From positions 1-33,719 of the forward strand of contig DATDEH010000032.1 in assembly GCA_036523395.1 (NCBI GenBank): a stretch of 33,719 bases of DNA. Reading direction: 5' to 3'. Positions 1 through 33,719 of the stretch are shown piece by piece. Both the position numbers and the translations under genes were made by a program. Positions within the stretch are counted from its first letter, which is position 1, and every line of letters begins with the position of its first letter. The DNA comes from Candidatus Limnocylindria bacterium (GTDB lineage Bacteria > Chloroflexota > Limnocylindria > P2-11E). A model generated the notes under the pieces. That model had not been told where the DNA came from. It made no database searches and worked only from the letters and a program-made list of their open reading frames with translations.

Positions 1-2
1 AC

Positions 3-284
3 GGCGTCGACGCGCTGACGGCCGCGATCGGCACCGGGATATGGTGGCTCACGTTCACGCATTACTCGACGGACCCGATGTTCGTCGCACTGGACGCGAT
101 CGAGCTCGCGGCCGGCACCGCGCTCATCCTCTACGGACAGCACGCGCTCAACGGATACTGGCGCTCGCGCCCGGGTCCCGCGGTGGAGGAGAGGATGACC
201 GAGCTCGACTGGCTCGCGCTGGGTGTCGCCGTGAGCTACGCGCTGCTCACGTTCCTCGGCGTGCTCATGGCGCCGGCGCAGTGA
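3..284 (+). CDS. Small integral membrane protein, 3' part only
   Basis: The frame is open from the window edge and ends at TGA 282-284, so the N-terminus is missing. The visible 93 residues hold about three hydrophobic stretches: one around the Trp-Trp pair near the start, one beginning at FVALDAIELAAG, and one beginning at WLALGVAVSYALL. A short charged loop separates the last two. No catalytic motif is visible and I do not recognise the family. The stop overlaps the GTG of the sugar kinase gene (GTGA), so the two are probably translationally coupled and in one operon. Confidence 0.6.
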   Translation, partial: GVDALTAAIGTGIWWLTFTHYSTDPMFVALDAIELAAGTALILYGQHALNGYWRSRPGPAVEERMTELDWLALGVAVSYALLTFLGVLMAPAQ

Positions 285-1183
285 CGAACATCCTCGTCGT
301 CGGCTCTCTTGCGTACGACGACGTCCAAACGCCCGCGGAGCGTCGCACCAACGTGCTTGGCGGGGCGGCGTCCTACTTCGCGATCGCTGCGGGGCTGTAC
401 GCGCCGGTGCGCCTGGTCGGCGTCATAGGTGACGACTTCCGCGAGGCGGACGTTCAGCGCCTGCGCGGACGCGGCATCGACCTCGCCGGCCTCGAGCGTC
501 GGCCGGGCGGATCGTTCCGCTGGCTCGGTCGGTACGACTACGCGATGAATACGGCCGAGACGATCAACACCGACCTCGGCGTCTTCGCCGGCTGGCAGCC
601 GAAGGTGCCCGAAGCTTTCGCGGACAGTGAGTTCGTGTTCCTCGCGAACATCGACCCCGAGATCCAGCTCGCGACGCTGCGCAGCGTCCGCGCGCCAAAG
701 GCAATCGCGCTCGACACGATGAACTACTGGATCGACCACAAGCGCGAGGCGCTGCTCGAGGTCATCTCGCACGTCGACATCGTGAGCGTCAACGAATCCG
801 AAGCCCGGCAGCTCTGCGATACCGTCAGTGTCCCGAAGGCCGCGCGCGAGATCCTCGCCCTCGGGCCGCGCGCGGTCGTGGTGAAGCGCGGCGAGTACGG
901 CTCGGTGCTGTTCACGCGTGCGTTCTCGTTCTGGTCGCCGGCGTTCCCGTTCGACGAGGTCATCGATCCGACCGGGGCGGGAGACAGCTTCGCCGGCGGC
1001 TTCCTGGGTCATCTCGCGGAGTCCGGGTCGATCGACGACCGTGCCCTGCGCCGCGCGACGCTCCACGGCACCGTGTGCGCCTCGTTCGCGGTCGAAAGCT
1101 TCAGCGTCGACGGTATCGAGGCGGCCACCCCGGCGGACGTGTCCGCGCGCTACCGGGTGCTGCAGGACCTCGTCAGGGTCTAG
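281..1183 (+). CDS. PfkB-family carbohydrate kinase
   Basis: This is a 300-residue protein of the ribokinase/PfkB fold, which transfers phosphate from ATP to a sugar or nucleoside hydroxyl in the cytoplasm. The N-terminus has the usual first strand (ILVVGSLAYDD) and the Gly-Gly substrate-binding segment (LGGAASYFAIAAG). The C-terminal signature DPTGAGDSFAGGFLG holds the anion hole and the catalytic Asp. The start is taken as GTG 281, which overlaps the upstream stop as GTGA. A longer open frame reaching back to position 41 would overlap the upstream membrane gene and is less likely. The length is normal for the family. The substrate cannot be told from sequence; adenosine- or ribokinase-like activity are both possible. 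Confidence 0.85.
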   Translation: MTNILVVGSLAYDDVQTPAERRTNVLGGAASYFAIAAGLYAPVRLVGVIGDDFREADVQRLRGRGIDLAGLERRPGGSFRWLGRYDYAMNTAETINTDLGVFAGWQPKVPEAFADSEFVFLANIDPEIQLATLRSVRAPKAIALDTMNYWIDHKREALLEVISHVDIVSVNESEARQLCDTVSVPKAAREILALGPRAVVVKRGEYGSVLFTRAFSFWSPAFPFDEVIDPTGAGDSFAGGFLGHLAESGSIDDRALRRATLHGTVCASFAVESFSVDGIEAATPADVSARYRVLQDLVRV

Positions 1184-1207
1184 GTCCAGGTTAGGGAACC
1201 GGGCGCC

Positions 1208-1810
1208 GTGGGCGGTGTAAAGAGGTCAAGAACCGACTCCGTGGAGGGCCGGCCGACGGAGGATGCCGTACTGGTGGAACGCTCGAGGAACGGCGATCAC
1301 GACGCCTACGGCGAGCTCGTGACCCGCTACCAGGCTATTGCGGCGCGCACCGCCTACGTCATCACCGGAACGGCGGCCGATGCCGAGGACGTCGCGCAGG
1401 ACGCCTTCGTGAAGGCCTACTACGCGCTCGACCGCTTTCGGTCTGGCGCGCCATTCCGCCCCTGGCTGCTTCGGATCGTCGCGAACGAGGCCATCAACCG
1501 CCGCAAGGCGGCCGGCCGCCGACCGACGGTCGGACTCAGCGTCGTCGAGGACCGCGCCTCGGGCGACACGGCCCTGTCACCCGAGGCGTCGGCCCTCGCT
1601 CGCGAGCGACGTGAGGTCGTGCTCGACGCGCTGCGGAAGATGCGCGAGGAGGACCGGCTCGTGATCGCGTACCGCTACTTCTTCGACCTCTCCGAGGTCG
1701 AGATGGCCGAAGCGCTCGGCGTGGCGCGCGGTACCGTGAAGTCGCGCCTCTCGCGTGCGATCGCGCGGCTGCGCGCCGCGATGGAAGGAGACCAGCTGCA
1801 TGACGCGTGA
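1208..1810 (+). CDS. ECF-type RNA polymerase sigma factor
   Basis: This 200-residue sigma-70 family protein has only regions 2 and 4, as in extracytoplasmic-function sigma factors. Region 2 runs around residues 30-100 and contains DAEDVAQDAFVKAY followed by FRPWLLRIVANEAINRRK, the core-binding and -10 recognition part. Region 4 (about 145-192) has the helix-turn-helix segment FFDLSEVEMAEALGVARGTV for -35 recognition. The start is GTG 1208; GTG 1241 is a possible shorter start. No clear ribosome-binding site is seen. The gene overlaps the next one by 11 bases, which is typical of a sigma/anti-sigma pair. Confidence 0.9.
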   Translation: MGGVKRSRTDSVEGRPTEDAVLVERSRNGDHDAYGELVTRYQAIAARTAYVITGTAADAEDVAQDAFVKAYYALDRFRSGAPFRPWLLRIVANEAINRRKAAGRRPTVGLSVVEDRASGDTALSPEASALARERREVVLDALRKMREEDRLVIAYRYFFDLSEVEMAEALGVARGTVKSRLSRAIARLRAAMEGDQLHDA

Positions 1811-2618
1811 GCGGATGTCCGAGCAGGAGCTCGACGCGACGCTTGCCGAGCTCGGCGAGCGCCTCGCATATCCGCGTCCGACGCGGCTGGCCGATGGTGT
1901 CCGCGCACGTCTGCGCGAGCCGCGTACCGGGCGGCCCTGGTGGGACGCACTTCGCTCGCCGCGCTACGCATTCGCTCCGGTCCTTGCGACTCTCGCGGTG
2001 TTCGCGCTGGTCATCGCTCTCGCCGTCCCCGGCGCACGGGCCGCGGCGAGCGACTTCCTGCACGCGTGGGGGATCGAAATCTTCCGCGTGCCAGCGGTCG
2101 CCACACCCGCTGTGATTCCGCCACCGCGCTCCGGCCTCGGTGCGCTCACGACGCTCGCAGACGCTCGCGCTCGCGCGGGCTTCCCGGTAGGGGTGCCGAG
2201 CGATCCGCGCCTGGGTGCCCCTGACGAGGTCTATCGCGACGGCACAGACGCGTCGGGCGCGCGCCAACGGATCTCGCTCGTCTACGGGCAGCGCGCCGGC
2301 ATCCCGACCTCGCACGAGCCCGGCGTCAGCGTGCTTGTCGTGGAGTTCCGCGGCACGTTCGATGAGAACCTCATCGGCGGAAAGGGCGTGGGCCCGGACA
2401 CGAAGATCGAAAGCCTCAGCGTCAACGGCGGCCGCGGCCTGTGGCTCGAAGGCGCGCCGCACCTGTTCTTCTATCGAGACGCGTCGGGCAACATCTCGAC
2501 CGAGACTCTTCGCCTCGCCGGCAACACGCTCATCTGGGAGCAGGACGGCGTGACGTTCCGTCTCGAGGCCCAGGTCTCGCGTGAGGACGCGCTCAAGGTC
2601 GCGGCGTCCTTCCGCTAG
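1800..2618 (+). CDS. Membrane-anchored anti-sigma-like protein (DUF4367-like sensor domain)
   Basis: This 272-residue protein has a short cytoplasmic N-terminus (about 1-60), one transmembrane helix (about 61-80, FAPVLATLAVFALVIALAV), and a roughly 190-residue outer domain resembling DUF4367-type domains. Position and topology suggest it holds the overlapping ECF sigma factor at the membrane and releases it on an envelope signal. The classical zinc motif HxxxCxxC of ZAS anti-sigma factors is absent, so binding would be of a non-zinc type. The start is ATG 1800, with GGAAGGAG at about 1782-1789 as ribosome-binding site inside the sigma gene. The role is inferred mainly from context. Confidence 0.75.
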   Translation: MTRERMSEQELDATLAELGERLAYPRPTRLADGVRARLREPRTGRPWWDALRSPRYAFAPVLATLAVFALVIALAVPGARAAASDFLHAWGIEIFRVPAVATPAVIPPPRSGLGALTTLADARARAGFPVGVPSDPRLGAPDEVYRDGTDASGARQRISLVYGQRAGIPTSHEPGVSVLVVEFRGTFDENLIGGKGVGPDTKIESLSVNGGRGLWLEGAPHLFFYRDASGNISTETLRLAGNTLIWEQDGVTFRLEAQVSREDALKVAASFR

Positions 2619-2720
2619 AAAGCCGCCCCACCCGCCTCCAAGCGACCTGTGAGCCCCTTCGCTCTCGCTGACGTATAGGTGGTGAGCGGCCGCTGATTCG
2701 CGCCTGACGAAACCCGTCAC

Positions 2721-2749
2721 TTGACAGGTGGAATCGACGAGAATCGAAT
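2721..2749 (+). promoter_or_regulatory. Sigma-70-type promoter for the TRAP operon
   Basis: A perfect -35 box TTGACA (2721-2726) is followed, after 17 bases, by TCGAAT (2744-2749), which matches four of six positions of TATAAT. Transcription would begin near 2756, leaving a leader of about 35 bases with a strong ribosome-binding site before dctP. It is the best canonical promoter in the window. Confidence 0.65.
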
Positions 2750-2773
2750 GTGCCCGCCGGAGGGGCAATGGCT

Positions 2774-2780
2774 AGGAGGT
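2774..2780 (+). promoter_or_regulatory. Ribosome-binding site of dctP that decides the start
   Basis: AGGAGGT lies 10 bases before GTG 2791. An alternative in-frame GTG at 2779 overlaps this element and has no ribosome-binding site of its own, so 2791 is preferred. Confidence 0.6.
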
Positions 2781-2790
2781 GGACAACGCT

Positions 2791-3969
2791 GTGAGTCTTC
2801 TTTCGAAGTTCTCGCGCCGCGGGTTCCTCAAGTACGGATCGCTCTCGGGTCTTGCGGCTTTTGTGACGTCGTGCCTATCACAGAACGCACCGACCACGAC
2901 GACCGCCGCGCCGACCGCTTCGAGCGCGGCCACGGAGGTCGTGTCCCGCGCCGAAACGATCACGTGGAAGATCCAGTCCGGCTGGGCCGGCAACGACATC
3001 TTCCAGACGATGTTCCTCAACTGGAAGGCCAGCGTGGAGGAGATGTCTGGCGGCCGGATCAAGATCGACGCGCTGCCGGTCAACACGCTCACCAACACGG
3101 CCGGCGCGATCGACGCCGTGCACGCGGGCACGCTCGATGGCGCGCACCACGTGCCGGCCTACTACTACGGCAAAGACCACGCGGTGAGCCTCATGGGCAC
3201 CGGACCGATGATGGGCATGAGCGGGCAGATGTGGCTCTCCTGGTATTACTACGGCGGCGGCCAGGCCCTGTACGAGCAGCTTGTCCAGGGCAAGCTCAAG
3301 CTCAACGTGAAGTCCTTCTTCCACATGCCGATGCAGAACCAGCCGCTGGGTTGGTTCAAGGACGAGATCAAGGGCCCCGATGACTTCAAGGGAATGAAGT
3401 TCCGCACCGTCGGTCTCGCGACCGGCATCTACCAGTTCGCCGGTGCGAGCGTCATCTCGGTCGCGGGCGCGGAGGTCGCGTCGTCGCTCGACCGCGGTGT
3501 GATCGATGCCGCCGAGTTCAACAACACGACGTCGGACACGGCATACGGCCTGCCCGACGTCCGCAAGATCCTCATGACGCAGTCGTACCACCAGCCGAGC
3601 GAGATCCTCGAGCTCACACTGAACAAGACGAAGTACGAGTCGATGCCGAAAGACCTGCAATCGATCATGCGGTGGTCGACGGTCGCCGCCTCCGCGGACG
3701 GCGAGTGGCTGCAGTTGTTCAAGAACTCCGACGACTACGCGAAGCTGCTCGCGCGTGGGATCAAGTTCATCGTGGCGCCGCAGTCGGTGCGCGACAACCA
3801 GCTCAAGGCCTGGGAATCGGTGGTCGCCGCCGAGTCGAAGGACAACCCGGAATTCGTCGCGATCCTCAAGTCGCAGCGGGCGTGGGCGGAGCGTATCTTC
3901 CCGTGGGCCGACACGATCAACATCCGCACGCCCGACCCGGTGTCGTACGCCGCACGACCAAAGGTGTAG
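2791..3969 (+). CDS. dctP: TRAP transporter solute-binding protein, Tat-exported, DctP family
   Basis: This is the extracytoplasmic solute-binding subunit of a sodium-driven TRAP transporter, 392 residues from GTG 2791. The N-terminus has a twin-arginine motif (SRRGFLK) followed by a hydrophobic stretch ending in FVTSC, so it is probably a Tat-exported lipoprotein. The mature domain carries the conserved ligand-binding arginine region GMKFRTVG and the segment AAEFNNTTSD. The later part (GLPDVRKILMTQSYHQPSE) resembles the TakP branch that binds 2-oxo acids, so a carboxylate ligand is likely but unproven. It has its own promoter, and a large hairpin separates it from the permease genes, as expected where a binding protein is made in excess over its permease. 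Confidence 0.88.
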   Translation: MSLLSKFSRRGFLKYGSLSGLAAFVTSCLSQNAPTTTTAAPTASSAATEVVSRAETITWKIQSGWAGNDIFQTMFLNWKASVEEMSGGRIKIDALPVNTLTNTAGAIDAVHAGTLDGAHHVPAYYYGKDHAVSLMGTGPMMGMSGQMWLSWYYYGGGQALYEQLVQGKLKLNVKSFFHMPMQNQPLGWFKDEIKGPDDFKGMKFRTVGLATGIYQFAGASVISVAGAEVASSLDRGVIDAAEFNNTTSDTAYGLPDVRKILMTQSYHQPSEILELTLNKTKYESMPKDLQSIMRWSTVAASADGEWLQLFKNSDDYAKLLARGIKFIVAPQSVRDNQLKAWESVVAAESKDNPEFVAILKSQRAWAERIFPWADTINIRTPDPVSYAARPKV

Positions 3970-3996
3970 CGATAGCTCGAGCCATCGCAACGATCC

Positions 3997-4030
3997 CCAC
4001 GGGGTCCTGGGGAAACCCAGGGCCCCGTGG
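3997..4030 (+). promoter_or_regulatory. Long GC-rich hairpin between dctP and dctQ
   Basis: Arms of 15 bases (3997-4011 and 4016-4030) pair completely, with a single G-U pair at 4005/4022, around a GAAA tetraloop (4012-4015). No T-run follows, so it is not a textbook terminator. It sits in the 87-base gap after dctP and before the ribosome-binding site of dctQ. Inference: it protects dctP mRNA from 3' decay or partly terminates transcription, lowering permease expression. Confidence 0.75.
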
Positions 4031-4056
4031 CATGTAAGACGAACTTAGGAGTGGGG

Positions 4057-4665
4057 ATGCAGACCTGGCTGTTCCGGATCGACCGCTTTAGTCAATGGAG
4101 CGGAAAGACGATCTCGTGGCTGGTGCTCCTGAGCACCATCCTCATCAGCTACGACGTCCTCATGCGGTATCTCTCGAAGCCGCTCGCGACGGGGCCGTTC
4201 GGTGAGTTCATCCGCTCGATCTGGTTCACCTACAACTACTCGTACGACATGTCCTATTACCTCTACGCGACGTTGTTCATGATCGGCGGCGCCTACGCGC
4301 TCTCGCGCGCGCAACACGTGCGCGGCGACATCTTCTATCGGAAGTGGTCGGTGAAGACGCAGGCGAAGGTGGACCTCTTCCTGTACATCTTCGCGTTCTT
4401 CCCGGGGATCCTCGCGATGGTGTCCGTCGGCGCGCAGTGGGCCGCATATTCGTGGTCGATCCACGAGCGCGCCTTCACGTCCGCCGCCGCGCCGCCGCTG
4501 TACCCACTGAAGACCGTCATCCCGATCGCCGCGCTGCTCATGGCGATCCAGGGCGTCGCGGAGACCATCCGCGCGTTCATCGCGCTGCGGACCGGCGTGT
4601 GGCCGCCGCGCCTCGCCGATGTCGAAGAGACCGAGACGATCCTGGCTCAGCAGAGCGAGGTCTAG
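4057..4665 (+). CDS. dctQ: TRAP transporter small permease, DctQ family
   Basis: This 202-residue membrane protein matches the four-helix small subunit of TRAP transporters in length and layout. Hydrophobic helices lie at about 18-36, 70-90, 116-134 and 158-176. The first is followed by YDVLMRYLSKP and the second by the arginine-containing SRAQHVRGDIFYRKW, both typical of DctQ. The start is ATG 4057 with TAGGAG at 4046-4051; an upstream in-frame GTG at 4027 falls inside the hairpin and is rejected. It pairs with the large permease, whose gene begins three bases after this stop. Confidence 0.85.
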   Translation: MQTWLFRIDRFSQWSGKTISWLVLLSTILISYDVLMRYLSKPLATGPFGEFIRSIWFTYNYSYDMSYYLYATLFMIGGAYALSRAQHVRGDIFYRKWSVKTQAKVDLFLYIFAFFPGILAMVSVGAQWAAYSWSIHERAFTSAAAPPLYPLKTVIPIAALLMAIQGVAETIRAFIALRTGVWPPRLADVEETETILAQQSEV

Positions 4666-4668
4666 ACG

Positions 4669-6027
4669 ATGAGTCCAGAACAGCTCGGCCTGGCCATGAT
4701 CGCGCTGATGGTCCTGGCGATCATGATCGGTTTCCCAACGGCGTTCACGCTCATGGCCCTGGGCATCACGTTCGGTTTCCTCGGTCTGGGGTTCCTCGTC
4801 TTCGATCTCGCGGTCCAGCGCGTGTTCTTCGTGATGCAGAACGACGTGCTCGTCGCGATCCCGCTCTTCCTGTTCATGGGCTACATCATCGAAAGAGCCG
4901 GGATCCTCGACGAGCTGTTCCATGCGGTCAATGTCATGTTCGGCTGGCTCCCCGGATCGCTCGCGGTCGCCACGCTCGCGACCGGCACGATCTTCGCGAC
5001 GGCGACAGGGATCGTCGGCGCGGCGGTGACGCTGCTCGGGCTCCTCGCCTTCCCCGCGATGCTCAAGGCTGGATACAACAAGCAATTCGCGGCCGGCGCC
5101 GTCACGGCGTCGGGCACGCTCGGGATCCTCATTCCGCCGAGCGTGCTGCTGATCCTCTATGGGTTCGTCGCGGGTGTATCGGTGCCGCGCCTCTACGCGG
5201 GCGCGTTCCTGCCCGGCTTCATGCTGTCCGCTCTGTACCTCGGGTACATCGTGGTTCGCTCCAAGCTCCGTCCGCAGGACGCGCCGATGCTCACCAAAGA
5301 GCAGCGCGAGCAGCTGACTGGTCAGGACAAGATCCGACTGGTCCTTCGCGGGTTCGTGCCGATCGTGTCGCTGATCCTCTTCGTGCTCGGCGCGATCTTC
5401 TTCGGACTGGCAACGCCGTCGGAGGGCGCGGCCCTCGGCGCACTCGGCGGGATCATCCTCGCTGCGGCGCACCGCCGCCTCAGCTTCTCGATGATCCGCG
5501 AGTCGGTCTTCCTCACCGTGCGGACCGCGTCGATGGTCGGCTGGCTCCTCGTCGGGTCGAGCATCTTCGCGGCAGTCTTCGCCCGCCTCGGTGGAGCGGC
5601 GATCATCGGCGATTTCATCTACGGCCTGAAGCTGTCGCCCGAGGTCTTCTTCTGGACCGTTCAGATCATCATCTTCGTCCTCGGCTGGCCGCTCGAGTGG
5701 ACCGAGATCACGATCATCTTCATGCCGCTCTTCCTGCCGCTGCTCGCGACGTACCACCAGCAATACCCGGACAACATCTCCACCGACGCATTCTTCTTCG
5801 GCATCATGGCGGCGCTCAACCAGCAGACATCGTTCCTCTCACCGCCGGTCGCGATGTCCGCGTACTACCTCCGGGGCGTCGCGTCCAAGATGATCACGCT
5901 GAACGAGATCTTCACCGGCATGTACCCGTTCCTGGTCATCCAGGTCGCGTCGATGGGCGTGCTGTGGCTGGTGCCGTGGCTCGCGTACGGGCCGGCGACA
6001 GCGATCTTTGGAGCGAGCTTCCGCTAG
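4669..6027 (+). CDS. dctM: TRAP transporter large permease, DctM family
   Basis: This 452-residue protein has about 12 hydrophobic segments and the usual DctM length. It forms the sodium-coupled translocation channel. Family-like features include the internal repeat with GTIFATATGIVGAAVTLLGL and ASGTLGILIPPSVLLILYG in the first half, and the matching SFLSPPVAMSAYYLRGV in the second half. A cytoplasmic loop near 200-220 is charged. The ATG at 4669 lies just after the dctQ stop. Its TAG overlaps the stop of the convergent gene at 6024 by two bases, so no intergenic terminator exists between the two strands. Confidence 0.9.
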   Translation: MSPEQLGLAMIALMVLAIMIGFPTAFTLMALGITFGFLGLGFLVFDLAVQRVFFVMQNDVLVAIPLFLFMGYIIERAGILDELFHAVNVMFGWLPGSLAVATLATGTIFATATGIVGAAVTLLGLLAFPAMLKAGYNKQFAAGAVTASGTLGILIPPSVLLILYGFVAGVSVPRLYAGAFLPGFMLSALYLGYIVVRSKLRPQDAPMLTKEQREQLTGQDKIRLVLRGFVPIVSLILFVLGAIFFGLATPSEGAALGALGGIILAAAHRRLSFSMIRESVFLTVRTASMVGWLLVGSSIFAAVFARLGGAAIIGDFIYGLKLSPEVFFWTVQIIIFVLGWPLEWTEITIIFMPLFLPLLATYHQQYPDNISTDAFFFGIMAALNQQTSFLSPPVAMSAYYLRGVASKMITLNEIFTGMYPFLVIQVASMGVLWLVPWLAYGPATAIFGASFR

Positions 6028-6494
6028 AGCCGCGGCACCTCGCTGAATGTCTGCTCGAGGAATCGCTCAAGGTCCGCGCGCTGACGGCCCGCGCCCGCCC
6101 GGAAGATCGCAGCCAGCAGGACCGCGCCGCCGATCGCGATCGCGAGCTCCTCGACGCTGACACCCGCTGCGGGGGGCTGCGTCGCGATCCCCACCGCGAC
6201 GAGCGCGTAGAGCACGAAGAAGACGCCGATCACGATCTTCCTGATCCGCGGCAGCACGAGCCGCACTTCCACCCGCGAGCCGCCACGGCGACCGCGGATC
6301 GTTCCGACGCCGTGTATCGCACGGCCCTGCCGCTCCCAGATCTCGAACGTGTCGTCGCGTATGAAGCCGACGAATTCGCTCTCGGTCTTCAGCACGCCGA
6401 AGGCTCGCTTTTTGGGGCGATTGATCGCGGCTGCGATCTTCGCCGTCGCGCCCGCCGGCGCGATCGCGACGTCGAGAGACCAGTCGAAACTCAC
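6024..6494 (-). CDS. Hypothetical two-helix membrane protein
   Basis: This 156-residue protein has a soluble N-terminal half with strand-rich character (FGVLKTESEFVGFIRDDTFEIWERQGR), then two adjacent transmembrane helices at about 87-105 and 115-132, and a charged C-terminus. The layout is somewhat like YcxB-type PH-like membrane proteins, but I cannot assign it. The start is GTG 6494, with no ribosome-binding site. TAATCT lies seven bases upstream, which fits a leaderless mRNA. It converges with dctM, sharing part of the stop region. Confidence 0.6.
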   Translation of the reverse strand: MSFDWSLDVAIAPAGATAKIAAAINRPKKRAFGVLKTESEFVGFIRDDTFEIWERQGRAIHGVGTIRGRRGGSRVEVRLVLPRIRKIVIGVFFVLYALVAVGIATQPPAAGVSVEELAIAIGGAVLLAAIFRAGAGRQRADLERFLEQTFSEVPRL

Positions 6495-6501
6495 GGCCCG
6501 C

Positions 6502-6507
6502 AGATTA
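6502..6507 (-). promoter_or_regulatory. -10 box of a probable leaderless gene
   Basis: On the minus strand TAATCT is followed by seven bases and then the GTG start at 6494. A start of transcription six to eight bases after the -10 box would coincide with the first codon. No -35 box is evident. Confidence 0.4.
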
Positions 6508-6525
6508 GCGGGCGGAACGCCGCGG

Positions 6526-6599
6526 TCGGGGTGCCGGGACTCGAACCCGGGACCTCAGCGTCCCGAACGCTGCGCGCTACCAAGCTGCGCTACACCCCG
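6526..6599 (-). tRNA. tRNA-Pro (anticodon CGG)
   Basis: A full cloverleaf is visible on the minus strand. The acceptor stem CGGGGTG (6599-6593) pairs with CACCCCG (6533-6527). The D arm has AGCTTGGTA in its loop. The anticodon stem is CAGCG/CGCTG around TTCGGGA, giving anticodon CGG. The T arm is CCGGG-TTCGAAT-CCCGG. The discriminator is A (6526), and the next bases are CCG, so CCA is not encoded. Confidence 0.95.
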
Positions 6600-6612
6600 C
6601 TGGGATGGGCCG

Positions 6613-6618
6613 ATTGTA
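6613..6618 (-). promoter_or_regulatory. Possible -10 box for tRNA-Pro
   Basis: TACAAT on the minus strand (five of six matches to TATAAT) lies 13 bases before the tRNA 5' end and downstream of the stop of the neighbouring gene. No convincing -35 box is seen at 16-18 bases. Confidence 0.35.
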
Positions 6619-6632
6619 TTGGAAGACGCGCC

Positions 6633-7085
6633 CTAGGCGAGCGGATCGTCCTTCGTGTCGGGTGGCTCGATCTTCGGCTCGGGTGGGTCAGCCTTCGTGT
6701 CGTGATACTCCATGATCTGCGCGCGCACGCTCTCGCGCAGTTCCGCCCACCACTCGGTAGCGGCAGCCGGCGGCCATGCGTATCGCTGATCGGGCCGCGC
6801 GACGACGGAAACGACGACGCTCCAGTCATTCGAGTCACTGAGCTCGAGACGCAGTCGTGCGAGCTGCTTGGTCCGATCGGTCGGCTTCAGCCATTTCGGT
6901 GAGGTCATGACGACCGTGGATGCGGTGCCACGTCCTCCGCGCGAATCGCCCCAGCCATCCACGGATGCCTCGGGATAAAGGCCACGGTGCCGCAGCGTCG
7001 GGAGCAGCTGCTCGAGCATCGCGCGCGCATCGCGCTGGAACCCATTGAGGACACGGGTCGCCTCTTCGTCGGCCAGCTGCGTCAC
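6633..7085 (-). CDS. Hypothetical soluble protein, partner of the upstream zinc-binding protein
   Basis: This 150-residue protein has no recognised family. The N-terminal part is helical (LNGFQRDARAMLEQLLP). The middle contains a Gly-rich loop (DGWGDSRGGRGTAST) and strands that could form a small alpha/beta domain (ARLRLELSDSNDWSVVVSVV). The tail is Pro/Asp/Lys-rich and probably disordered. GTG 7085 is taken as start because it overlaps the upstream stop as GTGA; GTG 7091 is also in frame. Together with the upstream gene it forms a two-gene unit between tRNA-Pro and tRNA-Arg. Confidence 0.55.
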   Translation of the reverse strand: MTQLADEEATRVLNGFQRDARAMLEQLLPTLRHRGLYPEASVDGWGDSRGGRGTASTVVMTSPKWLKPTDRTKQLARLRLELSDSNDWSVVVSVVARPDQRYAWPPAAATEWWAELRESVRAQIMEYHDTKADPPEPKIEPPDTKDDPLA

Positions 7086-7342
7086 GGCCACAACGGCGGC
7101 TTTCGTTCGCGTTCCGCGCGCGCCGGCGCTTCGGTCTCACCGAGAGCTGCCGCGACGAGCTCGCCGCATGCGGGGCAAGCGCCGGCGGGAGCGAGCCCGA
7201 CCGCGGCTTGGATCCGGATACGAAGATCGCGCCGGTCGTAGGAGTGCCCGCAAAGCATCACCTGTCCATCGGCGATGATCGGCGGGCGCGTCGCGTGGAT
7301 GCTTCCATCTCGGGCGGTGATCCAGACGAAGGTCGGATTGAT
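7082..7342 (-). CDS. Small protein with a U-box/RING-like zinc-binding motif; start unresolved
   Basis: The frame is open from 7516 to TGA 7084-7082. Protein-like sequence begins near 7342 (NPTFVWITARDGSIHATRPP) and continues through CGHSYDRRDL to CPACGE. The Cys/His pairs (CxH and CxxC) could bind one zinc ion, and the arrangement resembles half of a RING or U-box fold. No ATG, GTG or TTG precedes this block at a suitable place. ATC 7342-7340 has GAGGT five bases upstream and is given here as a tentative start (86 residues). ATG 7258 would cut off the first part, and the most distant in-frame ATG is 7516. The function is unknown. Confidence 0.45.
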   Translation of the reverse strand: MNPTFVWITARDGSIHATRPPIIADGQVMLCGHSYDRRDLRIRIQAAVGLAPAGACPACGELVAAALGETEAPARAERERKPPLWP

Positions 7343-7518
7343 GGCGTACCTCGCTTCAGCTTGGGCAGCACCCTTGCTCCCGCGCGTTTGCGAACACGCC
7401 GTAAGGGTCGACCTCAGTGTGTCATGGAAGCATCCGCGACTCGTTACGATTTGGTCATCCGTTGCGCGGATGTGCCGCTTGGGGCTGTGTCTGCCCCGAC
7501 TGCGGCGCAGCCGCATTC

Positions 7519-7591
7519 GGGGCTGTAGCTCAGTGGACAGAGCGCCGCCGTCCTAAGGCGGGCGTCGCCGGTTCGATTCCGGCCAGCCCCT
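7519..7591 (+). tRNA. tRNA-Arg (anticodon CCT)
   Basis: The acceptor stem GGGGCTG (7519-7525) pairs with CAGCCCC (7584-7590). The D arm contains GCTC...GAGC. The anticodon stem CCGCC/GGCGG encloses GTCCTAA, giving anticodon CCT, which reads the rare AGG codon. The T arm is GCCGG-TTCGATT-CCGGC. CCA is not encoded. The 176 bases between this gene and 7342 hold no convincing gene. Confidence 0.94.
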
Positions 7592-7600
7592 CAGTCCGCG

Positions 7601-8023
7601 CTAGAGCTGCTGTAGCACGACGACAGGGATCTTCCGCGTCGTCTTCTTCTCGTAGTCGGCGAATGCCGGCATCTTCGCGGCATGCTGGTCGTAAAGCCGT
7701 CGACGCTCGGGTTCACCCGCCACCAAGGCTCGGGCGCGGAACTTCTCGGGGCCGATCTCGACGGTCACATCCGGATGCGTGCGCAGGTTGTGATACCAGG
7801 CGGGGTGCGCCGGAGCACCGCCCTTCGACGCGATGATCACCAAGCGGTCGCCGTCGCGCGAGTAGGCGAGCGGACTGGTGCGGTCGTCGCCGGTCTTCGC
7901 GCCCTTCGTCGTGAGGAGCAGAAGCGAGCGGCCGGCGAACGGCCCGCTCGTGATCTGACCCTGATGCGCGCGGAAGTCATCGATCACCCGCTCGTTGAAG
8001 CTCTTCGGGCGCGCGTCTGCCAT
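7601..8023 (-). CDS. Nitroreductase family deazaflavin-dependent oxidoreductase (DDN-like)
   Basis: This 140-residue protein matches the small split-barrel Ddn/AOR family, which uses F420 or a related flavin. Typical family segments are present: LLLLTTKGAKTG near the start of the barrel, PLAYSRDGDRLVIIASKGGAP, and HPAWYHNLRTHPDVTVEIG, followed by a C-terminal helix. The length is normal for single-domain members. ATG 8023 is chosen as start; GTG 8032 is three codons upstream. Whether it uses F420 depends on the organism making this cofactor, which the window does not show. It is a single gene with no obvious partner. Confidence 0.85.
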   Translation of the reverse strand: MADARPKSFNERVIDDFRAHQGQITSGPFAGRSLLLLTTKGAKTGDDRTSPLAYSRDGDRLVIIASKGGAPAHPAWYHNLRTHPDVTVEIGPEKFRARALVAGEPERRRLYDQHAAKMPAFADYEKKTTRKIPVVVLQQL

Positions 8024-8062
8024 CGCTGGCACAACGCGCTTGGGAGGGGGTGGAATTCCCGG

Positions 8063-9028
8063 TCAGTTGAGGTTCGCGCGGGGCGGCCGAGAGGCGAAGA
8101 CCTGGGCCGCGTCGGCGGCGTCGGCCACCCGATAGAAACGACCCTGGTTGTCGGCGACGATCCGCGTACGGCGACCGGAGTCCTCGAGCCGCGTCGGCTT
8201 CCATTCGTACTGCACGAGCGCCTCGATGAGGTAGTTCGGCTCACGGCGCGCGTCGAGGTCGGTCAGGAGATCGATCGGCGGCTCCTCCACGGTGAAGCCA
8301 TAGCCGCCGTCCGCGAGGAGAACGGGCACGCCGCTCACGCCGGTGACCTGACCGTCGCGGTCGACGATGCGCACGCGTGACGGTCGATGCAGCGTGACGC
8401 CGGTCTCAAGCTCGAGAGTCGCCTTGGTCCCATCCGTGTGCAGTGCCCAGCGGAACGGGACGTGACTGGGGTCCGGTCCGTCGAACAGAGCGTCCGGCGA
8501 CGACGGCGTCACCGGCTGCGGGGAGTGCGCGACCTGCTCGCGTAGCTCGAAGACCTGTCGTTCCAGCTTCTTGACGTACCGCTCCCGCTCCCGCGAACGC
8601 TCCATGAGGGCGTCGGCCGCGCCTTGCGCGCGCTCGGCGTCGCGCCTCAGCTTCACGACGTCGCTGACGGCCCATTCGAACTGTTTGATCACGCTTTGGA
8701 CGCGCGAGTCGGCGTCCTCCGCCAGCGAGGTCAGCTCCCGGACGTGGGCTGCGCCGCGGTTGCGGCGAGCGGCCTGGAAGCTGACCCACGCGCACGCGAT
8801 ACCGGCGAGGAGTCCGCTCACCGCGCCGATACCGAACCAGCGCTCGGCACCTGCGCCCATCGCGGTGATGACCACCGCGGCGGTCGCGACGACCGCCCAG
8901 GGAAGCAGATCGGTGCGCTGCTTGGCAGGGCTCGCGGGCCCTTCGCTCTTGGGGTGCGGCGCGTTGCACATGGAGCATTCGTCCGAACCAGCGGACGGAC
9001 GCTCGGTGCGCAACGCGATCAAGTTCAT
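8063..9028 (-). CDS. Hypothetical membrane protein with coiled coil and C-terminal soluble domain
   Basis: This is a 321-residue protein. The N-terminus has a CxxC pair (ECSMC, near 18-21) that might bind metal as a dimer. Two transmembrane helices follow (about 43-60 and 66-86). A long charged coiled coil at about 95-170 (RERERYVKKLERQVFELREQ) leads to a beta-rich domain from about 185 to the end. The C-terminal domain carries GVPVLLADGGYGFTVEEPP. I do not recognise it. It diverges from the DUF881 operon. The 108 bases between hold a GGGGG-CATCA-CCCCC inverted repeat near 9075-9090 but no certain promoter. Confidence 0.6.
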   Translation of the reverse strand: MNLIALRTERPSAGSDECSMCNAPHPKSEGPASPAKQRTDLLPWAVVATAAVVITAMGAGAERWFGIGAVSGLLAGIACAWVSFQAARRNRGAAHVRELTSLAEDADSRVQSVIKQFEWAVSDVVKLRRDAERAQGAADALMERSRERERYVKKLERQVFELREQVAHSPQPVTPSSPDALFDGPDPSHVPFRWALHTDGTKATLELETGVTLHRPSRVRIVDRDGQVTGVSGVPVLLADGGYGFTVEEPPIDLLTDLDARREPNYLIEALVQYEWKPTRLEDSGRRTRIVADNQGRFYRVADAADAAQVFASRPPRANLN

Positions 9029-9136
9029 CCCAACACCCCGTGATGAATCTGGCGGCAGGGCACGCTGGGGGCATCACCCCCGTGGGGGACCGGCGGTTCG
9101 GCCGGAACCCGCTGATAGGTGTGTGACACTTTTCAC

Positions 9137-9874
9137 GTGACGACACCGCCCGCCGCCGATCGCACCCGCCTCGCGCACTCGCTTGTGCTCCTCCTTCCAG
9201 CGGTGCTCTTTGGCCTGCTCGTCAGCGTGCAGTGGCGCACGCAGTCGGAGCGGAACGAGCTGACGGTCCGCTACAACACGCCGCTGCTCGACGCCGCGAA
9301 GACGCTGCAGAACGAGCAGAACGCCCTGAAGCTCCAGCTCGCCGACCTACGCGCCGAGCTCGACCAGATCCAGACGAGCGCATCGACGCAGAGCGGCGCC
9401 GCGAAGGACATACAGGCGCGAATCGACGATCTGAAGACGGTCGCTGGAATGAACGAGCGCCTCGGAGATGGCGTCGAGATCATCCTGGATGACGCGCGCG
9501 GCGCGGCAGCGGCCAAGGATGTAGAGAAGTCGATCTGTCACAACACCGATCTCACGGACATCGTCAATCAGGCGTGGCGCGGCGGCGCCGAGGCGATCGC
9601 CATCAACGACGAACGGATCGTGGGTTCGTCGAGCATCTACTGCGTCGGGTCCACGATCATGGTGAATGGCACGCTGATGTCGCCGCCGTTCAAGGTGCTT
9701 GTCATCGGACCGCAGAACGAGCTGCTCGCAACGTACGACGACCCAACGCAGCTCCGGGACATCAAGCAGCGGCGCGACATCTACGGGCTCGGCTTCCGCG
9801 TAAGCCGCGCGACCGGGCTGCACATCCCGCCGTACCGCGGCGCGCTCAACGTGCGGTTTGCGACGCCGCGATGA
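9137..9874 (+). CDS. DUF881 family membrane-anchored protein (first copy)
   Basis: This is a bitopic protein of 245 residues from GTG 9137. It has an N-terminal transmembrane helix (about 14-32), a coiled coil (about 45-100, LQNEQNALKLQLADLRAEL), and then the DUF881 domain with AGMNERLGDGVEIILDD, WRGGAEAIAINDERIV and the strand-loop VNGTLMSPPFKVLVIGP. In Firmicutes and Actinobacteria such proteins (YlxW/YlxX-like) lie near division genes, but their function is not settled. No division gene is visible here. GTG 9119 is an alternative start. The stop overlaps the next gene as ATGA, so the two paralogues are co-translated. Confidence 0.82.
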   Translation: MTTPPAADRTRLAHSLVLLLPAVLFGLLVSVQWRTQSERNELTVRYNTPLLDAAKTLQNEQNALKLQLADLRAELDQIQTSASTQSGAAKDIQARIDDLKTVAGMNERLGDGVEIILDDARGAAAAKDVEKSICHNTDLTDIVNQAWRGGAEAIAINDERIVGSSSIYCVGSTIMVNGTLMSPPFKVLVIGPQNELLATYDDPTQLRDIKQRRDIYGLGFRVSRATGLHIPPYRGALNVRFATPR

Positions 9875-10527
9875 GGTCGAACGCCGGCGTCATCTCCGTC
9901 ACCGTCGTTGCCCTGTTCCTCGGCGTGCTCGCGGTCACGCAGATCGCCGCGCAGGATGTGTACTCGCGCAGCCTGCAACTCGAGACGCCCTCATCACTCA
10001 CGACGCTCATCGCGAACCTCTCCGAGCGCAACAACGCGATCAAGGACGAGATCCTCGATCTGCGCCATCGCACGGATACGGCGCGCGAAGCGATCGCGAG
10101 CGGAAAGGGATCGCTCACGGAGGCCGAGCGCCAGCTCAGCCAGCTCCGCGTGTTCGCGGGGATGAGCGCCGCGAGCGGGGCCGGGATCACGGTCCGTGTC
10201 GAAGGCACGTTCGACGAGCGGGCGCTGTCGGATCTCGTGAACGAGCTGCGGAACGCGGGCGCCGAAGCGATCGCCGTCAACACCGTTCGGGTCGGACCGC
10301 GAAGCTGGTTCGGCGCGACAGCGGATCGGGCGCTCACCGTCGACTCTGTCGCGATCCGCGGTCCGTGGCGGGTGCGCGCGATCGGGTCGCCTGAGGTGAT
10401 GTACGTCGCGATGACGCGGACCGGCGGCATCATCGGCCAGTTCGAGCTCATCTACAAGGGAACGCGGTTCGACGTCAGCAAGGAGTCGGCGCTCGACCTG
10501 CCGGCGCTTGCGACACCGCATCGATAA
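9871..10527 (+). CDS. DUF881 family membrane-anchored protein (second copy)
   Basis: This 218-residue paralogue of the preceding gene has the same layout: N-terminal helix (about 6-24), coiled coil (about 40-95, LSERNNAIKDEILDLRHRT) and DUF881 domain (AGMSAASGAGITVRVEG, ELRNAGAEAIAVNTVRV). The pair probably forms a heteromeric complex facing outside the membrane through the coiled coils. It starts at ATG 9871, overlapping the upstream stop. The next gene, DUF951, follows after 23 bases but has its own -10 box. Confidence 0.82.
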   Translation: MRSNAGVISVTVVALFLGVLAVTQIAAQDVYSRSLQLETPSSLTTLIANLSERNNAIKDEILDLRHRTDTAREAIASGKGSLTEAERQLSQLRVFAGMSAASGAGITVRVEGTFDERALSDLVNELRNAGAEAIAVNTVRVGPRSWFGATADRALTVDSVAIRGPWRVRAIGSPEVMYVAMTRTGGIIGQFELIYKGTRFDVSKESALDLPALATPHR

Positions 10528-10537
10528 CTTCCGCGGC

Positions 10538-10543
10538 TAGACT
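10538..10543 (+). promoter_or_regulatory. -10 box for a probable leaderless DUF951 gene
   Basis: TAGACT lies seven bases before ATG 10551, in the 23-base gap after the second DUF881 gene. There is no ribosome-binding site, which suits a leaderless transcript. The same hexamer precedes nuoB. Confidence 0.45.
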
Positions 10544-10550
10544 CGCGCGA

Positions 10551-10793
10551 ATGACCGAGATGCGCGTCGTGCCCGCGAGGTCAAAGGGACCGCTTCCGTT
10601 GTATCTCGACGACGTCGTCACCCTGCGCAAGCCGCATCCCTGTGGCGGCGACACCTGGCGCATCGTCCGCCTCGGTGCCGACATCGGCCTGCGCTGCACG
10701 ACCTGCGAGCACCGCGTGCTCGTGCCCCGCTCGTCGGTGGAGCGCGACATCAAGCGGTTCGTTTCGCGCGGGCCACTGGCCCCGACGGACTAA
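10551..10793 (+). CDS. DUF951 family protein
   Basis: This 80-residue protein has the family hallmarks: a hydrophobic strand (LDDVVTLRKPHPCGGDTWRI), then GADIGLRCTTCEHRVLVPRS. The Cys residues in HPCGG and CTTC could bind zinc. DUF951 proteins are short and common in Firmicutes and Chloroflexota, often next to replication or translation genes (for example ychF or S6/ssb), but the function is unknown. Length and motif order are normal. Confidence 0.88.
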   Translation: MTEMRVVPARSKGPLPLYLDDVVTLRKPHPCGGDTWRIVRLGADIGLRCTTCEHRVLVPRSSVERDIKRFVSRGPLAPTD

Positions 10794-10802
10794 GCCCGAC
10801 CA

Positions 10803-12107
10803 TTGGCCGAGGTCCAGGAGGCCGTTCATGTCGGCCTCCTCCGCAATCGCGCATTCCTCGCCGTCTGGGCGGCGCAGATCCTGTCGCAGACGGCCGCGAA
10901 CGCGGTCACCTCCGCGCTGATCATCCTCGTCGCGGAGCTCACGCATTCGAATAGCTCATCGTCGTTCCTGATCCTTCTCGCGATCATTCCCGCGGTGCTG
11001 TTCGGGATCGGTGCGGGCGTGCTCGTGGACCGCACCGACCGGAGGTTCGTCCTGGTCTTGACGAACGCGCTTCGCGGGGTCGCGGTGCTGCCGCTGCTCT
11101 TTGCCGGGACCAGCTTGACCACCGCGTACATCGTGAACTTCCTCGTTGCGGCGGTGACGATCTTCTTCGTGCCCGCCGAGTCGGCGACGATACCCGGGAT
11201 CGTGCGCAGGCGCGATCTCCTGGTCGCGAACTCGCTCTTCACGTTCACGTTCAACGGCTCGTTCCTGCTCGGGTTCGTCATCCTCGCGCCGATCGCGGTG
11301 AGCCTCTATGGATTCGACTTCCTGTGGAGCGTGATCGCGGCGATGTTCGGCATCTCATCGCTCCTGTGCGCGATGCTGCCGCCGTCACCGCCGCCGCAAA
11401 AGGCCGCGCACCTCATCAGCGCGGAATTGGCCGAGCGCGCTTTCACCGAGACGCGCCAGGGGATCTCGGAGGCGTTCCATTACCTGCGCGCGACGCCCCT
11501 CGTCACGTGGGCCATGGTCTACATCGCGCTCACGTACACGCTGATCGCGGTGGCTGGCGCGCTCGGGCCGGGCTTCGTGCGCGAGGTACTGAAGCTCGGC
11601 GAGCGGAACGTGGTGGTGCTCGTGGCGCCGGCCGGGATCGGGGTGGTCCTTGGACTTGGTCTGCTGAACATCGTCGGTAGCCGCATCAGCCGTGCGAACG
11701 CCATCGGCACCGGCCTGCTGGTCGTCGGCCTGGCCCTTCTCGCCCTCGCCGCGGCGCGACCGTTCGCCGACGTGTTCACCTCACGTCTGGGCGGCGTGCT
11801 CGGTGAGGCGCTACCGCTGTTCATCGGCATGATCAGCGTGACCGCACTCTTCTTCGGCCTGGCGTACGCGTTCATCACCGTGCCGGCGATGACCTTGCTC
11901 CAGGAACAGCTCCGCGACGACATCCGCGGCCGCGTCTTCGGCGTGCTCAACGTCCTCGTCTCGATCTTCAGTCTCTTGCCGCTCATCTTCGTCGGCCCGA
12001 TCGCCGACGTGTGGGGCGTCGCTCCGGTCTTCGTACTCGCTGCGGTCATCGTGTTCGGTGTGTGGCTTGGAGGTCGTACGGTCCGGCTAAAATCAAGTCT
12101 CAAGTGA
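10803..12107 (+). CDS. Major facilitator superfamily exporter
   Basis: This 434-residue protein has about 12 membrane helices. The loop between helices 2 and 3 carries GVLVDRTDRRFVLVLTNALRG, the MFS motif A region typical of drug and siderophore exporters. A proton-driven efflux role is likely, but the substrate is unknown. The start is TTG 10803; no ATG or GTG lies in frame nearby and no ribosome-binding site is visible. A 9-base-pair hairpin occupies codons 5-13. The stop overlaps the GTG of the ABC exporter gene (GTGA), so the two efflux systems may be linked. Confidence 0.83.
   Translation: MAEVQEAVHVGLLRNRAFLAVWAAQILSQTAANAVTSALIILVAELTHSNSSSSFLILLAIIPAVLFGIGAGVLVDRTDRRFVLVLTNALRGVAVLPLLFAGTSLTTAYIVNFLVAAVTIFFVPAESATIPGIVRRRDLLVANSLFTFTFNGSFLLGFVILAPIAVSLYGFDFLWSVIAAMFGISSLLCAMLPPSPPPQKAAHLISAELAERAFTETRQGISEAFHYLRATPLVTWAMVYIALTYTLIAVAGALGPGFVREVLKLGERNVVVLVAPAGIGVVLGLGLLNIVGSRISRANAIGTGLLVVGLALLALAAARPFADVFTSRLGGVLGEALPLFIGMISVTALFFGLAYAFITVPAMTLLQEQLRDDIRGRVFGVLNVLVSIFSLLPLIFVGPIADVWGVAPVFVLAAVIVFGVWLGGRTVRLKSSLK
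10816..10840 (+). promoter_or_regulatory. Hairpin in the first codons of the MFS gene
   Basis: AGGAGGCCG (10816-10824) pairs perfectly with CGGCCTCCT (10832-10840) around the loop TTCATGT. The left arm contains an AGGAGG sequence and the loop an out-of-frame ATG, so both would be hidden in the folded RNA. Confidence 0.4.
12067..12093 (+). promoter_or_regulatory. Possible internal promoter for the ABC exporter pair
   Basis: TTGGAG (12067-12072) and TAAAAT (12088-12093, five of six matches) are separated by 15 bases, at the 3' end of the MFS gene. The start codon GTG 12104 is ten bases after the -10 box, so the leader would be very short. Confidence 0.4.
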
Positions 12108-13942
12108 CGTCCCCGCGCGCCACCTTCCTGCACTACCTCGGACAACACAAGCTCCGTATCGCCATAGGCGTCGCGATCGTCGGTGTCGCCTCGTTCGTCG
12201 CGGTGCTCGCGCCGCTGCTCATCGGCCGGATCGTTGACGCCCTCACGCAGGGAGACGACCTGGAGCTCGTGGTGCGTCTCGCCGCGCTCATGGTCGTCCT
12301 GTCGGCGATCGAGAGCACGCTCCGAGGCTTTGGACGCTGGCGGATCCTCGATGCCTCGCGGCGCATCGAGTACCGGATGCGCAACGACCTGCTCGCGCAC
12401 CTCCAGACCATGCATCTCGCGTACTTCCAGCACCAACGGATCGGCGACCTCATGGCGCGCCTTACGAACGACCTTCAGGCCGTCCGCCAGATGGTGGGCT
12501 TCGGGATCCTGATGCTCACCAACACGCTGCTCACGCTGGTGTTCACGTTCGTCTCGATGTTCGGCGTCGACACGAAGCTCGCGCTCGTCGCGCTCGTCCT
12601 GACTCCGTTCTCCTCGTACACGTTCTGGACGGTGGGGCGCCGCGTGAACAAGCGCTTCGAGCAGCTGCAGGCCCAGTTCGGGGATCTCTCGGCGAAGGCG
12701 CAGGAGAACTTCTCCGGCATCCGCGTGGTGAAGGCGTTCTCGCAGGAGGAGCCGGAGATCCGCTCGTTCGCGGTCGTGAACCGGGATTACCTCGACAAGG
12801 CCGTGGCGCTCGCAAAGGTGAACGGCCTGCTCTGGCCGATGATGAACTTCATCCTGGGCGGCGCGGTCCTGGCGATCCTGTACATCGGCGGCCAGGACGC
12901 GATCGAGCACCGCCTCACGATCGGTCAGCTCGTGCAGTTCCTCGCGTACCTACAGCTCATCTCCTGGCCGATGATCGCCTTGGGCGAGGTCGTCAACCTG
13001 ATCCAGCAGGGCTGGGCATCGCTGCGGCGACTGCAAGCCGTCTACGACGCGCGCGCGTCGGTGACGGACCCCGTCGATCCGGTCGACATCCCGATCAAGG
13101 GCGCGGTCGAGATGCGTGGCATCTCGTTCGCCTACGGGCAGACGATCGTGCTGCGCGACATCTCCTTCTCGGTACCGGCCGGCGGTTCGCTCGCCATCGT
13201 GGGCCCGACCGGATCCGGAAAGAGCACGCTCGTGAACCTCTTGCCCCGCCTCTTCGACGCGCAGCAGGGCGAGATCCTCATCGACGGCATCGACGTGAAG
13301 CGTTATCCGCTCGCCGCGCTGCGGCGCGCCGTCGGCTATGTCCCGCAGGAGACGTTCCTCTTCTCCGTCCCGCTCCGCGAGAACGTCGGCTTCGGGACGG
13401 ACCGTCCGCTCACACCAGCCGAGCTCGAGTGGGCCGGCGAGATCTCGCAGCTCGGGAAGGACGTGGCGGACTTCCCGGCCCAGTACGACACGATGATCGG
13501 CGAGCGCGGGGTGACGCTGTCCGGCGGTCAGAAGCAGCGCACCGCGATCGCGCGCGCCGTCGCGAAGGACCCGCGCATCCTCATCCTGGACGACGCCCTC
13601 TCCGCCGTGGACACCTACACCGAGGCGGAGATCCTCAAGCGGCTGCGCGGCGTCATGCGCGAGCGCACCAGCATCGTCGTCGCGCACCGCATCTCGACGG
13701 TGAAGGATGCCGACGAGATCCTCGTGCTGGACGAGGGCCGCATCGCCGAGCGCGGCACGCACCACAAGCTGCTCGAGCTCGGTCGGCTGTACGCGAGCAT
13801 GTATCGCCGCCAGCTGCTCGAGGAAGAGCTGGAGGTCGATGAGGAGCAGCAGGAGCACGAGAAGCGGGTCCGCGCGTCCGCCGACGACGGCAGCCGTTTC
13901 CAGCGACCGCGCGCACCGATAGACGAGCTGGGGCAGGACTGA
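12104..13942 (+). CDS. ABC exporter half-transporter with degenerate ATPase site
   Basis: This 612-residue half-transporter has six membrane helices in about residues 1-320, followed by a nucleotide-binding domain with Walker A GPTGSGKST (about 367), signature LSGGQKQR (about 472) and Walker B ILILDDALSAVD (about 494). The residue after the Walker B aspartate is Asp, not the catalytic Glu. This is the mark of the degenerate-site subunit of heterodimeric exporters such as TM287/288 and BmrCD. GTG 12104 overlaps the MFS stop. An upstream extension of the open frame lies inside the MFS gene and is rejected. The next gene is the partner subunit. Confidence 0.9.
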   Translation: MTSPRATFLHYLGQHKLRIAIGVAIVGVASFVAVLAPLLIGRIVDALTQGDDLELVVRLAALMVVLSAIESTLRGFGRWRILDASRRIEYRMRNDLLAHLQTMHLAYFQHQRIGDLMARLTNDLQAVRQMVGFGILMLTNTLLTLVFTFVSMFGVDTKLALVALVLTPFSSYTFWTVGRRVNKRFEQLQAQFGDLSAKAQENFSGIRVVKAFSQEEPEIRSFAVVNRDYLDKAVALAKVNGLLWPMMNFILGGAVLAILYIGGQDAIEHRLTIGQLVQFLAYLQLISWPMIALGEVVNLIQQGWASLRRLQAVYDARASVTDPVDPVDIPIKGAVEMRGISFAYGQTIVLRDISFSVPAGGSLAIVGPTGSGKSTLVNLLPRLFDAQQGEILIDGIDVKRYPLAALRRAVGYVPQETFLFSVPLRENVGFGTDRPLTPAELEWAGEISQLGKDVADFPAQYDTMIGERGVTLSGGQKQRTAIARAVAKDPRILILDDALSAVDTYTEAEILKRLRGVMRERTSIVVAHRISTVKDADEILVLDEGRIAERGTHHKLLELGRLYASMYRRQLLEEELEVDEEQQEHEKRVRASADDGSRFQRPRAPIDELGQD

Positions 13943-13943
13943 G

Positions 13944-15809
13944 ATGGCGGCACACGGCGGCGGCGGCGGCGGGCACGGCGGCGGCGGATTCGTCCATGAG
14001 GACGAGATCCTCGGGAAGGCGTACGACGCGCGCCTGACGCAGCGTCTGGTCGGCTATCTCGCCCCGTACAAGATCTGGGTGATCGTCTCGCTGGTCCTGC
14101 TCCTCGCGATGTCGCTGGCGCAGATCGCGCCGCCGATCATCGCCAAGTTCATCGTCGACCAGGCCATCATCCCCGCCGTGAGCGGCGAGCTCGGCCGCGA
14201 CGAGGCCTTCGGACGGCTCGCGCTCCTCGGTGTCCTCTACCTACTCGTGCTCGCGGCTGGGGCCGCGCTGCGCTTCGGTCAGACGCTGCTGACGACGTGG
14301 GTCGGGCAGCGCGCGATGTACGACCTTCGCCTCGAGCTGTTCCGCCACCTGCAGTTCCTGTCTCTGGGCTTCTTCGACCGCAACCCCGTGGGCCGCCTGA
14401 TGACGCGCATCACGAACGACATCGACGCGCTCACCGACATGGTCACCCGCGGCGTGGTCTCGATCTTCGGCGATGTCGCCATGCTCGTGCTCATCTCGAT
14501 CGCGATGCTGTTGCTCGACTGGCGACTCGCCCTCATCACGTTCGTGTCGCTGCCGATCCTCACCGCCATCACGGCGTACTTCCGCGGCATGATGCGCGAG
14601 TCGTTCCGCTCGATCCGTATCCGTCTCGCCCGCGTCAACGTCTATCTCAACGAGACGCTCTCGGGGATGGCGATCGTTCAGCTCTTCACGAGAGAGAAGC
14701 AGACGTTCGATCAGTTCGACGTCCTGAACCGGGACCTGCTGACTGCGAACCAGGGGCAGGTCCGCGCCATGAGCGTCTTCCAGCCGACGGTGAACTTCAC
14801 GCGCGCGGCGACGACCGCGGCGCTCTTCGTCGTCGGCGCGTACTGGATCGGGCGGAGCGAGCTCAGCCTCGGGACGTTGGTGGCGTTCTGGCAGCTGCTC
14901 AACCAGTTCTTCCAGCCGATCCTCGATCTGTCGGAGAAGTACAACATCATGCAGGCGGCGATGGCCTCGTCGGAGCGCGTGTTCAGCATGCTGGACACGA
15001 AGCCGACGATCGTCGATCCAGCGAGCCCGGTCGAGCTACCACACGTGCGCGGCGAGATCCGCTTCGACAACGTTTCCTTCGCCTACAACGAGGGCGAGTG
15101 GGTGCTGCGAGAAGTGGACCTGACCATCAGCGCGGGTGAGAGCGTCGCGATCGTCGGCGCGACGGGGGCGGGGAAGACCTCGATCATCAGCCTGATCTCG
15201 CGCTTCTACGACGTGCAGAAGGGTCGCATCCTGCTGGACGGCGTCGACCTGCGCGACATGCGCCAGGCCGATGTCCGGCGGCACGTCGGCGTCGTCCTCC
15301 AGGACCCGTTCATCTTCGCCGGCACGATCGCGTCCAACATCCGCCTGAACGAGTCGTCGATCGGCGACGAGCAGGTGCGCGCCGCCGCGCGGTTCGTGAA
15401 CGCCGACAAGTTCATCGACCGTCTTCCCGACGGTTATGCGACGGTCGTGACCGAGCGTGGCTCGACGCTCTCCGTCGGCCAGAAGCAGCTTCTTGCGTTC
15501 GCGCGTGCCATCGCATTCAACCCGGAGATCATGCTCGTGCTCGACGAGGCGACGTCGTCGGTGGACACCGAGACCGAGCACCTCATCCAGGACGCCCTGA
15601 AGAAGCTGATGCAGGGCCGGACCTCGATCATCATCGCCCACCGTCTCTCGACCATCCAGAACGTCGACCGCATCATCGTGCTGCACAAGGGACGCGTGGT
15701 GGAGATGGGCACGCACCGCGATCTCCTCGCGCAGCGTGGCGTCTACCACCGGCTGTACGAGCTTCAATACCGCGCGCACGAGACAGACTCGTCGGTGAGG
15801 ACGGCCTAG
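13944..15809 (+). CDS. ABC exporter half-transporter with consensus catalytic glutamate
   Basis: This is the 621-residue partner of the preceding gene, one base after its stop. The N-terminus is a Gly/His-rich stretch (residues 4-15) that might bind metal. Six membrane helices follow (about 35-325), then the ATPase domain: Walker A GATGAGKTS (about 408), signature LSVGQKQ (about 509) and Walker B LVLDEATSSVD with catalytic Glu (about 535). The altered signature (LSVGQ) faces the degenerate site of the partner, as known for heterodimeric multidrug or lipid exporters. The transported compound is unknown. Confidence 0.92.
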   Translation: MAAHGGGGGGHGGGGFVHEDEILGKAYDARLTQRLVGYLAPYKIWVIVSLVLLLAMSLAQIAPPIIAKFIVDQAIIPAVSGELGRDEAFGRLALLGVLYLLVLAAGAALRFGQTLLTTWVGQRAMYDLRLELFRHLQFLSLGFFDRNPVGRLMTRITNDIDALTDMVTRGVVSIFGDVAMLVLISIAMLLLDWRLALITFVSLPILTAITAYFRGMMRESFRSIRIRLARVNVYLNETLSGMAIVQLFTREKQTFDQFDVLNRDLLTANQGQVRAMSVFQPTVNFTRAATTAALFVVGAYWIGRSELSLGTLVAFWQLLNQFFQPILDLSEKYNIMQAAMASSERVFSMLDTKPTIVDPASPVELPHVRGEIRFDNVSFAYNEGEWVLREVDLTISAGESVAIVGATGAGKTSIISLISRFYDVQKGRILLDGVDLRDMRQADVRRHVGVVLQDPFIFAGTIASNIRLNESSIGDEQVRAAARFVNADKFIDRLPDGYATVVTERGSTLSVGQKQLLAFARAIAFNPEIMLVLDEATSSVDTETEHLIQDALKKLMQGRTSIIIAHRLSTIQNVDRIIVLHKGRVVEMGTHRDLLAQRGVYHRLYELQYRAHETDSSVRTA

Positions 15810-15811
15810 TT

Positions 15812-16012
15812 CTGCGGGCCTGGCTGGAACCCGAGCCGGCGATCCGTCTCGACGGGTCCACCTGCGAGATCTCCGCTGCCTTTGAAGGCGGCGCCGAGAT
15901 CACAGTCGTCAAGCTTTCGGGACACGCTGAGCGGGCGAACATTCAAGGGCTGCTGACTGAGTTGCAGGGTCTCGCGCAGCAGCGCGGGCTGATGCCGTCA
16001 CCTGGCTTGTGA
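15812..16012 (+). CDS. Small hypothetical protein, probable CTG start
   Basis: A 66-residue frame opens three bases after the ABC exporter stop and ends at TGA 16010-16012. The translation looks like a real small protein: RLDGSTCEISAAFEGGAEIT, then TVVKLSGHAERANIQGLL, ending in a short helix. No ATG, GTG or TTG is available before this block. CTG 15812 is the best start, with GGTGAGG 11 bases upstream, and coupling to the exporter stop may help. It has one Cys, no membrane helix, and is unrecognised. The opposite strand offers no better gene. Confidence 0.4.
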   Translation: MRAWLEPEPAIRLDGSTCEISAAFEGGAEITVVKLSGHAERANIQGLLTELQGLAQQRGLMPSPGL

Positions 16013-16041
16013 GAGCCCCAGCCGCTCTGTAGCAGGCCGCG

Positions 16042-16085
16042 GCCGTTCGAAAGACGGCTTGGGCGGGGACCCGAAGGCCCCCGCC
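16042..16085. terminator. Hairpin cluster between convergent genes
   Basis: Two inverted repeats are adjacent: GCCGT/ACGGC (16042-16046 and 16054-16058), and GGCGGGG/CCCCGCC (16062-16068 and 16079-16085). They lie between the plus-strand small ORF and the minus-strand GlsB-like gene and could end transcription from both sides. No long T-run is present. Confidence 0.4.
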
Positions 16086-16096
16086 GAGCCGGACAC

Positions 16097-16372
16097 TCAG
16101 ACGGTGACGCGTCGTCCTTGCGTGTAGCGGTAGATCGCGAGAACGATGAGTGCGCCGATGATCGAGCCGATCCAGCCGGCCGACGGCGGAGGAAGTGCCG
16201 CGCTGCCTTGGAAGAGGAGCTGCGCCAGCCAACCGCCGACGAATGAGCCGACGATGCCGAGAACGATCGTCGGGATCCAGCCCATCGAGTCGCGTCCCGG
16301 CATCAGGAACCGCGCGATGACGCCGACGATCGCGCCGAAGATGATCCAGGTGACGATGGCAGTGAGGTCCAT
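16097..16372 (-). CDS. GlsB/YeaQ/YmgE family stress-response membrane protein
   Basis: This 91-residue protein with about three membrane helices matches the transglycosylase-associated (GlsB/YeaQ/YmgE) family. It begins with the helix TAIVTWIIFGAIVGVIARFL, followed by the conserved MPGRDSMGWIPTIVLGIVGS and a Gly-rich second helix (FVGGWLAQLLF), and ends with a third helix and a basic tail. Family members are induced by envelope or general stress; the exact role is unknown. A strong ribosome-binding site (AAGGAGG, minus strand of 16381-16387) lies eight bases before ATG 16372, unlike many genes here. Confidence 0.9.
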   Translation of the reverse strand: MDLTAIVTWIIFGAIVGVIARFLMPGRDSMGWIPTIVLGIVGSFVGGWLAQLLFQGSAALPPPSAGWIGSIIGALIVLAIYRYTQGRRVTV

Positions 16373-16426
16373 GGAGTTGTCCTCCTTTCCACGTGCTGCT
16401 CCCTGCCCTGCGCAGGCAGCGTGCCA

Positions 16427-16444
16427 GGCGCCCGAAAAGGCGCC
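16427..16444 (-). terminator. Hairpin after the lipoprotein gene
   Basis: GGCGCC is repeated on both sides of a six-base loop (16427-16432 and 16439-16444). On the minus strand the loop starts with TTTT. It lies six bases past the stop of the DUF4232-like gene, so it may end that transcript or stall it before the GlsB-like gene. Confidence 0.4.
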
Positions 16445-16449
16445 CGCGC

Positions 16450-17082
16450 CTAGTGCACGGGCTCCTGGAACGGGTACACGGTGAACGTGGACGGCCCCGA
16501 CGCGTCATCGCACCGCGCCACCCCGAGGGTCGAGACCGCCTTCCCCGCGACGTCGACGAACGTGCCCGCGATGACGCCTCCGGCATCGGGGAGCGTCACG
16601 CGGAAGCTCATCGGTAGCGCGTCGTCGCAATAGTTCTCCCAGCGCAGGGGCGCGCTGGCGCCGATACCCAGGAGTCCGGCGGGATCCGGCCGGAATTCGC
16701 TGACCGGGACGACCACGAGCTTCGGGGTGCCGGCGGCGACGCTGGCGCTTCTCACGTCGAGCGGCGCTCCGCCGGTGGTGAGGAGCACGACATCGGGGTT
16801 CCCGCGTAGCGAGCAGGCCGCGGTACCGCGGTTCGCGACGAAGACCGCGCCGGCGAAGAAGTCCGTGGTCTGGACACCGGCGGCGACCGCCTGCAGCTGC
16901 GACGCGATGCACTTCGGAACGTTGGTCGGCTCAGCGGTCGGCGACGACCTCAGCGTCGCGGTCGGTGCAGTGCTCACGAGCGCAGCGGTGCGCGAGGCGC
17001 TCGGAGCGGGCGAAGGCGTCACGACCACGCTCGTAGGTGCGCTGCACGAGACGAGCGTCACCGCCAGCAGCAGACGAAACAT
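16450..17082 (-). CDS. Lipoprotein with DUF4232-like domain
   Basis: This 210-residue protein has an N-terminal lipoprotein signal (FRLLLAVTLVSC, lipobox LVSC with Cys at 13) and a Ser/Thr/Pro-rich linker to about residue 55. A beta-sandwich-type domain begins at CIASQLQAVAAG and contains FVANRGTAACSLRGNPDVVLL, the pattern of DUF4232. The Cys pair in this domain could form a disulfide outside the cell. The function of the family is unknown. ATG 17082 is preceded by TAACGT six bases upstream and no ribosome-binding site. The gene diverges from the nucleotidase gene with only 22 bases between starts. Confidence 0.75.
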   Translation of the reverse strand: MFRLLLAVTLVSCSAPTSVVVTPSPAPSASRTAALVSTAPTATLRSSPTAEPTNVPKCIASQLQAVAAGVQTTDFFAGAVFVANRGTAACSLRGNPDVVLLTTGGAPLDVRSASVAAGTPKLVVVPVSEFRPDPAGLLGIGASAPLRWENYCDDALPMSFRVTLPDAGGVIAGTFVDVAGKAVSTLGVARCDDASGPSTFTVYPFQEPVH

Positions 17083-17088
17083 CGTTGG

Positions 17089-17098
17089 ACGTTAGCAT
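17089..17098. promoter_or_regulatory. Overlapping divergent -10 boxes (bidirectional leaderless promoter)
   Basis: On the plus strand TAGCAT (17093-17098) is followed by six bases and GTG 17105. On the minus strand TAACGT (17094-17089) is followed by six bases and ATG 17082. The two boxes share the TA at 17093-17094. Both starts of transcription would fall on or next to the first codon. Confidence 0.5.
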
Positions 17099-17104
17099 CG
17101 CGCT

Positions 17105-18646
17105 GTGCTCCGCTTCATTCCTGCGCTGGCGCTTGCGATCGCGTGCGCGTGCTCGTCCGCAGTCACGCCAACGCCGACGTCGTCGGCGATCGCCGACGAC
17201 CGCATCCAGCTCCTGCATACCGACGATATCCACGGACACCTGGATGCGGACATCGTGCAGAGCGCGAGCGCAAGCTCCGCGTTCCGTGCCGGCGGGATGG
17301 CGCAGCTCGCGGGGCAGGTCGCCGCGTTCCGCGCGCGTGCTCCCCAGCGGACGCTGCTCATCGACGCGGGCGACGCCTGGCAGGGCACGTTCATCTCGAA
17401 CGCGAACAAGGGCGAAGCGGTCACGAAGGCGATGAACCTCATGCACTACGACGCGCTGGCCGTCGGGAACCACGACTTCGATTGGGGACAGGACGTGCTC
17501 GCCCAGCGCGCGAAGGAAGCGACCTTCCCGTTCCTGGCGGCGAACGTCGTCGAGAGCAAGACGGGACGAGCGCCGCCGTACCTGAAGCCGTTCGAGGTGC
17601 GCGACCTCGGCATCGCGCGCGTTGGGATCATCGGAGTCACCAATCCCGGCTCGGCGACGATCGTGAAGGCGACGAGCGTCGCCGGGCTGCAGTTCCAACC
17701 AGCGGCCGACTCCATCAGACCGCTGATCGCCGAGGTGCAGAAGCAGGCCGACATCGTCGTCGTCGCGGCGCACATCGGAATGACCGAAGCGGTGCAGCTC
17801 GCGCGCGACGTGCCGGGGATCGACGTGATCGTCGCGGCCCATGACCACCTGCCGATCCAGACCGCGCGACTTGAGGGCCGGACGACGATCGTCGACGCGG
17901 GCGCCTACACGCAGTACGTCGGTCGGCTGGAGATCATCGTCGACCGAGCGACGCACAAGATGACCGATGCGGTGCGCGGCAGTGCCCTCATGCCGGTCGC
18001 GGCCAATCCGAACGTCAAGCCGGATCCGGAGATCGCGAAGCTCGTCGACGATCGCCGCGCCGAGGGCGAGAAATACACCTCGCGCGTGGTCGGCCGGACG
18101 ACGGAGCCCCTCATCAATACCCGCGAGGAGACCGGCTTCGGGAACCTCATCACGGACGCGTTCGTCGAGTACGGCCGCCAGCAGGGATGGAAGACCGACG
18201 TGGCGTTCTACAACATGGCCGGGGTCCGCGCCTCGTTCCCCGCGGGACAGCTGACGTACGGCCAGCTCTACGAGGCGCTGCCGTTCTCGAACACCGTGGT
18301 GAACGTCGATCTCACCGGCGCCGACCTCGCCGCGATCATCGACCGCGCCGCGTGCGTGAACGGGCGGCTCCACATGGCCGGCGTCGTCGTGTCGTTCCGC
18401 TTCGACAACGGCCTGCCGAACTGCGTGAAGAGCATCACCGTCGCCGGAGCGCCACTCGCATCGACTCGGACGTATCACGTCGCGACGATCGACTATCTGC
18501 TGCTGGGCGGCGACGGGCACACCGGTTTCGCGAAAGGCACGAACGTCATCTATGGCGACGTCGAAGTCGACGTCGTCGCCGCGTACATCACGGCGCACTC
18601 GCCGGTGAGTCCGAAGGTCGAAGGCCGGCTCGCGCCGTCGTCGTAG
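17105..18646 (+). CDS. 5'-nucleotidase / UDP-sugar hydrolase-like (UshA family) lipoprotein
   Basis: This 513-residue protein is probably exported, with a signal ending in ALAIACAC that could be a lipobox. The metallophosphatase domain (about 33-300) carries the two-metal motifs HTDDIHGH (39-45), DAGDAWQG (87-94), GNHDFD (121-126), and a late AAHDH where GHxH is usual. The C-terminal 5'-nucleotidase domain (about 330-505) has GFGNLITDAF, NMAGVRASFPAG and the substrate-stacking region near DYLLLGGDG. It would release phosphate from nucleotides or nucleotide sugars outside the membrane. The start is GTG 17105. The stop overlaps the next start by one base. Confidence 0.88.
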   Translation: MLRFIPALALAIACACSSAVTPTPTSSAIADDRIQLLHTDDIHGHLDADIVQSASASSAFRAGGMAQLAGQVAAFRARAPQRTLLIDAGDAWQGTFISNANKGEAVTKAMNLMHYDALAVGNHDFDWGQDVLAQRAKEATFPFLAANVVESKTGRAPPYLKPFEVRDLGIARVGIIGVTNPGSATIVKATSVAGLQFQPAADSIRPLIAEVQKQADIVVVAAHIGMTEAVQLARDVPGIDVIVAAHDHLPIQTARLEGRTTIVDAGAYTQYVGRLEIIVDRATHKMTDAVRGSALMPVAANPNVKPDPEIAKLVDDRRAEGEKYTSRVVGRTTEPLINTREETGFGNLITDAFVEYGRQQGWKTDVAFYNMAGVRASFPAGQLTYGQLYEALPFSNTVVNVDLTGADLAAIIDRAACVNGRLHMAGVVVSFRFDNGLPNCVKSITVAGAPLASTRTYHVATIDYLLLGGDGHTGFAKGTNVIYGDVEVDVVAAYITAHSPVSPKVEGRLAPSS

Positions 18647-19272
18647 TGGACACAGCAGCGGCGTTCCTCGGGATCTCGGCGCTCGTCATCGTGACGCCGG
18701 GCCAGGACACCGTCCTCACGATCCGCAACACGCTGCTCGGCGGCCGCGTCGGCGGGGCGTTCACCGCGGCCGGCGTCGCGTTCGGTCAGGCGATCTGGAC
18801 GCTCGCCGCGAGCGCAGGCGTCACTGCGCTGCTGCTCGCCTCGGAGCCGGCGTTCGCCGCCGTCCGCCTCGCCGGCGCCGCGTTCCTCGTGTACGTCGGT
18901 GCGCAGGCTCTCGTCGCGGCCGCCAGAGGCGGCGTTGCGCGTGCGGTCGTGGCCGGGCGCGCGCAGGGACCCAGTCCACGTGCCGCGCTCCGGCAGGGTC
19001 TGGTCAGCAATCTGGGGAACCCGAAGATGGCGGTCTTCTTCACCAGCCTGCTGCCACAGTTCGTACCCGCGGGACCAACGGCCTTCCTCAGCATGCTCGG
19101 TCTCGGTCTGGTGTTCTGCTGCATGACGCTCGCCTGGCTTTCGGTGTACGCGCTCGTGGTCGGTCGCGCGGGCCACGTGCTCGAGCGCCCGGTGATCCGC
19201 CGCGTGCTCGACGGCGTCGTCGGCGCGGTGCTCGTGATGTTCGGCATTCGTCTCGCGTCCCAGCAGCGCTGA
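18646..19272 (+). CDS. LysE/RhtB-family amino-acid exporter
   Basis: This 208-residue membrane protein has about six helices, the usual size for LysE translocators. The hallmark ITPGQD-like motif is seen as VIVTPGQDTVLTIRNTLLGG near residue 20, and NPKMAVFFTSLLPQF near 125-140 is also characteristic. It would export an amino acid or a derivative, which cannot be named from sequence. GTG 18646 shares its first base with the preceding stop (TAGTG). The stop overlaps the next ATG (TGATG), so it is within a tightly coupled operon. Confidence 0.87.
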   Translation: MDTAAAFLGISALVIVTPGQDTVLTIRNTLLGGRVGGAFTAAGVAFGQAIWTLAASAGVTALLLASEPAFAAVRLAGAAFLVYVGAQALVAAARGGVARAVVAGRAQGPSPRAALRQGLVSNLGNPKMAVFFTSLLPQFVPAGPTAFLSMLGLGLVFCCMTLAWLSVYALVVGRAGHVLERPVIRRVLDGVVGAVLVMFGIRLASQQR

Positions 19273-20069
19273 TGCCGGAGCCGATGACGGTGGCGATCGA
19301 TGCCGCGCGGGCCGCAGGCCGACAGCTCATGGAGAGCTTCGAGGGCAAAGCCACGGGCGTCGACGCGAAGTCGAGCCACACCGATCTCGTATCCGACGCG
19401 GATCGCGCGTCGGAGACGGTGATCGTCTCGGCGATCCGCTGGGCGTTCCCGGAAGACGCGATCGTCGCGGAGGAGGGCTCGCTCGAGCGCGGCGGCTCGG
19501 GCCGCATCTGGTACGTCGACCCGCTGGACGGCACGATCAACTACCTGTACGGGGTGCCGCACTGGTCCGTCGTGCTCTGCGTCGCCGATGCCAGCGGCGC
19601 GCTCGCCGGCGTCGTGTACGACCCCGTTCGTGATGAGCTCTTCAGCGCGGAGCGGGGAAATGGGGCGCACGTCTCGCGCGACGGAGGAGCGCCGCGCCAG
19701 CTAGGCACGACCGCCGTCACGGATCTCGCCAGCTCTCTCGTCGCGACCGGCTTCGCCTATGTAAAGGATGACCGGCTGGAGCAGGCACGCATCCTCACGC
19801 GCGTGCTCGGTGAGGTCCGCGATCTGCGACGCTTCGGCTCGGCCGCCCTCGATCTCTCGTGGGTGGGCGCCGGGCGCTGGGACGCGTATTTCGAGTCCGT
19901 CGACAAGCCGTGGGACTGGATGGCGGGCGCGCTCATCGTTCGCGAGGCGGGCGGGCGCGTCACCGAGCTGCGGCAGGCTCGGTCGGGCCATCCGCACATC
20001 GTCGCGAGCGCGCCGGGCGTGCACGATGCGCTCATAACGCTGCTCAAACGGGCCGTGCAGGCGGCGTAG
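19272..20069 (+). CDS. Inositol monophosphatase family phosphatase
   Basis: This 265-residue protein has the magnesium-site motifs of the IMPase superfamily: VAEEGS (65-70), DPLDGTINYLYG (83-94), where the two Asp residues bind metal, and PWDWMAGALIVREAGG near 210-225 with the third-site Asp. The length fits SuhB, CysQ or histidinol-phosphatase relatives. The substrate may be inositol phosphate, a sugar phosphate or PAP; no gene nearby decides this. ATG 19272 overlaps the upstream stop. nuoB follows 21 bases downstream with its own -10 box. Confidence 0.88.
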   Translation: MPEPMTVAIDAARAAGRQLMESFEGKATGVDAKSSHTDLVSDADRASETVIVSAIRWAFPEDAIVAEEGSLERGGSGRIWYVDPLDGTINYLYGVPHWSVVLCVADASGALAGVVYDPVRDELFSAERGNGAHVSRDGGAPRQLGTTAVTDLASSLVATGFAYVKDDRLEQARILTRVLGEVRDLRRFGSAALDLSWVGAGRWDAYFESVDKPWDWMAGALIVREAGGRVTELRQARSGHPHIVASAPGVHDALITLLKRAVQAA

Positions 20070-20076
20070 AACTCTC

Positions 20077-20082
20077 TAGACT
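20077..20082 (+). promoter_or_regulatory. -10 box upstream of nuoB
   Basis: TAGACT lies eight bases before ATG 20091 in the short gap after the phosphatase gene. It is identical to the box before the DUF951 gene, and there is no ribosome-binding site, so the complex I operon may start with a nearly leaderless mRNA. Confidence 0.4.
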
Positions 20083-20090
20083 TGACCTCG

Positions 20091-20681
20091 ATGCCCGTGC
20101 AGGAAGAACGTCCCGCCGAGCGGGCGGGAGTACCGATCGACTTCGAAGAGGACGTCATTCAGCGACGTCCCCAGACCACCCAGGCGGGCCTGGGCAGCGA
20201 AGAGTTCCCGACGCGCGAGGGCGTCCTCGCCGACGAGGACAACATGGTCTTCACCACCGTCAACAACCTCATCAATTGGGCGCGCTCGCGCAGTCCATGG
20301 CCGCTCGGATACGGGTTGGCCTGCTGCGCGATCGAGATGATCGCCACGGGTGCCTCGACCCATGACCTGGCGCGCTTCGGAGCAGAGGTCTTCCGCTCGA
20401 GCCCGCGCCAGGCCGACGTGATGATCGTCGCGGGCACCGTGACTCACAAGATGGCTCCTCGGCTGCGGCGCCTGTACGAGCAGATGCCGGAGCCGAAGTG
20501 GGTCATCGCGATGGGGAACTGCGCTTCGTCGGGAGGCGAGTTCTGGGATAGCTACTCGACGTTGCAGGGTGTGGACACCATCGTCCCCGTCGACGTGTAT
20601 GTGCCCGGCTGTCCGCCGCGCCCTGAGGCCCTGCTCGAGGGCGTCCTGCGGCTGCGCGAGAAGATCGCCAAAGGCGGTTAG
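20091..20681 (+). CDS. nuoB: NADH-quinone oxidoreductase subunit B
   Basis: This 196-residue protein binds the terminal cluster N2 of complex I, which passes electrons to quinone. Ligands are visible: the tandem Cys in GLACCAIEM (78, 79), Cys144 in GNCASSGG and Cys174 in [12 protein letters not shown]. The N-terminal 45 residues are an acidic extension beyond the usual core. ATG 20091 is used; an in-frame TTG at 20082 overlaps the -10 box. It is directly followed by nuoD with no nuoC between, unlike the common nuoABCD order. NuoB contacts NuoD and NuoI in the complex. Confidence 0.95.
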
Positions 20682-20684
20682 GAA

Positions 20685-21866
20685 CTGACCACCACCGACA
20701 CCGAGCTTCGCCAGATCCGCGAAGGCGCCGGCGTCGAGCTTCCGGTCATCGAGGACGAAGGCCTCGAGACCGAGGAGCTGATCCTGAATTTGGGGCCGCA
20801 GCATCCCTCGACCCACGGCGTGCTCCGTTTGGTCTTGCGGCTGTCCGGGGAGAAAGTGGTGGAGTGCATCCCGGTCATGGGCTACCTCCACCGCGGTCTC
20901 GAGAAGATCTTCGAGTGGCGCACGTACGCACAGGGCGTTCGCTACGCGGACCAGGCCGATTACGTGTCGAACATGCTCAACGAGCATGCCTACGCAGGCG
21001 CGATGGAGGCCATCGCCGGCATCGAGGTACCGCGCCGCGCCGAATACATCCGGGTCATCGTCGACGAGCTGAGCCGCGCGGCATCCCACCTGATCTGGCT
21101 GGGCACCTACGGACTCGACCTGGGCGCCACGACGCCGGTGCTCTGGTGCTTCCGCGATCGGGAAGACATCCTCGACATGCTCGAGGAGCTCTGCGGCTCG
21201 CGCATGAACTTCAACTACTTCCGGCCCGGCGGCGTGCTCTATGACCTGCCGCCGGGATGGCTCCCGAAACTCACCCGCTTCCTCGACCGGTGGGAGAAGA
21301 ACATCGAGAACGACTACGTGCAGATCCTCGACGGCAATGAGATCTTCCTCGAGCGGACGATCGGCATCGGTCGCATCCCGGCCGAGGTCGCGAAGCAGTA
21401 CGGGGTGACAGGGCCGATGCTTCGCGCATGCGGCGTTCCCTGGGACCTGCGCGTCGACCGACCGTACTCGATCTACCCCGAGCTCAAGTCGATGCAGCCC
21501 GTCATTCTTGCGGACGGCGACGCCTTCGCGCGCTACAAGGTGCGCCTTGGGGAGATGCGGCTGGCGATCAAGCTCATTCGTGAGTGCATCGACGGCATCC
21601 CTGGCGGTCCGGTGCGCGCCCGCCTGGGACACGTGTGGAAGTGCCCGAAGGGCGAGGCGTACTACACGGTCGAAGGCGCGAAGGGCGAGGTCGGCATCTA
21701 CATGATCAGCGACGGGCGCAGCCCCAACCCCTTCCGCGCCAAGATGCGCGGCGCGTCGTTCGTGAACCTGCAGATCCTCCCGTGGCTGCTGAAGGGTCGG
21801 CTGGTGGCGGACGTGATCGCGATCCTGGGCTCGATCGACATCGTGCTCGGCGAGGTAGACCGATGA
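20685..21866 (+). CDS. nuoD: NADH-quinone oxidoreductase subunit D, CTG start
   Basis: This is the 393-residue 49-kDa subunit, forming the quinone site with NuoB. Conserved parts include GPQHPSTHGVLRLVL (37-51, with the His loop of the quinone pocket), LHRGLEK (68-74), and the C-terminal ADVIAILGSIDIVLGEVDR. The normal family N-terminus (LETEELILNLGPQHP) begins well before the first standard start, TTG 20790, which lies inside the quinone-loop motif and would remove 35 residues. CTG 20685, three bases after the nuoB stop and preceded by AAGGCGG, is the probable start. Arg70 (bases 20892-20894) matches the Arg that NDUFAF7 dimethylates in animal NDUFS2. Confidence 0.93.
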   Translation: MTTTDTELRQIREGAGVELPVIEDEGLETEELILNLGPQHPSTHGVLRLVLRLSGEKVVECIPVMGYLHRGLEKIFEWRTYAQGVRYADQADYVSNMLNEHAYAGAMEAIAGIEVPRRAEYIRVIVDELSRAASHLIWLGTYGLDLGATTPVLWCFRDREDILDMLEELCGSRMNFNYFRPGGVLYDLPPGWLPKLTRFLDRWEKNIENDYVQILDGNEIFLERTIGIGRIPAEVAKQYGVTGPMLRACGVPWDLRVDRPYSIYPELKSMQPVILADGDAFARYKVRLGEMRLAIKLIRECIDGIPGGPVRARLGHVWKCPKGEAYYTVEGAKGEVGIYMISDGRSPNPFRAKMRGASFVNLQILPWLLKGRLVADVIAILGSIDIVLGEVDR

Positions 21867-21958
21867 GTGAGCGAGGAGCGGTTCATCCGCGACGAGCGAA
21901 TCCGGCAGCCGTGAGCGTGTTTCCGCGCCGCAGGCGCGAGATTGGGCAGGACCGGTAA
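21863..21958 (+). CDS. Possible 31-residue leader or linker ORF
   Basis: ATG 21863 overlaps the nuoD stop (ATGA), and TAA 21956-21958 overlaps the next ATG (TAATG), so the frame bridges exactly the two neighbours. The predicted peptide is very basic (HPRRANP and FPRRRREIG). The DNA contains a perfect hairpin CGCGCC-GCA-GGCGCG (21924-21938) and repeated GAGCGA-like words, so it may instead be an intergenic repeat. Coupled translation through the gap is the alternative role. Confidence 0.25.
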   Translation: MSERGAVHPRRANPAAVSVFPRRRREIGQDR

Positions 21959-22677
21959 TGTTCGGGATCATCACCGGGATGCTCCGCACGCTGGAGCATT
22001 TCGTCCGACCCCGGCCGGTCACACGCAAGTACCCGTACGAGAAGCGGGTCCTCCCCGAGCGCAGCCGCGGCCTCATCGCGCTGCTGCTCGAGCCGGAGAC
22101 GAGCATCTTCAAGTGCGAGAGCTGTCTCATGTGCGAGAAGGCCTGCCCGCCGCGCGCGATCTCGATCTCGTACTCGTTCCGCAACGCGTTCCGGCGCCGT
22201 CCGCTCCTCGCGCCGCGGGCGAACTACTACCGGATCCGCATGGTCGCGGCGGCGCCCTACGGGGACCGCCGTCCGATGTCCACCGCGGTCACGACGATCC
22301 CGGCGGAGGATGAGGCGAAGCTCGACCTCACGAAGATGCGCGGCATCCTCGAAGGCGAGAGAGAGGGCGCGGACCGCATGACCCGCGTCCTGTATAGGGC
22401 GCACGCCGCGTACGGCTACCTGCCGTGGAGCGCAGCGGAGCTCGTCGCCATCGAGTTCGGGAAGACGATGACCGACGTGTACACGACGGCTTCGCTCCTT
22501 TCGAACTTCCGTGGCGCGCCCGCGGGCGAGGGCACCGCGGTGCCGCGTGGCGGGCGGCGCTTCACCGGCAACCTCGCGATCGCGGGCGCGTGGCCGCCGC
22601 AGTCGCCACCGCCCGCGCACGACGAGCTGCACGAAGATGAGGTGCATCACGTCGTCGAGCCCGCGTATGCCCGCTAG
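21958..22677 (+). CDS. Truncated NuoI fused to the helical domain of NuoE
   Basis: This 239-residue protein has two parts. Residues 1-95 resemble the N-terminal half of NuoI, with the membrane-lying helix (GMLRTLEHFVRPRPVTRKYP) and a single 4Fe-4S motif CESCLMCEKACP (Cys 53, 56, 59, 63); NuoI normally has two. Residues 125-190 resemble the helical start of NuoE (RMTRVLYRAHAAYGYLPW, then VYTTASLLSNFRG). The sequence stops where the NuoE thioredoxin-like 2Fe-2S domain should begin; no Cys follows. The tail is Pro/His/Glu-rich. AGGA lies six bases before ATG 21958. It overlaps nuoF by 11 bases. Confidence 0.85.
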   Translation: MFGIITGMLRTLEHFVRPRPVTRKYPYEKRVLPERSRGLIALLLEPETSIFKCESCLMCEKACPPRAISISYSFRNAFRRRPLLAPRANYYRIRMVAAAPYGDRRPMSTAVTTIPAEDEAKLDLTKMRGILEGEREGADRMTRVLYRAHAAYGYLPWSAAELVAIEFGKTMTDVYTTASLLSNFRGAPAGEGTAVPRGGRRFTGNLAIAGAWPPQSPPPAHDELHEDEVHHVVEPAYAR

Positions 22678-23848
22678 TACCGCGGTGCGCTTGCTCGATG
22701 GCGCTCGCGTTCCCGCCCTCGATCGCGCCCTCGACGCCGACGCCGCGATCGAGCGAGTGGCCGCATCCGGATTGCGTGGCCGGGGTGGCGCGGGGTTCGC
22801 GCTGGCGGACAAGCTGCGCGCGGTGCGCGCGAATTCCGCCGGAGGCGACGCGTACGTCGTCGCGAACGCGTACGACGCGGACCCGGACAGCCCGCTGGCG
22901 CGGACGCTGCTGGAGGGGCACGCCGACCTCGTCGTGCGTGGCATCGAGCTCGCCATGGCCATCACCGGTGCGACGCACGCGTTCCTCTATCTGCATCCCG
23001 AAGCGGCCGGCGCGCGCGATGCGGCCGAGCGCGCCCTCGCAGGCCGCGAGGACATCGAGATCACGCTCGGTCCGGGTGGCTTCATGGGCGGCGAGGAGAG
23101 CGCGCTCCTCAACGTGCTCGAGTCGAAGCGCGCGATGGCGCGACAGCGGCCTCCGTACCCGGCACTTCAGGGCTACCTGATGCGGCCGACGCTCGTGTCG
23201 AGCGTGGAGACGCTCGCGTGGCTGCCGCTCGTTCTCGAAGGCGCGAAGGCCGAGACGAAGCTCGTGTCGGTGACCGGAACGGTGAAGAAGCCTGGCGTGT
23301 ACGAGGTCGACCTCGGCACGACGCTCGGCGCGATCCTGGACCGCGCCGGTGGCGTGACCGGCGAGCTGAAGGCGATCCATGTCGGGGGACCCACGGGCGG
23401 CCTGCTGTCGGCGCAGCGTCGTAGCGCACGGTTCGATTACGACGACCTGAAAGCGGCCGGCACGCACATGGGGTCCGCTCAGATCCGCGCGATCGGCACG
23501 GACGTCTGCATGGTCCGCGAGGCCGGGCGGCTCTTCGCGTATCTCGCGAAGGAGAGCTGCGCGATCTGCGTGCCGTGCCGCGTTGGCACCAAGCGCGTCC
23601 AGGGCATCCTCGAGGGCGTGACGTCGTCACTCGGGCGCGACGGCGATCTGCCGTGGCTCACCGAGCTCGGCGACCACATGGAGCAGTTCTCGCTCTGCGG
23701 CTTCGGCATCACCGCGCCGTCGATCCTGCGCACGACGATGCGCGAGTTCCCGGATGACTACCGGTCGCACATCAAAGACCTCAAATGTCCGACCGGGACC
23801 TGCACGACGCTTCGCGCGCGCCGGTTCGAGACGATGGTGCAGCCGTGA
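22667..23848 (+). CDS. nuoF: NuoF-like subunit with altered NADH loop
   Basis: This 393-residue protein resembles the FMN- and NADH-binding complex I subunit. The FMN glycine loop GLRGRGGAGF (35-44), GGFMGGEESALLNVLESKR (137-155) and PTLVSSVETLAWLP (174-187) are kept. An SLBB domain follows (about 198-248), then the N3 cluster ligands Cys298, 301, 304 and 344 with normal spacing. The loop that is NADESEPG in ordinary NuoF reads NAYDADPDS (67-75), losing the conserved Glu residues that hold NADH. The N-terminal region is shorter than usual. Electron transfer to a NuoE 2Fe-2S cluster is impossible here, because that domain is missing from the operon. Confidence 0.9.
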   Translation: MPASTAVRLLDGARVPALDRALDADAAIERVAASGLRGRGGAGFALADKLRAVRANSAGGDAYVVANAYDADPDSPLARTLLEGHADLVVRGIELAMAITGATHAFLYLHPEAAGARDAAERALAGREDIEITLGPGGFMGGEESALLNVLESKRAMARQRPPYPALQGYLMRPTLVSSVETLAWLPLVLEGAKAETKLVSVTGTVKKPGVYEVDLGTTLGAILDRAGGVTGELKAIHVGGPTGGLLSAQRRSARFDYDDLKAAGTHMGSAQIRAIGTDVCMVREAGRLFAYLAKESCAICVPCRVGTKRVQGILEGVTSSLGRDGDLPWLTELGDHMEQFSLCGFGITAPSILRTTMREFPDDYRSHIKDLKCPTGTCTTLRARRFETMVQP

Positions 23849-24453
23849 GCGAGACGTGCCAGGCCTGCAGCGGCTTCATCGAGAAGGGCGCGGATGGCGC
23901 CTGGCGGCATCTCGCCCGCTGGGAGCCGTGCATCAGCGCGCGGCCGCGGACGCGGACCGCCACGCTCATCAGCGCCGAGCAGCGAAGCGCGCTCGCCGAC
24001 TACCTGTCGCTCCGAGTCGAACGGAATGAGTGGAAGTACTGGGTGGTCGGTGGCGTCATCGCGTTCTACCTCGCCCTCCTGTCGCGCGGCGACTGGCGCA
24101 TCTTCGCGGCCGGCCTGGTCATCGGCGCACTGACGACGGCGTCGATCATCGCGACCGTCGAGCACGCGCACGCCCTTCTCCGGCGCGAGACGACGCTCAT
24201 CCGCGTGACGGGATCGCTCGTCGTGGAGACGCGCAAGGATTCAGAGAAGGAGAAACGCTTCGTTCGTGTCGATGGCCGCGAGATCGTGCTCGACAGCGAG
24301 GTGCACGTCGGGCGCGAGCTGGGCGGCATCGAGTACACCGAGAAGCGCGCCTATCCGCTCGCGATCTGGGACCGTGACGGCGACCTCGTGTGGCACCGAC
24401 CTGAGTACGAGCCCGCGCCGCTCGGCGCCGATAGGATGGTCCTCACCGCATGA
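23845..24453 (+). CDS. Membrane protein of unknown function inside the complex I operon
   Basis: This 202-residue protein is linked on both sides by four-base overlaps (GTGA with nuoF, ATGA with the next gene), so it is made with the complex. The N-terminus has a CxxC pair (ETCQACSGF, 4-7) and another Cys near 29, perhaps a zinc ribbon. Two membrane helices follow (about 66-82 and 86-106), and a strand-rich C-terminal domain (about 118-202) with VRVDGREIVLDSEVHVGREL. I do not recognise the family. A membrane anchor or assembly factor for the flavoprotein module is a reasonable guess only. Confidence 0.7.
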   Translation: MSETCQACSGFIEKGADGAWRHLARWEPCISARPRTRTATLISAEQRSALADYLSLRVERNEWKYWVVGGVIAFYLALLSRGDWRIFAAGLVIGALTTASIIATVEHAHALLRRETTLIRVTGSLVVETRKDSEKEKRFVRVDGREIVLDSEVHVGRELGGIEYTEKRAYPLAIWDRDGDLVWHRPEYEPAPLGADRMVLTA

Positions 24454-26864
24454 GTCTCCTCGAGCGCTACATCCAGCCCGCGGAGTCCCAGCTGCCCACG
24501 GTCTCGCACGCCGGCGAGATCCCGTCGGGCCAACCGACCTGCACGATCACGATCGACGGCCAGGAGGTCACCGCGATCCCCGGCGAGGCGATCCTGCGCG
24601 CAGCGCAACGCGCCGGCTTCAAGGTCCCAACGCTCTGCGACGACGAGAAGCTCGCGCCGGCCGCGGCGTGTCGCATGTGCCTGGTCGACATCGAGGGCCA
24701 GGATCGGCCACTGCCGTCGTGCCACATCGCGGTCGAGCCCGGGATGAAGATCGTTTCGAGCTCGGACGCGCTGTTCAAGCTTCGCAAGCAGAACCTCGAG
24801 TACATCCTCAGCGATCACAACGCGTACTGCATGCCGCCGTGCCAGATCAGCTGCCCGACTCACATCGACATCCCGGGCTACCTGGAGCTGATGGCGAAGG
24901 GTCAGCACGTCGAAGCGGCACGCCTCGTGAAAGAAGTGCTGCCGTTCCCGTACATGCTCGGTCTGGTCTGCCCGAAGCCCTGCCAGGAGGTGTGCCGCCG
25001 CGGGCTGGTCGAGGAGGAGATCGCGATCTGCCAGTGCCACGGCTACACCGGCGAGCTCGTGATGGAGATGGACGTAGCACCGACGCCCTTCCCGCAGAAG
25101 ATCGCGAGCGGCAAGCGCGTCGCGGTCGTGGGTGCCGGACCCGCGGGCATGACCGCCGCGTACTACACGGCGCTCAACGGCCACGCCGTGACGGTGTTCG
25201 ACATGATGGCGAAGCAGGGCGGCATCTGCCGATACGGCATCCCGGAGTACCGCCTTCCCAAGGTGAAGCTGGACAAGGAGCTCAATTCGCTCTGGCAGCT
25301 GCGCGACACCGAGTTCAAGGGCGGTATGAAGCTCGGCCGCGACTTCACCGTGGATCAGCTGCTCGCGCAGGGCTACGACGCGGTATTCCTCGGGATCGGC
25401 GCGTGGAGCAGCAACGAGCTGCGCATCCCCGGAGAGGATCTGCCCGGCGTCATCGAGGCGATCAACTACCTGCGCCAGAACGCCGAGGGCGATCCGGTCC
25501 CGGTGGGAAAGGGCAACAGGGTCGTCGTCATCGGTGGCGGCTTCACCACCTTCGACTGCGCGCGTACGTCACGCCGGCTCGGGGCCGAGGTCACCGTCGT
25601 CTACCGCCGCTCGCGCAAGGAGATGGGTGCGCACTACAGCGAGGTCGACGACGCGGAGCACGAGGGCATCAAGCTCGAGTTCTACGCGGCGCCGGTCAAG
25701 ATCGTCGAGAAGAACGGGCGCGTGGGCGGCGTCGAGTTCCAGCGGATGGCGCTCGGTGAGCCCGATGCGTCAGGCCGGCGCCGCCCGGTGCCGGTCGAGG
25801 GCTCGAACTTCACGATCGACTGCGACACCGTGATCCCGGCCATCGGCCAGATCCCGGTCCTGGACTGGATCGACCGGGACACCGGTGTACGTCGGAGCAA
25901 GCGCGAGACGATCATCACGAACGGCGCGCTTATGACCGACCGCCCTGGCGTCTTCGCCGGCGGCGACGCGCAGATGGGAACGCGCACGGTCATCGAGTGC
26001 GTCGCGCAGGGCAAGCTCGCGGCGAAGGCGATGGACCGCTACCTGGCGGGCGACGACATGGCCCGTGTCGCGGAAGAGATCGCTGAAGAGGAGCGGGTGC
26101 CAGAGCTCATCGACATCGTTCCGTACAAGCCGGAAGAGCCACAGGTCCGGATGCCGATGCTGTCGTTCCTGGAGCGCGAGCAGTCGTTCCAGGTGATCGA
26201 GAACGGCTACACCAAGGACCTCGCCGAGAAAGAGGCGGCACGCTGCCTCCAGTGCGTGTGCCCCGACGTCGGCCGATGCCACCTGCAGCGGCTGTCGGTC
26301 GAGCACGGTCTCACCGAGAACCGCTTCCACCGCGCCGAGCCGATCGACTACCACGACTACGAGTACGACTTCAGCCACGACTTCATCCTTCGCGACCTGA
26401 ACAAGTGCATCAACTGCACGCAGTGCGTGCGGATCTGCCGCGACGTCATCGGCGCGAACTGCTACGGGCTCATGGGCGGCGGCTACGACTCGATCGTGAC
26501 GACACCGTGGAACGTCTCGCTGTCGTACACGGACTGCGTGTCGTGCGGCGCCTGCGCCGAGACGTGTCCCACGGGCGCGTTGATGATGCGCGAGCGCGAT
26601 CTGCAGACCTACGAGCTCGACGTCGTGCGCTGCATCTACTGCGGCGACTGCGTCGAGGTGTGTCCCCACGGCGCGCTCGGCGAAACGCCGAACTTCGAGC
26701 TCGCGACGTACAAGCGCTTCGGCGTGACGGTCCTGGCGAAGGAAGAGCTCGCAGTGGCGAAGACCTGGAAGTCGTCGGAGCAGGTGCCCACGAACGGCGA
26801 TGGCAACGGCGGAGTGCGTCCGCCCGAGGTGCGGCCGCCCGCTCCGCCGCGCTGGGGCGCGTAA
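24450..26864 (+). CDS. Multidomain flavo-iron-sulfur protein: NuoG 2Fe-2S / GltD-like oxidoreductase / ferredoxin and NuoI-like clusters
   Basis: This protein has 804 residues. Residues 30-100 form a NuoG-type 2Fe-2S domain (Cys 63, 74, 77, 91, exact spacing). Residues 120-200 hold a His/Cys motif (His123, Cys 127, 131, 135) merging into the GltD-type double 4Fe-4S segment (Cys 174, 178, 182, 194, 196). Residues 220-530 are a GltD/NfnB-like flavoprotein with an FAD loop (VVGAGPAG, 226-233), a pyridine-nucleotide loop (IGGGFTTFDCA, 361-371) and FAGGDA (502-507). Further Cys clusters are at 599-610, 653-663, 696-706 and 728-738; the last, with PNFELATYKR, is NuoI-like. The molybdopterin-like NuoG domain is missing. 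It probably oxidises NADH or NADPH and feeds complex I. Confidence 0.9.
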   Translation: MSLLERYIQPAESQLPTVSHAGEIPSGQPTCTITIDGQEVTAIPGEAILRAAQRAGFKVPTLCDDEKLAPAAACRMCLVDIEGQDRPLPSCHIAVEPGMKIVSSSDALFKLRKQNLEYILSDHNAYCMPPCQISCPTHIDIPGYLELMAKGQHVEAARLVKEVLPFPYMLGLVCPKPCQEVCRRGLVEEEIAICQCHGYTGELVMEMDVAPTPFPQKIASGKRVAVVGAGPAGMTAAYYTALNGHAVTVFDMMAKQGGICRYGIPEYRLPKVKLDKELNSLWQLRDTEFKGGMKLGRDFTVDQLLAQGYDAVFLGIGAWSSNELRIPGEDLPGVIEAINYLRQNAEGDPVPVGKGNRVVVIGGGFTTFDCARTSRRLGAEVTVVYRRSRKEMGAHYSEVDDAEHEGIKLEFYAAPVKIVEKNGRVGGVEFQRMALGEPDASGRRRPVPVEGSNFTIDCDTVIPAIGQIPVLDWIDRDTGVRRSKRETIITNGALMTDRPGVFAGGDAQMGTRTVIECVAQGKLAAKAMDRYLAGDDMARVAEEIAEEERVPELIDIVPYKPEEPQVRMPMLSFLEREQSFQVIENGYTKDLAEKEAARCLQCVCPDVGRCHLQRLSVEHGLTENRFHRAEPIDYHDYEYDFSHDFILRDLNKCINCTQCVRICRDVIGANCYGLMGGGYDSIVTTPWNVSLSYTDCVSCGACAETCPTGALMMRERDLQTYELDVVRCIYCGDCVEVCPHGALGETPNFELATYKRFGVTVLAKEELAVAKTWKSSEQVPTNGDGNGGVRPPEVRPPAPPRWGA

Positions 26865-26870
26865 GCGAAG

Positions 26871-27896
26871 ATCTACCTTCGCTCATTCGACGGGCGTTGG
26901 GTCGGCTTCGCGCCGGAGGCCCTCATTCAGCCGGCGGGCCAAGGCCTGATCTCGCGTGATGAGGCGCTGCATGAGGTGCGCGCACGAGTTGCCGCGCAGC
27001 GCGCGGATCTCGAGCGGCTCGGTGCGACATTCGAGGGCGGCGCCGAAGAAGTGACCGAGTGGGGAAGCGACTGGGGCGTACCACTCGCACCTTTCTTGCC
27101 CCCTTCACCCTCCCTGCTGCGCGCCGGCCTCGCGCTTCTCGATGAGCGCGAGCGGCAGCTGGACTCGACCGTAAGCGCGCTCGCGCCAGCCGAATGGGAA
27201 CGACGCGACGGGTCGGACGGCTGGACGTTACGGATGGTCGTGGACCACCTGGCGGCGGGATCGCTCCTATTTTTGTTGCGCGTTGAGATCTGGCCGCTCG
27301 ACGCTGACGAGGCGCAGCGTGGTGCCCTCGAGGAGGTGCTCTCGCGCGCTGTGCGGTGCAGCCGTGAGTCCAAGGCATTCGAGCTGTTTGGTTGGAACGC
27401 TGAGAACGGACGCGTCCGCTGGACCGCGCGCACGGTCGTGAGGGCCATTGGCAGGATGCAGCATGGGTGGCTTGCACATATCGCCGGCGGACCCGAGCCC
27501 AAGGAGCTCGACTTCACCAGGCACGAGAACGCTGGAGGTGACGACTCCGCGGTGGGGGATGACGAGATCGCCGAGCTTCGGGAGCGTGACGCCAGGCTTC
27601 GGAGCGCGGCGCGCGAGTGGCCCGGTGTCCGCGTCATCGCATTCTGGTATCGCTACTACCGCGATCGTCTGACGAACTGGCCGGTTGACGAGCTCGAACG
27701 CTGGCGCGCAATGCGCGCTGCTTTCCGGGACCGCCTGTTGTCGTACGACGAGAGTGGCTTGGCGGCCGTTCGCGTCGCGCCGCACGGAGGCTGTACGAGC
27801 GTGCGTCAGCAGCTCGCGCTCGCGCTTTCGCACCTGCCGGAGCATCAAGGGCAGATCGCGAAGATCCTCGGGGTCGCGCAGCCGGCCAGAGGCTGA
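26871..27896 (+). CDS. HicB-like domain fused to DinB-like domain; start unresolved
   Basis: Residues 1-75 of the frame opened after the preceding TAA resemble a HicB-type partial RNase H fold (YLRSFDGRWVGFAPE, then GLISRDEALHEV). From about 90 on the protein is DinB-like, a four-helix bundle with metal-binding His in VVDHLAAG and in the pair SHLPEHQGQI. DinB-fold proteins include thiol-dependent transferases. The first standard start, GTG 26976, would cut through the HicB-like part. ATC 26871 is a tentative start, giving 341 residues. The frame is the same as that of the upstream flavoprotein, separated by one stop. The stop overlaps the next ATG (TGATG). Confidence 0.7.
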   Translation: MYLRSFDGRWVGFAPEALIQPAGQGLISRDEALHEVRARVAAQRADLERLGATFEGGAEEVTEWGSDWGVPLAPFLPPSPSLLRAGLALLDERERQLDSTVSALAPAEWERRDGSDGWTLRMVVDHLAAGSLLFLLRVEIWPLDADEAQRGALEEVLSRAVRCSRESKAFELFGWNAENGRVRWTARTVVRAIGRMQHGWLAHIAGGPEPKELDFTRHENAGGDDSAVGDDEIAELRERDARLRSAAREWPGVRVIAFWYRYYRDRLTNWPVDELERWRAMRAAFRDRLLSYDESGLAAVRVAPHGGCTSVRQQLALALSHLPEHQGQIAKILGVAQPARG

Positions 27897-29011
27897 TGGC
27901 GACGCTCCGCGACCGACTCATCGCTCGCATCCGGGCGCGCGGGTCGATCAGCTTCGCGGAGTACATGGAAGCGGCCCTCTTCGATCCCGAAGACGGCTAC
28001 TACACATCGCGTGTTGCGCTGGGATTCGAAGGCGACTACCTCACAGCGTCCGATCTCGGGCCGCATTTCGCACGCGCGCTCGCTCGCGCGTTCGCGGATC
28101 TGTGGACGCAGCTGGGGAAGCCCGCCGCGTGGGATCTGGTCGAGGCAGGCGCAGGCCGCGGCATCTTCCTCCGTGACGTGCTCACCGCTCTCGAGCGCGA
28201 GCGCGCCGATGCGGCAAAGGGCGCGCGCCCGACCATCGTCGAGGTCTCGCCGCGGCTGCGCGAGCAGCAATCGACGACCCTCGCCGGCCGCGACCTGCGC
28301 TGGGCGTCTGATGCGCGCGCGCTCGCTCCCGTGCAGGGCGTCATCTTCGCGAATGAGGTGCTCGATGCCTTCCCCGTGCACGTTCTCGTGCGGACCGCGG
28401 AGGGTGTGCGTGAGGTCTTCGTCCAGGAGAACGCCGGCGTCCTCAGCGAGACGCTTCGCGCGCCGAGCCTTCCCGATCTCAGCTGGCGCGTCCCCGAGCG
28501 GCTTCCGGCCGGCGGACGCTGGGAGGTCAGCCCGGCGGCGGAGGGCTGGGTCGCGAGCCTCGCACCCGCGCTCACCAGTGGCTACGTCCTGTTCGTCGAC
28601 TACGGCGGCGATGAGAACGAGCTGCTCACGCGCCTCGGGGCCGGCACGCTGCGCGGTTTCTCGCGCCATCGGCTCATCACCGATCCTTACACCGAACCCG
28701 GCGCGCAGGATCTGACTGCGAGCGTGAACTTCACGGCGATCCGCCGTGCGGCGGAGGGTGCTGGCTTCGCGTTCGCGGGCCGCGCGACGCAGCGCGACGC
28801 ACTCATCGCGCTGGGGATCCGCGAAGCGACCGCGCGCGCGGATACGCCGATCGAGCAGCTGCGCGCGCTCGGCCGCCGTTCCGCGATCGACACGCTCCTC
28901 GACCCGAACGGCTTCGGCGCATTCGAGTTCGTGTGCTTCGCGAAGGACGCGCCGACCGAGGGCCTGCGCATGTTCGGGACGCGGGCGACAAGCGAGGTCC
29001 GGTATCCTTGA
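27896..29011 (+). CDS. NDUFAF7/MidA-family protein arginine methyltransferase
   Basis: This 371-residue SAM-dependent methyltransferase belongs to the NDUFAF7 (MidA, DUF185) family. Family features are FAEYMEAALFDPEDGYYTSR near the start, EGDYLTASDLGPHF (45-58), SAM motif I LVEAGAGRG (81-89), and the active-site-like ANEVLDAFPVH (152-162). In animals NDUFAF7 symmetrically dimethylates an Arg of the NuoD orthologue early in complex I assembly. Here the gene is in the same coupled run as nuoB and nuoD, which gives genetic support for a complex I role in bacteria. Its start overlaps the upstream stop by one base. Confidence 0.9.
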   Translation: MATLRDRLIARIRARGSISFAEYMEAALFDPEDGYYTSRVALGFEGDYLTASDLGPHFARALARAFADLWTQLGKPAAWDLVEAGAGRGIFLRDVLTALERERADAAKGARPTIVEVSPRLREQQSTTLAGRDLRWASDARALAPVQGVIFANEVLDAFPVHVLVRTAEGVREVFVQENAGVLSETLRAPSLPDLSWRVPERLPAGGRWEVSPAAEGWVASLAPALTSGYVLFVDYGGDENELLTRLGAGTLRGFSRHRLITDPYTEPGAQDLTASVNFTAIRRAAEGAGFAFAGRATQRDALIALGIREATARADTPIEQLRALGRRSAIDTLLDPNGFGAFEFVCFAKDAPTEGLRMFGTRATSEVRYP

Positions 29012-29017
29012 GGCGAC

Positions 29018-29091
29018 GGGCTCTTAGCTCAGCTGGTTAGAGCGCAGCGTTGACATCGCTGAGGTCGCGTGTTCGAGCCACGCAGAGCCCA
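29018..29091 (+). tRNA. tRNA-Val (anticodon GAC)
   Basis: The acceptor stem GGGCTCT (29018-29024) pairs with AGAGCCC (29084-29090), with discriminator A. The D arm has AGCTGGTTA. The anticodon stem CAGCG/CGCTG encloses TTGACAT, giving anticodon GAC. The T arm is GCGTG-TTCGAGC-CACGC. The next bases are CCG, so CCA is not encoded. It starts seven bases after the methyltransferase stop. Confidence 0.95.
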
Positions 29092-29117
29092 CCGGAAGAC
29101 ATTTGGAGACGATGGCG

Positions 29118-29405
29118 TCAGCGAGCCGCTAGATCGTGCGGCTGGCTCGTTCGGTCTCGGCGGTAGATAGGGTCGGGCGGACGGTCTTCCATGTTCCCGA
29201 TCGTGATGTCATCAAGCCGAGTCGGTGGCACGCGTACCCACTCATGGTTCTGGTCCGCCCCGCGCGCGCAGTACCCCGTCATCTGGCCGCGGGTCCTGAC
29301 GGTGTAGCCATCGGCGCTCAGCGGATCCGCCTTGTGCTTCGCAAGGCACACGAACTCCACGAGCGCAGCCGAACCGTCTCGCTTGGCAAACTCCCCGTCG
29401 CCCAC
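29118..29405 (-). CDS. Small hypothetical protein
   Basis: This 95-residue soluble protein has Cys residues in ALVEFVCLAKHKADP and GQMTGYCARGADQNHEW, which might bind metal as a minimal zinc site. The sequence after that (RVPPTRLDDI) is well ordered, and the tail is rich in charged residues. It is unrecognised. GTG 29405 is used because GGAGGAG lies nine bases upstream on the minus strand; TTG 29423 is in frame but overlaps this ribosome-binding site. It is separated from tRNA-Val by 26 bases and transcribed towards it. Confidence 0.55.
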   Translation of the reverse strand: MGDGEFAKRDGSAALVEFVCLAKHKADPLSADGYTVRTRGQMTGYCARGADQNHEWVRVPPTRLDDITIGNMEDRPPDPIYRRDRTSQPHDLAAR

Positions 29406-29460
29406 GCCACTGTTCTCCTCCAAGCCGGTCCCGGGCGCATCCCCCGAAAGGAGGAGGTGG

Positions 29461-30528
29461 CTACGGTGGTGCCTGCTGCCGACGAACCATTCCCCGCCAG
29501 TAGCTGAATGACCCGTCAGAGCCGATGATCAGATCTACCCGCGCCGGCGCTCTGCCGGGGTCAGTCCACGTCGTGGCGATAGAGAAGCCCGCACCTGCGC
29601 CGTAGCCAGGGGCCGATTCGAGCGGCCGCGGACGTACGACCACGGTCAACCCTGCGGCGAACGCGTCGCGCATGATCTGCGCGAAACGCTGTGGTGAGTG
29701 CGAGCCGAAGCCTGCCTGCTCCGCCCCGCTGATCATGCAATCGCCCATCAGGCTTGCCAGGATGGCAACGTCCTTTCGCGCGAACCCATCGGCAAGTCCG
29801 TCAGCGACCGATTCTGCCGAACGCGGTGGCCGGGTGGTCGAGATGGAAGCGGCAGTCCGCGGTACGAACGCGAAGGAGTCGACTATTCCTCGCATCGCGC
29901 CGACCAGCGGGTCGCCCGCCGTCGCGGTGAAGCCGACCAGATACATGAGGTCGTCGACCGCGATCAGTGTCGTTTCCGTCTGGAGCGCGCCGTTGATGAC
30001 CCGTACTCCTTCGCGACCGTCGAGCCTGGCCGGCTCGAGGCGCTGTCCCTGCGTCGACCCCATCCGCGGCGAATTAGCGAACGCGTCCGCCGTGAGTCGA
30101 TCCGCGTTCCGGTCCACCCGGACGCTCACCGTGCCGAACAGCCCACCCGCGTCCCCATAGCTTTCGTCCGCGGGGGGCACGCTCGTGAATCCATCGATCC
30201 CAAGGAGGTCGGGCCTCGCCGGATCTGGGCCGACCGAGAGGCAGCCGGTGCGTCGCCACAGCGGCGGCAGTTGCACCGAGTAGCCCAGCGCGGCACTGAC
30301 GAAACGGCCGCTCGCCGCGGTCGCTGTGGTCACTGCCGTCGCGGTGGATGGGGGCGACGCGCTCGATAGAGGCGTCGGCGATCCTGTGACGCTCGGACTC
30401 GGAACGCCGGTGATGGTTGCGGCAGATCGCGTGAGAACGACGATCGCGCCGATCGCGAGGACCACGGCCATGAGTGCGATTGCGATGAGTGCGCCGCGTC
30501 CGATCTGCGGAGGCGGTGCGGAACTCAT
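29461..30528 (-). CDS. Hypothetical exported or membrane-anchored protein
   Basis: This 355-residue protein has an N-terminal transmembrane helix (about 12-32, ALIAIALMAVVLAIGAIVVL) and a Ser/Thr/Pro-rich linker (about 35-75). An outer domain starts with RFVSAALGYSVQLPPLWRR, a pattern also seen at the start of PsbP-like and similar lipid- or wall-associated domains. The second half (about 230-355) looks like another alpha/beta domain. No catalytic motif is recognised. ATG 30528 overlaps the stop of the receiver gene (ATGA). A longer open frame upstream lies within the receiver gene and is rejected. Confidence 0.6.
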   Translation of the reverse strand: MSSAPPPQIGRGALIAIALMAVVLAIGAIVVLTRSAATITGVPSPSVTGSPTPLSSASPPSTATAVTTATAASGRFVSAALGYSVQLPPLWRRTGCLSVGPDPARPDLLGIDGFTSVPPADESYGDAGGLFGTVSVRVDRNADRLTADAFANSPRMGSTQGQRLEPARLDGREGVRVINGALQTETTLIAVDDLMYLVGFTATAGDPLVGAMRGIVDSFAFVPRTAASISTTRPPRSAESVADGLADGFARKDVAILASLMGDCMISGAEQAGFGSHSPQRFAQIMRDAFAAGLTVVVRPRPLESAPGYGAGAGFSIATTWTDPGRAPARVDLIIGSDGSFSYWRGMVRRQQAPP

Positions 30529-31019
30529 GACTTCGTGGTCGACTTGCCCTTCGTCTTGGCTCGGGCTGCTTTCGCGGCGGGCGCACCTTTCGCCGCCGGT
30601 GCCGCGGCAACCGCCGCGGCGGCTTTCCCCGTGCGCCTCGTGGCGTGTTGCTTGACCCCGTCGAGGAGCTCCTGGACGTCGAAGGGCTTCCGGAGGGCCA
30701 TCTTCGCCCCGAGCTCCCGCAGCTGCGGCCGGAGGGTGTCCATGTCCTCGGTGGCGGACACGACGATGACCGGCGGCTGACGGTCCGCCTCCATCTCGCT
30801 GCGCGAGCGTAAGAACTGGATGCCGTCGGCCCCGGGGAGGAAGAGATCGAGGAGCACAAGATCGACCGACGCGTCGCCGTGGAGGATCCGGAGGCCTTCC
30901 TCGGCATCCGGCGCTGGGGTGACCTCGTAGCCGGCGCTGCGGAGGATCGTCTCCAGCAGCCTGCGGGTGTTCTCGTTGTCCTCGACGACCAGGATGTTCT
31001 GCTTCTGGGTGCTTTCCAT
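30525..31019 (-). CDS. Response-regulator receiver protein with Lys/Ala-rich tail
   Basis: This 164-residue protein has one CheY-like receiver domain (about 8-125): acidic pocket ED at 13-14, phosphoacceptor Asp58 in DLVLLDLFLPG, Ser88 in VVSATED, and Lys111 in ALRKPFD. No DNA-binding or enzyme domain follows. Instead, residues 129-164 form a basic Lys/Ala/Thr-rich tail like that of histone H1 or AlgP-type proteins. No histidine kinase is encoded nearby. The start is ATG 31019. It is translationally coupled to the membrane protein gene that follows. Confidence 0.85.
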   Translation of the reverse strand: MESTQKQNILVVEDNENTRRLLETILRSAGYEVTPAPDAEEGLRILHGDASVDLVLLDLFLPGADGIQFLRSRSEMEADRQPPVIVVSATEDMDTLRPQLRELGAKMALRKPFDVQELLDGVKQHATRRTGKAAAAVAAAPAAKGAPAAKAARAKTKGKSTTKS

Positions 31020-31040
31020 CGTGCCAGTCTGAAAGATTGG

Positions 31041-31355
31041 TCAAGAAATGTCTTGCGGCCCCATCAGGCCCTCTCGGAAACCCTCTTCTCTGGGGTCCTC
31101 GTTGACCATCAGCCCGTGACCCCCGTCGATGGGGTCCACAAGCTGCCAGCCGTCCAGCTCCAGCTCAACGAGCCACTCGGCATGGTCGCGAAGCATGAGC
31201 GACGCCTCGATGAGTGTCTCCGCCTCGTCGGCGACCCACTTCACGCAGACGCCCTCGACGCGCGCCTCGAAGTCCTCCTCGGTCAGCTCGCCAGCGATGT
31301 CGGCCGCCTCGCGCGGCGACGGCGCCCGCGGCATTCCGTTCCCGTGAGCCCGCAT
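31041..31355 (-). CDS. Small acidic hypothetical protein
   Basis: This 104-residue soluble acidic protein has a helix-rich centre (ADEAETLIEASLMLRDHAEW) followed by strands (LVELELDGWQLVDPIDGGHG). It contains one Cys (VEGVCVKWV) and no known motif. ATG 31355 is preceded by a good ribosome-binding site, GGAGGTGA, four bases upstream on the minus strand; the longer frame back to 31403 is not needed. It diverges from the SPFH gene. Confidence 0.6.
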   Translation of the reverse strand: MRAHGNGMPRAPSPREAADIAGELTEEDFEARVEGVCVKWVADEAETLIEASLMLRDHAEWLVELELDGWQLVDPIDGGHGLMVNEDPREEGFREGLMGPQDIS

Positions 31356-31468
31356 TCGCTCACCTCCAGCGCCTTTCTGACATCGGCAGACCCTTGCGGG
31401 CATTCACCGGGCCTTCACAACCGAATGCTTTACTGAGGCGAGCATCTTTCCGCGCGAGGAGGGGACGC

Positions 31469-32305
31469 ATGACCATCAGGGGGACGCAGCCACGGTCCGG
31501 GGGGCCGGCTATCGGTCTCGGAGTCGTGGGCATCGCCGCGTTGCTCGTGCTCATCATCGCGATCTTCGGATCTTTCACGCAGGTCGGCGTCGGCGAGGTC
31601 GGCATCGTGAAGCACTTCGGCGCGATCGACACCGATCACCCCGACGTGTTCGATCCGGGTATCCACACCAAGGTCCCGTTCCGTGACGACGTCGTGATCT
31701 TCGACACCCGCATCCAGAAGGAGCAGGTCGAGTCGAGCGCGGCGTCGAAGGACGGCGTAACGATCCACTCGACGATCACGATCAACTTCCACATCGACGC
31801 GGCGAAGGCGCCGCTGATCCTCCAGAACATCGGTGCGAACTACAAGGAGCGCATCATCGACCAGCAGATCCAGCAGGCGTTCAAGGACGTCACGGCGCAG
31901 TACGCCGGCCTCGAGCTGATCCAGAAGCGCGAGGAGGTCGCACTTAAGGCAAAGGGCGTTCTGAAGGACAAGCTCACGCCCTACTACATCGTCGTCGACG
32001 AATTCACGATCCCGAACTACGAGTTCCCCAAGGAGTTCAACGACGCGATCCTGGCGACGCAGGTGGCCAACCAGCAGAACCTCCAGGCCAAGCAGCTCCA
32101 GGAAAAGGCCCGCACCGAGGCCGAGACCGCGTTGATCGTTGCCCAGGGTCTGGCGAACGCCCAGAAGGCGCAGGCGACGACCCTGACCCCCGAGTACCTC
32201 CAGCTCCAGGCGATCAACAAGTGGAACGGCCAGCTGCCGCAGTACCTGACCCCGAACACGCCGCTGCCCTTCATCGGCACGACGCCGCAGACCCCGGCGA
32301 GGTAG
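31469..32305 (+). CDS. SPFH/prohibitin-family membrane protein
   Basis: This 278-residue protein has an N-terminal membrane helix (about 14-35) and the SPFH domain: GEVGIVKHFGAID, then VFDPGIHTKVPF, DTRIQKEQVESSAASKDGV and the strand ITINFHIDA. A helix rich in Ala/Glu/Gln follows (about 205-250, QQNLQAKQLQEKARTEAETA), the oligomerisation part of prohibitins. Such proteins form large rings at the membrane and organise or protect membrane proteins. ATG 31469 follows GAGGAGGGG. The usual NfeD partner is absent; a 53-residue membrane protein follows instead. Confidence 0.9.
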   Translation: MTIRGTQPRSGGPAIGLGVVGIAALLVLIIAIFGSFTQVGVGEVGIVKHFGAIDTDHPDVFDPGIHTKVPFRDDVVIFDTRIQKEQVESSAASKDGVTIHSTITINFHIDAAKAPLILQNIGANYKERIIDQQIQQAFKDVTAQYAGLELIQKREEVALKAKGVLKDKLTPYYIVVDEFTIPNYEFPKEFNDAILATQVANQQNLQAKQLQEKARTEAETALIVAQGLANAQKAQATTLTPEYLQLQAINKWNGQLPQYLTPNTPLPFIGTTPQTPAR

Positions 32306-32308
32306 GGG

Positions 32309-32470
32309 ATGGCCGCGCTCGAGATCGTCATGGTCGCGGCGGCGGTGCTGCTGCTGATCACCCTGTTCCTGTACCTCTGGCAGCGCCTGGGGCTGGTCGG
32401 GACGGACCATGCGCACCGCTCGCCTCCGCACAAGCACCTGGAGATCCCGCCGCACGACCACGACAGCTGA
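32309..32470 (+). CDS. 53-residue single-helix membrane protein with His-rich tail
   Basis: ATG 32309 lies three bases after the SPFH stop (TAG-GGG-ATG). The peptide has one membrane helix (about 7-25) followed by a short tail with seven His residues (DHAHRSPPHKH and PPHDHDS). The tail could bind metal. Coupling to the SPFH gene suggests that it works with the SPFH ring. The family is unknown. Confidence 0.55.
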   Translation: MAALEIVMVAAAVLLLITLFLYLWQRLGLVGTDHAHRSPPHKHLEIPPHDHDS

Positions 32471-32543
32471 ATCCCGGCGCGCGCTCGCTTGCTTGTCGGT
32501 GTCGGCGCCGTTTCTTGCCCCACTAGTACGGGGGTGACGTTCT

Positions 32544-33137
32544 ATGAAATGGCGCGTTGAGGGGATAGTGTCCCGTCTTACGTTCAAACGATCGAGCGGT
32601 CCTGCGCGCCCGTCGACGACGCCGGTGTGGCGTCCCGCCGAAGCGCCGGAACCCGCCCGCACGCCTGAATCGGGCCGCAAAGAGGAAGCTTCGGAAGGGA
32701 ACAAGACCATGCAGCAGCGAGACACGCGCGACTATTCGGCTCCCCGGGATCGCACGACGCCCAGCGCGGGCGACCTGAACGCACTTCTCGGCAAGGGCTC
32801 CGAGTTCGAGGGCAAGCTCGCCTTCGAAGGCAAGGTCCGGATCGACGGCACGTTCACTGGCGAGATCTCGACCAACGACCTGCTCATGGTCGGCGACGGC
32901 GCCAAGGTCACGGCCGAGATCAGCTGCGGCACGGTCATCGTCGAGGGCGAGGTCATCGGCAACATCAAGGCGACCTCCGCCGTCGAGCTCCGCCGCCCGG
33001 CGAAGGTCCACGGCGACATCACGACGCCGTCCCTGGTCATCGAAAAGGGCGTCGTCTTCGAGGGTCGCTCCAAGATGGACGAGCTTCAGTCATCGAACGT
33101 CGTTCCGATCTACGCGACCGCCGAACCCGGCGAGTAG
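32544..33137 (+). CDS. Bactofilin-type polymer-forming cytoskeletal protein
   Basis: This 197-residue protein has a bactofilin core (about 75-175) of repeated short beta strands with regular Gly/hydrophobic spacing: FEGKVRIDGTFTGEI, LMVGDGAKVTAEI, TVIVEGEVIGNI and PAKVHGDITTPSLVIEKGV. Bactofilins build non-nucleotide filaments at the membrane that shape the envelope. The first 55 residues are basic and Pro-rich. ATG 32544 has GGGGTGA six bases upstream. ATG 32709, preceded by GGAAGGGAA, would give a core-only 142-residue protein. Both starts may be used. Confidence 0.85.
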   Translation: MKWRVEGIVSRLTFKRSSGPARPSTTPVWRPAEAPEPARTPESGRKEEASEGNKTMQQRDTRDYSAPRDRTTPSAGDLNALLGKGSEFEGKLAFEGKVRIDGTFTGEISTNDLLMVGDGAKVTAEISCGTVIVEGEVIGNIKATSAVELRRPAKVHGDITTPSLVIEKGVVFEGRSKMDELQSSNVVPIYATAEPGE

Positions 33138-33168
33138 TAAAGAGATCGACGCCGTTCAAGGCGTCCTG

Positions 33169-33719
33169 ATGTTCGACGGCGTCACGATCCGTGACGCCGA
33201 CTTCAGGCGCGCCACTTTCGACGCTTTCGCGCCGGAAGGCTGCGCCTTCGAGCAGTGCGACTTCCGGGGTCAGACGCTCGACCGCCGATTCCAACCGCTG
33301 TTCTCTTCCCGGCGGCGGAGCGTCTTCCGCGAGTGCCGCTTCGATGAGGCGGACATGCGCGCGGTCCGCCCGGGCCAGGCGCGCTTCGAGCGCTGCCGGT
33401 TCGACAACGCCAAGATCGACGGCTGGGAGTCATTCACTGCCGAGTTCATCGACTGCACGTTCTCCGGGCGTATCGCGAATGTCCGCATCTACGGCCGGCC
33501 GTGGGGCGCGGGTGCGGAGAACCTCAATCCGATGCGGAAGATCAACGAGTTCCGCGGCAACGACTTCCGCAAGGCCGACCTCGTCGGCGTGACCTTCGTG
33601 CACGGGATCGACGTCGGCGCCCAGCGCTGGCCCCAGGGTCCCGAGTACGTCGTGCTCGACAAGATCCACCAGCGCATCGCCAAGGCGCGCGTCACCGTCC
33701 TCGACTGGCGCGAGCACCC
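33169..33719 (+). CDS. Pentapeptide-repeat protein, 3' end outside the window
   Basis: The frame runs open to the window end (183 codons visible). Degenerate pentapeptide repeats appear in two blocks: CAFEQCDFRGQTL and FRECRFDEADMRAV, then ARFERCRFDNAKIDG, FIDCTFSG and FRGNDFRKADLVGVTF. Such repeats fold into a right-handed quadrilateral helix. The role is unknown. ATG 33169 has AAGG seven bases upstream. It begins 31 bases after the bactofilin stop, and the frame is open further upstream without a start. Confidence 0.75.
   Translation, partial: MFDGVTIRDADFRRATFDAFAPEGCAFEQCDFRGQTLDRRFQPLFSSRRRSVFRECRFDEADMRAVRPGQARFERCRFDNAKIDGWESFTAEFIDCTFSGRIANVRIYGRPWGAGAENLNPMRKINEFRGNDFRKADLVGVTFVHGIDVGAQRWPQGPEYVVLDKIHQRIAKARVTVLDWREH

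Follow-up and report, generated by a model that had tools for sequence, protein, structure and literature searches.

Can the 22 bp that separate two divergent genes be enough to start the transcription and the translation of both? The question is raised by a locus of an uncultured Chloroflexota bacterium, located in the window, i.e. the whole stretch of 33,719 nucleotides that we analysed (contig C32 of a draft genome of 3.0 Mb in 128 contigs). A first-pass annotation had proposed that this gap is a bidirectional, leaderless promoter for two surface proteins, at which only one polymerase can bind at a time. The plus-strand gene product has, according to Pfam, metallophosphatase and C-terminal domains of 5′-nucleotidase; the minus-strand product is DUF4232-like, on the basis of a sub-threshold match. 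The N-terminus of each protein is a short hydrophobic segment that resembles a lipoprotein signal, as judged by eye, and a surface location is plausible for the pair. Of the four genomes of the genus other than that of the window, two (G002 and G004) contain orthologues of the DUF4232-like protein (64% identical), and three more genomes have weaker matches, which gives 6 out of 41 genomes when the window genome is counted. The nucleotidase has no match at all in G001. Inside its coding sequence we also observed a 22-bp palindrome (GGCGATCGCC core, positions 17179-17200) that matches itself at 100% on the opposite strand.

Read directly from the sequence, the plus strand from 17080 to 17107 is CAT CGTTGG ACGT TA GCAT CGCGCT GTG, and the gap between ATG 17082 (minus strand) and GTG 17105 (plus strand) is CGTTGGACGTTAGCATCGCGCT. 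The two boxes lie exactly where they had been placed initially: TAGCAT plus six bases leads to GTG 17105, TAACGT plus six bases leads to ATG 17082 on the other strand, and the TA is shared (Table 1). If d is the number of bases between box and start codon, then d = 6 on both strands; the first T of each box is thus at -12, the position of the genome-wide peak described below, and the predicted RNA starts are 23 bp apart. The region from -20 to -4 of either start is devoid of a Shine-Dalgarno (SD) 4-mer. The boxes open with TAG (plus) and TAA (minus), each of which is a stop codon in frame with its start and 12 nt 5′ of it, so that no start further upstream is possible for either gene. Together with the signal-like N-termini of the two proteins, this makes both starts well placed. 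Any -10 box of the TAA or TAG type at d = 6 has this property of being an in-frame stop 12 nt before the start codon (here 17093-17095 on the plus strand and 17094-17092 on the minus strand). An excess of such boxes (TARNNT) at d = 6 was considered and rejected: they make up 23 of 42, which is not clearly more than at other distances.

The full pattern CAY-N6-ANNNTANNNT-N6-RTG, composed post hoc when the site had already been seen, occurs once in the window; its mean occurrence in shuffled sequences is 0.03, and 3 of 100 shuffles contained it at least once. It must be kept in mind that the second box comes cheap by chance, because TAGCAT already supplies the TA and only the A at 17089 has to be fixed in addition. 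A generic scan for sigma-70 promoters, which requires a TTGACA-like -35, and for terminators found nothing between 16000 and 18500. No Rfam family reached its gathering score between 16000 and 18700, and a search for inverted repeats of at least 8 nt from 17040 to 17150 revealed no dyad at the boxes.

Table 1. Coordinates of the features of the locus in the window (boxes are predicted)
Feature	Position	Strand	Remarks
-10 box TAGCAT, nucleotidase gene	17093..17098	+	six bases 5′ of GTG 17105-17107; at the d = 6 peak of TANNNT in the genome; unchanged in G002 and G004; in G003, TAGCAT is 8 nt 5′ of a GTG
-10 box TAACGT, DUF4232-like gene	17089..17094	-	six bases 5′ of ATG 17082-17080; invariant in G002 and G004
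TA step common to both boxes	17093..17094		-12/-11 of each box, if RNA starts coincide with start codons
14-bp block GACGTTAGCATCGC	17088..17101		invariant in the window genome, G002 and G004
5′-nucleotidase/metallophosphoesterase, lipoprotein-like signal, GTG start	17105..18646	+	PF02872 E = 4.1e-30; PF00149 E = 5e-06
DUF4232-like, lipoprotein-like protein, ATG start	16450..17082	-	PF14016 E = 4.2e-05; 24.2 bits, gathering cut-off 27 (sub-threshold)
Small Transgly_assoc protein, downstream of DUF4232-like gene	16097..16372	-	PF04226 E = 2.6e-11
ABC exporter gene	13944..15809	+	two minus-strand genes lie between ABC exporter and nucleotidase genes

Whether such boxes mark leaderless genes can be judged from the rest of the genome. 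We used 61 stretches totalling 850,532 bases (28% of the genome, window included), in which a self-trained codon-pair gene model called 676 genes with 1838 candidate ATG or GTG starts. Starts assigned by this home-made caller are uncertain; for the present pair, it picked 17297 and not 17105 for the plus gene, and 16977 for the minus gene. TANNNT was found 42, 25, 19, 18 and 12 times at d = 6, 7, 8, 9 and 10 respectively, as compared with 0 to 4 times at each of d = 0-5 and 3.6 times on average at d = 11-24, so that about nine tenths of the boxes at d = 6 (42 seen, 3.6 expected) are above background. Around internal ATG and GTG codons, taken as a control, there were 0 to 1.5 occurrences at each d and no peak. 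Three relatives gave the same onset: in G001 (same genus; 318,407 bases sampled), G008 (same family; 213,621 bases) and G032 (same class; 282,023 bases), 9, 11 and 18 boxes were found at d = 6 versus 0 to 2 at d = 0-5, the peak of G001 being flat across d = 6-8. Moreover, genes with a box at d = 6-10 seldom have an SD 4-mer. In the window genome there are 8 out of 115 such genes, versus 157 out of 550 for the other genes (genes whose start is less than 60 bases from the end of a stretch are omitted and the remaining starts are as called); the corresponding figures for the three relatives are 2/34, 2/21 and 4/44 versus 93/192, 57/138 and 78/163. A -35 consensus was sought upstream of 67 boxes at d = 6 or 7 and no column exceeded 0.34 bits. 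The leaderless part of the first-pass proposal thus finds strong statistical support in the TANNNT peak at d = 6, in its identical onset in three relatives and in the SD 4-mers, which are scarce in box-bearing genes and absent before both starts of the pair. These data also point to leaderless genes being common in this group: from the excess of counts at d = 6-10 over those at d = 11-24, their share is estimated at about 11-19% of the called genes in the four samples.

The divergent nucleotidase/DUF4232-like pair is kept in G002 and G004. The block GACGTTAGCATCGC, which covers both boxes, is identical in the three genomes; in the two flanking genes, 46-48% of the third codon positions are unchanged. 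The spacing between box and start codon is six bases in all three genomes on the minus side; on the plus side, it is six in the window genome and seven in G002 and G004. The conservation amounts to two lineages only, because G002 and G004 are near relatives, with 86-91% DNA identity at the locus. Invariant runs longer than 14 nt do exist in the coding sequences: 35, 20, 19 and 16 nt in the nucleotidase gene and 15 nt in the DUF4232-like gene. A particularity of G004 (L016) is that the first codons of the nucleotidase gene are duplicated directly, and almost perfectly, over 18 bp, which creates two possible GTG starts.

A look at more distant relatives gives an idea of how the arrangement may have arisen. 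Among ten relatives outside the genus (L006-L015), in which the nucleotidase is about 48% or more identical, nine have the nucleotidase gene 3′ of an ABC exporter gene on the same strand, at a distance of one base to about 200 bases; in the tenth, L012, no ABC exporter gene precedes it. An illustration of the tight configuration is provided by G008, where a single base separates the two matches (G008:C62, 18940-20781, then 20783 on). In the window, the minus-strand Transgly_assoc and DUF4232-like genes separate them, and in G003 they are 5.4 kb apart (G003:C221, ABC match to 34361, nucleotidase match from 39785). Probably, minus-strand genes split an ABC-transporter/nucleotidase operon, so that the nucleotidase gene needed a promoter of its own, and the box of the new DUF4232-like neighbour was then built over the nucleotidase box by sharing its TA. 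That the split preceded the second box is what we infer.

Is the window pair a unique case? Among 173 divergent neighbour pairs from four genomes, a box is present on the left in 57, on the right in 53 and on both sides in 18, the last number being as predicted by independence (57 × 53/173, i.e. 17.5). The boxes overlap in 8 of the 18 two-sided pairs, or 8 of all 173: six through a TANNNTA core (separation of 18 bp, leader length allowed for) and two through ANNNTANNNT (23 bp). The two 23-bp cases are the window pair and an unrelated divergent pair of G008, MpaB-type oxygenase/GatC (L140:1210-1233), with the same architecture of 22 bp, six bases on each side and a shared TA. Because two G001 cases are, by eye, orthologues of two window-genome cases and have kept the box (L124/L110 and L129/L116), the eight represent six distinct loci, and these include the window pair, present by selection. 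With seven decoy motifs applied to the same pairs, 1211 motif-pair tests produced 5 two-sided cases, of which one was at 18 or 23. When open frames only (100 aa) were scanned, TANNNT was found 5 times at the 18-bp separation versus 0 or 1 for the decoys, and once at 23 bp versus 0 to 3 for six decoys; one decoy, ATNNNT, whose own overlapping separation is 19, reached 4 there, close to the 5 of TANNNT at 18. As the 23-bp geometry is no commoner than in decoys, we dropped the open-frame scan as support for the window pair. The concentration at exactly 18 and 23 was likewise discounted as independent evidence: it is partly built in, and overlapping geometries are arithmetically favoured because fewer bases are fixed.

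The other pairs with a shared element include a sigma-54 gene, a GidB/cupredoxin pair and a DAHP synthase pair. The sigma-54 gene of the window genome faces a divergent Pfam-less gene across a TANNNTA core (L116:14759-14778), and the box is kept in the orthologous pair, assigned by eye, of G001 (L129:4131-4153). Five shared-box pairs were scanned for a functional theme and none was apparent; they are mostly housekeeping or metabolic, and one of their ten proteins is without family.

The geometry, the genome-wide leaderless signature, the conservation, the recurrence of shared boxes and the change in synteny are all visible in the sequences. The reading that we consider probable is that the gap is a minimal bidirectional leaderless promoter made of two overlapping, opposed -10 elements (ANNNTANNNT), with no recognisable -35. 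RNA polymerase carrying the housekeeping sigma factor would bind in either orientation, melting would begin at the shared TA, and transcription would start seven bases past the box, at the first base of the start codon (G 17105 or A 17082); both mRNAs would be leaderless and translated without an SD site. Two-way firing is likely, the minus side being the most uncertain. The bidirectional character put forward at first pass can be retained as a prediction made from sequence alone, favoured by the symmetry, the conservation and the recurrence of the architecture and weakened by the ease with which the second box can appear by chance. As for the claim that one polymerase binds at a time, mutual exclusion at overlapping boxes is physically likely, yet a regulatory effect should not be assumed, because in E. 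coli basal transcription at five tested bidirectional promoters was reported to be too low for polymerase competition (PMC12825309, 2026). In the same report, substantial activation of one direction did affect the divergent RNA. At the present locus, occupation of one orientation at a time would probably have a minor effect if the promoters are weak, and would become relevant if one side were strongly activated.

A different explanation is that only the nucleotidase box is real, TAACGT being a by-product of the TA plus a chance A, and that the DUF4232-like gene is transcribed from elsewhere, for instance from inside the nucleotidase coding sequence, where another minus-strand TANNNT begins at 17228. 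In keeping with it, the second box is cheap once TA is shared, the 23-bp geometry was not enriched relative to decoys in the open-frame scan, and G003, which has no DUF4232-like match, nevertheless has TAGCAT 8 nt before a nucleotidase GTG, with the proviso that the nucleotidase start of G003 is not fixed because the plus frame is open further upstream. What makes us regard this explanation as unlikely is that the minus box is placed exactly at d = 6 and is invariant in the window genome and two congeners, that no SD 4-mer precedes the minus gene, and that no other minus-strand TANNNT is found between its start and 17228.

The conserved block could alternatively be the operator of a dimeric regulator, with incidental matches to TANNNT, and the fact that ACGTTAGCAT is conserved and partly palindromic (6 of 10 positions, counted by eye) goes in this direction. 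An operator would not, however, be expected to stand, relative to both start codons, precisely at the genome-wide leaderless peak, and the inverted-repeat search mentioned above showed no dyad at the boxes; we find this explanation very improbable. Finally, closely spaced starts in a GC-rich genome might have AT-containing hexamers between them by mere chance, as the lack of a promoter in the generic sigma-70 scan of 16000-18500 might also suggest. Against chance stand the expectation of 0.03 for the full pattern in the window, the 42 boxes seen at d = 6 where about 3.6 are expected, and the conservation, which together leave it hardly credible.

More speculatively, promoters of about 17-23 bp may form a recurrent class in the clade, in which a single symmetrical -10 element alone drives two leaderless mRNAs at once, so that promoter, RNA starts and translation starts form one fixed unit; such promoters might form when operons are split, and might couple genes via polymerase exclusion. 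This generalisation is tentative and we are inclined to doubt it more than to believe it. If both RNAs of the window pair start as predicted, then 22 bp hold what two genes need for initiation at both levels, transcription and translation. The conserved window pair gains interest from the repeated occurrence of this minimal element in the clade, and the symmetrical elements found between unrelated gene pairs constitute a test set for the coupling of divergent genes by shared -10 elements.

How does the locus compare with known systems? In E. coli, the symmetry of -10 elements permits polymerase to bind either way, and among divergent start separations 18 bp is reported as the commonest, 10 and 23 bp being also common (PMC12825309). 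Bidirectional promoters were defined by start separations of 7-25 bp and, in the Salmonella chromosome, are biased to regions between divergent genes (PMC10268837). With these promoters, described by Warman, Grainger and colleagues, the window pair has in common the opposed (here predicted) -10 elements that share bases, the predicted separation of 23 bp and the placement between divergent genes. It differs from them in that both its RNAs are predicted to be leaderless, with the start codons at the RNA starts, and in being described from sequence. Many bacteria are reported to have leaderless genes in which TANNNT stands about 12 nt ahead of the start codon (Zheng et al. 2011, PMC3160421), and such genes were tested by experiment in Deinococcus, in a study of the -10 motif (PMC12340547). 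The window genes resemble these in having the first T 12 nt before each start, no SD and, in a GC-rich genome, boxes whose three middle bases are of low information; unlike them, the two boxes are opposed and overlapping. The survey of Zheng et al. gives a leaderless signal in 4 of 12 Chloroflexi genomes, involving 4.0-5.7% of genes, as compared with our 11-19% or so, a comparison that is only rough because the methods differ. The word ‘divergent’ has no match in the main text of PMC3160421 and PMC12340547 (one in PMC3160421 if reference lists are included), nor has ‘bidirectional’ in that of PMC12340547. Titles and abstract openings of the open-licence papers listed describe no shared leaderless divergent promoter, which is not a claim of absence. 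In its predicted form, the window pair fits the descriptions of bidirectional promoters and of leaderless genes together: both features are known, and their combination here is very compact.

Follow-up and report, generated by a model that had tools for sequence, protein, structure and literature searches.

Gene run and methyltransferase family

The window, i.e. the whole stretch of 33,719 nucleotides that was analysed, is contig C32 of the 3.0-Mb, 128-contig genome of a soil bacterium of the phylum Chloroflexota. On its plus strand, nuoB, nuoD, a NuoI/NuoE-like gene, nuoF, an ORF without family match, a GltD-like gene, a DinB-like ORF and a methyltransferase gene follow one another (Table 1). 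The methyltransferase gene lies 6.0-6.2 kb downstream of nuoD, and its immediate neighbour is the DinB-like ORF, which overlaps its start codon. This ORF is absent in the closest relatives, CF_64 (L002) and clean326 (L003), in which the methyltransferase gene comes directly after the GltD-like gene. The order nuoB-nuoD-nuoI/E-nuoF-GltD-like-methyltransferase was common to the sampled genomes of the window's family (5/5), and was kept at least in part in the named relatives, whose contigs are cut. The placement of the methyltransferase in the same gene run as nuoD, claimed in a preliminary description of this DNA, was thus confirmed, and in view of the conserved order it exceeds chance. A promoter-like site was looked for around the methyltransferase gene and none was found.

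Table 1 Features of the gene run (positions are those of the window)
Feature	Position	Strand	Basis
nuoB (PSST subunit); frame opens further upstream, start provisional	20082..20681	+	
nuoD (49-kDa subunit of complex I, homologous to NDUFS2/Nqo4); its product is the presumed substrate	20685..21866	+	PF00346, 2.3e-83
NuoD codon for Arg70, within GYLHRGLEK; presumed site of dimethylation (Arg85 in human NDUFS2, Arg65 in P. denitrificans)	20892..20894	+	
NuoI, N-terminal half (one CxxCxxCxxxCP), continuing as a NuoE-like helical part	21958..22677	+	
nuoF (51-kDa subunit; divergent)	22511..23848	+	
ORF of 222 aa without family match, probably membrane-spanning (by eye)	23785..24453	+	
NuoG-replacing protein (2Fe-2S + GltD-like + 4Fe-4S) with a C-terminal match to the second half of NuoI	24450..26864	+	
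DinB-like ORF separating the GltD-like and methyltransferase genes	26976..27896	+	
MidA/NDUFAF7-family (PF02636, COG1565) SAM-dependent methyltransferase, 371 aa	27896..29011	+	profile, fold, residues

The genes for the membrane arm (NuoH and antiporter-like ORFs) were located on a separate contig, C113, and no nuoC is present in this run between nuoB and nuoD (20681-20685). NuoI is apparently split: the ORF at 21958-22677 corresponds to positions 1-72 of TIGR01971 and the C-terminus of the GltD-like protein to positions 69-112, and the NuoE-like piece of the former ORF is without its 2Fe-2S domain. The split NuoI and the replacement of NuoG by the 2Fe-2S/GltD-like/4Fe-4S protein form a layout that is conserved in the window's family.

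The methyltransferase ORF is stop-free and complete in translation. It matched the Pfam profile PF02636 (Methyltransf_28) at 9e-57 with 193-194 bits against a curated cut-off of 23.3, and was the one PF02636 gene detected by profile search in the whole genome. The NCBIfam search gave no named family, and a single-protein search of genome collections returned 8 loci only; identities to the nearest named relatives, which are Chloroflexi MAGs, were 91, 74, 67 and 64%. Its sequence relatives in the PDB were only 1zkd, 4f3n/4g67 and the NDUFAF7 homologue of Dictyostelium, 5ztz. An AlphaFold2 model (pLDDT 82, pTM 0.84) was compared with the PDB by Foldseek, and the best matches were 4f3n, 4g67, 1zkd, 5zu0 and 5ztz (E 1e-29 to 3e-23), with the first unrelated match only at E 1e-6. 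TM values against the COG1565 structures and MidA were 0.76-0.80, those of other methyltransferases being far below, and the MidA fold is shared over the whole length (TM 0.79-0.80 to 5ztz/5zu0, about 400 columns). The closest structures, 1zkd from Rhodopseudomonas palustris and 4f3n/4g67 from Burkholderia thailandensis (COG1565/DUF185; E 1e-26 to 1e-29, 28-32% identity), come from another phylum and are PDB entries without assigned function.

The SAM motif (E83, G85-x-G87-x-G89) and the NExxDAxP and DYG motifs (N153-E154-x-x-D157-A158-x-P160 and D235-Y236) were conserved across phyla in alignments of 56 and of 11 homologues; in the latter, E83, G87, N153-E154, D157-A158, P160, D235-Y236, G269, D272 and T274 were among the invariant residues. 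With human NDUFAF7 and Dictyostelium MidA (5ztz, 5zu0) the protein therefore shares PF02636, the fold, the SAM motif and the NE/D-A-P and DYG motifs, and the NuoD encoded in its genome keeps the target residue with its loop. It differs in its identity of about 21-22% to Dictyostelium MidA, in being bacterial and encoded near the presumed target genes, and in that its activity is a predicted one. The ORF is an intact bacterial MidA/NDUFAF7-family enzyme, as the preliminary description had proposed.

NuoD and its presumed target arginine

The NuoD frame spans 20682-21866 and contains no ATG, GTG or TTG before 20790, and a start at 20790 would remove a conserved strand. At the homologous start position a CTG is found in the window (20685) and in two relatives (G155, G067), and an ATG in two others (G163, G083). 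NuoD thus probably starts at CTG 20685, and with this start the arginine in question is correctly numbered Arg70. Its codon is CGC, within '..VMGYLHRGLEKIF..', in the GYLHRG loop, and the YLHRG motif with Arg70 given in the preliminary description holds with this numbering. In a PF00346 search of the genome, the Arg-type NuoD of the window was the one true NuoD. The other match was a weak one on contig C88, which also carries another NuoH-like gene; this second NuoH/NuoD-like pair (L017) belongs to the kind known from group 4 hydrogenase-like complexes.

For human NDUFAF7, both the enzyme and its site, Arg85 of NDUFS2, have been proven (PMC3829151). In eukaryotes MidA binds NDUFS2 and is required for assembly (PMC9006661). 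Among bacteria, a 2013 mass spectrometry study showed symmetric dimethylation of the equivalent residue of Paracoccus denitrificans Nqo4, Arg65, and an unmodified state of the conserved Arg of E. coli NuoCD (PMC3750175), and Thermus has Thr at the target position (PMC8042128). Paracoccus is thus a bacterial case in which the product is proven at the corresponding position of this subunit; the difference from the present case is that the methylating enzyme is not identified in that study, whose accessible text does not report gene linkage (PMC3750175). A role of MidA conserved from bacteria on, and a bacterial origin of MidA, were proposed in 2018, as far as that proposal is cited in later work (Cell Rep 24:1996, cited in PMC9006661). 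According to a 2025 paper, the function of prokaryotic MidA has so far been inferred only in silico, and Wolbachia MidA expressed in dam-/dcm- E. coli gave 166 methylated bases, as N4-cytosine and N6-adenine (PMC12455994).

Occurrence of the enzyme with complex I and NuoD type

The occurrence of the enzyme was surveyed in 201 Chloroflexota genomes, in which it was counted at 60 bits or more, and in 297 genomes of a second phylum around the genome holding locus L008, in which it was counted at E < 1e-20. Among the Chloroflexota, 87 genomes had the enzyme and 192 had NuoD. Eight of the nine genomes without detected NuoD were also without the enzyme; the exception (G139) is an assembly of 89% completeness, and NuoD is present in its congener G059. 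In the second phylum the enzyme was found in 130/297 genomes, every one of which had NuoD (130/130), and in none of the 28 genomes without NuoD (p 5e-8). Wide occurrence in genomes lacking complex I, which the preliminary description had set against its own proposal, was therefore not observed. Three of 14 named control genomes (Caulobacter, Synechococcus and Haloferax) carried the enzyme, all three with NuoD; among these 14 controls, it was not found in E. coli and Thermus.

The target position was read in the NuoDs of 147 Chloroflexota genomes, for some non-carriers in part of their NuoDs. All 71 carriers with NuoD read had an Arg NuoD in HR[G/S] context. Among the non-carriers, 27 had RG, RS or RA, 30 had RN or RC as their only Arg type, and 19 had only Thr/Ser, so that the enzyme was present in none of the 49 genomes read without an HR[G/S/A] NuoD (0/30 RN/RC, 0/19 Thr/Ser). 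The association of enzyme and NuoD type gave Fisher p values of 1.6e-19 by genome and 5e-6 by family (59 families), and of 9e-14 among Arg-bearing genomes only (RG/RS/RA vs RN/RC); genome counts are not independent here, because all Thr/Ser proteins and all RN/RC proteins each form one group in the NuoD tree, and the association is one at the genome level and partly phylogenetic. Within a single family (f35), the enzyme is present in the three genomes whose NuoD has HRG and absent from the one with HRN. Many Chloroflexota have NuoDs of one lineage in which the target loop reads GYLHRNHE (L183-L206), never alongside the enzyme; these NuoDs often lie in frames of 580-690 aa, which are possibly NuoC-D fusions.

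In the second phylum, 32 of the 33 carriers read had an Arg NuoD; in six of these 32 the best-scoring NuoD was of the Thr type and a second NuoD of the Arg type. The remaining one (G213; L334, L339) was the only carrier found among these 33 whose sole detected NuoD has Thr, which could be due to a missed gene, to contamination or to a real exception. Fourteen second-phylum genomes with a single Thr NuoD gave no strong match to the enzyme. Many Chloroflexota carriers have two NuoDs, one with Thr and one with Arg. In a mirror-tree comparison of the enzyme with each type in 26 genomes that have both, the correlation was 0.86 for the Arg type vs 0.88 for the Thr type, a difference indistinguishable from zero, and species history dominates. 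The enzyme occurs nearly exclusively with Arg NuoD in HR[G/S] context.

These counts bear on the reading that bacterial MidA acts elsewhere, for example on DNA with an effect on gene expression, and that the complex I link belongs to mitochondria only. The 166 methylated bases obtained with the Wolbachia protein and the in silico nature of the prokaryotic assignment (PMC12455994) speak for it. However, a DNA methylase should follow neither the presence of complex I nor the residue at one position of NuoD, and carriers lacking these were almost absent from two phyla. Moreover, the Paracoccus subunit is dimethylated (PMC3750175). We regard action on DNA as very improbable, and NuoD rather than DNA is supported as the substrate, because the enzyme tracks both the presence of NuoD and its HR[G/S] context.

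The Arg by itself was rejected as a sufficient marker of the modification, since 27 Chloroflexota genomes have it without the enzyme and E. coli has it unmodified (PMC3750175). From these 27 genomes it follows that the Arg does not need methylation everywhere. They include all six genomes of a family of the window's class (f3; L036, L038, L039, L041, L044, L210), which keep GYLHRG without the enzyme and are natural controls for unmodified Arg.

Gene linkage and proposed function

The enzyme was encoded within 15 kb of nuoD in 17 of the 87 Chloroflexota carriers, which belong to three families. In the window's family (f1) all five carriers were linked, with the enzyme downstream of the GltD-like gene. 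In f4, 9 of 10 were linked; eight of these nine have the gene upstream of nuoA and on its strand, and nuoB, nuoD and nuoH come next. In f25 (3/3), it lies beside nuoA on the opposite strand with a hydantoinase gene between. None of the 60 testable carriers of the second phylum showed linkage to nuoD. The arrangements of f1 and f4 look independent, because the enzyme tree places their proteins in distinct, well-supported groups and the two families differ in NuoD type. The presence of the gene in or beside nuo clusters in three families is a further point against a DNA substrate.

Linkage was rejected as general support for the function, being found in three Chloroflexota families only and absent in the second phylum; gene clustering is weak evidence that cannot carry the argument, because it is lineage-restricted. 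It may also be that the enzyme methylates NuoD and that its position is incidental, a chance landing near nuo preserved by neighbourhood inertia. The 70 unlinked carriers in Chloroflexota and the 60 in the second phylum fit such a history, as does a start-overlapping neighbour, the DinB-like ORF, without a complex I role. Against it, two arrangements within one class (f1 and f4) involve enzymes that stand apart in the tree, and f25 shows a third; drift alone is unlikely to produce this, and we consider an incidental position unlikely, though a good deal less so than action on DNA.

The assignment to the family and the presumed target are supported by the fold, the conserved residues and the survey. 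The enzyme most likely dimethylates Arg70 of NuoD with SAM as the predicted methyl donor. We infer that the dimethylation would be symmetric and would take place at the GYLHRG loop, a loop packed against cluster N2. The enzyme may, by analogy with mitochondria, act on NuoD during complex I assembly, and the dimethyl-Arg would tune the surroundings of N2 and let assembly proceed. A protein that serves as an assembly chaperone binding NuoD, with methylation lost, would agree with the binding of MidA to NDUFS2 and its requirement for eukaryotic assembly (PMC9006661), the activity of the window's enzyme being only predicted; conservation of its SAM-motif and active-site residues across phyla and retention of the substrate Arg in carriers make such a chaperone hardly credible, and dimethylation of Arg70 is the reading that we prefer.

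The preliminary description had further suggested, from gene clustering, that the modification is ancient and operates in bacteria. This is very probably right, but clustering is weak evidence for it, and a bacterial modification is not a new claim, because the dimethylation of Arg65 in P. denitrificans was reported in 2013 and the MidA proposal dates from 2018. The new content is quantitative: the enzyme is distributed in step with complex I and with NuoD of the HR[G/S] form.

We lean slightly towards the view that bacterial MidA serves a single kind of complex I, in which the Arg of NuoD is followed by Gly or Ser, and not to the HRN or Thr types. Bacteria with two isoenzymes would then methylate only one of them, and an Arg NuoD without MidA would mark complexes whose Arg at N2 is unmodified, as it is in E. 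coli. The survey provides a quantitative and independent line of argument that MidA targets complex I, against the recent DNA-methylation claim. It also supplies natural controls, namely genomes that share the Arg but differ in having the enzyme, and genomes that own both types of NuoD, by which the purpose of the modification at cluster N2 becomes testable in cultured bacteria.
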